Positions 1-64,000 of a stretch of 64,000 nt of DNA are shown one piece after another. The notes under the pieces are model-generated. The model was not told the origin of the DNA. It was given only the letters and a program-made list of their open reading frames with translations, and made no database searches. How positions within the stretch are numbered: the stretch's first letter is position 1; each line of letters opens with the position of its first letter. The position numbers and the translations under genes were made by a program. The stretch comes from an uncultured Alphaproteobacteria bacterium (GTDB taxonomy: Bacteria; Pseudomonadota; Alphaproteobacteria; Micavibrionales; Micavibrionaceae). The stretch is from contig CALHAW010000023.1 in the NCBI GenBank assembly GCA_937934135.1, forward strand, positions 1-64,000, read 5' to 3'.

Positions 1-74
1 ATGTCTTTCGCGTCAGGTGGCTTTAACGCGATGACGTTTGGGTTGCTATGATCTGCCATGCATGATGCCCTCAT
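1..74 (-). CDS. Partial ORF running off the left edge (MRASCMADHSNPNVIALKPPDAKD...); possible next gene of the element operon
   Basis: ATG at 74-72 (minus) overlaps the TGA of the 71-298 ORF (ATGA overlap); open to the window edge; too short to identify. Confidence 0.35.
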   Translation of the reverse strand, partial: MRASCMADHSNPNVIALKPPDAKD

Positions 75-298
75 GCATTCTTATTGCTCGTCTTATGACG
101 CTCAATATTTTTGAGTTTAATAATACCGTCAACCCATTGCAGGGCGCGACCGACACTGCGCACTTCTTTAATCAGCTCCTCTCGCAATTCAGATAGTTTG
201 CTATCATCCAGCGTTTTTAATTGTCCTACAGGCGTATGTTGCACCCACTTGAAAACAGCCTCACCAGCGTCGATATGGTCATCTATTGATTTGTTCAT
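71..298 (-). CDS. Small hypothetical protein (75 aa) of the integrative element
   Basis: Intact ORF behind a leader closely similar to the one upstream of the 3476-3661 gene. Confidence 0.6.
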   Translation of the reverse strand: MNKSIDDHIDAGEAVFKWVQHTPVGQLKTLDDSKLSELREELIKEVRSVGRALQWVDGIIKLKNIERHKTSNKNA

Positions 299-375
299 TT
301 ATCCTTTTCCTTATTAGAGTTTGTTGTCCCTAATAAGCAGGTACAGTTTTGGCCTCAGAAACGACGACGGCATCT
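299..375 (-). promoter_or_regulatory. Conserved promoter/leader block, copy A, with CTTATTAG-N12-CTAATAAG inverted repeat
   Basis: Minus strand CGTCGTCGTTTCTGAGGCCAAAACTGTACCTGCTTATTAGGGACAACAAACTCTAATAAGGA aligns to copy B at 3662-3730. Confidence 0.6.
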
Positions 376-401
376 GCAAAAAAAATCAATTATTTTTCAA
401 A

Positions 402-974
402 TCATTCTCTAAGCCCCAGTTTTTCTAGATATTCGCGCAATCTTTTTGCTCTGCTCGATAACGTCGTGCGGGGAATTCCTGTAGAATGAGATGCCTCAGT
501 GATGCTTTGATACCTCAATAGCTCATAGGTGCTACGAATATCTTCAGGCATCTCGGCAAGCACCTTACTCATATCCATATTATACTCTGCCATCAGATAA
601 GAATTTGAAGCAAAGCTATCTCCCCAGAGGGCTTGTTCACTGGCAATACTATCCAGCAACTCCATAGAACTTTCCTCATCACCGATAATCGTGGAAAGTG
701 ACAGCTCCTTTTGACCAGTCCAGCGCTTTTGAGTTTCAGCCTCTGCAATGAGATTAATTGCATGGTTGTTAACCACGGATTTAATAAAGCTTCGACGATC
801 ACCTTTGCTTTCATCAAAACTGGGCCATGCATGGAGATAAGCCAGCATCAATTCTTGTTGGAGATCTTCAAAATCACCTGCCGTAAAGAACGGTGATTTT
901 GTGAGTGTTCTGGCTTTATAACCAATAAAAAAAGCGGCGTAGGAATCTACGCCGCCGTAACGATTGTTCGACAT
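402..974 (-). CDS. Sigma-70-family (ECF-like) sigma factor / HTH regulator carried by the element
   Basis: 190 aa; region-2-like DFEDLQQELMLAYLHAWPSFDESKGDRRSFIKSVVNNHAINLI and C-terminal HTH SITEASHSTGIPRTTLSSRAKRLREYL. Confidence 0.6.
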   Translation of the reverse strand: MSNNRYGGVDSYAAFFIGYKARTLTKSPFFTAGDFEDLQQELMLAYLHAWPSFDESKGDRRSFIKSVVNNHAINLIAEAETQKRWTGQKELSLSTIIGDEESSMELLDSIASEQALWGDSFASNSYLMAEYNMDMSKVLAEMPEDIRSTYELLRYQSITEASHSTGIPRTTLSSRAKRLREYLEKLGLRE

Positions 975-1168
975 TTTTCTTTCCTCTTTTGTTCAGCGGA
1001 GAAAAGTCTCCGCAGAGGAAAGAATGCAAAATCTGAGTATTATTTCAGCCGCTTACAGGGGAAAATGGGGGCGCACAAATACGCACGTACTCAAAAACCC
1101 CAGCCAACAGGCATCTACAACCGTTGCTAGAACGATATTTTTTAAGCGTCTGGAAAGTGGTCATACAA

Positions 1169-1193
1169 AGGAATGATATAAAACGTCATTCCT
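1169..1193. repeat. Perfect inverted repeat AGGAATGA-N9-TCATTCCT
   Basis: 8-bp arms, 9-nt spacer, in the gap between the sigma-like gene and the ParB/HTH-like gene. Confidence 0.6.
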
Positions 1194-1224
1194 ATGATGT
1201 TTTGGGTGATTCTTTACTTGGTTA

Positions 1225-1629
1225 TCAAAAACCAAATAGTTGTTCTTGCTCACTCCATAGAGCAGGAAAGCTTTTTTCAACTGAAGACAAACCAAATCCA
1301 TCAGGTTGATTTCCATCGAGAATAGATTGAATGACCTTTGGAGACAGACGCATTAAGCGCATAACGCGCAACACGTATGATCGGTTAATATTCTCATTAT
1401 CGCTGATTGCTTGAGCGTTTTTATAATGGCCAGTTTCAATTAATTTGTGCCATCTATAAGCACGCCCCAGCGCCTTGAGCAGTTTATCGTCTTTACGAAT
1501 ATGACGATCCAATCTTTGTAAATCTTGGCCAACAGGACCAACCACGACTTTCTTTCCACCCCATTTTCTTAAATTTATCGGCACGTGAACAATAATTTTT
1601 TGCTCAGATTTATCTTGGCTTAAAGCCAT
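1225..1629 (-). CDS. ParB/KorB-like HTH protein associated with the recombinase
   Basis: HTH-like segment AQAISDNENINRSYVLRVMRLMRLSPKVIQSILDG; ATG 1629 with SD-like AAAGGAG, 1 nt after the recombinase stop. Confidence 0.55.
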   Translation of the reverse strand: MALSQDKSEQKIIVHVPINLRKWGGKKVVVGPVGQDLQRLDRHIRKDDKLLKALGRAYRWHKLIETGHYKNAQAISDNENINRSYVLRVMRLMRLSPKVIQSILDGNQPDGFGLSSVEKSFPALWSEQEQLFGF

Positions 1630-1630
1630 A

Positions 1631-2983
1631 TTATGCGCTCCTTTCATTCATATTTTTATTGATGGTTTGTTGTAGATCGTGAATGATGTTCTCTAACCCG
1701 CTGGCGCGATATTCAATATCAACACCTTGCGATTTCACGACCACTCTCTCAATTAATAAATGCGCAATACGTTTTTGCTCTGCTGGAAAAAGATGATCCC
1801 AAAATGAGCCAAGCTTTTGTAGAGCGTCATGCATTTCATGTTCTTGAAAATTCTTATCGTGTTCGCGCATGGACCGCCAAACCTCGACCAATATTTTGGG
1901 GGAGGCAAAAATAGCTTTGAGCTGGCTTTTGATTAATTCTTCAATCTCTCCTGCAGGGATTCTGCTAACAGGGCATTCTCCGCAAGTATGTTGGCGGTAA
2001 GAATTGGTGATGTAATAACGATATTGTTTGTTTTTCTTCTTTGTATAAGTAGGAGACATGGCTCCTTCGCAACCACCGCAAACAATAATGCCTTTAAGTA
2101 GAGCATCTGATTTTGCTGTATAGGTTCGCTTGCGTTTAGAACCGGCATTTTCCGCAAAAATATCTTGCGCTTGGTCAAACAAATTCTGGTCTATTAAAGC
2201 TTGATGCTGACCAGGGTAATGCTTTCCTTTGTGATGTACTTCCGCAAGATATAGACGGTTCTTTAAAATGGTGCGCAGAGCTTGCAAGCTAAAGACTTTT
2301 CCGCCTTGCTTATTGCCTGTCTGACTTACATATGATTTTGTGCGATAGCCTTGATTATTTAATTCCTTAGCCAGCATTGCGATAGATCCCAGCGCAATAA
2401 ACCGCTCATAAATATGCTTAACTTGTTTTGCTTCAGCGGGGTTCGTGAGCAATTTGCGCTCAATCACATCATAGCCTAGCGGTGGCGGCCCACCCATCCA
2501 CATACCTTTTTTCTTGGATGCTGCAAACTTATCGCGAATGCGCTCGCCTGTGACCTCGCGTTCAAATTGGGCAAAGCTCAACAAAATATTGAGCGTTAAT
2601 CTCCCCATGGAATCCTTGGTGTTAAAATGCTGGGTCACAGACACAAAGCTGGTGTCATGTTTATCAAATACTTCCACCATCTTCGCAAAATCTGCCAGCG
2701 AGCGTGATAAGCGGTCAATTTTGTAAACCACTACAATGTCTATGCGTCCTGCCTCGATATCTCGCAGCAATTTTTTTAAAGCTGGGCGTTCCATATTTCC
2801 ACCCGAAAAACCACCGTCGTTATATTGCTCTGGTATGATGCGCCAACCTTCATGGCGCATGGCTTCGATGTATTTTTCACCTGCCTCGCGCTGTGCATCC
2901 AGCGTATTGTAATCCATATCCAGACCTTCTTCGGTGGATTTACGCGTATACACAGCGCAACGTAAAATCTTCTTTTCTGCCAT
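1631..2983 (-). CDS. Large serine recombinase (resolvase/invertase N-terminus, recombinase domain, zinc ribbon)
   Basis: AVYTRKSTEEG catalytic Ser; VVVYKIDRLSRSLADF; SFAQFEREVTGERIRDKFAASKKKGMWMGGPPPLGYD; CGGC...CGECP zinc ribbon. Confidence 0.93.
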   Translation of the reverse strand: MAEKKILRCAVYTRKSTEEGLDMDYNTLDAQREAGEKYIEAMRHEGWRIIPEQYNDGGFSGGNMERPALKKLLRDIEAGRIDIVVVYKIDRLSRSLADFAKMVEVFDKHDTSFVSVTQHFNTKDSMGRLTLNILLSFAQFEREVTGERIRDKFAASKKKGMWMGGPPPLGYDVIERKLLTNPAEAKQVKHIYERFIALGSIAMLAKELNNQGYRTKSYVSQTGNKQGGKVFSLQALRTILKNRLYLAEVHHKGKHYPGQHQALIDQNLFDQAQDIFAENAGSKRKRTYTAKSDALLKGIIVCGGCEGAMSPTYTKKKNKQYRYYITNSYRQHTCGECPVSRIPAGEIEELIKSQLKAIFASPKILVEVWRSMREHDKNFQEHEMHDALQKLGSFWDHLFPAEQKRIAHLLIERVVVKSQGVDIEYRASGLENIIHDLQQTINKNMNERSA

Positions 2984-3447
2984 TATTTGCGCCCCCTTGA
3001 TTTATGATATGGGCGGGTGGCTTTATTTTTAAGCAGACCAAAGAAGGCGTTGCCGTTCCAGCGCGTTCCGGTAATGGCAAAAGCCGCACCAGAAAGGCTT
3101 TTATATTTTGTTCCTTGGTACTCGTAACCATCTTCTAAAACCGTAACGTGATGCTCCACGCCTTTGACCTCGCGAATAAGATGTGTGCCAATGGCAAGTC
3201 GTGTGTTGTCGTATTTTCGTTCGTTCAAGGATTTGCTTTCAGCCAGCGCCTCCAGCCGATCAATGGTCTTTTTGGTGAGGCCTCCATAAGCCAATTCTTG
3301 CACACGGTAGATCAGCTCATTAACCAGATATTTTTTATTCGATTTTGTTTTTGGTGGCGTATCAAAATAGCGTGGCCATTCTTTGAGGAGCTCTTTAACG
3401 CTCATTTCCTCAAGGCTCGTATATTCTTGTAGTATGTTAATTTCCAT
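2983..3447 (-). CDS. DUF2924-like protein
   Basis: Position directly upstream of and overlapping the recombinase; C-terminal KGVEHHVTVLEDGYEYQGTKYKSLSGAAFAITGTRWNGNAFFGL. Confidence 0.8.
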   Translation of the reverse strand: MEINILQEYTSLEEMSVKELLKEWPRYFDTPPKTKSNKKYLVNELIYRVQELAYGGLTKKTIDRLEALAESKSLNERKYDNTRLAIGTHLIREVKGVEHHVTVLEDGYEYQGTKYKSLSGAAFAITGTRWNGNAFFGLLKNKATRPYHKSRGRK

Positions 3448-3475
3448 CTCATATCCTCTTTTTTAACGGTTCTTT

Positions 3476-3661
3476 TTAAGAGCTTTTTTGCTCATCGCAT
3501 GAATGCTTCGAAGAGGCGTGAAGTCCAGCGGAACTTCTCTCAATACGTTGCTTTTGCTGGCTATTTTTAAATCGGGAGAAACCTCGGGCTAGAATGCTGG
3601 CGATTTCAGCCATGCGCTCTTTGCTTGTCATTTCAGATGGGTTTTTCGTACTTGTACGCAT
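3476..3661 (-). CDS. Small conserved element protein (MRTSTKNPSEMTSKERMAEIASILARGFSRF...)
   Basis: ORF trimmed to ATG 3661, which follows the conserved leader block and an AAGGAGA Shine-Dalgarno. Confidence 0.6.
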   Translation of the reverse strand: MRTSTKNPSEMTSKERMAEIASILARGFSRFKNSQQKQRIERSSAGLHASSKHSCDEQKSS

Positions 3662-3730
3662 AATTTTCTCCTTATTAATTGTTCCTAATAAGGCTGGTAC
3701 AGGATTGGCTTGAAAAACGACGACGAGATC
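3662..3730 (-). promoter_or_regulatory. Conserved promoter/leader block, copy B, with CTTATTA...TAATAAG inverted repeat
   Basis: Minus strand CGTCGTCGTTTTTCAAGCCAATCCTGTACCAGCCTTATTAGGAACAATTAATAAGGAGA matches copy A. Confidence 0.6.
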
Positions 3731-3964
3731 ACAAAATTTTTTGATTAGTTCGAAAAGCGGTATGAAGCCAACCATTTATAGGATGCGAAATTAGATTTTC
3801 AGAAATCGTTATAAAACAAGGTGTTATCTTGAGTACGAAAAAATCGTTTAGTGCTCAAAAGCGTGAGAGAATGTGAGAATTGAGAGGAAATTTAATGATT
3901 TTTACGCTCTAACAGTACTCAAAGAATAGTGCTAAACCGCCTAAACACTGGGGGATTTAGGCAT

Positions 3965-3989
3965 AAAAAAACACCCATAAAGGGCGTTT
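3965..3989 (-). terminator. Rho-independent terminator downstream of tRNA-Tyr
   Basis: Minus strand AAACGCCCTTTATGGGTGTTTTTT: stem plus T-run. Confidence 0.8.
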
Positions 3990-4000
3990 GTAAATTTAAA

Positions 4001-4086
4001 TGGTGGAGGGAGCAGGATTTGAACCTGCGTACGCTTGCGCGGGCGGAGTTACAGTCCGCTGCCATTAACCACTCGACCATCCCTCC
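4001..4086 (-). tRNA. tRNA-Tyr (GTA anticodon), CCA encoded
   Basis: Reverse complement GGAGGGATGGTCGAGTGGTTAATGGCAGCGGACTGTAACTCCGCCCGCGCAAGCGTACGCAGGTTCAAATCCTGCTCCCTCCACCA; class II variable arm; acceptor GGAGGGA/TCCCTCC. Confidence 0.97.
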
Positions 4087-4181
4087 ACTTTTAAAAAAGA
4101 ATGTGCGTTTAAATATGATTAAAGCGTTGCTATAAAAAAAGCTTTTTACCCTTCCTGTCAAGGGTGCTATGACCTTAAACC

Positions 4182-5009
4182 ATGAATAATAATAGAAAAT
4201 CACATAATCGGGGCCAAAAAAGGCAAGATACGCGCTCTCATCGTGCTAAAAATGAGCCTAAATCTCGTTTGAAGATAGATATTTTTGGCATGCATGCGGT
4301 GGCGCAAGCGTGGGTGAACCCCAAACGCCATATTCACGCACTCTATATTACCGATAAAGCAATGGATGGCTTTGATGAAGCCTTAAAAACTGCACTGGAT
4401 CTGGGATTAAAACGCCCAGACCCGACCATGATTGAAAAAACTGCGCTGGATCAATCCTTATCGCAAGGCAGTGTTCATCAGGGGATTGGTCTAACTTGTC
4501 AGGCGCTGGAAGAAACAGATATTGGCGATATTATCCGCATGGAGGCCACAAAGGACCCAGGGGAGCGCTCTGTACTTATTATGCTTGATCAGGTGACGGA
4601 CCCGCATAATGTAGGCGCAATTATCCGTTCCGCCAGTGCGTTTGGAGCAGGCGGCATGATCATGCAAAGCAAACATGCACCCGAATTACGTGGTGTGTTG
4701 GCGAAGACCGCGTGCGGCGGGGTTGAGCATTTGCCCGTGGCCTATGAAACGAACCTTAATCGCTCTATTGAAACCTTTCAGGAGGCTGGATATTTTGTGA
4801 TTGGCCTGTGTGAGCATACCGAAGAAAGCGTGTCTAAATTAAGTGAGTACCCCAAGCTGGTTTTGGTGTTGGGCGCGGAAGGGGATGGCCTACGCCGTAT
4901 GATACGTGAGCATTGCGACCTTTTGGTACGCCTACCAACTGCCCCACCGATTGCCAGCCTTAATGTATCAAATGCAGCGGCGGTTGCACTGTTTGCGGCA
5001 CTGGCTTAA
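4182..5009 (+). CDS. rlmB: 23S rRNA (guanosine-2'-O-)-methyltransferase, TrmH/SpoU family
   Basis: DPHNVGAIIRSASAFGAGGMI; LVLGAEGDGLRRMIREHCD; LNVSNAAAVALF SpoU motifs. Confidence 0.9.
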   Translation: MNNNRKSHNRGQKRQDTRSHRAKNEPKSRLKIDIFGMHAVAQAWVNPKRHIHALYITDKAMDGFDEALKTALDLGLKRPDPTMIEKTALDQSLSQGSVHQGIGLTCQALEETDIGDIIRMEATKDPGERSVLIMLDQVTDPHNVGAIIRSASAFGAGGMIMQSKHAPELRGVLAKTACGGVEHLPVAYETNLNRSIETFQEAGYFVIGLCEHTEESVSKLSEYPKLVLVLGAEGDGLRRMIREHCDLLVRLPTAPPIASLNVSNAAAVALFAALA

Positions 5010-5018
5010 AACAATCCC

Positions 5019-7790
5019 ATGACACAAAAAGATGAAATCTACTTGATTGATGGCTCTGGCTATATTTTTCGGGCCTATTACGCGATGGCCTATAGCGGCG
5101 GCAGTTCAATGACTAACCCTGAAGGTGTGCCGATTGGCGCGGTTTATGGCTTTACCAACATGTTGCTTAAGCTTATTAACGAGCATTCTCACGCCGCCAT
5201 TGCTGTGATTTTTGATGCGGGGCGCGATACATTTCGTAATGATATTTACGAAGACTATAAAGCCAACCGTGATGAAACGCCCGAAGATTTGATCCCACAA
5301 TTCCCTATTGTGCGTGAAGCTACTGAAGCGCTGGGCTTACCTGCGGTTGAACTGGCAGGATATGAAGCTGATGATCTGATTGCGACCTATGCCAAGCAAG
5401 CGAGTGCGCAAGGGTTAAAGGTGCGTATTGTGTCTTCTGATAAAGATTTGATGCAGTTAGTCGATGATAATATTCATATGTTTGATCCGATGAAAAACAA
5501 GCGGATTGATGCGAAGGGCGTGGAAGAAAAATTTGGTGTCACGCCCGATAAAGTCATTGATGTGCAAGCACTGGCGGGGGATAGCGCGGATAACGTACCA
5601 GGTGTTCCAGGGATTGGTATTAAAACAGCGGCGCTTTTAATTAATGAATATGGTGATCTTGAAACACTTCTTAACCGTGCCGGTGAAATTAAACAAAATA
5701 AACGCCGTGAAAAATTAATTGAGAATGCAGAGCTTGCCCGTATTTCTTATCAGCTTGTAACGCTGGCGACGGATGCGCCTGTTCCTGTGCCGTTAGAAAC
5801 TTTTATTAAACACGACCCTGATTTACCAAACTTAAAGGCGTTTTTGGAAAAGCAGGGGTTTAAATCATTATTGGCCCGTATGGGTGGTAAAATATCAAAT
5901 GATGTGCCTGCTGTTCCCGCGTCCACACCCGCGGAAGACACAACGCCGCCTATTAAAGACAATAAATATACCCTGATCACGGATATCAATACGCTGCAAA
6001 CATGGATTAATGCGGCCTATAAAACGGGTATATTGGCCATTGATACAGAAACAACAAGTCTAACGCCTGCTATTGCCACGCTGGTGGGTGTTTCTATTTG
6101 CTCAACCATTGGGAAGGCGGCCTATATTCCGCTTGCTCATGTTCCTGAAGAAGTAGATCTTTTGGGTGAAAGCAAGGGTGACCTAACGCAGATTGACTTT
6201 GATGAAGCAATGGCGGCGCTTAAACCTATTTTGGAAGATGCCTCTATTTTAAAAATTGGGCAGAATATAAAATATGATTGGCAGATGTTTGCCAAGCACG
6301 GCATTCACATGACGCCATGTGATGACACAATGCTAATTTCTTATACCGTTGATGGCACCAGCCATTCAAATTCAATGGATGGTTTATCAGACTTATATTT
6401 AGATCATAAATCAATTAAATATGCCGATGTGGCGGGTAAAGGCAAAAACCAAGTTACCTTTGATAAGGTAGATTTAGATAAGGCACTGGATTATGCCGCC
6501 GAAGATGCGGATGTTACCCATCGGTTGCACCATATGTTTAAGCCGCGCGTTGCGCACGAAAAAATGGCGTGTGTCTATGAAGATATTGAACGCCCGCTTA
6601 TCCCTGTGATTGGACAGATGGAATTACACGGTATTAAGGTTGACCCAATTATTTTAAAAAAAATGAGCGCTGATTTTGAAGGGAAAATTAAAACCCTTGA
6701 AAAAGAAATTCAAACTGAAGCGGGAACAGAGTTTAATGTAGGCTCTCCCAAACAAATTGGAGAGATTTTATTTGATCAAATGGGTCTTGAAGGTGGTAAA
6801 AAAACCAAAACAGGGCAATGGTCTACGGATGTGGGGACGTTGGAAAAGCTTTCTGTACAAGGGCACGAAATTGTTACTAATATTTTGGAATGGCGCGGCC
6901 TGTCAAAATTAAAATCAACTTATACAGACGCTCTACAGGAACAAATTAACCCTGAAACGGGGCGCGTACATACTTCATTTAGCATGGCGGGAACATCGAC
7001 AGGGCGGCTGGCCTCTAGTGATCCGAATCTACAAAATATTCCCATCCGTACGGAAGAAGGGCGTAAGATACGTACTGCTTTTATTGCCGAAGAAGGACAT
7101 ACTTTGTTGGCGGTTGATTATTCCCAAGTGGAATTGCGACTATGCGCGGAAATGGCCAATGTGCAGGCCTTAAAACAAGCCTTTAAGGATGATGTAGACA
7201 TTCATGCACTTACGGCCTCCCAAGTTTTTGGCGTGCCGCTGGATCAAGTAGATGGTGATCTACGCCGTCAGGCAAAGGCCGTTAATTTTGGAATTATCTA
7301 TGGCATTTCTGGTTGGGGTCTGGCCAAACAATTAGATTGTGATCCAGGTGAAGCACATACATTCATCCGTAAATATCTTGATACCTTCCACGAAATTGAA
7401 ACCTTTATGGAAGAACAAAAAGAATTTGCGCGTAAACATGAATATGTTCAAACGCTGTTTGGTCGTAAATGTTTTACGCCAAATATCAACGCGAAAATGC
7501 AGAATGTTAAAATGGGCGCAGAGCGCGCCGCGATTAATGCCCCCCTTCAAGGGACCGCCGCAGACATCATGAAAATGGCCATGATCAAAATGCCGGGCGC
7601 GTTAAAGGGTGCAAATTTAAATGCCAAAATGCTGCTTCAGGTGCATGATGAATTAATATTCGAAGTGCCGAACAGCGAGCTTGAAGAAACCTCATCTTTG
7701 GTAAAATCTATCATGGAAAATGTAGTCAGCCTTGATGTGCCGTTAATAGCCGAAGCAGGCTATGGCCAAAGCTGGGCCGAGGCGCATTGA
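5019..7790 (+). CDS. polA: DNA polymerase I
   Basis: 923 aa; 5'-nuclease, 3'-5' exonuclease (LAIDTETTSL) and polymerase motifs (LLAVDYSQVELRL, RRQAKAVNFGIIYG, LLQVHDELIFEVP). Confidence 0.97.
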   Translation: MTQKDEIYLIDGSGYIFRAYYAMAYSGGSSMTNPEGVPIGAVYGFTNMLLKLINEHSHAAIAVIFDAGRDTFRNDIYEDYKANRDETPEDLIPQFPIVREATEALGLPAVELAGYEADDLIATYAKQASAQGLKVRIVSSDKDLMQLVDDNIHMFDPMKNKRIDAKGVEEKFGVTPDKVIDVQALAGDSADNVPGVPGIGIKTAALLINEYGDLETLLNRAGEIKQNKRREKLIENAELARISYQLVTLATDAPVPVPLETFIKHDPDLPNLKAFLEKQGFKSLLARMGGKISNDVPAVPASTPAEDTTPPIKDNKYTLITDINTLQTWINAAYKTGILAIDTETTSLTPAIATLVGVSICSTIGKAAYIPLAHVPEEVDLLGESKGDLTQIDFDEAMAALKPILEDASILKIGQNIKYDWQMFAKHGIHMTPCDDTMLISYTVDGTSHSNSMDGLSDLYLDHKSIKYADVAGKGKNQVTFDKVDLDKALDYAAEDADVTHRLHHMFKPRVAHEKMACVYEDIERPLIPVIGQMELHGIKVDPIILKKMSADFEGKIKTLEKEIQTEAGTEFNVGSPKQIGEILFDQMGLEGGKKTKTGQWSTDVGTLEKLSVQGHEIVTNILEWRGLSKLKSTYTDALQEQINPETGRVHTSFSMAGTSTGRLASSDPNLQNIPIRTEEGRKIRTAFIAEEGHTLLAVDYSQVELRLCAEMANVQALKQAFKDDVDIHALTASQVFGVPLDQVDGDLRRQAKAVNFGIIYGISGWGLAKQLDCDPGEAHTFIRKYLDTFHEIETFMEEQKEFARKHEYVQTLFGRKCFTPNINAKMQNVKMGAERAAINAPLQGTAADIMKMAMIKMPGALKGANLNAKMLLQVHDELIFEVPNSELEETSSLVKSIMENVVSLDVPLIAEAGYGQSWAEAH

Positions 7791-7798
7791 TTTAACAA

Positions 7799-8200
7799 TT
7801 AAGCGGCATTGAGGTCGAGTGCTTTGGGTCTGTCTTTTATTTGAATTTGCTTTGCTTGATTTGCTTGATGTAATTGCTTTGCAATGACATCCATGACATC
7901 AAATCTGGAATTAATCATATTGGTTGCTTTATAACTCCATTTTCCTGCGGCATCACATAACATAATTGTTGCGTCATATGCTGTATCGACGCTCATTTTT
8001 TTCTGCGCTTGCTTTAAAATATCTTTCTTATCTTGCCCATCTGTAAGTTTAATAACGAAGCTATGATTAAGTTTTGGATCACCCATAATCATCAGCGGAT
8101 CATGCGCGGGTGTTTTAAGTAATACATATATTTTTGCGACGATATTTAAATTAATATCATTTACGTTGGCTGCTTTAAATTTTGTTTTAAGATTGATCAT
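7799..8200 (-). CDS. Hypothetical protein (133 aa)
   Basis: Intact ORF in the polA/DUF1223 gap; no family recognised. Confidence 0.55.
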   Translation of the reverse strand: MINLKTKFKAANVNDINLNIVAKIYVLLKTPAHDPLMIMGDPKLNHSFVIKLTDGQDKKDILKQAQKKMSVDTAYDATIMLCDAAGKWSYKATNMINSRFDVMDVIAKQLHQANQAKQIQIKDRPKALDLNAA

Positions 8201-8272
8201 TACACACTCTGTTATTATTACCTGATGCAGTTCATAATAAGTTAGAAATGTGATGTCAACGGATAAAATATC

Positions 8273-8989
8273 CTAAATTTTATAATCCCCAGCGGCGATG
8301 ATTTTACCGTTTTTCTTATCCTGTGCCACAATGGCAAAACCGGCACTGCTGGAGGAAATTAAGGGAAAAACCGCCCGTTGCATAACGCCGCCCTTCCACT
8401 CTCCAAGGGGAAGAAAATGCCTGACGACGTTATAATGGGTTACAGATTTGCCACGTTTACTCACGGTGTGAGGCTTATCATAAACGGCCAGCCATAAATC
8501 GGCGGCGCTGCTCATATTAACTTGTGGCATGATGAAATCAAAAACACCGCTGCCTTTTGACTGGATTAAAATGTTTTGCACGCGCTCTGATCGGCCTTTT
8601 ACGATACTGGCGGTGACGGCGTCGCGTTCATATCCAATCTCACTCATATGACCATTAATCATCATGTGTGGGGTGAAGTGCGATTTGCGCTTAATTTGTT
8701 TGATATACTTTGTTTGACGATCCGTACAAAATTTCTTGCCGAGCATATCACCTTTCACTCCAAAATAATCAACATGACAAGACAGTGCAATGACGCCCTC
8801 TGTTTTGGCAAGGTCTTGCATATACGCATCTGCTGGTGGACAAGCGGGGCATCCTTGGGAAGAAAAAAGCTCAACCAATACAGGTGATGCTTCGGTTTGA
8901 AGCGGCGCAGAGAAATCTTGCCCAAAAATTGGCGTGGCCATAGGAAAGGAAAATAACAATATGAATAAAACAAAGATATAATTTTTCAT
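8273..8989 (-). CDS. DUF1223 secreted thioredoxin-like protein
   Basis: Signal peptide; VELFSSQGCPACPPADAYMQDLA ... HVDYFG ... TPHMMINGH. Confidence 0.85.
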   Translation of the reverse strand: MKNYIFVLFILLFSFPMATPIFGQDFSAPLQTEASPVLVELFSSQGCPACPPADAYMQDLAKTEGVIALSCHVDYFGVKGDMLGKKFCTDRQTKYIKQIKRKSHFTPHMMINGHMSEIGYERDAVTASIVKGRSERVQNILIQSKGSGVFDFIMPQVNMSSAADLWLAVYDKPHTVSKRGKSVTHYNVVRHFLPLGEWKGGVMQRAVFPLISSSSAGFAIVAQDKKNGKIIAAGDYKI

Positions 8990-9045
8990 GATCGATACTG
9001 TATAGTAATGTCTTAAAAAAGACTAGTATTGGAAAGAAAAACACC

Positions 9046-9558
9046 ATGGCAAATGCTGATAGTTACACCAAAGATTTTCCTATTTCATGGGAGGAATTAC
9101 ACCGTAATGCCAAAGCTTTGGCATGGAAGCTCCTTGATAAAGGCCCCCTTGAAGGCGGTAAATGGAAGGGGATCGTGGCGATCACCCGTGGCGGCATGGT
9201 ACCTGCCTGTATTATCGCGCGGGAACTTGAGATCCTAACGCTTGAGACATTTTGCATTACGAGTTATGAGCATAAAGACCAATCAGAAACCAAAATCCTC
9301 AAAAAACCAGAAACGGTTGCCAAGGATGGTAAAGGTGACGGTGAGGGCTGGCTTGTGATTGATGATTTGGTGGATACTGGTAAAACATTTGAATTGGCGC
9401 GGGATATATATCCCAAGGCGCATTATGCGTGTATCTACACCAAACCAAAGGGCGAAAAACAAACAGATACGTTTGTTACTGCTTTTTCCCAAAACACATG
9501 GGTTCATTTTCCTTGGGATTTAGAAAATCAATATGCAACGCCATTGGCGTTGAAATAA
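9046..9558 (+). CDS. gpt: Xanthine (guanine) phosphoribosyltransferase
   Basis: ISWEELHRNAKALAWKL; IVAITRGGMVPACIIARELEI; WLVIDDLVDTGKTFELAR PRPP-binding motif. Confidence 0.88.
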   Translation: MANADSYTKDFPISWEELHRNAKALAWKLLDKGPLEGGKWKGIVAITRGGMVPACIIARELEILTLETFCITSYEHKDQSETKILKKPETVAKDGKGDGEGWLVIDDLVDTGKTFELARDIYPKAHYACIYTKPKGEKQTDTFVTAFSQNTWVHFPWDLENQYATPLALK

Positions 9559-10626
9559 TTACCCTAAGGCGGCGTGAAATTTTCCTGTTTTGTTCAAACG
9601 ACCGATACGTTCCCCACGTTGTAATGTGATCTCACTTAATGACTCAGATGGAATATTCCTGCCGTATTCATTCATAAGGTGAACAAGCTTAGTATTAAAC
9701 TCATATGGAGTTTTTTGAAGATTTTTTTGTAAATCAATAAAGTCTAAGTTCCCAATAAGGTGCCTAGAAATAAACAGGGCATCTGCGTCAATATCACCGG
9801 AAATATGAAGCCCTTTTAATTTTTCTCTAAGGTTGAAAAGGCCGTTCTTAAAATTGCTATCATTGGTGTTTATTATTTTTAAAAAATGTGAAGAAGATAC
9901 TTTACCTCCATCTTTTGCCAATGCGATATATGCGCGCGCTATATTCATTTCCATGTTTGATAATGTGGCGCCATTGCCCCAAAAACTGAAGGTTTTGTTG
10001 TTTAAATCAAGTTGAATAGGACCATAATTAATTATCTCTCGGTGCGAAATACCATTGTTCTTTGATTTATTTAAGTTTGAATTTTGTATCAGCAATGATT
10101 TTTTAAAGCTTTCTAAATTTTCTAATCTTCCTAATTCGATAGTTGGTTTTGTTCTAATTCGACTAAGGCTTGAAAGATTTAAATCAGCATCGTTTTTCTG
10201 AAGAATGTCTGCAAACTGCTTGTTAAAATGGAATGGTCGTTTTTCTAATCTTTTTTCTATTTCTTGGTAATCCAAATTCCCTCTCAAAATATCTGTAAGA
10301 ATGAAAGAACTGGCAGTAACGTCATCAATAATTTTTATATTCTCTAGCTTTTTCCTAAACTTTGAAAACTGGGCGTTAAAACAATTTTCAGTTTTAATGC
10401 CCAATAGTTCCATGAGGGTTTTTTTAGAAAAATAAGCAGATGGGCTTCCAATAAATATGATCGATAAATTAATTTGGGTTGGAGTGAGTTTTACAGCGCC
10501 AAATCTATCGACACAAAACATCCCAGCCTGCCTGTCAATGCTGACCGCTCCGTACTTATGCGCGTTAAAATTAGATGTGGTGCTGATAATGGCCTCTTCA
10601 GTATTTTTTATTTTAAGTAAGGTAAA
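9559..10626 (-). CDS. Tandem OmpR/PhoB-like winged-helix protein without receiver domain; possible pseudogene or non-canonical start
   Basis: Two aligned repeats: HKYGAVSIDRQAGMFCVDRFGAVKLTPTQ... and INYGPIQLDLNNKTFSFWGNGATLSNME.... Homology extends upstream of the first ATG (10521) to about 10560; in-frame TAA at 10627-10629, no ATG/GTG/TTG between. Confidence 0.6.
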   Translation of the reverse strand, partial: FTLLKIKNTEEAIISTTSNFNAHKYGAVSIDRQAGMFCVDRFGAVKLTPTQINLSIIFIGSPSAYFSKKTLMELLGIKTENCFNAQFSKFRKKLENIKIIDDVTASSFILTDILRGNLDYQEIEKRLEKRPFHFNKQFADILQKNDADLNLSSLSRIRTKPTIELGRLENLESFKKSLLIQNSNLNKSKNNGISHREIINYGPIQLDLNNKTFSFWGNGATLSNMEMNIARAYIALAKDGGKVSSSHFLKIINTNDSNFKNGLFNLREKLKGLHISGDIDADALFISRHLIGNLDFIDLQKNLQKTPYEFNTKLVHLMNEYGRNIPSESLSEITLQRGERIGRLNKTGKFHAALG

Positions 10627-10798
10627 TTAAAATATGATTTGTATTATGTCAATATAGATCATATTTTCCGCTTGATTTATTGGCGCTAAACCCGTTATAA
10701 CCCCTTTACCGATGGACATTCTGGCGATATTTGGCTGCCTCGATTGTCTAAATTTTAACAAAAACCTCAATATTTACGGGGCTTTGAAGGAGATAGAA

Positions 10799-11083
10799 AT
10801 GCCGAAATTAAAGACGAAAAGTTCTGTCAAAAAGCGTTTCCGCGTGACAGGAAAAGGGAAAATTAAGTCCGGACAGGCCTTTACTTCCCACATGATGCAA
10901 AACAAACCAAAATCAATGAAGCGTAAAGCAAACCGTACAACCACAATGTGTGATGCGGATGCCAAGATCGTTCTCACAAACTGGATGCCCTATAGCCGTA
11001 AAAATAAAGGCGGCCCGTATGATGCAACCAAAGACCCAGCGAGCGCGCAATATATCGCCCCTGAAAAGAAGGAGACTAAATAA
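10799..11083 (+). CDS. rpmI: 50S ribosomal protein L35 with C-terminal extension
   Basis: [32 protein letters not shown]...; next gene is rplT; start trimmed from the ORF track. Confidence 0.93.
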
Positions 11084-11448
11084 TGGCACGTGTAACCGGA
11101 GGAAAGGCGTCACATGCACGCCACGCAAAAGTAATTAAAAAAGCGAAGGGTTATTATGGCCGTCGTAAGAATTGTTACCGTACTGCGGTGCAGGCTGTTG
11201 AAAAAGCAGGTCAATATGCCTATATCGGGCGTAAGCAAAAGAAACGTAATTTCCGCGCTTTATGGATTCAACGTATTAATGCTGCGGCGCGTTTGAACGG
11301 TATGACTTATTCTAAATTCATGAACGGCCTTAAATTGGCAGAAATTGAGTTAGACCGTAAAGTATTGGCTGATATTGCTGTTCGTGATGAAGCGGCCTTT
11401 GCTGCGATTGCGAAACAAGTAGAAACAGCGCTTGCGAAAGCAGCTTAA
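11083..11448 (+). CDS. rplT: 50S ribosomal protein L20
   Basis: [75 protein letters not shown] overlap with rpmI. Confidence 0.97.
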
Positions 11449-11473
11449 GTAAGCTTATAAAATACAGAATTTT

Positions 11474-11510
11474 AAAAAAGCCCTTTCTTGTAATAAGAAT
11501 GGGCTTTTTT
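11474..11510 (+). terminator. Rho-independent terminator after rpmI-rplT
   Basis: AAAAAAGCCCTTTCTTGTAATAAGAATGGGCTTTTTT. Confidence 0.9.
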
Positions 11511-11548
11511 AGTTCAATAAGACAAAATAATGGTTTAAAACGATATTT

Positions 11549-12631
11549 ATGAATATTGCAGATTTAAAGACAGAATTAACAGGCATGGTCGAAGCGGCCA
11601 ATGACCTTGATACCCTCGAAGCGACCCGCGTACAGGCGTTGGGTAAAAAAGGTAAGATTACGGGTTTGATGAAAACGCTGGGCGGTATGGATCCAGAAGA
11701 ACGCAAAACCACGGGCGCTGCGCTTAATCTTCTTAAAGATGAAATTGCCGCGCTTATTGCCTCTCAAGAACGGGCGCTTAAAAAACAAGCGCTGGAACAA
11801 CGCCTTGCAACAGAGACAATCGATGTCTCCCTTCCTATTCGTCCCGAAGCCCACGGTACAATCCACCCGATTAGCCAGACTATGGAAGAATTGGGCGCTA
11901 TTTTCGGTTCAATGGGATTTCAAATTGCTGAAGGGCCAGATATTGAAGATGATTGGCATAATTTCACGGCGCTGAACTTTCCACCGGGTCACCCTGCGCG
12001 TGAAATGCATGACACATTCTATTTGCCTGATGACCCAGAGGAACAAGGCGAAGCCGCTAAAAAACTTCTGCGTACGCATACATCCACGGTGCAAATCCGC
12101 GCAATGCAAGAAAGTGGCGCACCTATTAAGGTTATTGTAATGGGGCGGACCTATCGTTCAGATTATGATATCACGCACACCCCCATGTTCCATCAATGTG
12201 AGGGGCTTTATATTGATAAGAATGTGAATATGGGCCACCTTAAAGGATGCTTAATGGATTTTGCGCGTGCTTATTTTGAAGTTGATGATTTGCCTGTTCA
12301 ATTCCGTCCCAGCTTTTTCCCCTTTACAGAGCCAAGCGCCGAGGTTGATATTGGCTGTTCCCGCAAAGAGGGCGGTTTAAAAATTGGTGCTGGTGATGAT
12401 TGGCTTGAAATTTTAGGGTGCGGCATGGTGCATTCAAATGTGATAAAAAATTGTGGTCTTGATCCTGATGAATATCAGGGGTTTGCCTTTGGTTTGGGGA
12501 TTGAGCGGATTGCGATGCTTAAATACGGTATTCCGGATTTACGTACATTCTTTGAAAGTGATGTACGCTGGCTTGAACATTATGGCTTTGATCCATTGGA
12601 TCGTCCGAACAGAGCAACGGGAAGTAAGTAA
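11549..12631 (+). CDS. pheS: Phenylalanine--tRNA ligase alpha subunit
   Basis: [72 protein letters not shown]. Confidence 0.97.
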
Positions 12632-12828
12632 TGCAATCTGTATGGATAGCAGGAATGTTATCGGCGTTTTTAAGCGTATCTACAGCATGGGCGCAAGACC
12701 TAACCCCTAATCAATCAATTTCGTCCCAAAACAATCAATTCAATATACCAAAAGGTGAACCTCCTTTACCCAAAGCTCCTAATGCGTGCTACCCCCCTGA
12801 ATCTAAACCTGAACCCTTAGTTGGATAG
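12631..12828 (+). CDS. Small proline-rich putative secreted protein (65 aa)
   Basis: TAATG coupling to pheS; signal-like [22 protein letters not shown]. Confidence 0.6.
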   Translation: MQSVWIAGMLSAFLSVSTAWAQDLTPNQSISSQNNQFNIPKGEPPLPKAPNACYPPESKPEPLVG

Positions 12829-13262
12829 TGATGATTCTTCGCCCAATAGAACGTCAAGATTACGACCAATGGCGGCCGCTTTGGCAGGAAAATTGTCTGC
12901 ATCAAATTACAGATGATGTGACGGCGGAAACATGGCGTCGGCTGACCAATCCAAAAGAAAATGTCTATGGGTTGGGGGTGTTTGATGATCAAGGAAACTT
13001 GCTAGGCTTTCTACATTACATTCTTCATCCGACAACGGGATTTAAGGAGCCAGCTTGTTATATGCAGGATCTTTTCATTGATGAGCAATACCGCCGTCAG
13101 GGCTTGGCGCGGCGACTCGTCTGGGAATTGAATGAAATGGGTAAGGCAGCGCAATGGGCGCGCATTTATTGGTTTGCTGATAATAAAGACGCCGCCGTTC
13201 AGAATTTATATAAAAACCTTGGAATCCGCATGGATTTCACGCTATTTATGTTACCGACATAA
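12828..13262 (+). CDS. GNAT-family N-acetyltransferase
   Basis: ILRPIERQDYDQWRPLW; YMQDLFIDEQYRRQGLARRLVWEL; GTG 12828 overlapping the upstream TAG, or ATG 12831. Confidence 0.85.
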   Translation: MMILRPIERQDYDQWRPLWQENCLHQITDDVTAETWRRLTNPKENVYGLGVFDDQGNLLGFLHYILHPTTGFKEPACYMQDLFIDEQYRRQGLARRLVWELNEMGKAAQWARIYWFADNKDAAVQNLYKNLGIRMDFTLFMLPT

Positions 13263-13274
13263 GGAACTAAAAAC

Positions 13275-15656
13275 ATGAAATTTACACTCAGTTGGCTCAA
13301 AGAGCATCTCGACACAAACGCTTCATTAAATGACATTACTGGCAAGGTCACCGCGCTGGGGTTGGAGCTGGAAGGGGTTGAAGACCCGACGGAGAAATTT
13401 GCGCCTTTTAAGGTTGCTCATGTTGTTAGTGCGGAGCAACATCCAGATGCTGATCGTTTGCGTGTCTGTCAGGTCGATACGGGCAGTGAAGTAATCCAAG
13501 TTGTCTGCGGTGCGCCCAATGCACGTACGGGTATGAAAGCAATTTTTGCACCTGCTGGGTCATACGTACCAGGAACGGATATGGTGCTTAAAAAAGGCAA
13601 AATCCGCGGTGAGGAATCCAACGGCATGTTGGTGTCTGAACGCGAAATGGGTTTGTCTGATGAGCATGATGGCATTATTGATCTGTCTGAAGATACGGCA
13701 ATAGGTACGCCTTTTTCCGATGTTTTTGCCATGAATGATCCGGTGATTGATATTGCTCTCACGCCAGATCGTGGCGATTGCGCCGGTATACGCGGTATTG
13801 CACGTGATTTGGCCGCGGCGGGAATGGGAACACTTAAACCGTTAAAAGCGCCCTCTTATAAAGAAAGCGGGAAATCTTCTATTGGCGTTAATATTGATGC
13901 GGCAGCGCAATGCCCACTTTTCATGGGATGCCTCGTTAAAGATGTTGAAAACAAGGAATCGCCAACATGGATGCAAAACCGCCTGAAGGCTGTTGGTTTG
14001 CGGCCCATTTCGGCGCTGGTCGATATTACCAACTATATGTCGCTGGATCTTTGTCGTCCGCTTCATGTGTATGATGCGGATTTGGTGAAGGGCGATATTA
14101 CTGTACGTCTTTCAAAGGAGGGTGAGGAATTTGATGCGCTGAATGATAAATCGTATATAATCCGCGAAGGGCAAACGGCGATCACGGATGAAAGCGGTAT
14201 TCTTGGACTTGGCGGAATTGTTGGTGGTGTCTCAACAGGATGCACGGAAACCACAAAAAATGTTTTCATTGAATGTGCGTATTTTGATCCGATGACGGTC
14301 GCCCGTACAGGGCGTGATTTGCAAATTGATTCTGATGCGCGCTATCGCTTTGAACGCGGGGTTGATCGTGAATTTACGGTTGAAGCCATTAAAATCGCTG
14401 CGCAACTGGTGATTGATATTTGCGGTGGTGAAGCATCCGAAGTCGTACAAGCGGGTAGTGTTCCTGACTGGAAGAAGGAAATTGAATTTGACCCGGCCTA
14501 TACCAAAAAATTATCTGGTATGGATGTGCCTGCGGACAAGCAGGTCTCAATTCTTGATAGCTTGGGTTTTGTTATTAATGGATCAAAAGTAACGCCGCCC
14601 TCATGGCGTCATGATGTTGAAGGCAAGGCGGATTTGGTTGAAGAAGTGATCCGTGTGATTGGATATGATCATATTGATGCCGTTTCTGTGCGCTCTAATA
14701 ATACGGTTTCTGACAGTGCAGAGACAAAAAATATTACCCGTATGCGCGGCGCACGTACAGCGCTTGCAGCGCGGGGTTTGCACGAATGCGTGACATGGTC
14801 TTTCATGCCAAAGGGGCTAGCCGCGGAATTTGGCTCAAACGATAATGGCCTCACTTTGACTAATCCTATTAGCAACGATCTTGACCAAATGCGTCCCAGT
14901 ATTTTACCAAACCTAATGACAGCCGCGCTGATGAATGCCGATAAAGGCAATGATGATGCGATGTTGTTTGAAGTGGGTCCTGTCTTTGAAACTGCAAAAA
15001 CTGATGGACAGCGCACCCATGCGGCGGGTATTCGTTACGGTCAACAAGGAGAGAAGCATTGGAGTGGTGAAAACGCGAACCGCGCCCATGATGTTTATGA
15101 TGTAAAAGCAGACGTGATTGCGGCGTTGACCGCGGCGGGTGTTGCGACAGTTAATCTTCAAACAGCACGTGAGGCTTCGGACTATTTTCACCCTGGGCGC
15201 TCCGCCGTTTTAAAACAAGGACGCAATGTACTCGCTCAATTTGGAGAAGTGCATCCTGCTATTTTAGATCACATGGATATCAAAGCGAATATTGTTGCAT
15301 TTGAAGTCTTTCTCGATAATATCCCTTCGGCTAAGAAAAAAGGCACGTCCAAAAAACTCCTTCATCTTTCACAATTTCAATCTGTAACCCGTGATTTCGC
15401 GTTTATTGTGGATGAAAATGTTGAAGTTGAACAAATTGTCCGCGCCGCTAAAAATGCAGAGCGCAATCTTATTGATTCCGTCTCTGTTTTTGATGTTTAT
15501 CAAGGCAAGGGGGTTGATGAAGGCAAAAAATCTATTGCGATTAATGTACGCATACAGCCCGTGAAACAAACACTGACAGATGCGGAAATTGAAGGCATCA
15601 GTCAAAAAATTATCGATGCCGTCGCGGCAAAGACAGGCGCGGTATTGAGAGGGTAG
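13275..15656 (+). CDS. pheT: Phenylalanine--tRNA ligase beta subunit
   Basis: 793 aa; MKFTLSWLKEHLDT...; tRNA-binding, B3/B4, B5 and FDX-ACB domains readable. Confidence 0.97.
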   Translation: MKFTLSWLKEHLDTNASLNDITGKVTALGLELEGVEDPTEKFAPFKVAHVVSAEQHPDADRLRVCQVDTGSEVIQVVCGAPNARTGMKAIFAPAGSYVPGTDMVLKKGKIRGEESNGMLVSEREMGLSDEHDGIIDLSEDTAIGTPFSDVFAMNDPVIDIALTPDRGDCAGIRGIARDLAAAGMGTLKPLKAPSYKESGKSSIGVNIDAAAQCPLFMGCLVKDVENKESPTWMQNRLKAVGLRPISALVDITNYMSLDLCRPLHVYDADLVKGDITVRLSKEGEEFDALNDKSYIIREGQTAITDESGILGLGGIVGGVSTGCTETTKNVFIECAYFDPMTVARTGRDLQIDSDARYRFERGVDREFTVEAIKIAAQLVIDICGGEASEVVQAGSVPDWKKEIEFDPAYTKKLSGMDVPADKQVSILDSLGFVINGSKVTPPSWRHDVEGKADLVEEVIRVIGYDHIDAVSVRSNNTVSDSAETKNITRMRGARTALAARGLHECVTWSFMPKGLAAEFGSNDNGLTLTNPISNDLDQMRPSILPNLMTAALMNADKGNDDAMLFEVGPVFETAKTDGQRTHAAGIRYGQQGEKHWSGENANRAHDVYDVKADVIAALTAAGVATVNLQTAREASDYFHPGRSAVLKQGRNVLAQFGEVHPAILDHMDIKANIVAFEVFLDNIPSAKKKGTSKKLLHLSQFQSVTRDFAFIVDENVEVEQIVRAAKNAERNLIDSVSVFDVYQGKGVDEGKKSIAINVRIQPVKQTLTDAEIEGISQKIIDAVAAKTGAVLRG

Positions 15657-15658
15657 AT

Positions 15659-17344
15659 TTACTTCCCCAATTCCTCTGCCACAATATCCTTACGGCTGAG
15701 CTTGCCGATCATGGTTTTGGGTAGGGGGTCATTGCGAAATTCAATGCGTTTGGGCATTTCCATGGTTGATATTTTATCACTTAGGAATTTTTTTAGATCT
15801 TCGGCGGTTAATTCGCGCCCGTCTTTTTTCTTAATCCATGCTTTGACAATTTCACCGCGTTGCTTATCAGGTAATCCGGCGACAATGCATTCTTCGACCG
15901 AAGGGTGCAGATAAATTGCCTCTTCGACATTACGGGGGTACACATTATATCCGTTGGTGATGATCATATCTTTGATGCGGTCGACAATGAAGAAATACCC
16001 ATCTTCATCCATCACAGCAATGTCGCCTGTATGCAAACGGTCACCGTCGCGTAATGTTTTTTCATTATCCTCAGGACGTTTCCAATAGCCCTTCATAACT
16101 TGTGGGCCGCGCGCGCATAATTCCCCACGTTCCCCAACGCCAACATGCTTCCCTGTTTCATGGTCAATAATTTCAATAATAGTTTGCGGAAACGGCAACC
16201 CGATAGAGCCTGCCTTATTTTTTCCTTCACGCGGGTTACAGCACAGAACGGGGGAGCTTTCCGTTAAGCCGTACCCTTCGACGACCACTGCACCTGTTTT
16301 GGATTCAAATTTTTTCTTTACTTCAACGGGAAGCGGCGCGCCGCCAGAAATACAAAATTTGAGTGAAGATAAATCAAAGTTTTTTAATTTTTTATGGTTG
16401 TTAATGCCATTATAAATTGCCGGAACAGCAGGGAATATCGTTGGTTTTTTGGTCTGGATTAATTTCAATGTTTGATCCAACTCAAAACGGGGCAGGGCAA
16501 TAATTTCCATTGCCTTGCGTACAGCCATATTCATCACGGCGGTCATGGCAAAAACATGGAAGAAAGGAATAACGCCGAGCATTTTTTCTTCACCATCTGC
16601 ACAACCCAGCCACATGCTCGCTTGCTCCGCATTGGCGGAAATATTTGCATGTGTTAGCATCGCACCTTTGGGTAGACCTGTTGTGCCGCCTGTATATTGA
16701 TAAAGCGCAATATCTTCATGTGGATTAATATCGACCTGTTCGTACGTGCCATCATTATCAATTAAGGCTTCATAGCGTAAAATGCGCCGTGTTTCGGGAA
16801 TGTTTGCCAGTTCTTTACCCTTGATCAGTTTAAATAACAGGCTTTTGGGAAAAGGAAGCATATCCGTAAAACTTGCAACCACCAGCTGCTTTAAACGGGT
16901 ATGACTTAACATGGGTTCAATTTTTCCAAATAAAATTTCAAGATCCGCCGTAATAATCGTTTCAGTTTCACTATCTTCAATCATATTTTCCAATTCTGCT
17001 TTTGCATAAAGTGGATTGTAATTAACAGCCGTTGCCCCAATCCGCATCAACGCATAATAAGCAATAAGGAAAAGGGGGCAGTTGGGTAAGAAAATACCAA
17101 CCTTATCGCCTTTTTTGACGCCATTTTCCTGCAACCCTTTCGCAAATTTTTTCGTAGCAATATCAATTTCTTGCCATGTTTGTTTTGCCCCTAAAAAATC
17201 AAAAGCGGGCTTATCACCATATTTTGCGGCGGTTTCATCAAGGAAGCGTGCCACGGGAGCCGCAGGAACATCGGCGTTCCATGAAATATCTTCAGGGTAT
17301 TGGTCAATCCATGGATGTTGTGTCTGTGTCATCGTGCGCCTCAA
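15659..17344 (-). CDS. fadD: Long-chain-fatty-acid--CoA ligase (start may be internal MTQTQHPW)
   Basis: YTGGTTGLPKGAMLTHANI AMP-binding motif; GYGLTESSPV; DRIKDMIITNGYNVYPR. Confidence 0.88.
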   Translation of the reverse strand: MRRTMTQTQHPWIDQYPEDISWNADVPAAPVARFLDETAAKYGDKPAFDFLGAKQTWQEIDIATKKFAKGLQENGVKKGDKVGIFLPNCPLFLIAYYALMRIGATAVNYNPLYAKAELENMIEDSETETIITADLEILFGKIEPMLSHTRLKQLVVASFTDMLPFPKSLLFKLIKGKELANIPETRRILRYEALIDNDGTYEQVDINPHEDIALYQYTGGTTGLPKGAMLTHANISANAEQASMWLGCADGEEKMLGVIPFFHVFAMTAVMNMAVRKAMEIIALPRFELDQTLKLIQTKKPTIFPAVPAIYNGINNHKKLKNFDLSSLKFCISGGAPLPVEVKKKFESKTGAVVVEGYGLTESSPVLCCNPREGKNKAGSIGLPFPQTIIEIIDHETGKHVGVGERGELCARGPQVMKGYWKRPEDNEKTLRDGDRLHTGDIAVMDEDGYFFIVDRIKDMIITNGYNVYPRNVEEAIYLHPSVEECIVAGLPDKQRGEIVKAWIKKKDGRELTAEDLKKFLSDKISTMEMPKRIEFRNDPLPKTMIGKLSRKDIVAEELGK

Positions 17345-17370
17345 GATTTTAGAGTGATTGGAATTATATT

Positions 17371-17394
17371 ACCCTATTATAGCGCAAATAGGGT
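17371..17394. promoter_or_regulatory. Candidate operator: perfect palindrome ACCCTATT-N8-AATAGGGT
   Basis: 8-bp inverted repeat just upstream of the fadD-like gene, beside the AT-rich run TAATATAATT on the minus strand. Confidence 0.5.
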
Positions 17395-17529
17395 GTGTCA
17401 AAAAGAAAAACAAATTATGGTAGCAACCAAATGTTAGCATCTCATATGTTAAGAAAATATAGAATTTTCTTTATTTTATGGCTTTATATCGTGTAATAAT
17501 AAAGGGAAGTCCAATTTAAGGTTTTTATT

Positions 17530-18069
17530 GTGAATACAGAAGCCCTCATCGCCGAACAACATGATCCAGAAAGCGAACCTGTTCGCTCTTCTATTAAATG
17601 GTTTAATACAACAAAAGGCTTTGGCTTTGCCGTGCCAGAAGAAGACCCGTGCGATGCGTTTGTTCACATCACAACTCTGCAAGATGCAGGAATTACCGAC
17701 CTTGGTGAAGGGGCGATTATTTCCTGTCATGTTGTGAAAGGGCCAAAGGGCGCACTTGTTACAAAAGTTGATGGTTTGATTGAAATTGGTGAAAACCCGA
17801 CCCCTATTACTTTTCGTATTGATCCGGAAGAAAAAAGTGAAACCGTTTCAATGAAAGGGACAGTGAAATGGTATAAACCAGATAAAGGGTTTGGCTTTAT
17901 TATCCCTGAAGATGGTCAAAAAGATATTTTTATTCATAAGAGCTGTTTGGAACGCCATGGTATGGACTCTTTATTTCCTGGCCAACAAGTACAAATGGAT
18001 ATTCGTGAAGTGGCTAAAGGGCGTGAGGTTGCTTCTATTCAACCCGTTAGTGCTTCGGGGGCTTCCTAA
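17530..18069 (+). CDS. Double cold-shock-domain protein (GTG start)
   Basis: Two CSDs: SSIKWFNTTKGFGFAVPEEDPCDAFVHITTL and GTVKWYKPDKGFGFIIPEDGQKDIFIHKSCL. Confidence 0.9.
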   Translation: MNTEALIAEQHDPESEPVRSSIKWFNTTKGFGFAVPEEDPCDAFVHITTLQDAGITDLGEGAIISCHVVKGPKGALVTKVDGLIEIGENPTPITFRIDPEEKSETVSMKGTVKWYKPDKGFGFIIPEDGQKDIFIHKSCLERHGMDSLFPGQQVQMDIREVAKGREVASIQPVSASGAS

Positions 18070-18078
18070 ACTTTCCTT

Positions 18079-21000
18079 TTACTTCTTAAAAGTAAATAAC
18101 CTCTTTTTCAATTTTCCTGCTTTTTCCCGCATCATGAGCGCACAAGGCGTAACCAAAAGCGTGAGAATAGTCGAAAATGTAAGCCCATAAACAATCGCCG
18201 TAGAAAGCTGTACCCACCATTGCGTTGATGGTCCACCAATGGAAATTTCTCGCCCGACAAAATCAATGTTCATCTGAAGTACCATCGGCGTTAACCCCAG
18301 AACGGTTGTGACCGTGGTTAATAAAACAGGGCGTAGGCGCTGCGCCCCCGTCAGCATAATAGAGTCATATATTTCTAACCCCCGTGCCCGATATGTATCG
18401 TACGTATCAATTAGAACAATATTATTATTGACCACAATTCCCGCAAGGGCGATGACGCCAATTCCTGACATCACGATGCCAAAGGGTTGTTGTGTAATTA
18501 ATAATCCAATCATCACCCCAATGGTTGACATGACAACGGCGAATAAAATAAGAAAGGCGCCGTAAAAATTATTGAACTGCGTGACCAAAATAACTGCCAT
18601 CGCAAACAGCGCAATCATAAAGGCTTTCATAAGGAAGTTTTGTGCCTCGCGTTGATCTTCATCTTCTCCCGTAAAGGTGATAGTGGCACGTGGATCTAAT
18701 TTATCACTATTATCAATTAGCCATTTTTTAAAGGTGACAACCTTATCATTAATGTTTGCCCCTTCTTTCAAATTTGCTTTAACGGTAAAAAGGCGTTTTT
18801 GATCTTTACGGTCAATCGTCCCAACAGCAGGTTTGGGAACGCGATTCACAAAATTACTGATCGGGATGGAACCATTGGTATTTTCAATGCGTATATCGTC
18901 TAAGCGATCTAATGTTCTGTCTGCGGCTTCGTGGCGGATGACAATATCTACTTCATCTTCTGCGCCGTCGGGGCGGTAATCACTGACTTTTAGACCATTG
19001 GTGACCATGCGGACGTAATCCCCAACAATAGAAACATCAATGCCAAACTTGGATGCTTGTGCGCGGTCAATCTCTAATTCCCACTCAATACCGGGCAGGG
19101 GGCGACTATCTTCTAGGTCAATGACATCGGGATCAGTTTCTAATTGATGACGAATAAGCTCAACAATGGCAGGTAAGGCTTCGGGGAAATCACTACCAAT
19201 TTCAATTTGAATGTCTTTGCCCGACGGCGGGCCTTCTTGTTGTTCTTGGGTTTCTACTAAAATCCCTGCAATGTCTTCTGTTCTTGCGCGCACTTCTTGC
19301 AAAATTTCAAGGGCAGGGCGGCGCATTGTCCAACCTTCAAATTCCAATGTTATTTTACCAATCACATCTTCTGCAATATCATCATTGCCTTCTTGGTTTT
19401 GTTTGCCGGATTCTGTATAAAAAACCTTAATTCCATCGATGGTTAAAATTCTATCCTCAACTGTACGTACTAGGGTATCTTGTTCATTAATGGATAAATT
19501 GCCGCGCGCATGAATAAGCACACTGGCGGCTTTGGGTTCAATGGATGGAAAAAATTCTACCCCGCGCCCCAACGCACCATAAAGTATCTGTACGCCTATA
19601 AGAATAAGAACAATAGAAAGTAAAATAAGCCCTGGAATTTTTAGGAATAATGCCAATAAATTGGTGTAAAGCTTAATTGGCCCTTTTAGCGCTTTGATAT
19701 CTTCTAATGTCTCTAATCGTTTAACAGGGCCATTTGATTTTTGCTTCCTGCCTAAAAACGTGCCAATGGTTGGAACGAAAATAAGCGCAACAATAAGCGA
19801 TGACCCTAAAACTGCAATCAATGTAATGGGCATATATTGCATAAATTGCCCAACAATCCCCGGCCAAAAAAGCAACGGCGCAAAGGCCGCCAATGTGGTT
19901 ACCGTTGATGCGGTGATCGGCCATGCCATACGTTTTGCTGCTTCGGCAAAAGCTTGTTTTCTCGGCAATCCTTCGGAAATTTTGCGGTCCGCAAATTCCA
20001 CCACCACAATCGCCCCATCCACTAACATACCAACAGAAAGAATAAGCCCAAATAATACGACAACATTTACCGTAAGACCCATGATATATAATATTAAAAC
20101 ACCAGAGAGGAAGGCGGAAGGGATCGCAATTCCAACCAATGTAGCAGCGCGCATTCCCATGACGCCAATCAAAACAATCATTACCAATAACACGGCGCTA
20201 ATCATATTATTTTGCAGATCACTTAAACGGCTGCGGATATCATCGGATTCATCAAGAGTATAAATAACACGTACACCTTCAGGCCATCTTACGCTTTCTT
20301 GTGTGACTACATCACGCACGGCCTCAACGGTTTCAATGATATTCTCTCCTGTACGTTTTACGATATTAAGGGCAATGGCGCGTTCTCCATTAATGCGTGC
20401 AAAATTTTCAGGATCTTTAAAAGTGCTTTGGATTTTCGCAACATCCCGCACCAAAATAGTTGAATCGCCATCCGTGCGTAATGGCATATCCATGATGTCG
20501 GTAATATCTTCAAAAAGGCCTGGGACTTTCACGGCGAATCGCCCAACACCCGTATCTAAATTCCCCGCCGCAACTAGGCGGTTAGAGCGTGCAAAAAATT
20601 GAAGTATGTCTGCGCCATTAAGGCCATAGCTCTCTAATAAAGCAGGATCGATAATAATTTCTACCAGTTCTTCACGGTCACCTGTAATATTGGCCTCTAG
20701 GACGGTGCCGACTGATTCAATCTTATCTTGTAAATCTTGTGCAATTTTAACCAGTGTACGTTCTGGCACATCACCGGATAAGGTCACAACCAAAACAGGG
20801 AAAAGGCTAAAATTAACTTCTGATACACTGGGATCGCGGTCAATATTTTCGGGTAATTCGCTCTTGGCTTTATCAACGGCGGTCTGTACGTCATCTAATG
20901 CTTCATCTTTATCAAAACCCGCTTGAAATTCTAATAAGACAAATCCACCGCCAGTATATCCTGATGATTTTAATTCTTTTAATCCCTCGATAGCGCTCAG

Positions 21001-21216
21001 TTCTTGCTCCATCGGTCGTAAGAGCAAGCGTTCGGCATCATCTGGAGATATCCCTTCCAATGCCATGGAAACATAAATAATAGGGACATCAATATCAGGT
21101 GAAGATTCTTTGGGGATTGCGTTATAGGCGTACGCTCCTGCAATCAGCAAGAAGATAAGCATAGAGAGAATGGTTCTGCTTCGTCCCAGTGCGGCATCAA
21201 TAAGGGGCGCAATCAT
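18079..21216 (-). CDS. RND efflux transporter permease subunit
   Basis: 1045 aa AcrB/MexB-like; SPDDAERLLLRPMEQEL; GMLVDGAIVVVEFADRK; GIVVNNNIVLIDTYD. Confidence 0.93.
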   Translation of the reverse strand: MIAPLIDAALGRSRTILSMLIFLLIAGAYAYNAIPKESSPDIDVPIIYVSMALEGISPDDAERLLLRPMEQELSAIEGLKELKSSGYTGGGFVLLEFQAGFDKDEALDDVQTAVDKAKSELPENIDRDPSVSEVNFSLFPVLVVTLSGDVPERTLVKIAQDLQDKIESVGTVLEANITGDREELVEIIIDPALLESYGLNGADILQFFARSNRLVAAGNLDTGVGRFAVKVPGLFEDITDIMDMPLRTDGDSTILVRDVAKIQSTFKDPENFARINGERAIALNIVKRTGENIIETVEAVRDVVTQESVRWPEGVRVIYTLDESDDIRSRLSDLQNNMISAVLLVMIVLIGVMGMRAATLVGIAIPSAFLSGVLILYIMGLTVNVVVLFGLILSVGMLVDGAIVVVEFADRKISEGLPRKQAFAEAAKRMAWPITASTVTTLAAFAPLLFWPGIVGQFMQYMPITLIAVLGSSLIVALIFVPTIGTFLGRKQKSNGPVKRLETLEDIKALKGPIKLYTNLLALFLKIPGLILLSIVLILIGVQILYGALGRGVEFFPSIEPKAASVLIHARGNLSINEQDTLVRTVEDRILTIDGIKVFYTESGKQNQEGNDDIAEDVIGKITLEFEGWTMRRPALEILQEVRARTEDIAGILVETQEQQEGPPSGKDIQIEIGSDFPEALPAIVELIRHQLETDPDVIDLEDSRPLPGIEWELEIDRAQASKFGIDVSIVGDYVRMVTNGLKVSDYRPDGAEDEVDIVIRHEAADRTLDRLDDIRIENTNGSIPISNFVNRVPKPAVGTIDRKDQKRLFTVKANLKEGANINDKVVTFKKWLIDNSDKLDPRATITFTGEDEDQREAQNFLMKAFMIALFAMAVILVTQFNNFYGAFLILFAVVMSTIGVMIGLLITQQPFGIVMSGIGVIALAGIVVNNNIVLIDTYDTYRARGLEIYDSIMLTGAQRLRPVLLTTVTTVLGLTPMVLQMNIDFVGREISIGGPSTQWWVQLSTAIVYGLTFSTILTLLVTPCALMMREKAGKLKKRLFTFKK

Positions 21217-22292
21217 GGTGAATTATGACCCTCTTTGACGGGGTTAACCTGCTGTCCGGTGATCACAAATTCTTGCCCTACTGTAATTAAACGGATGGTT
21301 TTGGGCAGGCCAGTAACCCATAAAAACTCCTTCGTGTCTTTTAACAAACGGATAGGTACAAAACGTACAATACCTTCATCACTCACAATTTTAACCCCCA
21401 CTGTTCCGTCATCGGTAAGCGATAGGATAGATGGTGAAATTTTAAAAGCAGACACTTTCTTGGTTGGAATAGATACTGTTGCGGTTAACCCTTCTTTGAT
21501 TGCCATATCATCATTGGCGGCGGTTACTTCAAACGCAAATGTACGTGTTTGTGGACCTGCGGCAGACGCAATAAAACTAACGGTTCCTGTTATATCACGC
21601 CCATCTAAAAATGTGATGTTTGCCATACTGCCTTCTTGCACCTTAACAAGCTGTTTTTCTGTTAGAAACCCTGTTATTTCGATGGGGTTTAAATCTATCA
21701 GATCAACCAGCTCTGTTCCATGGGTCACATAATCTCCCACTTCAACCATTATGTTATTAATTACACCATTAAAGGGGGCGCGAATGACAGTATTGCCTAA
21801 TTCTACCTGCGCCTGTTTCAGGGATGCTTTTGCGCCCTCAAGCGCGGCGCGGGATTCTGCAACACGTACATCTGAACTAAACCCTTTTTCAGATAATTTT
21901 TTGGCCGCCTCATATTGAATTTGACGCTGTTTAATTAATTCTTGAGCCTCTGTCACACGCGCAGCGCGGTCTTTAATGTGTAATTTAGCGAGCAAATCCC
22001 CCTTACGGACATTGTCACCCTTATTCACGGCAAGCGTTGAAATTTGGCCTGCTGTTTCTGCGGCAATAAATACTTGTCGTGCCGCTTGGCTTCGTCCCGT
22101 TACGCTGATGGTGTCGTTTAATGTTTCTGCAGACATTAACTGGATTTGTACAGAGGGTATGTCTGTACCACTTAACTGTTCAGAAGGCAGCGTGGCCTCT
22201 GGCGCGACGCTTTCCTTTGTAAAACTGCCGCTTATCACCCAAAGAACGGCAATAATGGTAATGCAGATCGCAATTAAAATAGATTTTTTCAT
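21213..22292 (-). CDS. RND efflux periplasmic adaptor subunit
   Basis: VFIAAETAGQISTLAVNKGDNVRKGDLLAKL lipoyl/hairpin; VIRAPFNGVINNIMVEVGDYV; overlaps the permease start. Confidence 0.9.
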   Translation of the reverse strand: MKKSILIAICITIIAVLWVISGSFTKESVAPEATLPSEQLSGTDIPSVQIQLMSAETLNDTISVTGRSQAARQVFIAAETAGQISTLAVNKGDNVRKGDLLAKLHIKDRAARVTEAQELIKQRQIQYEAAKKLSEKGFSSDVRVAESRAALEGAKASLKQAQVELGNTVIRAPFNGVINNIMVEVGDYVTHGTELVDLIDLNPIEITGFLTEKQLVKVQEGSMANITFLDGRDITGTVSFIASAAGPQTRTFAFEVTAANDDMAIKEGLTATVSIPTKKVSAFKISPSILSLTDDGTVGVKIVSDEGIVRFVPIRLLKDTKEFLWVTGLPKTIRLITVGQEFVITGQQVNPVKEGHNSP

Positions 22293-22355
22293 AGCTTTAT
22301 AAAGCCTGAAAACATCAAAAAAGTATAGAGGGAGAAGGGATTAAATATCTGTCAT

Positions 22356-22394
22356 AAAAAAACACCCCTTATTATAGTAATAAGAGATGCTTTT
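22356..22394 (-). terminator. Rho-independent terminator downstream of gcrA
   Basis: Minus strand AAAAGCATCTCTTATTA-CTA-TAATAAGGGGTGTTTTTTT, long stem including G-U pairs plus T-run. Confidence 0.85.
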
Positions 22395-22434
22395 AGGAGA
22401 GAAACAAAGTGTTACTTAAAGTTTTAAACGGTTC

Positions 22435-22914
22435 TTAGGCATTTGCTGTTTTAATTTCCAATTCCTGCGGTGGGCCTGCATCTTCGGCAAAATCTTTGGC
22501 GTTCAATTTACGCGCGCGCGAAGTGACTTGGTACGCAATTTCTGCATGCTCGGCGCAATAAGGCGCCCCTTCGATTGAATCATGACCACAGAAAGAAAAA
22601 TCTTCTTCTTGCGGGTCGCCATTAGGCCATCTACACATTTTTTCCCGTAGATCTTCCATTTTCAGCTGCTTGCCCAGGATAATGGGGATTTTCTTGGATG
22701 AACGACGAATGACAGGCGGGCGTGCCTCTTTTTTAATTTTCTTTGTGTTTTGTTGAATAGGGGAAAGACGGCTGGAAAGTTTAAGACGATGTGCCTTACC
22801 AATAACAGCATTACGGGTTACGCCTTCACCAAGTTCTTTTGCAATTTCGGCGGCGGTTCTGCCTTCGCCCCAAAGTTTTTCTAAAACGGCGACGCGGTCT
22901 TCTGTCCAACTCAT
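22435..22914 (-). CDS. gcrA: GcrA-family cell cycle regulator
   Basis: MSWTEDRVAVLEKLWGEGRTAAEIAKELGEGVTRNAVIGKAHRLKL; C-terminal CRWPNGDPQEEDFSFCGHDSIEGAPYCAEHAEIAY. Confidence 0.95.
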   Translation of the reverse strand: MSWTEDRVAVLEKLWGEGRTAAEIAKELGEGVTRNAVIGKAHRLKLSSRLSPIQQNTKKIKKEARPPVIRRSSKKIPIILGKQLKMEDLREKMCRWPNGDPQEEDFSFCGHDSIEGAPYCAEHAEIAYQVTSRARKLNAKDFAEDAGPPQELEIKTANA

Positions 22915-23089
22915 AAAACTATTCCTTTTAATAACAAGGCGATGACGTGTTGGTCACTGGCCTGATTATCTTTAATTAATTTTGAAACTAAAAAGACCTT
23001 ATCAAGGGCGTGATTCTCTGACTAGAGTCGTGAGCAAATAATGATTCTTTATCCCCATTAAAAAATAATTTTTAATTTCAATTATTTTT

Positions 23090-24019
23090 TTAGGTTTTTG
23101 AATCGAGGCCCCAGATATCGTAATGGGAATTATCGTCAATCCAATTTTCTTGAACTTTAACAAATAATTTTAAATGGATGGTTGTTTCTAAAATATCCTC
23201 CAGCTCTATTCTGGACTGCTGTCCAATTTTTTTAATCATGGCGCCGCCCTTACCAAGAATAATTTTTTTATGCTGGTCGCGGGTGACATAAATTGTTTGA
23301 TCAATTTTAACAGCGCCATTGTCAAAATTCTCCCACTGATCTGTTTCAACCGTTAGGTTATAGGGTAGCTCTTGATAAAGCGTTTCAAATAATTTTTCAC
23401 GGGTGATTTCTGCGGCCAAAAGACGGGTTGGCATATCACTCATTTGTTCTTCAGGATAGTGCCAAATCCCCTGTGGGAGGGCATCTGACAGATAAGACAG
23501 TAAGTCTTTTACACCATTCCCTTTAAGGGCAGAGATCATGAAAGTAGCTTGAAAATTATGCAGCTCATTCATAATCATAGAAAGCTTCAAAAGATCTTCG
23601 CGTTTTATTTTATCAATTTTATTTAAGACTAAAATGGTGTTTTGCGGGGGTTGTTTTTTAAGCGTTTCAATAATTTTTTCAATCCCGCCACGTTTCTTTC
23701 TGGAAGCATCCATAATAAGAAGCAGAATATCGCTATTTTCTTGTGTTGCCGTCCATGCCGCGTTGACGATGGCTTTTTCCATTTTGTTATTTTGATCTGG
23801 ATTAAAAATGCCAGGCGTATCAACAAAAACAATTTGTGTTTGATCCTTGACCATAATCCCCAATACACGGGTTCGTGTTGTTTGCACTTTGGATGAAACA
23901 ATCGAAACTTTTGCACCGACAAGGCGGTTGATGAGGGTCGATTTCCCGGCGTTGGGTTCACCGATCACGGTTACAAACCCAAATTTTTTTTCATCCGTTT
24001 TTTGTGCTGTGTTATCCAT
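23090..24019 (-). CDS. era: GTPase Era
   Basis: GEPNAGKSTLINRLVGAKVSIVSSKVQTTR; DTPGI; NKID; KH domain KIILGKGGAMIKKIGQQSR. Confidence 0.96.
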   Translation of the reverse strand: MDNTAQKTDEKKFGFVTVIGEPNAGKSTLINRLVGAKVSIVSSKVQTTRTRVLGIMVKDQTQIVFVDTPGIFNPDQNNKMEKAIVNAAWTATQENSDILLLIMDASRKKRGGIEKIIETLKKQPPQNTILVLNKIDKIKREDLLKLSMIMNELHNFQATFMISALKGNGVKDLLSYLSDALPQGIWHYPEEQMSDMPTRLLAAEITREKLFETLYQELPYNLTVETDQWENFDNGAVKIDQTIYVTRDQHKKIILGKGGAMIKKIGQQSRIELEDILETTIHLKLFVKVQENWIDDNSHYDIWGLDSKT

Positions 24020-24021
24020 GA

Positions 24022-24693
24022 TTATTGCTTAAGCCGCTCCAACATTTTTTCCGCCACTATTTTTTCCGCTTGCCGGCGTGATGTCCCTTGCGCGGTTAAG
24101 GGTGCTTCCCCCTCAATTTTCAATTCAATCACAAAAGAGGGTGCATGGTCTGGCCCTGTTTTTTCAATAATTTGATAGTGCGGCAGGCCTAGGCCGCGGG
24201 CTTGAACCCATTCTTGTAATTCTGTTTTTGGATCTTGGGGCGCTTCTTCCAAGATTTTAATCGTATCACCCCATAATGTTAGGATCACGGCCTGCGCCGC
24301 CGCATAACCGCCATCAATGTAAATCGCCCCTAATAAAGACTCTACCACATCAGAAATGATGTTTTCATTCATGTGGCCGCCAGATTGCCGCTCTGCTTCG
24401 GATAGGATGATATGTTCGCCAATATCGTGCGCTTGCCCAATGGTGGTAAGGGTTGATCCTTGAACGAGCGCTGTATGGCGTTTTGCTAAGCCGCCCTCAT
24501 TTTCATCTTTAAATTCTTCAAACAACGCATGGGCGATGACCAGCCCCAAGACACGATCCCCTAAAAATTCAAGCCGTTGATAGCTAAACTCATCATTTGT
24601 GCTGGAATGGGTGAGGGCGCGTTCTAACCAATGAGGGTCTTTAAATTTATACCCTATAATTTCTTCAATTTTTTGGAAGGACGGGTTATTCAT
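24022..24693 (-). CDS. rnc: Ribonuclease III
   Basis: RLEFLGDRVLGLVIAHALF; DVVESLLGAIYIDGG; dsRBD. Confidence 0.96.
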   Translation of the reverse strand: MNNPSFQKIEEIIGYKFKDPHWLERALTHSSTNDEFSYQRLEFLGDRVLGLVIAHALFEEFKDENEGGLAKRHTALVQGSTLTTIGQAHDIGEHIILSEAERQSGGHMNENIISDVVESLLGAIYIDGGYAAAQAVILTLWGDTIKILEEAPQDPKTELQEWVQARGLGLPHYQIIEKTGPDHAPSFVIELKIEGEAPLTAQGTSRRQAEKIVAEKMLERLKQ

Positions 24694-25549
24694 TTATTTT
24701 TAAGGTCACATTTGTGGATCGTTCTGGTGATAAAGAATTAAGAACGCGGTCAAACCGTATTGATGTTGGCCAGCTGATTGGGTTCCAACTGGCGGTGTTT
24801 TTATTGATTGAGAAGAAGAGTATATCCGCCCGCCCGACTAAATTCTCAAATGGGACATAGCCAACTAAGCTGCCTACGCGGCTATCTTGGGAATTATCAC
24901 GGTTATCCCCCATGACAAAAACATGACGTTCTGGAACGGTGTAAAGCGGTGTGTTATCAAGACTTTGATCATCGCCTTCTTCGAAAATATGATATTTCGT
25001 GCCATCAGGCAGTGTTTCAATATATTCATTTAAGCGGCGTGTGACATATTGGCCGTTCTGATTGCTTTCAGTTAAACCGATAGCCTCCCGCGCAACTTGT
25101 TCCCCATTTAGATAAAGCCGCCCGCGAATAACCTGCACGGTATCACCAGGTAAGCCCACAACACGCTTAATATAATCAATCGAGGTATTGGTCGGGAGCT
25201 TAAATACAACAGGATCGCCGCGCATTGGTCTTTTTTCGGCAATGCGGCCTTCAAAACCGCCCATGCTGAACGGGAAGGAATGTTTGCTATAGCCATATGC
25301 GGATTTACTGACAAAAAGATAATCACCCACTTTTAAGGTCGGCAACATAGAGCCTGAGGGGATGTTAAAAGGCTCAAAGAAAAAGGTACGAATGAACAGA
25401 GCAAGAAGCACCGCAATAATGGCGGTTTTGGCAAATTCACCCATCTCACCTTTTTCTTCAATCTCCTCACGCTTATAGGCCGTTTTCTTTGGCGCGGCGC
25501 GTAAGGATGTCTGTTGAGGGTTTTCTGATGATTTTTTTGCTTCTTTCAT
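24686..25549 (-). CDS. lepB: Signal peptidase I
   Basis: FNIPSGSMLPTLKVGDYLFV; DYIKRVVGLPGDTV; VMGDNRDNSQDSR. Confidence 0.96.
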   Translation of the reverse strand: MKEAKKSSENPQQTSLRAAPKKTAYKREEIEEKGEMGEFAKTAIIAVLLALFIRTFFFEPFNIPSGSMLPTLKVGDYLFVSKSAYGYSKHSFPFSMGGFEGRIAEKRPMRGDPVVFKLPTNTSIDYIKRVVGLPGDTVQVIRGRLYLNGEQVAREAIGLTESNQNGQYVTRRLNEYIETLPDGTKYHIFEEGDDQSLDNTPLYTVPERHVFVMGDNRDNSQDSRVGSLVGYVPFENLVGRADILFFSINKNTASWNPISWPTSIRFDRVLNSLSPERSTNVTLKINE

Positions 25550-25587
25550 AATATTATCCTTAACGGAAGCGTTTGCTAAAAACCAGC

Positions 25588-25989
25588 CTAAAGCACTTCT
25601 ATCATCACTTGCGCCTGTGCATAAGGCGGCTCATCCGTCAGGCTTAGATGAATATGGGCTGTTTTACCCTCTGGTGTCAGGGTTTTCAGGCGTTCTAACG
25701 CGCCGCCTGTTACTGTTAGGGTTGGTTTGCCTAGGGCGTCATTGGTGACCTCAATATCCCGCATGAAAATCCCATCAATAAACCCTGTTCCCAATGCCTT
25801 GGCGCAGGCCTCTTTGGCGGCAAAGCGTTTTGCAAACGCTAATATATGAGTGCCGGCCTTTTCCCGTAAGGTTGCGGTTTTAATTTCGGCAGACGTAAAG
25901 TAACGCGCCTGAAAACGCTCTCCATGTTTCGCCATTAATTCTTCAATGCGCCTTATATCAATTAAATCAATGCCTGTTCCGATGATCAT
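25588..25989 (-). CDS. acpS: Holo-[acyl-carrier-protein] synthase
   Basis: IIGTGIDLIDIRRIEEL; FAKRFAAKEACAKALGTG. Confidence 0.93.
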   Translation of the reverse strand: MIIGTGIDLIDIRRIEELMAKHGERFQARYFTSAEIKTATLREKAGTHILAFAKRFAAKEACAKALGTGFIDGIFMRDIEVTNDALGKPTLTVTGGALERLKTLTPEGKTAHIHLSLTDEPPYAQAQVMIEVL

Positions 25990-26567
25990 TTTATAATATC
26001 GCTTTTGCTATGTTTGTTTTTAAATTTAGCCACTTTGGCGCTGGCGCTTATTTTCGCTTTTCGCGCTCCTATTATCATATAATAAAAAGGATAATAAAAG
26101 AGCGGGAACGTCAAAAGCGCCATCATATACCCCCCAACCAGTGTTGGGATAAAAGACGTGATGGGCGAATATTCATTATTCACATTAAGTGAGCTTAAAC
26201 CAATCCATTCAAAAAATTGATGTAGGTTTGTGATATCCATAAAAGCGCTCCCCAGATTATAAGATATCCAAATAATAAGCGGGAATGTCCAAGGATTTCC
26301 ACAGGCAGAACCAATGATAGAGGCGGGGAAATTGGCGCGGGTAATTTTACAAAAAATCAAACATTGCACAATATGTAGCCCCCATGTCGGCGTCCATGAA
26401 ATGGCACAACCAAAGGACAGACCCATGGCAATATCTCGTGCGCTGTGGGGTAGGCGGATAAGGCGGTATTTAATATATTGAAAAGACCGTTTAAACCCAA
26501 TGTGCGGCCAGATAAAATCCCGTCCCACGTTAAACCAGCTTTTCTTATGTTTACGTTTAAACACCAT
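25986..26567 (-). CDS. DUF2062 membrane protein
   Basis: FGCAISWTPTWGLHIVQ...ACGNPWTFPLIIWISYNLG; start trimmed to MVFKRKHKK. Confidence 0.8.
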   Translation of the reverse strand: MVFKRKHKKSWFNVGRDFIWPHIGFKRSFQYIKYRLIRLPHSARDIAMGLSFGCAISWTPTWGLHIVQCLIFCKITRANFPASIIGSACGNPWTFPLIIWISYNLGSAFMDITNLHQFFEWIGLSSLNVNNEYSPITSFIPTLVGGYMMALLTFPLFYYPFYYMIIGARKAKISASAKVAKFKNKHSKSDIIK

Positions 26568-26719
26568 GATAGAATATGTAGCTGTAAATGCCTCAAAAGT
26601 GAAAAGAAACTTTAAGGAATTTATGGGGCAAAACGCCATATTTTTATTGATAAAAACAATATTTAAGGGAATATTACGATGAAATTTCTATCTGAAGCCG
26701 AAATTTGGTAAGATAGAGC

Positions 26720-27226
26720 ATGATCCGTTTTATAACAGTTTTACTAGCGACTTTTTGTTTTGGCTTTTCTTTTTCTGTGACGGTGCAGGCAAAGGATAGT
26801 TTTTATTTCATGAAAGATGATGGTGAATTTTCGCCAGAGGAAAAAGATGAAGAAGCGCAATATGTCTATGACCGTTGCCAAGAAAATGCCCTGCAAAGCG
26901 TTTATTATAAATGCGAATGTATTGCGGGCGCTTTTCGCGCCGCACGTGATAATGGGCCGCTCGTCCCCCAGGCGACCTTGCTTTATTCCTTATTTGATCA
27001 AAAAGGCAAGGAATGCATTAACAAACCTGCCATCGCGGGGGAGGCCTATGAGTTTTGTGATCAACATATTAAGGCATTCCGTTCCCGCGCGCCGGATAAT
27101 GAAGCCTATTGTGAATGTGTTGCCAGACAAACTGTCCGTGATTTTTCCCGTGCGCCACAATTACGAACGCACTTTATTTCAAACATCCATGTCCGCGCAA
27201 TGGGGCGATGTCGCCCGCGTTCTTAA
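26720..27226 (+). CDS. Secreted hypothetical protein with duplicated CxC repeat
   Basis: Signal peptide; YYKCECIAGAFRAARDNGP...KEC and EAYCECVARQTVRDFSRAP...GRC repeats. Confidence 0.7.
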   Translation: MIRFITVLLATFCFGFSFSVTVQAKDSFYFMKDDGEFSPEEKDEEAQYVYDRCQENALQSVYYKCECIAGAFRAARDNGPLVPQATLLYSLFDQKGKECINKPAIAGEAYEFCDQHIKAFRSRAPDNEAYCECVARQTVRDFSRAPQLRTHFISNIHVRAMGRCRPRS

Positions 27227-27245
27227 ACAACTTTAAAATTTTTGT

Positions 27246-29000
27246 TTAAAATTTATATGCTAAAACGCTGTCACTGCCTTTTTTGACGCTTTGGGCATGG
27301 GCTTCGGCTTTGGGTAAAATATGTGTGATATAAAAATGCGTGCTTTCAATTTTATTTTTGAAAAACTCTTCATCGCCTTGCCCGTGATCTAATTGCTGTT
27401 TGGCAATGATCGCACTGCGGATCATCATCGCGGCGCCTGCGACACTGCCCAAACAATTTAAATAGGGAACGGATGATGCGGCGACAGAGTCCAAGTCTTT
27501 TGAAGCGGCCTCTAACACCCAATTTGTTGCCCCTGTTAAGGCGTCCAATGCACTGTCTAATCCATGGCGTAGATCAAAGAATTTTGGATCTTCTATTTGA
27601 TCCAAATCTCGTATCAATAATTCTATTTCAGATAAATACGCTTTAATAGCGATCCCTTGGTCGCGTAAAATCTTTCGGAACGCTAAGTCGGCGGCCTGAA
27701 TACCATTTGTTCCTTCATAGATAGGCAAAATACGTGCGTCACGGTAAAATTGCGCCGCGCCTGTTTCTTCTACAAACCCCATACCGCCATGAATTTGTAC
27801 ACCAATGGATGTTACCTCAACCGCCATATCAGTGGCGCACGCTTTGACAACGGGGGTTAATAAGTCAACTTTTGCTTGGGCAAGCGCGTCGCCTTGATTT
27901 GCCAAATCTAAATGCAATGCGGCTTCATAAGTGAGCGCCCGCATGGCCTCAATTTGTGATTTCATCGTTAATAATTGGCGTTTAACATCGGCATGATCTA
28001 AAATTTTGACGGCTGTTTTTCTATCCGTTAGCTTTGTTCCTTGTTCCCGGTCATGGGCGTAATGAAGTGCATGTTGATAGGCGGCTTCGGCAATCGCCAC
28101 ACCCTGAAGTCCAACAGAAAGCCGCGCATTATTCATCATGGTAAACATATATTTCAGGCCTTCATTTTCTTTACCAACTAACGTGCCAATCGCGCCGCCC
28201 TTATCACCAAATTGCATGGTGCAAGTGGGGGAGGCATGAATGCCTAACTTATGTTCAATCCCCGTACAGACCGCATCATTGCGCGTGCCATCGCGCATTA
28301 TTTTCGGAACAATAAACAGAGAAATTCCTTTCACGCCTTCTGGCGCATCGGGTAGGCGGGCAAGAACAAGGTGTATGATATTCTCTGCCATGTTATGCTC
28401 ACCATAGGTAATATAAATTTTTTGCCCAAATATTTTATAGGTGCCATCACCATTGGGTTCGGCCTTGGCACGGATTACAGATAAATCAGATCCTGCTTGT
28501 GGTTCGGTCAGGTTCATGGTGCCTGTCCATTCACCAGAAATCATTTTTTCTAAATATTCTTTTTTTTGTGTGTCTGATCCATGCGCGTGGATCGCTTCAA
28601 TCGCGCCTTGGTTTAATAACGGACACAGCCCAAACGCCATGTTGGCACCTTGCCACATTTCTTGTAAAGGAAACGCCAACAACCATGGAAGCTCTTGACC
28701 CCCATGCTCTATTGAAAAGGGAACACCATTCCATCCGCCATCACGATATTCTGCGTATGCTTCTTTCAATCCCTTGGCAGTTGTTACAACGCCGTCTTTT
28801 AATGTTGCACCTTCTTGGTCACCGGAATGATTAATCGGCGCTAAGACTTCAGAGGCTAATTTCGCGGCAGGGGTCAGGATACTTTCAATCAGCTCCATAT
28901 TAATCTCCCCCATTTCTGTATGCGCGGCCAAATTATTCAAGCCAACAACATGTTCCAAAACAAAGCGCATATCATCGAGGGGGGGGTGATAAGTAGACAT
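27246..29000 (-). CDS. Acyl-CoA dehydrogenase family protein
   Basis: 584 aa; WTGTMNLTEPQAGSDLSVIRAKA; YRDARILPIYEGTNGIQAADL. Confidence 0.92.
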   Translation of the reverse strand: MSTYHPPLDDMRFVLEHVVGLNNLAAHTEMGEINMELIESILTPAAKLASEVLAPINHSGDQEGATLKDGVVTTAKGLKEAYAEYRDGGWNGVPFSIEHGGQELPWLLAFPLQEMWQGANMAFGLCPLLNQGAIEAIHAHGSDTQKKEYLEKMISGEWTGTMNLTEPQAGSDLSVIRAKAEPNGDGTYKIFGQKIYITYGEHNMAENIIHLVLARLPDAPEGVKGISLFIVPKIMRDGTRNDAVCTGIEHKLGIHASPTCTMQFGDKGGAIGTLVGKENEGLKYMFTMMNNARLSVGLQGVAIAEAAYQHALHYAHDREQGTKLTDRKTAVKILDHADVKRQLLTMKSQIEAMRALTYEAALHLDLANQGDALAQAKVDLLTPVVKACATDMAVEVTSIGVQIHGGMGFVEETGAAQFYRDARILPIYEGTNGIQAADLAFRKILRDQGIAIKAYLSEIELLIRDLDQIEDPKFFDLRHGLDSALDALTGATNWVLEAASKDLDSVAASSVPYLNCLGSVAGAAMMIRSAIIAKQQLDHGQGDEEFFKNKIESTHFYITHILPKAEAHAQSVKKGSDSVLAYKF

Positions 29001-29206
29001 TATAAAATCCTATTGTTGAAAATGTTTATTATATTGAAATTATATACTATCTCATCGTTCTGTCATCCCTCCGCCATTTTGGGCGTTACGTACACTATAC
29101 ACCTATATGGTGTTTAATGTTTTGCCCCCGTATTTACACCCATGATGGCCTCAAAAAGTTGGCATGGCATTTGAAATATTCTAATAGGAAAGAATAGTAA
29201 AATATT

Positions 29207-30100
29207 ATGAATAACGCCTTAAAATCATTAGAAAATCCTTTGCAAAACAATGCTTTAGCTGCATTAATCAATCGTGCGCCTGCGGGGATTACCAATGCTA
29301 TTAAGGATGCGAGTGCCAGAACAGGGGTCAGTTTTGCCTATCTCATGGATAAAGCCGCCGCAGAGAGCAGTTTTAACCCTGATGCTAAGGCCAAAACCAG
29401 CAGTGCCACAGGCCTCTTTCAATTCATCGAAAGCACATGGATGGATATGGTGGATAAGCATGGCGCGAAACATGGTGTGAATATCAATCAAAGCCGCCAA
29501 GAACTTTTAAATCTTCGTAAAGATCCGGCTCTCGCCAGTGTGATGGCGGCAGAATTTGCGCAGGATAATAAATCATATCTTCAAAAAAATGTTGGCGGCA
29601 ATATTGGTGAAACTGAAATGTATTTTGCGCATTTTATGGGTGCAGGTGGTGCCAATGCGTTCTTATCTCAAATGAAGAAAAACCCCCTTTCAATAGGAGC
29701 GGACTTATTCCCACAAGCGGCGCGCGCCAATAAAAATGTGTTTTACGATAAATCAACAGGAGAGCCAAAAACTCTTCAAGCAATTTACGATCATTTTGAT
29801 AAAAAATTCCAAGGGAGCGGTGAAGCCCCTGCAACATTGGCGCATAAGCCAGCTTCTAAAAAAGGGGGTGGTTATCATCATATCCCCCCTTCGTTAAAAA
29901 AACCTGTTGAGGTTATTAATGCAGGGGAAAATCGCATTGCCAATTCAATTTACCAAATGCAATCAGAACTGAATCAGATGCAGGCCTTTTTTGCATCATC
30001 GACGCCATCACCTTCAAAATCTATTGGTGGTTTTCCATCGTCTCTTTACGGGAATTTAAATGATACAACGTCGCTTTTTTTAAGCATGTTGAGAGAGTAA
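29207..30100 (+). CDS. Lytic transglycosylase SLT-domain protein
   Basis: AYLMDKAAAESSFNPDAKAKTSSATGLFQFIESTW. Confidence 0.85.
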   Translation: MNNALKSLENPLQNNALAALINRAPAGITNAIKDASARTGVSFAYLMDKAAAESSFNPDAKAKTSSATGLFQFIESTWMDMVDKHGAKHGVNINQSRQELLNLRKDPALASVMAAEFAQDNKSYLQKNVGGNIGETEMYFAHFMGAGGANAFLSQMKKNPLSIGADLFPQAARANKNVFYDKSTGEPKTLQAIYDHFDKKFQGSGEAPATLAHKPASKKGGGYHHIPPSLKKPVEVINAGENRIANSIYQMQSELNQMQAFFASSTPSPSKSIGGFPSSLYGNLNDTTSLFLSMLRE

Positions 30101-30120
30101 GAAGCGGATCAATGATCTTT

Positions 30121-31125
30121 CTAATTATTCTCGGCGGCGCGGCGTAGGCGCTCATTAATCGCCGCTCCAATCCCAATTTCAGGAATATCCATCACCGCAA
30201 TCGCCTTGTGGTTGGGCGTGTCCAAATCTCTCATCATTTTAAATAGATTGGCCGCAGCCTCGTCTAAATCACCGTCTTCACTTAAATTCAGGCATTGCGT
30301 GTCATCTAAATCGCTGGCTTTGCCGCCGCCTTCAATTCCCATGAATTTTAGCGATCCAAACGCCAAAAGCGCTTCACCTGTTTTTACATCAATGGCTTTG
30401 AGGCGCACGGGAATGCTGGGGGCGTAATGTTTCAAAAGCTGTCCGGGGGATTTTATTTCTTCTTGCGGTTTTTCTTTATTCTGAATATCAATTTCAATAT
30501 TTTCTAAATATGGTTTTAAATCTTCTGCTGTGATTGCGCCCAAACGTAAGATGGTCGGGATTTCGGTGCTTAAATCTAATACTGTTGATTCCAACCCAAT
30601 TTGACACGGGCCATCGGCCAATATCATCGGGCATCGCGTGCCTAAGCTTTGCGCGGCATGGGCGGGCGTGGTGGCGCTGGGTTCACCTGATGCGTTGGCG
30701 CTGGGGGCGGCAATCGGTACGTTAGATTGTTTAATTACGGCGCGCGCTGTTTTTTGTGCAGGAACACGTAGGGCGATTGTTTTTAACCCCGCTGTAACCA
30801 AATCACTAATGCCGCTATCCACGCGCTTTGGTAAAATAATTGTGAGCGGCCCCGGCCAAAAATGACTGGCTATTTTGCGCGCACGGTCGTTAAAGCCATC
30901 AAAAATAGCTAGTTTTTCTGCCGCGGCTAAATCACTAATATGGACGATTAAGGGGTTAAAAGACGGGCGTTGCTTCGCATCAAAAATCTTTTGAACAGCA
31001 TTGTCACTTAACGCATTGGCCGCAAGGCCGTAAACCGTTTCTGTCGGAATAACAACAATCTCACCCGCGTTGAGGTGCGCGGCGGCCTCTGTGATCGTAT
31101 CCGGATTGGTGACTTTAATAACCAT
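30121..31125 (-). CDS. L-threonylcarbamoyladenylate synthase (Sua5/YciO/YrdC)
   Basis: GEIVVIPTETVYGLAANAL; KQRPSFNPLIVHI; APSANASGEPSATT; C-terminal Sua5 domain. Confidence 0.92.
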   Translation of the reverse strand: MVIKVTNPDTITEAAAHLNAGEIVVIPTETVYGLAANALSDNAVQKIFDAKQRPSFNPLIVHISDLAAAEKLAIFDGFNDRARKIASHFWPGPLTIILPKRVDSGISDLVTAGLKTIALRVPAQKTARAVIKQSNVPIAAPSANASGEPSATTPAHAAQSLGTRCPMILADGPCQIGLESTVLDLSTEIPTILRLGAITAEDLKPYLENIEIDIQNKEKPQEEIKSPGQLLKHYAPSIPVRLKAIDVKTGEALLAFGSLKFMGIEGGGKASDLDDTQCLNLSEDGDLDEAAANLFKMMRDLDTPNHKAIAVMDIPEIGIGAAINERLRRAAENN

Positions 31126-31203
31126 CTACTTATTCTTGCCTATTTTCTACTTAAGTAAAATGCTTTATCATCTACGCAGCGTTTTTACAAAAGAAAGATA
31201 TCT

Positions 31204-32196
31204 ATGCCTGTTTTATTATCAATGGCGATTGCTGTATTTATTTGGGGTTCGTACCCTTATGCCGCTGTATTGGGGCTTCATACAATGACAGGCATTGAAC
31301 TAGTATTTTTTACAACTCTAACTGCGTCTATTATTATTTCCGCAATCGCGTTTTTTTATTTTTTACAGCGTGGAAAAATTTCAAACCTTATTGAAAGCCA
31401 TAAGAATTTGCCTGCTTCTGCGTGGTGGACGATTATGGCGAATGGATTCACGCACGCTATCTGTCATGGGTTTTTTATGGTTGCCTTGACGATGTCTAAT
31501 AAAGCGGGTGTTTCCCTTATTTACGAAGCGTGGCCTGTTATGGCGCTTATTATGACGCCGTTTTTCTTTCAAAAGAAATGGAAAGAAGTGGGCTTGCGTG
31601 ATTTTATTATTTGTTTAATTGCCTTAGGCGGCGTTTTGGTGGTTATTTTATCTAATACAGAAATAGAAACACCATTTAGCCAGAATAAAAACATTTCCAC
31701 GGAAACAAATTATATTGAATTGTTAGGGTATGTGTTGGCATTGTTGGGCGGTTATGCATGTGCATTAAGCGTCGTGCTTAAAGGCGTAATTGCAGAACGC
31801 TTTCGGGATTTGAATTATGATACTGGCGCTATTATCATTAGTGAAGTACATAGCCGCGTCATTGCCTTTATTATTATGCTCATTGCATTTTTAATTTTTG
31901 CACCTTTTTCGACTGAACCATTACTTCAGGTAGGAAATATTCATTGGGGTTCTGTTCTTTATGTCGGATTTGTTGTAGCGATTCTAGGGGGTGGTTTTTA
32001 TACCTATGCCTTGATCAATACAGATAATCCAACTATCCATATTCTTAATTATTTTGTACCTCTTATTGCCGTCCTCATCTTATGGATGATGGGGGAATCA
32101 ACGGTGAATACGGGTATTTGGCTTGGTGGTATTTTAATTGTTGTGGCCAATATCTATCTCTATTTTTCTGGACGCTCTGCAAAATATTCTGAATAA
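31204..32196 (+). CDS. DMT/EamA-type membrane transporter, paralog 1
   Basis: About ten hydrophobic helices; MPVLLSMAIAVFIWGSYPYAAVLGL; tandem with two paralogs. Confidence 0.8.
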   Translation: MPVLLSMAIAVFIWGSYPYAAVLGLHTMTGIELVFFTTLTASIIISAIAFFYFLQRGKISNLIESHKNLPASAWWTIMANGFTHAICHGFFMVALTMSNKAGVSLIYEAWPVMALIMTPFFFQKKWKEVGLRDFIICLIALGGVLVVILSNTEIETPFSQNKNISTETNYIELLGYVLALLGGYACALSVVLKGVIAERFRDLNYDTGAIIISEVHSRVIAFIIMLIAFLIFAPFSTEPLLQVGNIHWGSVLYVGFVVAILGGGFYTYALINTDNPTIHILNYFVPLIAVLILWMMGESTVNTGIWLGGILIVVANIYLYFSGRSAKYSE

Positions 32197-32263
32197 ACCC
32201 TTACGAAAGAAAGGTCTTTTTATGCCTGTTTTATTATCAATGGCGATTGCTGTACTTATTTGG
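32077..32263 (+). repeat. 187-bp near-identical direct repeat, copy 1 (period 1003 bp)
   Basis: ATCTTATGGATGATGGGGGAATC...CTTATTTGG; two mismatches to copy 2 at 33080-33266. Confidence 0.9.
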
Positions 32264-33199
32264 GGTTCGTACCCTTATGCCGCTGTTTTAGCACTTAATA
32301 CAATGACTGGTTTAGAGCTAATATTTATTTCAACAATCGTTGCGTCGCTTGCTATTTCACTGGTGACGGTGATTTACTTTGTAAAAAATAATAATATACA
32401 GCAAGTCATTCAAGGTCATAAAAGTTTTTCTAAATCGACATGGGTTGCCATATTTGCAAGCGGTATTACTCATATTGTCTGTAACGGTTTTTTCTTTTTG
32501 GCGTTGGGTATGTCGCATAAAGCAGGTGTTTCTCTGGTTTATGAATCTTGGCCAATTATTGCAGTCGTCGCAACGCCATTTTTTATCAGAAAAAAATGGA
32601 AAGAGGTCGGCTTACAGGAATTTATAGTTAGTATAATTGCCATGTGTGGTGTTGTTGTTGTGATTTTATCAAATGAACAAATTGATCTTCCATTCGGGCA
32701 ATCAAGGGATCTTAATAAAGAAATAAATTATGTTGAGCTTTTGGGCTATGTCGTTGCATTTTTGGGCGGATACGCTTGTGCTTTAAATGCAATTTCAAAA
32801 GGGTATGTCGCTGAAGTATTTCGTACGGCACATCACCAAACTGGTGCAATTATTATGAGTGAGTTCTATAGCCGTGTCATTGCATTGATTATTATGCTTA
32901 TTTCTCTGCCTTTATATTATCAATATATAAATTGGGGCAATATAGAGTGGCTTCCTAGTATATATATTGGCTTCGTTGTTCTTTTGTTGGGTGGGTTTTT
33001 CTATACTTATTCTCTGATTAATACGGATCTTCCCACTATCCATATACTTTATTATTTTGTACCGCTTCTGGCGGTGTTAATCTTATGGATGATGGGGGAA
33101 TCAACGGTGAATACGGGTATTTGGCTTGGTGGTATTTTGATTGTTGTGGCCAATATCTATCTCTATTTTTCTGGACGCTCTGCAAAATATTCTGAATAA
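32222..33199 (+). CDS. DMT/EamA-type membrane transporter, paralog 2
   Basis: Start trimmed to MPVLLSMAIAVLIWGSYPYAAVLAL. Confidence 0.8.
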   Translation: MPVLLSMAIAVLIWGSYPYAAVLALNTMTGLELIFISTIVASLAISLVTVIYFVKNNNIQQVIQGHKSFSKSTWVAIFASGITHIVCNGFFFLALGMSHKAGVSLVYESWPIIAVVATPFFIRKKWKEVGLQEFIVSIIAMCGVVVVILSNEQIDLPFGQSRDLNKEINYVELLGYVVAFLGGYACALNAISKGYVAEVFRTAHHQTGAIIMSEFYSRVIALIIMLISLPLYYQYINWGNIEWLPSIYIGFVVLLLGGFFYTYSLINTDLPTIHILYYFVPLLAVLILWMMGESTVNTGIWLGGILIVVANIYLYFSGRSAKYSE

Positions 33200-33266
33200 A
33201 CCCTTACGAAAGAAAGGTCTTTTTATGCCTGTTTTATTATCAATGGCGATTGCCGTACTTATTTGG
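33080..33266 (+). repeat. 187-bp near-identical direct repeat, copy 2
   Basis: See copy 1. Confidence 0.9.
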
Positions 33267-34202
33267 AGCTTATATCCCATGGCGGCGACGATTGGGCTTG
33301 AACAAATGTCCAGCCTTCAAATGATTGTGGTTGTTTATTTATTTTCAGGCCTTGGCGCTTTATTAATGGGTGGGTTTTATCTGCTTCAAAATGGTTCTTT
33401 AAAACAAGCCATTTCTATTCAAAAAAGCTTAAAACTGAAATCTTATTACCCGATTATTATTAGCGGTATTGCAGGCTGTCTTTGTCATACCTTTTTTATC
33501 ATTGCTCTAACGATGGCAGATAAGGGCGGGGTCTCCCTTTTATATGAATCATGGCCCATTATTGCCCTGGTTGCGACACCCTTTATGATGAAAAAAAAAT
33601 GGAAAGAGGTAAGCCTAAAAGACTTTATGGTAAGCATTATGGCGATGGTGGGGGTTGCGATTGTTGTTTTTTCGGATCAGGATATTGATTTAACCCTTCA
33701 TAGTTCGAATATGTTATCAGAAAAGCCAAATTATAGCGCGCTGGGTGGCTATATCCTTGCCTTTGTTGGTGCTTATATGTGCGCTATTTTGGTGGTGACC
33801 AAAGGCGTTTTTTCCGAGAATTTTAACAGTTTAAATGATGATTTGGGATCAACATTAATTAGTGAAATTTTCAGTCGCTCCATCAGTATGGTTTTGATGT
33901 TTGGGGTGTTTTTTCTGTTTGATGAACAGATGGATTTTGCGGCAATACATTGGTCATCTACGTTTTTTATTGGATTCATGGTTTTTGTTGTAGGGGGCGC
34001 TCTTTATACATATTCTCTCCTTCAATCTGATACACCAACAATCCATGTGATGTATTATTTTGTCCCTGTTGGCGCGGTCGTATGGCTTTGGCTTGCGGGA
34101 GAAACCACAATTAATATCGGCCTCTTTATTGGGGGCGCGATTATTGTGGGAAGTAATATCTATCTCTATTTTTCTGGACGCGCCGCAAAATACTCGGAAT
34201 AA
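33225..34202 (+). CDS. DMT/EamA-type membrane transporter, paralog 3
   Basis: Start trimmed to MPVLLSMAIAVLIWSLYPMAATIGL; C-terminus NIYLYFSGRAAKYSE as in the paralogs. Confidence 0.8.
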   Translation: MPVLLSMAIAVLIWSLYPMAATIGLEQMSSLQMIVVVYLFSGLGALLMGGFYLLQNGSLKQAISIQKSLKLKSYYPIIISGIAGCLCHTFFIIALTMADKGGVSLLYESWPIIALVATPFMMKKKWKEVSLKDFMVSIMAMVGVAIVVFSDQDIDLTLHSSNMLSEKPNYSALGGYILAFVGAYMCAILVVTKGVFSENFNSLNDDLGSTLISEIFSRSISMVLMFGVFFLFDEQMDFAAIHWSSTFFIGFMVFVVGGALYTYSLLQSDTPTIHVMYYFVPVGAVVWLWLAGETTINIGLFIGGAIIVGSNIYLYFSGRAAKYSE

Positions 34203-34212
34203 CGCTTTCCTT

Positions 34213-35340
34213 TTATGCTTTGTATAAAATGCCGCCTGTTGCAGGGGCGGGAATGCCCGTGGTTGCTGGCAGGGTAAGGGGTAGGCCTAATAATGAGCGC
34301 ACTGCTAAATACGCAAATCCTTGCGCTTCCAACCCGTCACCGTTCCACCCCAATGTTTCAACGGGCTTTACAGGACAAGAAAGCGCCTGATTAAGGCGCA
34401 TCATTAAATAACTATTATGGCGTCCCCCGCCCGCAATATAAAGTGCATGCGGCGTTTCTGGTAAATGCTGCATGGAATAAAGAATGCTTTGCACGGTAAA
34501 TTCGGACAAAGTTGCGACTGCATCTGCCAATGGTAGATCATAGGCGCGTGTGACCTTCCATTCATTTCGGTCTAATGATTTGGGCGGTTTTTTTTCAAAA
34601 TAAGGATGCTTCATCCAATCTGAAATCATTTCATTGTTTGGCGTGCCAGATTTGGCTAATCGCCCACCACTATCGTAATTCTTACCCGTTTTTTCCTTCA
34701 CCAAATCATCAATCAACGCATTGGCAGGGCCCGTATCAAAGGCCAAAATATCGTCACGGTTTGCCCCCAACCATGTAATGTTTCCCACGCCGCCCAAATT
34801 TAAAATTGCAATCGGCTTTTTAATATTACTGGCAAAGGCGCGATGACAAAGGGGGAGCAGGGGCGCGCCTTGGCCTCCTGCTTCAATATCGGCTTGGCGC
34901 ATATGCCCAATCACATTGATACCTGTTTCACGGGCTAATCGTGCGGGGTCGCCTAATTGCCATGTAAAACGTTTGGCGGGAATATGTGTGATGCTCTGCC
35001 CATGAAATCCAATAATATTGGGTTTCATTTGGGAATGGGTTATAAATTCTTTTACCACCTCAATATGGGTCTGGGTGATCAAATCATCGGCGTGCGCCGT
35101 GTCAGCATCGGGCGTTTCGCGCCGCATTACCTTATGGACGGCCTGTTTAATGTGATCGCCATAGAAATAGGTCTTAAAGGATAAAAGCAGTGTTTCATCC
35201 TTTCCATCGGTTTGCACCATGGCCGCATCAATACCATCCAGTGATGTACCAGACATTAATCCCAATGCTATATAGGGTTGAGTTTTGTTCACGGTTTTCT
35301 CCATGGTTTGAGGCGCGGTATAGACTTTCTTTTCTGTCAT
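34213..35340 (-). CDS. anmK: Anhydro-N-acetylmuramic acid kinase
   Basis: [43 protein letters not shown]. Confidence 0.95.
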
Positions 35341-35355
35341 GCGTATAAATTCCTT

Positions 35356-36600
35356 ATGACACAGTATAAATCAGATTTCTTAAATATCTTAACGGCGCGT
35401 GGCTTTATTCACCAGTGTAGTGATTTTGACACGCTGGATGCTAAATTAATGGAAGGCGTACAAAGTGCCTATATCGGGTTTGATGCGACCGCACAAAGCC
35501 TCCATGTTGGAAATCTAACAGGCATTATGATGTTGAAATGGTTTCAGGAATGCGGCCATAAACCCATTACATTGATGGGGGGCGGCACTTCAAAAATTGG
35601 TGACCCTTCTTTTAAGGATGAACAGCGTCAGCTCCTTGATGATGAAACAATTAATGCTAATATCGCGCACATCCAATCCACCTGCTTCAATCAATTTCTA
35701 CATTACGGTGATGGCAATAATGATGCCGTTATGGTGAATAATAATGATTGGCTTGATGGGTTGCATTATCTCTCTTTCCTACGTGACTATGGCCGCCACT
35801 TCACGGTGAACCGCATGCTGTCTTTTGACTCGGTCAAAACACGCCTTGAACGCGAAAGCCCACTCAGTCTTCTTGAATTTAATTACATGGTGATGCAAGG
35901 GTACGATTTTGTTGAACTGAATAAACGCTATGGCACTATCTTGCAAATGGGCGGATCAGATCAGTGGGGCAATATTATTAATGGGGTGGATTTAGGGCAT
36001 AAAGCCCATCAAATGAAACTCATTGCACTCACCGCGCCTCTACTGACAACGCCAGATGGCGTAAAAATGGGCAAAACCGTAAATGGTGCAGTATGGCTTA
36101 ATTCTGCACTTCTTAGCCCCTATGATTATTACCAGTTCTGGCGAAATTGTGACGATGCGATGGTCGGCACATTATTGAAACGCTTCACCATGATGCCGAT
36201 GGATGAAATTACAAAACTTGAATCCCTTCAGGGTCAAGAAATAAACCAAGCCAAAAAGATTTTAGCGTTTGAAGCCACCAAGCTTTGCCATGGGGAGCAG
36301 GCCGCCAAAGATGCTGAAATGACAGCGCAAAAAGTTTTTGAACAAGGTAGCGTGGGTGACGATTTACCGACTATTGAAATTGCCAGCAGTGATGTTGAAA
36401 ACGCAATAGTGGCTGATCTATTTATTCAAGCAGGGTTATGTGAAAGTAAGGGTGAGTTTAAAAGATTGGTGAAAGGGGGCGGTGCAAAATTAAATGATAA
36501 ATCTATTACAGATGTTAATATGATTTTGGGGGCGTGCGATACAGATCACCATAAAATATCATCAGGCAAAAAACGCCACGCTATTGTTAAAATAAAATAA
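35356..36600 (+). CDS. tyrS: Tyrosine--tRNA ligase
   Basis: [38 protein letters not shown]4-like C-terminus. Confidence 0.95.
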
Positions 36601-39600
36601 TTATTCTTGTGTTGTCGGTGGCTTGGTACTGCCCCCTTCAAATAAAATCTTACGCAAAAAACCAGGCGCTAAAACGGATAAGGGATTAACGGAAACTTTC
36701 GGATCGCTGGTTGGCCCTGATACATTATAGGTTGCCGCAATCAACGCATCCCCGCCCGTTAAGATGTCACCAATAAGCGGGATATTTCCAATCACTTTAT
36801 TGATCCCAGATACAGGAACAATCGTTCCTTTTAAATTTATTTCATTGGCCATTTGATCGACACTGCCATCGAATGTTAATCCCAATGATGATCCTGATGT
36901 ACGGCCTTCTTTAATGACTAAGAAATTTCCTGTATCCCTAAATTGCCATTCAAATTCGGCTTCCAAACGGGCAAAGGAGACTCCATCATTACTTAACAAA
37001 TCATTTACACCGTTTAGACTCATTGCCCCTAAAAGCTTTGCTAAAACAGGTGTGGATTTCACACGAAAATCATCGATACGGGCAGATCCAAACAAATCAC
37101 CACTTAAATCACGTCCTTGCGGTATGCCATAAATTTTCATTGTACCGCCGCGTACTTTTTTATGAAGGCCCAATGTTTTTAAGGTATGACCAGCATCCGT
37201 GGATTCCATACGGAATGTTCTTTTTTCTGTGCCTTCTTCGGGCTTAAAGCGTATATACATATCCCCCGTCCCGCTTTTTGCATCAAGTTCAAGACGGTTA
37301 ATATCGCCTTGTTTATCTATTTCAAGATAGATTTTGCTATCGCTCAGGCTTTCTTTATTCTTCCCCAATAATTGCTGCGCAGAAACAGAAATTTTCATTG
37401 GGCGCTCTAATTTTTTTTCTCTTTCTTGTGCAGTTTTTTTGTTTTTATCGCTTTTTAAGAAAGGCTTTAAATCAATCACGTTACCTGTAATGACAGCCTT
37501 TAAAATATTGTCGGGTGTTACTTCAAAATCAATGTTGGCTGATGTTTGCCCCAGTGTCGTGTTAGGAAAAGACCCACTGACAACATCATCATGGCCGTCT
37601 TTTAATTCCCTAAAATTCAATTTTCCATTGGATAAGGCAAAACCATTAGTCTTTAAAAATAAATTATCAATTTTTTGTAAGGTGGAATTTTTAAGCGTTG
37701 CGCGAAGGCTCATATTACCTTCAACGCCACGTTCTTTCCTATAATCAACTTCTTCACCATGAAGTAAAGTGGGTGTTAAATCCCCTTTTACATTAATAAC
37801 GGCCTTTTCACCAAAATCGGTATAAACAATATTTAAAGGCAGGTCGCCATCGATACATTCTTCCAACCCAATGTTAAAAATATCGCGTAATTTTTGATCA
37901 CTGGTTATGCTTGTCGTAATTTTATAATTAAAATCTTTGCCGGCACTATTGAAATACTGAATCCAATCTAATGTAATAGGATAACCGCTTAACGCGCCTG
38001 ATCCCTTTAGGCTAACCGCGCCGTCTTTATACCCCAATTTATAAGGCCCACCTGTAAGATCTAACCCTTTTACAATTTTGGGAAGTTTTATATTGGTGAT
38101 GTCTGCATCAATCACAGTTTTTATTCTTTCTTTGGGCAGGTTTTTGATCGTTGGGAATTGAAGATTTAATGTGTAATCTATAATTCCTTCTGTTTTTTTA
38201 ATGTCAAAACCCATTTTCTTACCAATGGAAATTGGTTCATCAGAAAGATATGTTAAGGCGGTTTTAAGCGGGCCTTTTGCACGCGCGGTAATAACTGCTT
38301 CTCCTTCTCCCTTGACGCTCAGATTTGTGATTTTTAATTTTATGTCAGTGCTAATAATGTCACCGTCAATTTTGGCGTATGTTCCATTGATGGTAAGGGT
38401 ATCATTATCATAAAAACCAGTTGTTTTGGCTTCTGTGATAGGTTTTAAAGTCTTGCTGTAATTTACAGTCACGCCTTCTGTTTTAAAATCAACACGGGTG
38501 TTGGCCATCGTTATATCATTTTTGTTTGTTTCCTGATCTTTCGTAAGCACCAAATCCGTTTTGATCATGATATCGTGGGCGCGGCCTTTTTGTAATTTTT
38601 GGGTAAACCATTGTCCAGACGTGCTGTCTAAATGCGTTTTGGGGAAAATAGAGGGGATTTTATCGAGCGGTAAATTCGAAATTTCTAAAATTAAAGGGGC
38701 GCTTATAATATTATTTTCAATTTTTCCGTCGGCAGCTGCTTTAATGGCAATGCCATTGACGGTTGCTTCAAATCTTTTAATATTTAATGTGTTTTCAGGG
38801 CGGTTTAAATGCGCATCAAATATAATATCTTTGAAAGAAAGCGGTTCATCATACGCATTTGGGAAATTGGCCGTTCCCTGCGGAATGGTGAAATTCATAA
38901 GGGCGGTTTGAAGCGATAAATTTTTATCAAACGCGGCCTGTACCTTGCCGTCAATGGTGAAATCTTGCTGCGTTAAAATAATATCGCTATCAAAAAAAGA
39001 GGCAAGATGGGCAGGGTTAAAATTTTCTAAATCAGCCGTAAATGTAATGTCTTTTTGTTCTAGGCGATACATGACATCTGACTTTAATTTAGCGGCGCTG
39101 CCATCCTCACCAGGTAAAACGGCAGAAAGAACCCCTTGAAGACCAAGATTATTTTTTTCAAGCTTTAGGTCAATAATCCCCAGATAATCATTATTTTCTT
39201 TTTGAAAATCTTCTGCCTTAATAATCGCTTGTTTAAATTCAATTTCTTTTAAATGCGTAAAAAGGGAACGGGTGTTTTCTTGCTTGGTTAATTCATTTAA
39301 AAAGGATCGTACATCGCTCCGCGCTTTTTCAGGGGTCATCTCTCCTTCATTCACTTTGACTTCATCAGTCGCAGTTTTATTGATGGCTTCTTTTTCTATT
39401 TTTTCTTTCTTTTCCGGTGTTTGCCACAAAAAACGAAGCTGTCCGTCTTGTTGTACTAAATGCAAAATGGGGCGTTCAATTAAAATATAAGTCGGTAAAA
39501 TTTTACCCGTTAATAAACCAAGACCAGAAAGCGAAAGAGCCGCATTTTCAACTGAAAGATTTTGCGTGTCTTTTTGATGAACCTGCACACCGTCTAAATC

Positions 39601-39849
39601 CAATAAAAGCGGATCTGTCAAAGACGGCCATGTTAGGCTTAATTTATCGATTGTGACGCTAAGGTCTTGTTGTGGGTCGCTTAATGCAGATTCAATTTGT
39701 GGCTTGATAAAGGCTAAATCAATGGGGCCTTGATGTATGCGCCAGATAAACGCAAAGGCAGCGCTCATGATTATAATCGCTAGAACAAGTAATATTTTTG
39801 TCCATAAATTGAGCTGCGAAAGGCAGATATTGAGGAATTTACGTGTCAA
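36601..39849 (-). CDS. AsmA-like/DUF3971 (YhdP-type) large envelope protein
   Basis: 1082 aa; N-terminal TM; SVTIDKLSLTWPSLTDPLLLDLDGVQV; C-terminal GNIPLIGDILTGGDALIAATYNVSGPTSDPKVSVNPLSVLAPGFLRKI. Confidence 0.85.
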   Translation of the reverse strand: MTRKFLNICLSQLNLWTKILLVLAIIIMSAAFAFIWRIHQGPIDLAFIKPQIESALSDPQQDLSVTIDKLSLTWPSLTDPLLLDLDGVQVHQKDTQNLSVENAALSLSGLGLLTGKILPTYILIERPILHLVQQDGQLRFLWQTPEKKEKIEKEAINKTATDEVKVNEGEMTPEKARSDVRSFLNELTKQENTRSLFTHLKEIEFKQAIIKAEDFQKENNDYLGIIDLKLEKNNLGLQGVLSAVLPGEDGSAAKLKSDVMYRLEQKDITFTADLENFNPAHLASFFDSDIILTQQDFTIDGKVQAAFDKNLSLQTALMNFTIPQGTANFPNAYDEPLSFKDIIFDAHLNRPENTLNIKRFEATVNGIAIKAAADGKIENNIISAPLILEISNLPLDKIPSIFPKTHLDSTSGQWFTQKLQKGRAHDIMIKTDLVLTKDQETNKNDITMANTRVDFKTEGVTVNYSKTLKPITEAKTTGFYDNDTLTINGTYAKIDGDIISTDIKLKITNLSVKGEGEAVITARAKGPLKTALTYLSDEPISIGKKMGFDIKKTEGIIDYTLNLQFPTIKNLPKERIKTVIDADITNIKLPKIVKGLDLTGGPYKLGYKDGAVSLKGSGALSGYPITLDWIQYFNSAGKDFNYKITTSITSDQKLRDIFNIGLEECIDGDLPLNIVYTDFGEKAVINVKGDLTPTLLHGEEVDYRKERGVEGNMSLRATLKNSTLQKIDNLFLKTNGFALSNGKLNFRELKDGHDDVVSGSFPNTTLGQTSANIDFEVTPDNILKAVITGNVIDLKPFLKSDKNKKTAQEREKKLERPMKISVSAQQLLGKNKESLSDSKIYLEIDKQGDINRLELDAKSGTGDMYIRFKPEEGTEKRTFRMESTDAGHTLKTLGLHKKVRGGTMKIYGIPQGRDLSGDLFGSARIDDFRVKSTPVLAKLLGAMSLNGVNDLLSNDGVSFARLEAEFEWQFRDTGNFLVIKEGRTSGSSLGLTFDGSVDQMANEINLKGTIVPVSGINKVIGNIPLIGDILTGGDALIAATYNVSGPTSDPKVSVNPLSVLAPGFLRKILFEGGSTKPPTTQE

Positions 39850-39955
39850 AGCGCTCTCTTAATTTAATTTTCTATCATTATAATCAGACATTCTTGACTT
39901 CATAGTCATTATGACGAAACATCTCAAGATTAAACACGATAAATGGAGCAAAATA

Positions 39956-40438
39956 ATGACCACCTTACAAATAGGCGACAAAGCCCCTGATTTTGAACTG
40001 CCAACGGATGGGGAAGGACGTATTTCCCTTCAAGCATTAAGAGGGCAAAAAATCGTACTTTATTTTTACCCAAAAGACGACACGCCAGGCTGCACCAAGG
40101 AATCTTGCGCTTTTAATGAAAGTCTAAGCGCTTTTAGCAAGCTCGGCACGCAGGTGGTTGGCATCTCTAAATGCTCTGTCACAAAACATGACAAATTTAA
40201 GGTTAAATACGGCCTAACTTTCCCTCTTGCGTCGGATGAAGATGGGGATGTGTGTGAACGTTACGGCGTTTGGAAAGAAAAATCCATGTATGGTAAAACC
40301 TATATGGGGATTGAACGCTCAACTTTTTTGATTGATGAAAAGGGTAATATCGAAGCGCTATGGCATAAAGTAAAAGTAGCGGAACATGTAGAAGCTGTCA
40401 TGGAGACTGTTAGAGCAAGCCATAAAAAAGCGGCCTAA
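39956..40438 (+). CDS. bcp: Thioredoxin-dependent thiol peroxidase (Bcp-type peroxiredoxin)
   Basis: IGDKAPDFELP; LYFYPKDDTPGCTKESCAFNE. Confidence 0.93.
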   Translation: MTTLQIGDKAPDFELPTDGEGRISLQALRGQKIVLYFYPKDDTPGCTKESCAFNESLSAFSKLGTQVVGISKCSVTKHDKFKVKYGLTFPLASDEDGDVCERYGVWKEKSMYGKTYMGIERSTFLIDEKGNIEALWHKVKVAEHVEAVMETVRASHKKAA

Positions 40439-40456
40439 TGACAGCCGCTTCTTTTT
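40424..40456 (+). terminator. Terminator hairpin overlapping the bcp stop codon
   Basis: AAAAAAGCGGCctaatgacaGCCGCTTCTTTTT. Confidence 0.75.
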
Positions 40457-40479
40457 ACAATTTTTGTTAGGAAGAAGCC

Positions 40480-41157
40480 TTACGCCGCTTTCTTAATATT
40501 CACAGGAACGTCCTGTCCACTAAGCTGCGCTTTGTTCATATGATCATGCATGTTGGCAATCATGTTTTCTACTTTGTCGTGGAAGAAATGGTTCGCGCCT
40601 TTCACGATGCGGTGATCAATCTCAATGCCTTTTTGGGCATGAAGCTTTTCAACTAATTTATCAACAGGTTCAAGCGGCACAACATCATCACGTTCTCCTT
40701 GAATAATCAGACCAGAAGAGGGACAAGGTGCCAAAAAGCTAAAATCATAGAGATTGGCCGGTGGCGCCACAGAAATAAATCCTTCAATTTCAGGACGGCG
40801 CATCAAAAGCTGCATGCCGATCCACGCGCCAAAGTTAAATCCACCAACCCATGTGTATGGGGCGTTGGGGTTTAATTCTTGCATCCAATCAAGGGCGGTT
40901 GCTGCGTCGCTTAATTCTCCTTCACCGCGATCAAACATCCCTTGGGAATTACCAACACCACGAAAGTTAAAGCGTAGAACAGAAAAACCGCGCTGTTTCA
41001 TTGCCTGAAACATCATATAACTGATTTTATTATTCATGGTGCCGCCATGCTCGGGATTGGGGTGTAAGATCAACGCCAAAGGCGCGTCAGGGTTGGAAGA
41101 GTGTGAGTAACGGCCTTCTAGGCGGCCTTCAGGACCATTGATGAGAATCTCAGGCAT
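40480..41157 (-). CDS. Alpha/beta-hydrolase-fold protein (COG2945-like) with Asn at the nucleophile elbow
   Basis: LILHPNPEHGGTMNNKI; VLRFNFRGVGNSQG; WVGGFNFGAWIGMQLLMRRPE; GERDDVVP; GANHFF. Confidence 0.85.
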   Translation of the reverse strand: MPEILINGPEGRLEGRYSHSSNPDAPLALILHPNPEHGGTMNNKISYMMFQAMKQRGFSVLRFNFRGVGNSQGMFDRGEGELSDAATALDWMQELNPNAPYTWVGGFNFGAWIGMQLLMRRPEIEGFISVAPPANLYDFSFLAPCPSSGLIIQGERDDVVPLEPVDKLVEKLHAQKGIEIDHRIVKGANHFFHDKVENMIANMHDHMNKAQLSGQDVPVNIKKAA

Positions 41158-41294
41158 TCTTTTCCTTCTATTTAATATCCATAATGTGATTACTTGTCGT
41201 AATGGAGTTGTTTATAGAGCGTTGAATCACAAATGTCCAAATATTTCTCATAAGTCATTGATTCCATTGTGGATATCAGGATAAACTCATCCCT

Positions 41295-42389
41295 ATGAAA
41301 TCAATTTACCTTGATTATAACGCCACTGCGCCCCTTCGCTCCGAAGTTTTGGAGCTGGTGACGCAAGTTATGGCGCAGGTTGGTAATGCCTCTTCCGTTC
41401 ATGGGGCAGGACGGTGCGCGCGTAAAACTGTTGAAATTGCCCGCGCGCAAGTCGCCGATTTGGCGGGCGTCAAGCCAGATCAAGTTATCTTCACCAGCGG
41501 CGCAACGGAGAGCTTAAATACCGTACTCAGCGCTTACCGTGATAAAAAAGTTCTTATCTCTGCCATTGAACACCCCGCCATTTTAGATTCCGCGCCGCAG
41601 GCGGCTACCATTCCTGTCACCTCAGATGGTGTGGTTGATATGACGGCCTATCAGGCTCTGCTTATTTCTGAAAAGCCAGATATAGTCGCGGTGATGTTGG
41701 TTAATAGTGAAACGGGCGTTATCCAACCTATTCAAGAAATGGCAATGTTGGCACGTAACCATCAGGCGCTGTTTTTATGTGACGCGGTGCAGGCGGCAGG
41801 GCGTATTGATCTAAATTTTAATGAATTAGGCGTAGATTTTATGGCGCTTTCTGCGCATAAAATTTCTGGCCCCCAAGGGGTTGGCGCATTAATTACACGT
41901 GATGGAGTAGAAGCACCCAAATTTATGCTTGGCGGCGGCCAAGAAAAAAATTGCCGCGCCGGAACATATAATACTGCAGGGATCGCAGGAATGGGATTGG
42001 CGGCAGAATTGGCAAAGAAAAATCTATCAACCTATGATCTTGTCAAAAAACTCCGTGATTATATGGAGGATTATATTCTCCAAAAAACCAATAAGGCCGT
42101 TATTTATGGCCAAAATGCGCCGCGTGTGGGCAACACCATGAATATAGGCTTAACAGGGATAGAGGCGCAAACCCAAATGATGGCGCTTGATCTTGATAAT
42201 ATTGCGGTGTCCAGTGGCTCTGCTTGCTCCAGCGGATCGTTTAAACCCTCCCATGTTCTGACCGCGATGGGTGCGGATGAACAGGCCGCGAAAAGCGCTT
42301 TACGCATTTCAATCGGATATGCTACGACACAATCTGATATTGATACTTTCCTTGAAAGTTATACGAAGATAATAGAAAGAATAAAATAA
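41295..42389 (+). CDS. Cysteine desulfurase (NifS/IscS family)
   Basis: IYLDYNATAPLR; SAHKISGPQGVGALI; SSGSACSSGSFKPSHVL. Confidence 0.93.
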   Translation: MKSIYLDYNATAPLRSEVLELVTQVMAQVGNASSVHGAGRCARKTVEIARAQVADLAGVKPDQVIFTSGATESLNTVLSAYRDKKVLISAIEHPAILDSAPQAATIPVTSDGVVDMTAYQALLISEKPDIVAVMLVNSETGVIQPIQEMAMLARNHQALFLCDAVQAAGRIDLNFNELGVDFMALSAHKISGPQGVGALITRDGVEAPKFMLGGGQEKNCRAGTYNTAGIAGMGLAAELAKKNLSTYDLVKKLRDYMEDYILQKTNKAVIYGQNAPRVGNTMNIGLTGIEAQTQMMALDLDNIAVSSGSACSSGSFKPSHVLTAMGADEQAAKSALRISIGYATTQSDIDTFLESYTKIIERIK

Positions 42390-42727
42390 TGCCTTTGATT
42401 AATTTCATCATGAAAGATGGTAGTGAAAAACAAGTTGATGCGCCGCTCGGCTTGTCATTGATGGAAGTGGCAGTAAAAGAAAAAATTGATGCCATCGAGG
42501 GGGCGTGTGGCGGCGGTCTTGCTTGTGCAACCTGTCATTTATATGTCCATCCTGATTTTAAAGAATCCACCATGCCCGAAGATGGCGCGGTGAGCGAAGA
42601 TGAAGAAGACATGCTCGACCTTGCCTTTGATGTGCGTGATACATCGCGCCTTTGTTGCCAAATTATCGTCACTGATGAATGTGAAGGCATGGTTGTCGCC
42701 GTGCCAGGTGCTAAAGTGGATTGGTAA
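42389..42727 (+). CDS. 2Fe-2S ferredoxin
   Basis: EGACGGGLACATCHLYV ... SRLCCQI. Confidence 0.93.
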   Translation: MPLINFIMKDGSEKQVDAPLGLSLMEVAVKEKIDAIEGACGGGLACATCHLYVHPDFKESTMPEDGAVSEDEEDMLDLAFDVRDTSRLCCQIIVTDECEGMVVAVPGAKVDW

Positions 42728-42786
42728 GACTGCCTAAAACCTCTATTTTCTTGCTTTTTTGCCCTTAAATCCCGTATAACACGGCC

Positions 42787-43935
42787 ATGATTAACAGTTT
42801 AGGCATCAACAAAAAACCACAGGACACGCGTGTTGTCGTGGCTATGTCGGGCGGAGTCGATAGCTCCGTGACCGCTGCCTTGTTGCATGAAGAAGGCTAT
42901 GATGTAGTCGGCGTCACCCTACAACTTTATGATTACGGCAAAGCGGTGGAGCGCAAGGGGGCGTGCTGCGCGGGGCAAGATATCTATGATGCCAAAACAA
43001 TCGCTGAGGAAAAAGGCTTTCCGCATTACGTTTTAAATTACGAAGATAATTTCCGTGAGTCCGTTGTTGATGATTTTGTAGAAAGCTATATGAACGGGCA
43101 AACGCCGATTCCGTGCGTACGCTGTAATCAAACCGTAAAATTTCGTGATTTGTTAAAAGTCGCCCATGATTTGGGCGCGGATTGTATGGCGACGGGGCAT
43201 TATATACAACGCCTAGAAAATGTTGAAACCGGTCAGGCCGAATTGCATAAGGCCATCGATGAAACAAAGGATCAAAGCTATTTCCTTTTTGCTACCACAC
43301 AAGATCAGCTCGATTTTCTGCGCTTTCCCCTTGGCGGTTGGAAAAAAGATGTCACGCGCCAGCATGCGGAACGCCTTGGCCTCTTAAATTGTGATAAACC
43401 AGATTCCCAAGATATTTGCTTTGTGCCGAACGGCGACTATGCCTCGGTTGTAAAGAAAATTCGCCCTGACGCGGAAAAATCGGGAAAGATTATTCACGTT
43501 GATGGCCGTGAAATGGGCAAACATGATGGGGTTATTCACTATACGATTGGTCAACGCAAAGGTCTTGGTATTGGCGGTGGTAATAATGATGATAATTCGC
43601 CTTTTTATGTCGTAAAGGTTGATCCTATCGCTAATCAGGTTGTTGTTGGACCGAAAGAAGCACTCGCCCGCGATATCATCAAAATGACAGATTGTAATTG
43701 GCTCATGGATATTCCCGAAGATGGAATGGATATTGAAGTCAAACTGCGTTCCGTTAGTAAAACGGCGCCCGCAAAGCTCTTTGGCGGCGCCAATAATAGC
43801 GCGGAAATACATTTACACGCCGCGCAATATGGCATCGCCCCTGGGCAAGCAGTCGTTTGTTATCACGATACGCGTGTCTTGGGTGGCGGCTGGATTATAT
43901 CAAGCGAAAATTCTCAAATGCCCCTTGTTGCGTAA
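42787..43935 (+). CDS. mnmA: tRNA-specific 2-thiouridylase MnmA
   Basis: VVAMSGGVDSSVTAALLHEEGYDVVGVTLQLYDYG; PIPCVRCNQTVKF; DSQDICFV. Confidence 0.97.
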   Translation: MINSLGINKKPQDTRVVVAMSGGVDSSVTAALLHEEGYDVVGVTLQLYDYGKAVERKGACCAGQDIYDAKTIAEEKGFPHYVLNYEDNFRESVVDDFVESYMNGQTPIPCVRCNQTVKFRDLLKVAHDLGADCMATGHYIQRLENVETGQAELHKAIDETKDQSYFLFATTQDQLDFLRFPLGGWKKDVTRQHAERLGLLNCDKPDSQDICFVPNGDYASVVKKIRPDAEKSGKIIHVDGREMGKHDGVIHYTIGQRKGLGIGGGNNDDNSPFYVVKVDPIANQVVVGPKEALARDIIKMTDCNWLMDIPEDGMDIEVKLRSVSKTAPAKLFGGANNSAEIHLHAAQYGIAPGQAVVCYHDTRVLGGGWIISSENSQMPLVA

Positions 43936-44012
43936 AAAAATCATGGGAAGAGTTCTGGATAAGCCAAAGAAAATGCGGGTAACTTTTTGGTCTCTTGGGT
44001 ATCTTATTGTCC

Positions 44013-45056
44013 ATGCCGTATGAAACCGTTGTCCGAAAAACTATTGAATATCTCGCCGTGCCATCTGTGGTGGGGCATGAGAGGCATTTTCTGAATTATC
44101 TCGCCAAAGATTTTAAAGATTTAGGCCTACAGACAAAACGCCATCTTGGTGTTCTTGAAGTATGCGGTTCAGACAAGCCTAATGGTCAAATTATCTCGGC
44201 GCACATTGATCGTCATGGCTTGATCAGTATTGGTGATGGACATTATGCTTATGCGGCAGAATATGTGAAAGAAGAAAAATATGGCGAAGCTAATAATCCA
44301 TCCCGCGCAACCATTAATGCCATTAGTAGTCGTTTTGAAGGGGAAGATGTCTTTGCTTATGATACCGCAACGGGCAAAAAATTAGGCGAAGGTGTGATTA
44401 CCCAATGCGTTCCTGCTGTTGATAATATTGATACAATTTTCACGATTGATGGTATGGAAGATATGCCTTTCGACACACCTATTGCTTATGCCCGTAAGGC
44501 CCGCACAGAAGGGGAAAAACTGATTGGTCAGATTGATAATGTTGTCTCGATTGGGATTATTTATACACTTTTCCAAAACGGGTTTAAAGGAACGGCGCTG
44601 CTAACCTGTGAAGAAGAAATCGGTAAAAGCTGGGTTCACATGAAACGTTGGTTAAAGCGTAATAAAATTGAAACAAAAGAATTAATTATCCTTGATACCA
44701 GCCCCTACCGCGAAGAAGCGCCCGTTGAGGGCTGTATGGTTGTTTTAAGGAACCGCGATAAAAGCGCCGAATTTAATCCAAAATTGATGGAAAAAGTCAA
44801 AGCCCGCGCAACGGAGCTTTTAATCCCTTTTCAAATAAAGGATGAATATTTTTATTCAATGGGATTAGAAACAGAAGATTTAGGATCGACAGAGCTTGGG
44901 CGACTTGTGTTTAATTCTGACGGACGCTGGGATGGGGCGACCATTCAAATTCCAACGGTTGAATATCATACCAGTTTTGAAAGAACCAGCCGAAACTGTA
45001 TTGAACATTATTACGCACTCCTGCATAATATGTTGGTCTTAAATCCAATCATATAG
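44013..45056 (+). CDS. M42/M20-like peptidase-family protein
   Basis: SAHIDRHGLISIG, AVDNIDTIF, LTCEEEIGKSW; family assignment moderate. Confidence 0.6.
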   Translation: MPYETVVRKTIEYLAVPSVVGHERHFLNYLAKDFKDLGLQTKRHLGVLEVCGSDKPNGQIISAHIDRHGLISIGDGHYAYAAEYVKEEKYGEANNPSRATINAISSRFEGEDVFAYDTATGKKLGEGVITQCVPAVDNIDTIFTIDGMEDMPFDTPIAYARKARTEGEKLIGQIDNVVSIGIIYTLFQNGFKGTALLTCEEEIGKSWVHMKRWLKRNKIETKELIILDTSPYREEAPVEGCMVVLRNRDKSAEFNPKLMEKVKARATELLIPFQIKDEYFYSMGLETEDLGSTELGRLVFNSDGRWDGATIQIPTVEYHTSFERTSRNCIEHYYALLHNMLVLNPII

Positions 45057-45064
45057 AGCGCTCC

Positions 45065-46213
45065 ATGAAAAAATCTGATGTTATTGATCCTACAAAATTA
45101 AGTGGGTTACTGCTTATTGCCGCTGCTATTTTCGCGCTTTTCTTTAATAATAGCTTTCTCGCAGATTTCTATGATGGCTTCCTCAACACAAATGTTACCA
45201 TATCCGTTGGTGATTTAGGGATTAGTAAGCCGCTCTTGCTTTGGATTAATGATGGCTTGATGGCGGTCTTTTTCTTTTTGATTGGGTTAGAGATCAAACG
45301 CGAAGTCTTGGTCGGGGAACTTTCTGATTTGAAAAAAGCAACCTTGCCCATCATTGCGGCGATTGGCGGCATTGTTGTCCCTGCGGCGATTTATCTTTCT
45401 TTTAATTTTGAAAACCCAGATGGGTTAAAGGGGTGGGCTGTCCCTGTTGCGACTGATATTGCCTTTGCCCTTGGGGTTTTGGCCTTGGTAGGGAAGGGGC
45501 TGCCGAAAGAGCTGAAAATACTCCTGCTTTCTCTGGCGATTATTGATGACGTGGCGGCGATTGTGATTATTGCCATTTTTTATACGGCAGATCTATCTTT
45601 TACTTCGCTTGGCTTGGCATCATTGGGGATGGCAGCGGCGATCATCATGAACGCCTTGGGCGTGAAGAAAATTTCACCTTATATTATTATTGGTGTTTTT
45701 ATGTGGGTGTGTGTGCTTAAATCTGGCGTGCATGCCACGCTGGCTGGTGTTTTATTGGCCTTTTGTATTCCCATGACCAATAAGAAAGGGGAATGTCCCG
45801 TAGAAGAATTAGAACATGGTCTACATCCATGGGTGTTTTTCGCCATTATGCCGCTTTTTGCTTTTGCCAATGCAGGGGTGCAATTAGGCGGCTTTGGCAT
45901 TGAAACTATTTCTGCTGCAATTCCAATGGGTATTATATTAGGGCTGTTTGTGGGTAAGCAATTTGGTGTTTTTGGCTTTATTTGGGCAGGCGTGAAACTG
46001 GGTCTGTGTGAAAAACCAAAAGCCACAAGCTGGCTACATATTTATGGTGTGTCTATTTTAACAGGGATTGGCTTTACGATGAGCTTATTTATCGGCACTT
46101 TGGCCTATGATGATCCTGCCATCATGGCACAAATCCGCATTAGCGTCTTGATCGCATCCTTTATGTCCGCGGTGCTGGGGTATTCGCTTCTTCGCCTAAC
46201 GCGGTCTAAATAA
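45065..46213 (+). CDS. nhaA: Na+/H+ antiporter NhaA
   Basis: WINDGLMAVFFFLIGLEIKREVLVGEL; PVATDIAFALGVLALVG; LLSLAIIDDVAAIVIIAIFY. Confidence 0.97.
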   Translation: MKKSDVIDPTKLSGLLLIAAAIFALFFNNSFLADFYDGFLNTNVTISVGDLGISKPLLLWINDGLMAVFFFLIGLEIKREVLVGELSDLKKATLPIIAAIGGIVVPAAIYLSFNFENPDGLKGWAVPVATDIAFALGVLALVGKGLPKELKILLLSLAIIDDVAAIVIIAIFYTADLSFTSLGLASLGMAAAIIMNALGVKKISPYIIIGVFMWVCVLKSGVHATLAGVLLAFCIPMTNKKGECPVEELEHGLHPWVFFAIMPLFAFANAGVQLGGFGIETISAAIPMGIILGLFVGKQFGVFGFIWAGVKLGLCEKPKATSWLHIYGVSILTGIGFTMSLFIGTLAYDDPAIMAQIRISVLIASFMSAVLGYSLLRLTRSK

Positions 46214-46219
46214 TAAGGT

Positions 46220-47176
46220 TTACGCTACTTTCATTCCTGCATCTTCGATCATTTTTTGATCTTCGAGCGTGTCATTATTGGCTGTTGTCAAAAGCTTTTC
46301 GCCATAGAAAATAGAGTTTGCACCCGCCATCAAACATAAGATTTGCGCTTCACGGTTTAACATCTCACGCCCAGCAGAAAGCCTGACGCGTGTCTTTGGC
46401 ATCATAATGCGTGCTGTGGCAACCATACGCACCAGCTCCAGCGGATCAACCCGCGTCCGCTCGCCCATCGGTGTTCCCGCAACAGGGACAAGGGCGTTAA
46501 TCGGTACACTTTCTGGTTGTGGGTCTAAATTCGCTAAAATTTCTAACATACGGGCGCGGTCTGTCATGGTTTCACCCATACCGATAATGCCACCACTGCA
46601 AATTGTTACGCCAGAATTACGCACGCATTCTAATGTATCAAGGCGATCTTGATAGGTGCGGGTCGTAATGATTTTCTCGTAAAATTCGGGGGATGTATCC
46701 AGATTGTGGTTATAGGCCTTTAATCCTGCTTTTGCGAGGCGGTCTGCCTGTTCTTGATTAAGCATGCCGAGCGTTACGCAGGCTTCCATGCCTAAATCTG
46801 TGACGCCTTCGACCATTTTGATGACCTTGTCAAAATCTTCGCCCTTTTTGGGAATTTCTTTCCACGCCGCGCCCATGCAAAAGCGGCTTGCTCCCGCATC
46901 TTTGGCCATTTGCGCTTTTTCCAGTACGGCATCAACATCCATCAAAGATTCTTTTTTAAGACCTGTTTTCTTGGCGTAATGCGCGCTTTGTGGGCAATAT
47001 TTACAATCTTCGGGGCAGGCACCTGTTTTAATGCTGAGTAAGCTGGCCAGTTGAACAGTGTTGTCTTCATGGTTTGCACGGTGAACGCCTTGCGCCTTAT
47101 AAAGCAGATCCATAAGCGGCGCTTCTAAGAGTTCTAGCACTTCATCTGTTTTCCAGTCGGTTCTTATATCAGTCAT
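46220..47176 (-). CDS. bioB: Biotin synthase
   Basis: [20 protein letters not shown] radical-SAM motif; start trimmed to MTDIRTDWK. Confidence 0.97.
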
Positions 47177-47214
47177 TGTTTGATTTTCCTTTTCTTCCCC
47201 TTTATTAATGCAAA

Positions 47215-48405
47215 ATGTCCAAAATCGAAAGCCTTTACCGCGATTTTCTTCAAAATCAGGAATCACAAAGCCTGAAACGGGAGCTTATACCCGCATTTCA
47301 TCCTTCATCGCGGGAAATTATAGTTGCGGATAAGACATATTTGAATTTCTCTAGTAATGATTATCTAGGCCTTTCAAAACATCCACTTTCAGTAAAACGT
47401 GCCAACGAATATGCAGAAAAATATGGCGCAGGGGCAGGGGCGTCGCGCTTGGTCACAGGTAATTTGGATCTGTTTAAAACTATCGAAGATAAAATTGCGC
47501 ATTTTAAGAAAAAAGAAGCGGCGCTGGTGATGGTGTCGGGTTTTCAAACCAATGCGTCTGTCCTCCCTGCCGTGTTCGATAAAAAAATATTAAGGCAAGA
47601 CGCGTTGGTATTTAGTGATAAATTAAACCATGCCAGCATGCATGTGGGGTGTAATGCTGCAGGGGTTTCGCAAATTCGGTATCGCCATAATGATATGGCG
47701 CATTTGGCAGAATTGTTAGAAAAACATAAAAACGATAATGCACCAAAATTTATTTTGACAGAAAGTGTTTTCAGCATGGATGGTGACATTGCGCCGCTTG
47801 ATAAAATTTATGAACTGGCAAAGGCTTATGATTGTTTCACGATTATTGATGAAGCACATGCTACGGGTGTGTTGGGTGAAAATGGAAGCGGTTTGGCACA
47901 TGGCGCAGATTTAGTTATCGGCACGTTTAGTAAGGCTTTTGGCGCTTTTGGCGCGTATGTGGCTTGTTCAAAAATACTTAAAAATTATTTGGTAAATAAA
48001 TGTAGTGGATTGATTTACGCGACGGCTTTGCCGCCTGCGACGCTTGGGTCAATTAATGCGGCGTTGGATCTTGTTCCAGCAATGGATAAAGAACGGGCGT
48101 ATCTTCAAAATATGGCGCAAACAGTGCGTAATGAAATACAAAATCTACATTTTGATTGCGGGGAATCGATGACACAAATTGTCCCTCTTATTATACGTAG
48201 TGCAAAAAACACAATCCTCGTAAGTGACATGTTGAAAGAAAACAAAATATGGGCAAGCGCCATTCGCCCACCCACAGTTCCTGCAAATGGGGCGCGTATT
48301 CGCTTTGCTTTTTCGGCGGCGCATACACAAAATGATGTAGATCATTTGATTGAAAATTTAAAAAAACTCAAAACCCTTCACCATAATCAAGGCGCTATAT
48401 CATGA
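47215..48405 (+). CDS. bioF: 8-amino-7-oxononanoate synthase
   Basis: [55 protein letters not shown]. Confidence 0.95.
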
Positions 48406-49007
48406 CGCAAATCGTTTTTGCGCATGGCTGGGGATCAGGCACTTTCGTGTGGGATAAAATGCGCACTGCGTTTGAAGGGCATGATATTTATATGATCAAT
48501 ATGGGCTTTGTCGGTGATGAAAAGATGGAAGTGCCAGATGGTCAATTCATTGGAATCGGCCACTCACTAGGCGGTTTATGGTTGATGAAACATTACTCAG
48601 ATCAGATGATCGGGTTTATATCAATCGCCAGTTTTAATTGTTTTCACAATCATATACCCCACCAAATTTTAAACATGATGAAACGTAATATGGTCAAAGA
48701 CAGTACAAAACAGCTGCTTGATTTCTGGCATCACGCAGGGCTAGATCAGCCAAATGGCTTTAAGGATTCACACCCTGCTAAATTGATTGAAGGGTTAGGC
48801 TGGCTTTCAAAATGGGAAGCAGATATTCCGGCCATTCCGATTAAAGTTTTAGCGGCGCGGGATGATCATATCGTGCCTAAAAAAATGACTCACGATATTT
48901 GGCAAGATTATGATATTGAATGGCGTGAAGATGGTGGTCACATGTTACCCCTTACGCAATCTGAATGGTGTATCCAACAAACAAAAGAATTTATTAATGC
49001 TCTCTAG
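48402..49007 (+). CDS. Alpha/beta hydrolase in the bio operon; putative pimeloyl-ACP methyl ester esterase (BioH-like)
   Basis: VFAHGWGSGTFVWDKM; FIGIGHSLGGLWLM; DDHIVP; GGHM; between and overlapping bioF and bioC. Confidence 0.75.
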   Translation: MTQIVFAHGWGSGTFVWDKMRTAFEGHDIYMINMGFVGDEKMEVPDGQFIGIGHSLGGLWLMKHYSDQMIGFISIASFNCFHNHIPHQILNMMKRNMVKDSTKQLLDFWHHAGLDQPNGFKDSHPAKLIEGLGWLSKWEADIPAIPIKVLAARDDHIVPKKMTHDIWQDYDIEWREDGGHMLPLTQSEWCIQQTKEFINAL

Positions 49008-49722
49008 AAAAGAAAAAATTGAACAGGCTTTTGATAAAGGCGCAACGCATTATGATTGGGCGGCGTTTATTCAACGCGAAATCGCAGAAAAACTAATGAC
49101 ATTTTCTTCCCAAGAAGCGCCGCGCTCTATTCTTGAAATTGGCTGTGGTACTGGATTTTTGACTAAAATGTTAATTAAAAAATATCCCAAAGCACACATT
49201 ACCACGATTGATATGTCAGGCAAAATGATTGAAAAGTGCCAATCAAAATTACCATTTATTAATTTTGAAAAAGCAGATGCAGAAAATTATACGCCAATTC
49301 AAAAATTTGATCTGATTATTTCAAACATGACAGTACAATGGTTTGAAAATCCGGTAAATGGATTAAATCGATTTAAGGAATTTTTAAACCCAAAAGGGCA
49401 GCTTTTATTTTCAACATTGGGACAACAAAATTTTTATCAATGGAATGATGTTTTGGCTGATTTAAACTTATCCTCTGGTGGATTAAACGCGCCATCTTAT
49501 GATGATATCATCGAAGAACAAAAAGAACCCGTAATGTACCAAAATCCAATGGATTTTGTGCGCGGATTAAAAAATATCGGCGCGTCCCATTCAAATGCAA
49601 AACCCCTGACCCCATCACAATTAAAAAAGGCCTGTGATTTATTCCAAAGCAAGCATTGCTGTAATGTCACATGGCATATTTTATACGGCCGCTTTATGCT
49701 GCCTGCTTTGCCTGATGAATAA
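48997..49722 (+). CDS. bioC: Malonyl-ACP O-methyltransferase
   Basis: IEQAFDKGATHYDWAAFIQREIAEKL; ILEIGCGTGFLTKML; start trimmed to MLSRKEKIEQ. Confidence 0.88.
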   Translation: MLSRKEKIEQAFDKGATHYDWAAFIQREIAEKLMTFSSQEAPRSILEIGCGTGFLTKMLIKKYPKAHITTIDMSGKMIEKCQSKLPFINFEKADAENYTPIQKFDLIISNMTVQWFENPVNGLNRFKEFLNPKGQLLFSTLGQQNFYQWNDVLADLNLSSGGLNAPSYDDIIEEQKEPVMYQNPMDFVRGLKNIGASHSNAKPLTPSQLKKACDLFQSKHCCNVTWHILYGRFMLPALPDE

Positions 49723-51049
49723 GCGATAAACCATCTATAATGCCTTGATAGGCCCGATCTAATTGGTCTTTTGTAATGCAAAAAGGCGGCATAAGATAAA
49801 CGGCATTGCCAATGGGACGAATATTTAAGCCATTTTGGAAGAAATATTCTCTTAAACATTCTCCATTTTCATTCTTATATGCGCCCTCTTCATCGGCGAT
49901 ATTAAATGCCATGATGGACCCCATTACACGGGGCATAAAAATTTGAAATTGCGTTTGTAACGTACTTAAAAAATCCTGATGACACGATTCAATATATGCA
50001 ATTTTATCGAGTATTTTATGCTCTTCAAACATTTCTAATGACTTAAGCGCCACCGTGCAGGCCAATGGATTGGCCGTAAAAGAATGGCTGTGTAAGAACG
50101 CCCGGTCTGGATCATCATTGAGGAAAACATCATACACATCATCTGTTGCCACGGTCACAGACATGGGCAGATAACCTGATGTTAAACCCTTAGACAGACA
50201 AATTAAATCTGGCGTAATACCTATTTTTTCACACGCAAATAATCTTCCCGTCCTGCCAAAGCCAACGGCAACTTCGTCATAAATGACCAATAGATTATAG
50301 TCATGTGCCATTTTTGTGACGGCGTGCATAAATTCAGGGCGGCTGAAACGAAGGCCTCCTGCGCCCTGCATAAGGGGTTCAACAATAAGCGCGGCAATTT
50401 CATTGCCATGCTGTTTCATTGTTTTTTCAATATGTTCTAACGCCGTGCGTTCTTTTTCTTCGATATTTTTATCATCATTCCATGTATACGGATAAGGCAC
50501 TTTATCGACTTCAAACATTAAATCTTCAAAATCATCAAAAAAACCACAACCCTTCCCAACGGACATCGCCCCCACCGTTTCGCCATGATAAGCTTTTTCA
50601 AAAGCAAGAAATTTTGTGCGCTGATGCTGTCCTTGATTGATCCAATATTGATAGGCAATTTTTAAGGCAATTTCATTGGCGGTTGATCCATTATCAGAAT
50701 AAAAAACACGGTTTAAATCACCGGGTAATGCTTGTGCTAATTTCTCTGCCAATTTAATCGCAGGTGGATGGGTGAATCCTGCAAACATTACATGTTCTAA
50801 ATTTTGCGCTTGGTCGATTAAGGCTTGGTTTAATTGCGGGTTTGAATGACCATGCACGCAGGTCCACCATGATGAAATCATATCTAAAATTTCATTCCCA
50901 TTTTCATCATAAAGCGATGCACCAACAGCACGCACAATAACCGGTGGATCAGGCTCTGTCTTATGCTGTGTCATGGGGTGCCAGCAATAGCGCTTATCTT
51001 TTGCTAATAAATTGGAGGGCAATACATCTTTTTCGGGTGTGTCGTTCAT
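49694..51049 (-). CDS. bioA: Adenosylmethionine--8-amino-7-oxononanoate transaminase
   Basis: DKRYCWHPMTQH; ISSWWTCVHGHSNP; DEVAVGFGRTGRLFACE; LICLSKGLTSGYLPMSVTVAT. Confidence 0.96.
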   Translation of the reverse strand: MNDTPEKDVLPSNLLAKDKRYCWHPMTQHKTEPDPPVIVRAVGASLYDENGNEILDMISSWWTCVHGHSNPQLNQALIDQAQNLEHVMFAGFTHPPAIKLAEKLAQALPGDLNRVFYSDNGSTANEIALKIAYQYWINQGQHQRTKFLAFEKAYHGETVGAMSVGKGCGFFDDFEDLMFEVDKVPYPYTWNDDKNIEEKERTALEHIEKTMKQHGNEIAALIVEPLMQGAGGLRFSRPEFMHAVTKMAHDYNLLVIYDEVAVGFGRTGRLFACEKIGITPDLICLSKGLTSGYLPMSVTVATDDVYDVFLNDDPDRAFLHSHSFTANPLACTVALKSLEMFEEHKILDKIAYIESCHQDFLSTLQTQFQIFMPRVMGSIMAFNIADEEGAYKNENGECLREYFFQNGLNIRPIGNAVYLMPPFCITKDQLDRAYQGIIDGLSLIHQAKQAA

Positions 51050-51654
51050 AATTTGATTTCTGGCTGAATCGCTAATAATGATTTTTGGGTTATATCCTCT
51101 AATTGGTCAATTTCCGCAATGACAGGCACATCCCCATATTCTTCGATGGCTTCGCGGTTATGGGGTGCTTTGGGGCCATTAATAATCACCCCTGCAATGT
51201 TAATTTTACGCGCGCGTAAAGCGTCGAGCGATAAAAGCGTATGATTAATTGTACCAAGGCCGCTGCGGCATACCAAAATAGTCGGCAGTTCTAATTGCAT
51301 GATTAAATCAATCACAAAATTATTACGGTTGATTGGCACCATCAGGCCACCTGCGCCTTCGATAATCAATGGGCGCTCTGATTCTGGTAAGGCGAAGGCG
51401 GACATGTCGATTTTAATGCCATCGCGCTTTGCCGCTTCATGCGGGGAGAGAGGCTGGCGCAGGCGATAGGTTTCTTCGAAAAAGCGCGTATGCGAAAACC
51501 CTGTAATTTGTTGTATCCATTGCGTATCTGTCGGCGGTTTTAACCCGCTTTGCATTGGTTTCCAGTAATTAGCATTCAGATGCAACATACACCATGCCGC
51601 GGCAACGCTTTTGCCGACATGAGTATCTGTTCCTGTAATAAAATAATTTTGCAT
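51046..51654 (-). CDS. bioD: Dethiobiotin synthetase
   Basis: YFITGTDTHVGKSVAAAW P-loop; IIEGAGGLMVPINRNNFVIDL. Confidence 0.95.
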   Translation of the reverse strand: MQNYFITGTDTHVGKSVAAAWCMLHLNANYWKPMQSGLKPPTDTQWIQQITGFSHTRFFEETYRLRQPLSPHEAAKRDGIKIDMSAFALPESERPLIIEGAGGLMVPINRNNFVIDLIMQLELPTILVCRSGLGTINHTLLSLDALRARKINIAGVIINGPKAPHNREAIEEYGDVPVIAEIDQLEDITQKSLLAIQPEIKL

Positions 51655-51732
51655 ATCGTGATTATAATCAGAAAACCACCTAAATCCATAAAAGAATAGA
51701 CGCGCTCCCTACTTCATATTATTCTTACATCC

Positions 51733-52098
51733 ATGAGCGATAATCTAGAAACATTCATCTACCCTGAAGGCCGCGCCATTATTGAGCAAGGCGAACCCGC
51801 GATGGAGGCCTATTTGATTGAGCAAGGCAAAGTCAAAGTCACCATGGAAAAAGACGGAAACGTCATAGAGCTGGCAGAATTAGGGGAAGATCAGATTTTC
51901 GGTGAGACAGCGCTTTTTAAAGACTCACATTATGGCGCCACCGTGACGGCAACCGAAGAAACAACGGTTATTAAGATCACGCCAGAGATTTTGGATGCTA
52001 AAATCCGTTTATGTGATCCTATGTTACGGGCGCTTATTAAGATGATGATGGAACGCCAACGCCGCTCCAACGCTGAATTGGCCAAACAGAACACTTAA
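51733..52098 (+). CDS. Stand-alone cyclic-nucleotide-binding-domain protein
   Basis: IYPEGRAIIEQGEPAMEAYLIEQGKVKV...LGEDQIFGETALF; no HTH. Confidence 0.8.
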   Translation: MSDNLETFIYPEGRAIIEQGEPAMEAYLIEQGKVKVTMEKDGNVIELAELGEDQIFGETALFKDSHYGATVTATEETTVIKITPEILDAKIRLCDPMLRALIKMMMERQRRSNAELAKQNT

Positions 52099-52116
52099 TT
52101 TATTTGAATCTGCCTG

Positions 52117-53193
52117 TTGCTTCTTTTACAGTCTCCCTCGATGGAGATATTTAAAATAGTCGGGCGTTTTTTATCAGGGGGGAGTATATTATTTTACGCC
52201 CTTCCGTGGCTGATGGTGTTGACCGTTATGGGGACAATTATCCAAAAAGATATTGGTCTGTATGACGCCGTAAATCTATATTTTCATGGTATTATCACAT
52301 GGATTGGCCCTGTCCCCACGCCAGGTGGCCTGACGATTCTGGGACTTATCTTTATTTCTCTTTTGGTGAATTTTCTGTTTTACAGCGGCTGGTCTTGGCG
52401 CAAAGCGGGAATTAATCTTTCTCATTTTGGCATTTTGCTTCTTTTATTTGGGGGCATATTGACGATTATCACAAAAAAAGAAGGGTTTATGATCATCCCT
52501 GAAGGGGAACAAAAAAATTACTTTTCAGACTATCATAACCGCGTTGTGAAAATAGGGGGTGATGTGTTTAATTTTTCAGATTTGAAAAAAAACCAAGTTA
52601 TCACAGCTGGCGATATCACACTTAATATTCTTGATAAATGTGATAATTGCGATGCCCGCGCACCCAGTGGAAGATATAAAAACCTAAAAGGGCTTGCGGT
52701 AAATATGGAACTTTTCTCAACCCCGTCAGAACTGAATAAAGAAGTGAATTTTTCGGGCCTTATGTTTGAAATAACCACCCCTGCGGCGGTGCATGGTACA
52801 TATCTGATCATGGAAGATATCCCCAAAAATCCAATTATTAATGAAATGGAAATTAAATTAACACGTGCGCAAACGCCGTTACCGTTTTCAATCATGTTAC
52901 AAGATTTTAGAAAGATTGATTACCCCGCAACAATAAAGGCGCGCGAATTTGAATCAGATTTAATAATCAATTCAAACGGCAATGAATGGCCCGTTAGTAT
53001 CAGTATGAATAAACCTCTGCGCTATAAAGGATATAGTTTTTATCAATCCTCTTTTGATCAAACAGCGCAAGGGGAGGTAACAGTTTTAACGGCCGTAAAA
53101 AATACAGGCCGTCTCTTCCCTTATTTATCCAGCTTCATTGTCCTAGCGGGACTCCTGCTTCACGCCATCATTCGTATTAGGAAACCGACATGA
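52117..53193 (+). CDS. ResB/Ccs1-like cytochrome c biogenesis protein (start may be ATG 52141)
   Basis: VLTVMGTIIQKDIGLYDAV; NLSHFGILLLLFGGILTI; NKPLRYKGYSFYQSSFD. Confidence 0.87.
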   Translation: MLLLQSPSMEIFKIVGRFLSGGSILFYALPWLMVLTVMGTIIQKDIGLYDAVNLYFHGIITWIGPVPTPGGLTILGLIFISLLVNFLFYSGWSWRKAGINLSHFGILLLLFGGILTIITKKEGFMIIPEGEQKNYFSDYHNRVVKIGGDVFNFSDLKKNQVITAGDITLNILDKCDNCDARAPSGRYKNLKGLAVNMELFSTPSELNKEVNFSGLMFEITTPAAVHGTYLIMEDIPKNPIINEMEIKLTRAQTPLPFSIMLQDFRKIDYPATIKAREFESDLIINSNGNEWPVSISMNKPLRYKGYSFYQSSFDQTAQGEVTVLTAVKNTGRLFPYLSSFIVLAGLLLHAIIRIRKPT

Positions 53194-54881
53194 TCAGGGC
53201 GCTCTTTCTTATTTTGTTATTTTTTCCGCATTTTGCTTATGCGAAGGACACAATCAATTTGTCTGAATGGAAAACATTACCCATCTTACATGAAGGGCGG
53301 GTTAAACCCCTTGATAGTTTTGCGCGGATTTATCTTAAAACCTTTTCACAGCGGGAAAATATTGATTCCTTCAATGCCACTGAATGGTTGGCGCAAACGG
53401 TTTTTACACCCGCAAAGGCGCTGCAAACTCCTTTGTTTAAAAGCCGTGATGGGGCAGGGAAGGCACGGTATTTTTCTTATGAAGAACTGGCTGTTTATAT
53501 CCAAACTCATCAAAAAGAAATTGAAAATCTTGTTGGTAAAAACGCAGAAGATCGTTCTTTGGCGCAAACGGAATTGATGACGCTTTATGAGAATTTTATA
53601 TTATATACGCAACTTCTTCGAACAACCACCTTGTTTTTGACGCCAGAAGAAAATCAAAAAGATTTACACTATAAATTACAAAAAATAATTTTAAAAAAAG
53701 GCAATGATTTTGATGCCTATACCCCAGAAGAAAAAGAAATTGCAGCGCAGGCATATAGTTTTCAAATTTTGAAGGACAGCGCAAAAAATAATGTTTTGTT
53801 TCGGGTTATTCCAGATGAAAATTCTTGGTTTTCGCCATGGGCAGCAAAACGGGGAAACTTTAACCCTGATGCGGTGCAGGCATGGGGTGCAATGGCAAAA
53901 GCCTATCAGTCAGGAAATCAGGAAGAATGGAATCAGGCCATTGGTGGTTTAAAAACCAACTCATTAAAATTAAAAACAGAAGTTATTTTTAATATTTTAT
54001 CATTACAGCATATTGCGGCGTTGCTATACGGGCTTGCCATTTTCTGCTTCATTTTATCTCATTTTTATAAAACACGCTTCTTTGAAAAACCGACATTGGC
54101 GGTTTTGACCGGTGGGGTGATTGCTAATTTTATACATATCGCGTTGCGTGTTTATATTTTGGGGCGTCCCCCTATTGGGACGCTCTATGAATCGGTGTTG
54201 TTTGTGGCGCTTGTATGCGCTGCGGGATATGCGTTTTTGGCGTGGCGGCAACAAAACGCCAATCATATTTTATTGGGCGCAATATCAGGCTTGCTCTTAC
54301 TGTTAACGGCGCAGGCCTTTGCAGGAAATGACACAATGGGGACATTGGTTGCTGTTCTGAATACTGATTTTTGGCTGATGACACATGTTATTTGTATTAC
54401 GTTGGGGTATGGCACTTGTTTGCTCGCATCCGTTACGGCGCATTATTATTTAATTCAAAAAATCCGCAATAAAGACACCAAAGAAATCTTTACGACGATT
54501 AAAACGCTTTCAATTTTCTCCCTGCTTCTTGTCACGGTCGGAACAATTTTAGGCGGCCTATGGGCGGATCAATCATGGGGACGTTTTTGGGGGTGGGATC
54601 CAAAAGAAAATGGCGCGCTGTTAATTGTTTTATGGTTGATATGGGGTCTACATGGGCATTTAACGCAACATTTAAACCGTATGGGCTTTGTAATTGGGAT
54701 GGCACTGCTTTCCATTATTGTCGTGCTGGCATGGTTTGGGGTGAACTTGTTGAGTATTGGTTTGCATTCCTATGGCTTTATTTCTGGTGTAGCATGGGGA
54801 ATTGCCTTGTTCTGCGTTTTTGAAATGGCTTTGATTGGTGCGTTGTGGCTGTTACCGAAATGGAAAAAACATGAAAATTAA
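53190..54881 (+). CDS. ccsA: CcsA/ResC-like cytochrome c biogenesis protein with N-terminal periplasmic domain
   Basis: PILHEGRVKPLDSFARI N-terminal domain; WWD motif WADQSWGRFWGWDPKENGALLIVLWLIWGLHGHL. Confidence 0.9.
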   Translation: MIRALFLILLFFPHFAYAKDTINLSEWKTLPILHEGRVKPLDSFARIYLKTFSQRENIDSFNATEWLAQTVFTPAKALQTPLFKSRDGAGKARYFSYEELAVYIQTHQKEIENLVGKNAEDRSLAQTELMTLYENFILYTQLLRTTTLFLTPEENQKDLHYKLQKIILKKGNDFDAYTPEEKEIAAQAYSFQILKDSAKNNVLFRVIPDENSWFSPWAAKRGNFNPDAVQAWGAMAKAYQSGNQEEWNQAIGGLKTNSLKLKTEVIFNILSLQHIAALLYGLAIFCFILSHFYKTRFFEKPTLAVLTGGVIANFIHIALRVYILGRPPIGTLYESVLFVALVCAAGYAFLAWRQQNANHILLGAISGLLLLLTAQAFAGNDTMGTLVAVLNTDFWLMTHVICITLGYGTCLLASVTAHYYLIQKIRNKDTKEIFTTIKTLSIFSLLLVTVGTILGGLWADQSWGRFWGWDPKENGALLIVLWLIWGLHGHLTQHLNRMGFVIGMALLSIIVVLAWFGVNLLSIGLHSYGFISGVAWGIALFCVFEMALIGALWLLPKWKKHEN

Positions 54882-55398
54882 TTTCCTGCTCCTAATTGTT
54901 TTTATTGCCGTCGGGTTGGGGTGGAATTTTTACAATAATCAAAAACCGCTCCCGCATTCTTTACCAAAGCAAGCACTCCCTTTTACCTATATGACATTAA
55001 CGGGGGAAAGTGGCGCGCTTAGTGATCATAAAGGCCGCGTGACGCTGATCCATTTTTGGGCGACATGGTGCGCCCCGTGTTTGGCAGAATTGCCGAGTCT
55101 TATTGATTTAGCAACTAATCAGGAAAATCTCACGATTCTTGCTGTTGCGGTAAGGGATAAAACGACGAAGATTGATCGTTTTTTGAAAAAAATAGATAAA
55201 ATACTGCCCGAAAATTTTATTGTTGCCCTTGATCCCAATCAGGATATTTCCAAAAATCTATATGGCACGGTAAAATTACCCGAAAGCTTTCTATTGAACA
55301 GACAGCACGCTTTTTCCCAAAAAATAATCGGTGCGGAAGAAAATTGGAATAGCGCTCTATGGAAACAAAAACTGAGATCGTTACAAAAAAGTGAATAA
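54871..55398 (+). CDS. TlpA/ResA-like thioredoxin-fold protein
   Basis: VTLIHFWATWCAPCLAELPSLIDLA; N-terminal TM; start trimmed to MKINFLLL. Confidence 0.88.
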   Translation: MKINFLLLIVFIAVGLGWNFYNNQKPLPHSLPKQALPFTYMTLTGESGALSDHKGRVTLIHFWATWCAPCLAELPSLIDLATNQENLTILAVAVRDKTTKIDRFLKKIDKILPENFIVALDPNQDISKNLYGTVKLPESFLLNRQHAFSQKIIGAEENWNSALWKQKLRSLQKSE

Positions 55399-55517
55399 TC
55401 CTGTGCATAAAAACGAAACAACCTGTTGAAAACTTCTGTATATCTTGGGGGGTGGATTGCGCTAAGTCACGAATATCCTTAGTCTTTTGGGGAATGCATT
55501 CAATACTATGGAATATC

Positions 55518-56408
55518 ATGTTCCCTTTCTATGACGTAATTAAGCAGGCTTTGATACTAACCCGTACTACTATCCTATGTAGTGTGGCGTGTATTTCCGT
55601 GCTTTTAGGCGGGTGTGATGTTGTTGGGTCGGATTGGAAGAATGGCCCTGTTAAGATTGCCGATGTTCAAAAAAGAAAAGCCGAAGCGGCGGCAGGGGCA
55701 ACCGAAGAAGTATCGCGCCTTGAAAGGCCGTCTTCTCCCGCGCCTGTTCAGAAAGTGAGCGCTTCTAACCCTAGAAAGCTTAATCCAAAGAACTTATTTG
55801 GTGGCAATTTGCGGTCTGAGGAAGAGCGCATTGATCGGTTAGAGCGCGCTATGCAAAATATGCGCAATGACTTTGACCTTGTTGAACCGTCAATTAAACG
55901 CTTAATGGCGATTGAGGCAGATATTCAAAACCTTGTGGGTGAACTGCGTAAGCTTTCCAATGAAACAACGCAGGCAAATAAAGCGGCGGTTATGCAAGTG
56001 CCGGCGCCTGCTGTGAACTCTAAACCGGTTAAAACCACAAAGACGGCTAAGAAAATACAAACAAAAACCCCACCGCCTGTTTCTGGTAATCCTGAAATTT
56101 ATGATGTGCGCATTGGGCAACATTCAGATAAAACCCGTATTGTGTTAGACAGTAACGCGAAAACATCTTTCAGTGTTGATATTGATAATGATGAAAAAAT
56201 TATGGTGGTGGATTTACCCAATACCAAATGGTCTGCGGTAACATCAAAAAATCTAGGCTCAAAAATTGTATCCTCATACCGTGTTGAACAATCTGGTGAT
56301 GATACATTGCTGATATTTGCCTTGAAACGCAGCGCCGATATTCTCTCCCAAAGCGAGATCGCTGGCGCTCGTGGTGTTGGGCGGCGTATTGTTATTGATT
56401 TGAAATAA
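55518..56408 (+). CDS. AMIN-domain lipoprotein (start uncertain)
   Basis: Lipobox VLLGGC; C-terminal YDVRIGQHSDKTRIVLDSNAKTSFSVDIDNDEKIMVVDLPNTKW. Confidence 0.7.
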   Translation: MFPFYDVIKQALILTRTTILCSVACISVLLGGCDVVGSDWKNGPVKIADVQKRKAEAAAGATEEVSRLERPSSPAPVQKVSASNPRKLNPKNLFGGNLRSEEERIDRLERAMQNMRNDFDLVEPSIKRLMAIEADIQNLVGELRKLSNETTQANKAAVMQVPAPAVNSKPVKTTKTAKKIQTKTPPPVSGNPEIYDVRIGQHSDKTRIVLDSNAKTSFSVDIDNDEKIMVVDLPNTKWSAVTSKNLGSKIVSSYRVEQSGDDTLLIFALKRSADILSQSEIAGARGVGRRIVIDLK

Positions 56409-56862
56409 GCCTGAAAAGCTTTTCCTTATTGATTAAAACCAGAATACAGGATGAAATCCAAACGCCAACCGCCATAAAAAACAGCGCGCCACCATCCCCT
56501 TGCACATCAATGCCAAGCGGCGTGAAAAGATGGAAGAAGATTGCACCGCTCATCACGCCCATGGACATTAATGCGCCCAAAGGATTTAAAATTTTATAGC
56601 GTGTAAATAATCCTATTAAAAGCAGGCTTGCCGCGACAAGCTCGGCACTACCAATGACATAGGCACTAAAGAGACCAGGCGCTAAAAACAAGCCATTAAT
56701 GCCAAAGGTGGAAGCGGCCCAGTCATTTAAAGTTGTAAAAATATGGACAGTCTCAGGCGCGCCTGAAAACTTGAAGAAGAGCGACTGCACAAAAATAAAG
56801 CTTATGAAAATGGAGAGTATGTAAGGAAGAATGTTCCTAATTTTTTCCCTTGATAGAGTCAT
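56392..56862 (-). CDS. DoxX-family membrane protein
   Basis: FVQSLFFKFSGAPETVHIF; GSAELVAASLLLIGLFTRY; hydrophobic helices. Confidence 0.75.
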   Translation of the reverse strand: MTLSREKIRNILPYILSIFISFIFVQSLFFKFSGAPETVHIFTTLNDWAASTFGINGLFLAPGLFSAYVIGSAELVAASLLLIGLFTRYKILNPLGALMSMGVMSGAIFFHLFTPLGIDVQGDGGALFFMAVGVWISSCILVLINKEKLFRLISNQ

Positions 56863-57008
56863 AATTTAATCCTTTTTGGGCTTGCTTATATGGGGGGATT
56901 CGTTTTATTGCATATCCGCGTTACATATATGGGCTTACTGCTTGATGAAATGCTATTTTGTCCGTATTCTGGACTGTCTAATAATTAAGGGTGCGGTAAA
57001 TAAATAAC

Positions 57009-60000
57009 ATGAATAAAACTACCTTAAAGAAAGCTGCAAGTCATATCTCTTCTGATAAAAAAGCTGAAAAATATAAAAATTTCTTAAAAACATTTTTTGA
57101 AAATGTGCCTGACGGTGACACGGTGATGATGGCACCAGAAAGTTTGGCGCGTACCGCGCAAACCCACCTTCAGCTTTCTGAAAAACGCGATATTAATATT
57201 GCACCTGCAATTTTAGTCCATACCCCAACATTAGAAAAAAATGGCTGGAACGCGGAACGTACTATTATTGATATTGTTAATGATGATATGGCGTTTTTGG
57301 TTGATTCTGTGGTGGCAGAAATTATTCGTCATAAATATCAAATTGCTGTTTTTATTCATCCTATTTTACACGTGGAATTGAACAGTAAAAAGAAAATTCA
57401 AATAATTCATGCAAAAGAGATTACAGGCAAGACCCACGCCCAATCGCACATTCATATTGAATTAAACCGTATCTTAAGCACCGCCGAAGCCCGCGCATTA
57501 AGTGAAAATATAGCAAAAATTTTAAATGATGCACGGCTTGCAAATCGTGACTGGTTGGCTATGCGCCGTAAGATTGATGTTGCAAAAGAAGCCGTTGCCA
57601 CAACACCAGCAAAATTTGGTAAGCATGCAATTAGTGAATATGCAGATTTTCTAGATTATCTCTTTGATAATAACTTTACGTTTTTAGGGTATCGTGAATA
57701 TAGCTTTAGCAAAAGTAAATCTGCCAATGATAAAACCTTTAAAAGCAAAGTGATTATGGGGTCCAGCCTTGGCGTATTGGCTGATGAGCGCGCACCTGTT
57801 TATATTAATGAAGCACGCAAAAGCCTCACAGAAACACAGCAAAATTTACGCATTAAACAAGAACCCCTTACCATCTGTAAAGTTAATCGTCATTCAACAG
57901 TGCATCGCCGCGTTCCTATCGATGCGATTGCGATTAAACGCTATGATAAAAAAGGTAACGTTGTGGGAGAGATCCTCTTTCTTGGGCTTTTTACATCGGT
58001 TACTTACTCCCGCAGTGTAACGGATATTCCATTGCTCCGCATGAAAGTGGATAATGTTGTTAAGCGATCAAAATTTGCCAATGCCAGCCATAATTACAAA
58101 GCATTGCGCCATATTTTAGAGCGTTACCCGCGCGATGAAATTTTGCAGATGCCTGAAAAGCTTCTCTATGATCACAGCCTTAGTATCCTTCGCCTGCAAG
58201 AACGCCCGCATATTGCGCTTTATACGCGCGTTGACCCATTTGGTCGCTATATTTCGGCGCTGGTTTATGTGCCGCGTGATAAATATGAAACACGTCTTCG
58301 GTTGAAACTGCAAAATATCTTATGCGAACGCCTAAATGGTATTTGCGGCAATTTTAAAGTCCTTCAGGATGATTCCCCATTGGCGCGTGTTATCTTCCAA
58401 ATTGATATTAACAGCCAAAAAGGCATCCCTGATTTTAATGAATCAGACTTAGAGGATGAATTAATTGAAGCCGGCCAAAGCTGGCCTGATCAGTTGAAGT
58501 TATGCATTACTGATGACATTAATAACCCGCATGAACAAAGCAACTTTATCAAAAATTATACAGATGCTTTTCCAACGGCCTACCATGATCAATATGCCCC
58601 CGCGCAGGGGCGCTATGACATGCATAAAATTGAAACAGTCATTAAGGCAGATAATATCGCGCTTGAACTGTTTGAAGATCATGCGGCTGGCGAAAAAGAA
58701 ATTCGTTTAAAACTCTATCACGCGAAAGAACCTTTGGCACTTTCTGATGTGCTGCCCATCATGGAAAATATGGGTTTAAATGTGATTACTGAACTGCCCT
58801 TTGAAGTAACGCCTGCGCATTTTGATCATACTGTTTGGATTCATGATTTCCTTATTGAAGCCAATGACCCTGCAGTTTTTCCTGATGTATTAGAAATTAA
58901 ACAAGCCTTTGAAGATGTTTTTGCCAAAACATGGAATGGACAAGTCGAAAGTGACAGCCTGAATATGCTGTCCTTTTATTGTAATATGCCGTGGCATGAT
59001 ATTGCGATATTGCGCGCATACACGCATTATTTGCGTCAAACGGGCGTGTCTTATTCTATGGCCTATATTGAAACGGCAATTACTACTTATCCTGATATTG
59101 CGGCAAAGCTGGTCGAATTTTTTAAAGATTTATTTGATCCGTCAACGCCAAAATTATCAGATCAACAAAAGAAAAACCGTACAAAGGCCATTCATAAGTC
59201 ACTCAATAAAGTTGATGCGTTAGATCATGATCGTATTTTTCGCCAGTTAACGGCCTTGCTCAATGCGACATTGCGGACAAATTTCTACCAAAAAAATGAA
59301 CAGGGTGATCATAAAACGCATCTCTCTTTTAAGCTGGATAGTAAAACCATTGATTTCCTTCCCAATCCAAAACCATACCGTGATATTTTTGTCTATTCTG
59401 CACGGGTGGAAGGGGTGCATTTGCGCGGTGATAAAATTGCGCGCGGTGGCTTGCGTTGGTCTGACCGTCATGAAGATTTCCGCACCGAAGTGCTTGGCCT
59501 GATGAAGGCGCAACAGGTGAAAAACGCCATTATTGTACCAATGGGCGCAAAAGGTGGATTTGTTGTTAAAAAACCATTTACAGGGGATCGCACCGCATGG
59601 CATGGCGAAGGTGTAGAGTGTTATAAAATATTTATCCGTGGCCTTTTGGACATTACAGATAACCGTGTCGGGGATAAGGTTGTGCCACCGTTGGATGTGC
59701 TGCGTTATGATGATGATGATCCTTATTTCGTTGTGGCGGCAGATAAAGGAACGGCAACGTTTTCTGATATCGCCAATGGTTTATCTGAAGACTATAATTT
59801 CTGGCTGGGTGATGCGTTTGCCTCTGGCGGTTCTGCAGGATATGACCATAAAAAAATGGGTATTACGGCGCGCGGCGCATGGGAATCTGTGAAACGTCAT
59901 TTCCGCGAAATTGGTCATGATACACAAACACAGAAATTTGATGTCATTGGTGTGGGTGATATGGCAGGGGATGTGTTTGGGAATGGCATGTTATTATCTG

Positions 60001-61868
60001 AACATATTCGTCTTATCGGTGCGTTTAACCATCTTCACATTTTCTGTGATCCCAACCCCAATATCGCAAAAACTTTTACAGAACGCCAACGTCTTTTTGA
60101 TGAGGTCAAAGGGTGGGAGCATTATAATAAAAAATTATTATCCAAAGGCGGGCGCATTTTCTCCCGTAAGGATAAAAGCTTGGAACTTACGCCTGAAATT
60201 CGCGCTTGTTTTAATATCACGGAAAAAAATGTGTCACCCAATGCGTTAATGCGCGCAATGTTAAAGGCTGAAACAGATTTGCTCTGGTTTGGTGGGATTG
60301 GTACTTATATTAAGGCAACATCTGAAAATAATATGGATGTTGGTGATAAAGGCAATGATGCAGTGCGCGTGAATGCAACCGAAGTGCAGGCCAAAGTCTT
60401 GGGTGAGGGCGCAAACCTTGCCATTACACAGGCCGCGCGGATTGAATACGCCAAGGCGGGCGGGTTGTTGAACGCAGATTATATTGATAATGCCGGCGGT
60501 GTTGCCTCATCCGATGATGAAGTGAATATCAAAATTTTGATGGGCGATGTTATGCGTCAAACAAAAAAGAAAGAGCCGAAATATCAAATGAACGTTAAAA
60601 AACGTAATAAGCTTTTAGCATCTATGACCGAAGATGTCTCAACTCATGTATTGCGTGGTAATTACCAACAGGCACAAGGGATTAGCCTGATGAGTATGCA
60701 AGCACCAGAAAATCTTTCTTCCCATTCACGCTTGATTGATTATTTGCGTCATAAAGTCGGGATGAGCCGTACGTTAGAACAGCTTCCTTTCAAAGAAGAA
60801 ATTGCCGACCGCCTTGAAAAAGGCGAAGGCCTAACAAGACCAGAGCTAAGTGTTCTGCAATCTTACGCAAAAATTTGCTATACGGAAGATTTATTAAATA
60901 GTGATATTCCCGAAAGCAAAGCGATGGAAGAACGTCTGTTCCGTTACTTTCCACCAAAACTCAGCAAGATGTATCCAAAAGAAATTTTAGGGCATCGCTT
61001 GCGCCGTGAAATTATTGCCACAACATTGGCGGGCGGTATCGTAAACCGTATGGGGCCTGACTTTGTGCGTGATCGTATGGATCGTTGCGGCGCGTCATGC
61101 GAAGAAGTTGCCCGCGCTTACATTATTGTTCGTGAAGCCTTTGGCCTGCGTGAGATTTGGAATTTAATCGAAGATCTTGATGGTAATGTCGATGCGATGG
61201 TGCAGTTAAATGCGCTCCGTGAAACTGCGCGGATGATTGAACGCACCGTGACATGGTTCTTAACCCGTTATGGCCGTAAATTAGAAATTACCCGCGATAT
61301 CGCCAATTTTGAAGGTAAGATTGAAACGGTGAAAAAACACCTTGATGATGTTGTACCAAAAGAGCTGCTTGATAAAATTAAAGAGTTCACAAAAACAGGG
61401 ACAAGCAATGGCCTGCCGAAAAACTTGGCACGTGATATTTCACTTATGCCTATTTTGGGATCGGCCTGTGATATTATTCGTATCTCTGTTGATCATAAAT
61501 TTGATATTCCAGAAACGGCGTCGGTTTATTTTGATTTGGGCGGGCATTTCCATCTGGATTGGATGCGTCAAAAGGCACGCCATCTTTCAACGGATGATCA
61601 ATGGTCGGCGCAGGCGCTCGAAGGGTTGGTGGATCAACTTTATACCTGTCAGGCAGGCTTGACGGTGCAAATTCTAAAAGATGTCGCAAAACTTAAAAAA
61701 GCAGGGATCAAATCAAAAGGCAGTATTCTTGAAAGCTGGATTAATCAACGCGGTGAACAAGCAAAATTAATGCAGCCTCTCTTTGATGAACTGCGCAAGG
61801 CCACAACCCTTGATATGTCGATGATCATTATTGCAGAGCAACGCTTGCGCAATCTCTATGGCGGCTAA
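57009..61868 (+). CDS. NAD-specific glutamate dehydrogenase (large, GDH-180 type)
   Basis: 1619 aa; RGGLRWSDRHEDFRTEVLGLMKAQQVKNAIIVPMGAKGGFVVK; VIGVGDMAGDVFGNGML. Confidence 0.96.
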   Translation: MNKTTLKKAASHISSDKKAEKYKNFLKTFFENVPDGDTVMMAPESLARTAQTHLQLSEKRDINIAPAILVHTPTLEKNGWNAERTIIDIVNDDMAFLVDSVVAEIIRHKYQIAVFIHPILHVELNSKKKIQIIHAKEITGKTHAQSHIHIELNRILSTAEARALSENIAKILNDARLANRDWLAMRRKIDVAKEAVATTPAKFGKHAISEYADFLDYLFDNNFTFLGYREYSFSKSKSANDKTFKSKVIMGSSLGVLADERAPVYINEARKSLTETQQNLRIKQEPLTICKVNRHSTVHRRVPIDAIAIKRYDKKGNVVGEILFLGLFTSVTYSRSVTDIPLLRMKVDNVVKRSKFANASHNYKALRHILERYPRDEILQMPEKLLYDHSLSILRLQERPHIALYTRVDPFGRYISALVYVPRDKYETRLRLKLQNILCERLNGICGNFKVLQDDSPLARVIFQIDINSQKGIPDFNESDLEDELIEAGQSWPDQLKLCITDDINNPHEQSNFIKNYTDAFPTAYHDQYAPAQGRYDMHKIETVIKADNIALELFEDHAAGEKEIRLKLYHAKEPLALSDVLPIMENMGLNVITELPFEVTPAHFDHTVWIHDFLIEANDPAVFPDVLEIKQAFEDVFAKTWNGQVESDSLNMLSFYCNMPWHDIAILRAYTHYLRQTGVSYSMAYIETAITTYPDIAAKLVEFFKDLFDPSTPKLSDQQKKNRTKAIHKSLNKVDALDHDRIFRQLTALLNATLRTNFYQKNEQGDHKTHLSFKLDSKTIDFLPNPKPYRDIFVYSARVEGVHLRGDKIARGGLRWSDRHEDFRTEVLGLMKAQQVKNAIIVPMGAKGGFVVKKPFTGDRTAWHGEGVECYKIFIRGLLDITDNRVGDKVVPPLDVLRYDDDDPYFVVAADKGTATFSDIANGLSEDYNFWLGDAFASGGSAGYDHKKMGITARGAWESVKRHFREIGHDTQTQKFDVIGVGDMAGDVFGNGMLLSEHIRLIGAFNHLHIFCDPNPNIAKTFTERQRLFDEVKGWEHYNKKLLSKGGRIFSRKDKSLELTPEIRACFNITEKNVSPNALMRAMLKAETDLLWFGGIGTYIKATSENNMDVGDKGNDAVRVNATEVQAKVLGEGANLAITQAARIEYAKAGGLLNADYIDNAGGVASSDDEVNIKILMGDVMRQTKKKEPKYQMNVKKRNKLLASMTEDVSTHVLRGNYQQAQGISLMSMQAPENLSSHSRLIDYLRHKVGMSRTLEQLPFKEEIADRLEKGEGLTRPELSVLQSYAKICYTEDLLNSDIPESKAMEERLFRYFPPKLSKMYPKEILGHRLRREIIATTLAGGIVNRMGPDFVRDRMDRCGASCEEVARAYIIVREAFGLREIWNLIEDLDGNVDAMVQLNALRETARMIERTVTWFLTRYGRKLEITRDIANFEGKIETVKKHLDDVVPKELLDKIKEFTKTGTSNGLPKNLARDISLMPILGSACDIIRISVDHKFDIPETASVYFDLGGHFHLDWMRQKARHLSTDDQWSAQALEGLVDQLYTCQAGLTVQILKDVAKLKKAGIKSKGSILESWINQRGEQAKLMQPLFDELRKATTLDMSMIIIAEQRLRNLYGG

Positions 61869-62830
61869 AGATAGTTTTGAATAAGCGCTATAATATTGGG
61901 TGTTTCAGTACCAAATGATGGTAATGCGCTATGGGCCGCAAAAGCCAACAGCACCAATAACCCCGTATTACGGTTTGATTTAAAAATCTCAAGCGCGCTT
62001 TCAGGGTCGCTTAAATCCCAATCGCGCACTTGGCGAATTAAATGAATAAATGGCAAAAATAATAAAACATAGGTCACCAATCCTGCCTCGGCGATTATGG
62101 CGGTTAAAATAAGCAGTGCGAATGTCAGGCTGTAAAATAAACTGACCCATAATGCACTTTTTTCACCAAATAATCGCGCCGTTGATTTAATGCCAATGCG
62201 GGCATCATCTTCTTTGTCTTGATGGGCATAAATTGTGTCATATCCCAATGTCCAAAAAAATGCCGCGGCATATAAAATAAAAGCTTCCCAGCGTAATTGA
62301 TGCGTCGCCGCTGCCCATCCCATTAATGCCCCAAAATTAAAGGTGATCCCTAAAAATGCCTGCGGCCACCATGTAATGCGTTTCATAAACGGATAGGTCG
62401 CCACAAAAATCATTGATAAAAAACCAAGGCAGATTGTGACAAAGGATGTTTGTAGTAAAATAATGAACCCTAAAAAAATCAGAAAGAATAAAAATGCGGA
62501 TGCCTCGATAATTGAAATTGCACCACTGGCGAGCGGGCGCGTTTTTGTGCGTTCGACTTCTAAATCTAATTTACGGTCCCATAAATCATTAATCACACAT
62601 CCCGCGCCGCGCATGACAATGGCGCCAAATAAGAAGGTAATCATTAAAAGCCAGTCTGATCCATACATGCCCTGCACACCATTTGCGCCCAGCATAATGC
62701 CCCACCATGCGGGTAATACCAACAACCACCACCCAATCGGGCGATCCAGCCGCATTAAAATGGCATAAGGCTGCACGTGTTCAGGAAGTTTAGAAACCCA
62801 GCTTTCGGTATTGATATCTGTATGGTTCAT
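61865..62830 (-). CDS. ubiA: 4-hydroxybenzoate octaprenyltransferase
   Basis: MRLDRPIGWWLLVLPAWWGIML; CVINDLWDRKLDLEVERTKTRPLASG; YDTIYAHQDKEDDARIGIKSTA. Confidence 0.95.
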   Translation of the reverse strand: MNHTDINTESWVSKLPEHVQPYAILMRLDRPIGWWLLVLPAWWGIMLGANGVQGMYGSDWLLMITFLFGAIVMRGAGCVINDLWDRKLDLEVERTKTRPLASGAISIIEASAFLFFLIFLGFIILLQTSFVTICLGFLSMIFVATYPFMKRITWWPQAFLGITFNFGALMGWAAATHQLRWEAFILYAAAFFWTLGYDTIYAHQDKEDDARIGIKSTARLFGEKSALWVSLFYSLTFALLILTAIIAEAGLVTYVLLFLPFIHLIRQVRDWDLSDPESALEIFKSNRNTGLLVLLAFAAHSALPSFGTETPNIIALIQNYL

Positions 62831-62845
62831 GTGTTTGATATAGCC

Positions 62846-63550
62846 ATGAATAAAGATGAAACATTCAAATTGCCGCGTTTATTTACGGCGCATTCATTAT
62901 CTACCCAGACTCTCATAGAGCTTGAGGCCGCGCAAGCGCATTATTTACACAATGTCATGCGTAAGAAAGAAGGGGATGCAATCCGCCTGTTTAATGGGCG
63001 CGATGGCGAATGGCTGTGTACCTTAACCGCGCAGGCAAAACGCAAGGCATCTGTAAGGGTGACAGATCAATTATTGGAACAGCCTGAAACCTACCGTGCG
63101 ATCCATTTATTTTTTACCCCTATTAAAAAGAATAGACAGGATTGGTTGATTGAAAAAGCGGTGGAATTAGGCGTGACGGACTTTCACCCTATCCTGACGC
63201 AGAATACAGAAGTACGTAAAATTAATGTTGAGCGCATGACTCATCAAATATTTGAAGCCGCCGAACAGTGTGAACGCCTGACCATTCCTATCCTTCACTC
63301 GCTTATAAAGCTAGATCAGGCTTTAAACCCTGATATGCCGCTTTATTCCTGTCTTGAACGCTATGACGCGCCGGACATTCAAACCCAAAGACCAGCGGGC
63401 GATTTTGCCTTTCTTATTGGTCCCGAAGGTGGCTTTACCGCAGAGGAAAAAAAGAATATCGCCCAAAACACCATGCCCGTTTCGTTGGGAGATAGGATAT
63501 TACGATGTGAAACGGCGGTTATAAAGGCTTTGGTGCTTTTAAGCGCTTAA
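62846..63550 (+). CDS. rsmE: 16S rRNA (uracil-N3-)-methyltransferase
   Basis: LPRLFTAHSLS; HYLHNVMRKKEGDAIRLFNGRDGEW; FLIGPEGGFTAEEKK; VSLGDRILRCETAVIKAL. Confidence 0.92.
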   Translation: MNKDETFKLPRLFTAHSLSTQTLIELEAAQAHYLHNVMRKKEGDAIRLFNGRDGEWLCTLTAQAKRKASVRVTDQLLEQPETYRAIHLFFTPIKKNRQDWLIEKAVELGVTDFHPILTQNTEVRKINVERMTHQIFEAAEQCERLTIPILHSLIKLDQALNPDMPLYSCLERYDAPDIQTQRPAGDFAFLIGPEGGFTAEEKKNIAQNTMPVSLGDRILRCETAVIKALVLLSA

Positions 63551-63678
63551 TATCAATTAAGTTGGTGATTTATGAATAATTTTTGAGTTTTTCCTCTTCT
63601 AAAAATGTCGTTTTGGACTATAAGAAAGGACTTATTATCGGTATAGTAGGTAAAAATAATAAAGCGGTTCAAATTATC

Positions 63679-64000
63679 ATGATGAAATATATTCATTCCT
63701 TTTTTCTTTTTCTCTGCGCGGCGCTTGTGGCGCAGGTTTCTTATGCGCAAGATGTTTCTAAGCCCTTGCAGTTAGGGTTAAAGCCAGCGGCAAGCCCGCA
63801 GATGGAACGTATTGCAGACTTTCATGATGGTCTTTTGATGTGGGTTATCACTTTTATTGTTATTTTTGTGACGGGCTTGCTTATTTATGTTGCCATTCGT
63901 TTTAATAAAAAGGCCAACCCAACCCCGTCTAAAACCACGCATAATGTGCTGTTGGAAGTATTATGGACGGCTATTCCCGTATTAATCTTGATTATTATCG
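63679..64000 (+). CDS. coxB: Cytochrome c oxidase subunit II, 5' partial (runs off window; absent from ORF track)
   Basis: MMKYIHSFFLFLCAALVAQVSYAQDVSKPLQLGLKPAASPQMERIADFHDGLLMWVITFIVIFVTGLLIYVAIRFNKKANPTPSKTTHNVLLEVLWTAIPVLILIII. Confidence 0.93.
   Translation, partial: MMKYIHSFFLFLCAALVAQVSYAQDVSKPLQLGLKPAASPQMERIADFHDGLLMWVITFIVIFVTGLLIYVAIRFNKKANPTPSKTTHNVLLEVLWTAIPVLILIII

Follow-up and report, generated by a model that had tools for sequence, protein, structure and literature searches.

A gene on the minus strand of the analyzed window (64,000 nucleotides of contig CALHAW010000023.1) carries two copies of a divergent OmpR/PhoB-type winged helix in one chain, each followed by a tail of its own of ~60 amino acids. 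The encoded protein has no receiver domain, and the gene shares its locus and a promoter element with single-copy homologues in the same genus. We lean toward the interpretation that this product is a receiver-free regulator in which the covalently linked pair of domains mimics a head-to-tail dimer.

Results

A receiver-free gene built from two tandem repeats

The reading frame is open on the minus strand from 10626 to 9559, with the start of the gene at 10587 or 10560. The coordinates given in an initial annotation, made from the sequence alone, are correct, and the strand, which it left unstated, is minus. The parts of the gene are as follows.

9559..10587, minus strand: tandem OmpR-type winged-helix gene, 342 amino acids if started at ATC; defined by the open frame and by a start placed through homology to three syntenic homologues
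10282..10560, minus strand: winged helix 1 (YGAVSID…LTPTQ…FRKKLENI…ILR); from AF2/Foldseek of a homologue, a profile comparison with regular response regulators and 42% identity of repeat 1 to the homologue in genome G004
10093..10281, minus strand: C-terminal extension 1 (GNLDYQEIEKRLEKRPFHFN…GRLENLESFKKSL); no library match
10033..10092, minus strand: Lys/Asn-rich linker between the repeats; from the sequence and low AF2 confidence
9754..10032, minus strand: winged helix 2 (INYGPIQLD…LSNMEMN…LREKLKGL…HLI); from repeat comparison, full-length AF2 and profile
9562..9753, minus strand: C-terminal extension 2 (GNLDFIDLQKNLQKTPYEFN…GRLNKTGKFHAALG); from sequence comparison

The claim that two tandem repeats align along their length was borne out by comparison of the two halves. 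Repeats 1 and 2 share 39 identities over 156 positions (25%; BLASTP E 3e-16, phmmer E 4e-16), and their Smith-Waterman score is 144 versus 32 ± 5.5 in 2000 shuffles (Z = 20). Furthermore, a profile of repeat 1 and two homologues, from which repeat 2 itself had been left out, retrieves repeat 2 from this genome with an E-value of 5.8e-21. Each half comprises ~155 amino acids, made up of a winged-helix-like part of about 93 residues and the tail. The repeat boundaries and the GNLDxxxxxxxLxxxPxxFN motif quoted in the initial annotation are present in the sequence, and the similarity runs on past the FN of this motif (…SLS.I…GRL…F…L), an extension that had been overlooked. The tail of each repeat is marked by the signatures GNLD…P-x-x-FN and SLS-x-I…GRL, and its description as unfamiliar holds for all of the libraries searched. 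In a tree of five domains, repeat 1 is not sister to repeat 2 (bootstrap 73). Because this tree is too weak to date the duplication, the event may be old and followed by losses, or it may be recent with a fast-evolving repeat 2.

The open frame holds no receiver, in agreement with the initial annotation, and the neighboring genes (a phosphoribosyltransferase gene, rpmI, rplT and pheS) do not include a histidine kinase partner. The gene therefore lacks both the N-terminal phospho-receiver and the adjacent histidine kinase of a two-component response regulator. Inspection of the translation by eye revealed no hydrophobic stretch of membrane length. The gene is indeed AT-rich relative to its neighbors, having a GC content of 34% versus about 44% in the flanking genes and 42% in the window. 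A 133-amino-acid open reading frame near polA (window positions 7799-8200, minus strand) is likewise AT-rich (34% GC). A phage or plasmid origin was considered and rejected, since no tblastn match was found in phage or plasmid records, none in viral contigs, and no PHROG was hit.

Distribution within the genus

We searched 142 genomes from the order along with a sample of 385 from the class, and full-length relatives turned up in the same genus only. The search for single-copy and tandem homologues proposed in the initial annotation located single-copy genes at the same place and in the same orientation, beside or opposite rpmI-rplT, in three congeners: G004 (CALHAR010000008.1) and G006 (CALDTV010000016.1), both uncultured Alphaproteobacteria MAGs, and G001. 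In G001 the copy has diverged strongly (E 5e-7 with the profile, for one target), and its assignment rests partly on synteny. The tandem arrangement occurs only in the genome studied here. Thus, three of the eight congeners with a readable locus have a single-copy homologue there, and the other five have neither the gene nor a remnant at this locus; an additional genome, G008, in which the locus was not found, lies outside these eight. A scan of GTDB contigs yielded no match with a single-protein query and only two congeners with an alignment-based query.

In each of two sister pairs, G004/G005 and G001/G009, the gene is present in one member only; a tree built from four genes of the locus supports these pairs at 100 and 88. 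Because sister genomes differ in this way, we regard it as a patchy, genus-restricted accessory gene that has probably been lost repeatedly. The congeners without it retain the rpmI-rplT operon, and therefore its divergent position relative to these genes is no evidence that it regulates them. The homologues share with the tandem gene the domain, the tail (clear in G004 and G006), the locus, the orientation and the promoter element, but differ in having one copy, a canonical start codon and the usual codon-position GC pattern.

A noncanonical start codon behind an intact promoter element

Alignment with the homologues places the start of the gene at an ATC codon, and the full frame has no canonical start codon in this genome, an absence overlooked in the initial annotation. 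The features of this region are as follows.

10644..10652, minus strand: TTGACATAA, a genus −35 element conserved upstream of all four homologues; from alignment and motif counts
10593..10598, minus strand: AAGAGG, which resembles a Shine-Dalgarno sequence, at 5 nt from the ATC; from the sequence
10585..10587, minus strand: ATC where the homologues have ATG, ATG and GTG, with an ATT just 5′ of it (10588-10590); from alignment of the four 5′ ends
10519..10521, minus strand: first in-frame ATG, an unlikely start from which winged helix 1 would lack its first two predicted strands and which lies 131 nt after the −35 element

A conserved (N/D/A)F(D/N) follows five codons past the ATG of G004, the ATG of G001, the GTG of G006 and the ATC of the window. 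The sequence ATTGACATAA precedes the aligned start by 55-65 nt in all four genes, and the ATC lies 65 nt after the intact −35 element. This genome contains 33 occurrences of ATTGACATAA versus 0 for the reversed control, and 47 of TTGACATAA versus 7, with an open reading frame starting 34-76 nt downstream at 26 of the 29 other TTGACATAA sites inspected. The idea that ATTGACATAA might be a specific autoregulatory site was ruled out, as it is an ordinary −35 element of the genus. Genus-wide, TTGACATAA is strongly over-represented upstream of open reading frame starts, and it can readily serve to mark promoters in this uncultured genus.

An in-frame ATG farther upstream (10662) precedes the −35 element and is followed by a stop codon. 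Because neither this ATG nor the downstream one is suitable, either translation begins at AUC or the adjacent AUU, or this is a decaying gene whose start is missing or wrongly assembled. Starts of this kind do exist, as exemplified by the AUU of infC.

It is conceivable, although we consider it the lesser possibility, that the window holds a decaying copy whose start mutated to ATC and which, under relaxed selection, makes little or no functional protein, while its relatives keep the gene intact. The ATG or GTG that all three homologues have at this position, the distance from the −35 element to the first in-frame ATG (131 nt versus the typical 34-76 nt) and the absence of the gene from sister species, implying repeated loss, would all fit this account. 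Likewise, the GC content by codon position is flattened (0.37/0.34/0.32 in repeat 1 versus 0.50/0.41/0.25 in G004 and 0.52/0.40/0.25 in G006), which hints at relaxed selection. Nevertheless, the 343-codon frame is free of stops, which, given its base composition, would happen by chance with a probability of about 1.6e-7, and second codon positions are conserved relative to third positions (0.66 versus 0.37 for repeat 1 and G004; 0.60 versus 0.34 for repeats 1 and 2). The open frame and these conserved positions argue for selection until recently. Moreover, the promoter element and Shine-Dalgarno sequence are intact, initiation at AUU or AUC has precedent, and a single-base error in the draft assembly could account for the ATC.

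Fold and predicted DNA binding

For AF2 we used an alignment of five homologous domains with the single-copy G004 homologue as first sequence. The resulting model has strands at residues 9-12, 15-18, 23-26 and 29-32 and helices at 35-49, 57-64 and 69-84, with pLDDT values of about 82-92 in these elements; this is a ββββ-HHH order, with the C-terminal hairpin modeled only in part. All 50 of the listed Foldseek matches in the PDB are winged helices of the OmpR/PhoB/ToxR/CadC/GlnR type (probability 0.99-1.00), with E-values that are moderate, 1.5e-3 at best among the matches listed. Modeling of the entire protein gave a poor result (pLDDT 53), in which each half has, at low confidence, strands and then three helices in the same order; the structural matches to this model are also of the OmpR type. 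Structure prediction, the check on which the initial annotation had staked its proposal, thus returned a winged-helix fold, and repeat symmetry is present.

Profile-profile comparison (hhalign) of the family with five ordinary OmpR-type domains of the genus gave a score of 40.7 (88%, E 2.9e-6), whereas 20 column-shuffled control profiles reached at most 15.4. The family profiles reach canonical response regulators across the winged-helix columns only, and matches outside the genus, in searches of the order and class, fall mainly on the winged helix of an ordinary response regulator or of a response regulator-like protein. The proposed likeness to OmpR/PhoB winged helices is therefore supported by AF2/Foldseek, the profile-profile score and the genome searches alike; on the strength of prediction, we regard the winged-helix assignment as well established, and the OmpR/PhoB subtype is very likely.

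The third helix reads FNAQFSKFRKKL in repeat 1, FKARLSKLRAKL in G004 and FKSRLSQFRQRL in G006, all of which keep basic recognition-helix residues and the LR-x-K-L end. In repeat 2 the helix is FKNGLFNLREKL, in which the basic positions ahead of LR.KL are gone and mainly LR-x-K-L is kept. The usual T-V-R-G-x-G-Y wing is replaced by V-x-A-x-S-x-x-L-S-D (VTASSFxLSDRLxG in the alignments). In ToxR, wing residues are required for DNA binding, and K102 has been likened to R219 of PhoB (PMC6733452). Judging from the recognition-helix residues and the wing, repeat 1 is likely to bind DNA, and for repeat 2 this is uncertain.

These features also bear on an alternative to which we give less weight than to decay, namely that the fold was kept but DNA binding was lost, and that the protein works through contacts with other proteins, for example by partnering or antagonizing CtrA or another OmpR-family regulator. 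The atypical wing, the weakened basic surface of repeat 2 and of the G001 homologue (whose winged helix is acidic, pI 4.7), a conserved tail that matches no library and the very rapid divergence seen inside a single genus (25-42%) would suit such a role. However, the basic recognition helix persists in repeat 1, G004 and G006, and the pI of their winged helices is 8.7-10.1 versus 5.3-9.2 in five ordinary domains of the genus.

No match above threshold was obtained in Pfam, NCBIfam or PHROGs, the PF00486 curated cut-off was not reached, and a PDB sequence search gave nothing significant. Weak PDB profile matches include two PhoB/OmpR-type winged helices, 5dcl and 6zwt (E 1-2). Matches to Imm12, LBP_M, MvaT and DARPin were below threshold and were taken as chance. 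Although these empty library searches are what would be expected if the domains were not winged helices and the YGxLxLD…LTPxE likeness were coincidental, that account is highly improbable given that AF2 and Foldseek agree, that the profile-profile score exceeds its shuffled controls, and that genome searches land on response-regulator winged helices.

Discussion

Domains of the OmpR/PhoB family bind direct repeats as head-to-tail pairs (PMC3960148, PMC6733452). If the tandem protein is a regulator of the kind that we favor, its two linked domains would sit head-to-tail on adjacent half-sites of a direct repeat, and the covalent link would replace the phosphorylation-driven dimerization of ordinary response regulators. 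Repeat 1, with its basic recognition-helix positions, would make most of the base contacts, and repeat 2 would mainly hold the second half-site or pair with repeat 1. Output would then be set by the amount of protein, which is probably low here because translation would start at ATC or the adjacent ATT. Counting against a DNA-binding regulator are the moderate Foldseek E-values, the poor full-length model, the replaced wing, the loss of basic residues in repeat 2, the acidic G001 homologue and the lack of a canonical start.

The domain shares with PF00486 (Trans_reg_C) the ββββ-ααα order followed by a hairpin, the LT/LS opening of helix 1 and the LR-x-K-L that closes the recognition helix. It differs in giving no Pfam match, in the replaced TVRGxGY wing, in the missing receiver, in the two copies per chain and in the conserved tails of ~60 amino acids. 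ToxR, CadC and HilA combine one winged helix with a transmembrane/periplasmic or TPR-type part. They resemble the tandem protein in having an OmpR-type winged helix without a receiver, and CadC and ToxR are among the top Foldseek matches listed; in contrast, the tandem protein has a second winged helix and no recognized transmembrane/periplasmic or TPR-type part. ChxR and HP1043 are atypical response regulators with degenerate receivers and phosphorylation-independent OmpR-type DNA binding (PMC3960148, PMC8345958), but they keep a receiver-like domain, whereas the tandem protein has none. Our literature search, incomplete in its coverage, found nothing relevant on receiver-free tandem OmpR winged helices.

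Other proteins of the genus also carry unusual arrangements of OmpR-type winged helices. A 513-amino-acid protein of G001 (C45, L077:3699-5240, minus strand) has a degenerate N-terminal segment and a string of four such domains (PF00486 E 5.7e-20), whose pairwise comparisons reach Z values of up to 14.5, and no whole-length homologue was found in 58 relatives. In G006 (C16, L076:1845-3212, plus strand), a CtrA-like response regulator with receiver and winged helix bears, after a long linker, a second, weaker C-terminal PF00486 match. A receiver-free protein of 236 amino acids in G003 (C5, L078:1920-2630, plus strand) matches PF00486 weakly at one place and may contain a further winged helix in degenerate form.

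A broader proposal, which we offer as speculation and rate below each of the readings above except that of a coincidental likeness, is that the genus repeatedly builds receiver-poor, linked OmpR-type oligomers that read repeat arrays without phosphorylation, with the AUC/AUU start serving here as a built-in throttle.

The domain class itself is well known; what is new is its tandem, receiver-free form with an unnamed tail in a genus-restricted gene. The finding names a small family unrecognized by any of the libraries searched, and it opens no new class of system. The single-copy genes of G004 and G006 and the tandem gene described here form a natural before-and-after pair for considering a covalent tandem as a constitutive dimer on direct repeats. 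If the favored interpretation is true, duplication within one chain would free an OmpR-type DNA-binding domain from phosphorylation control.
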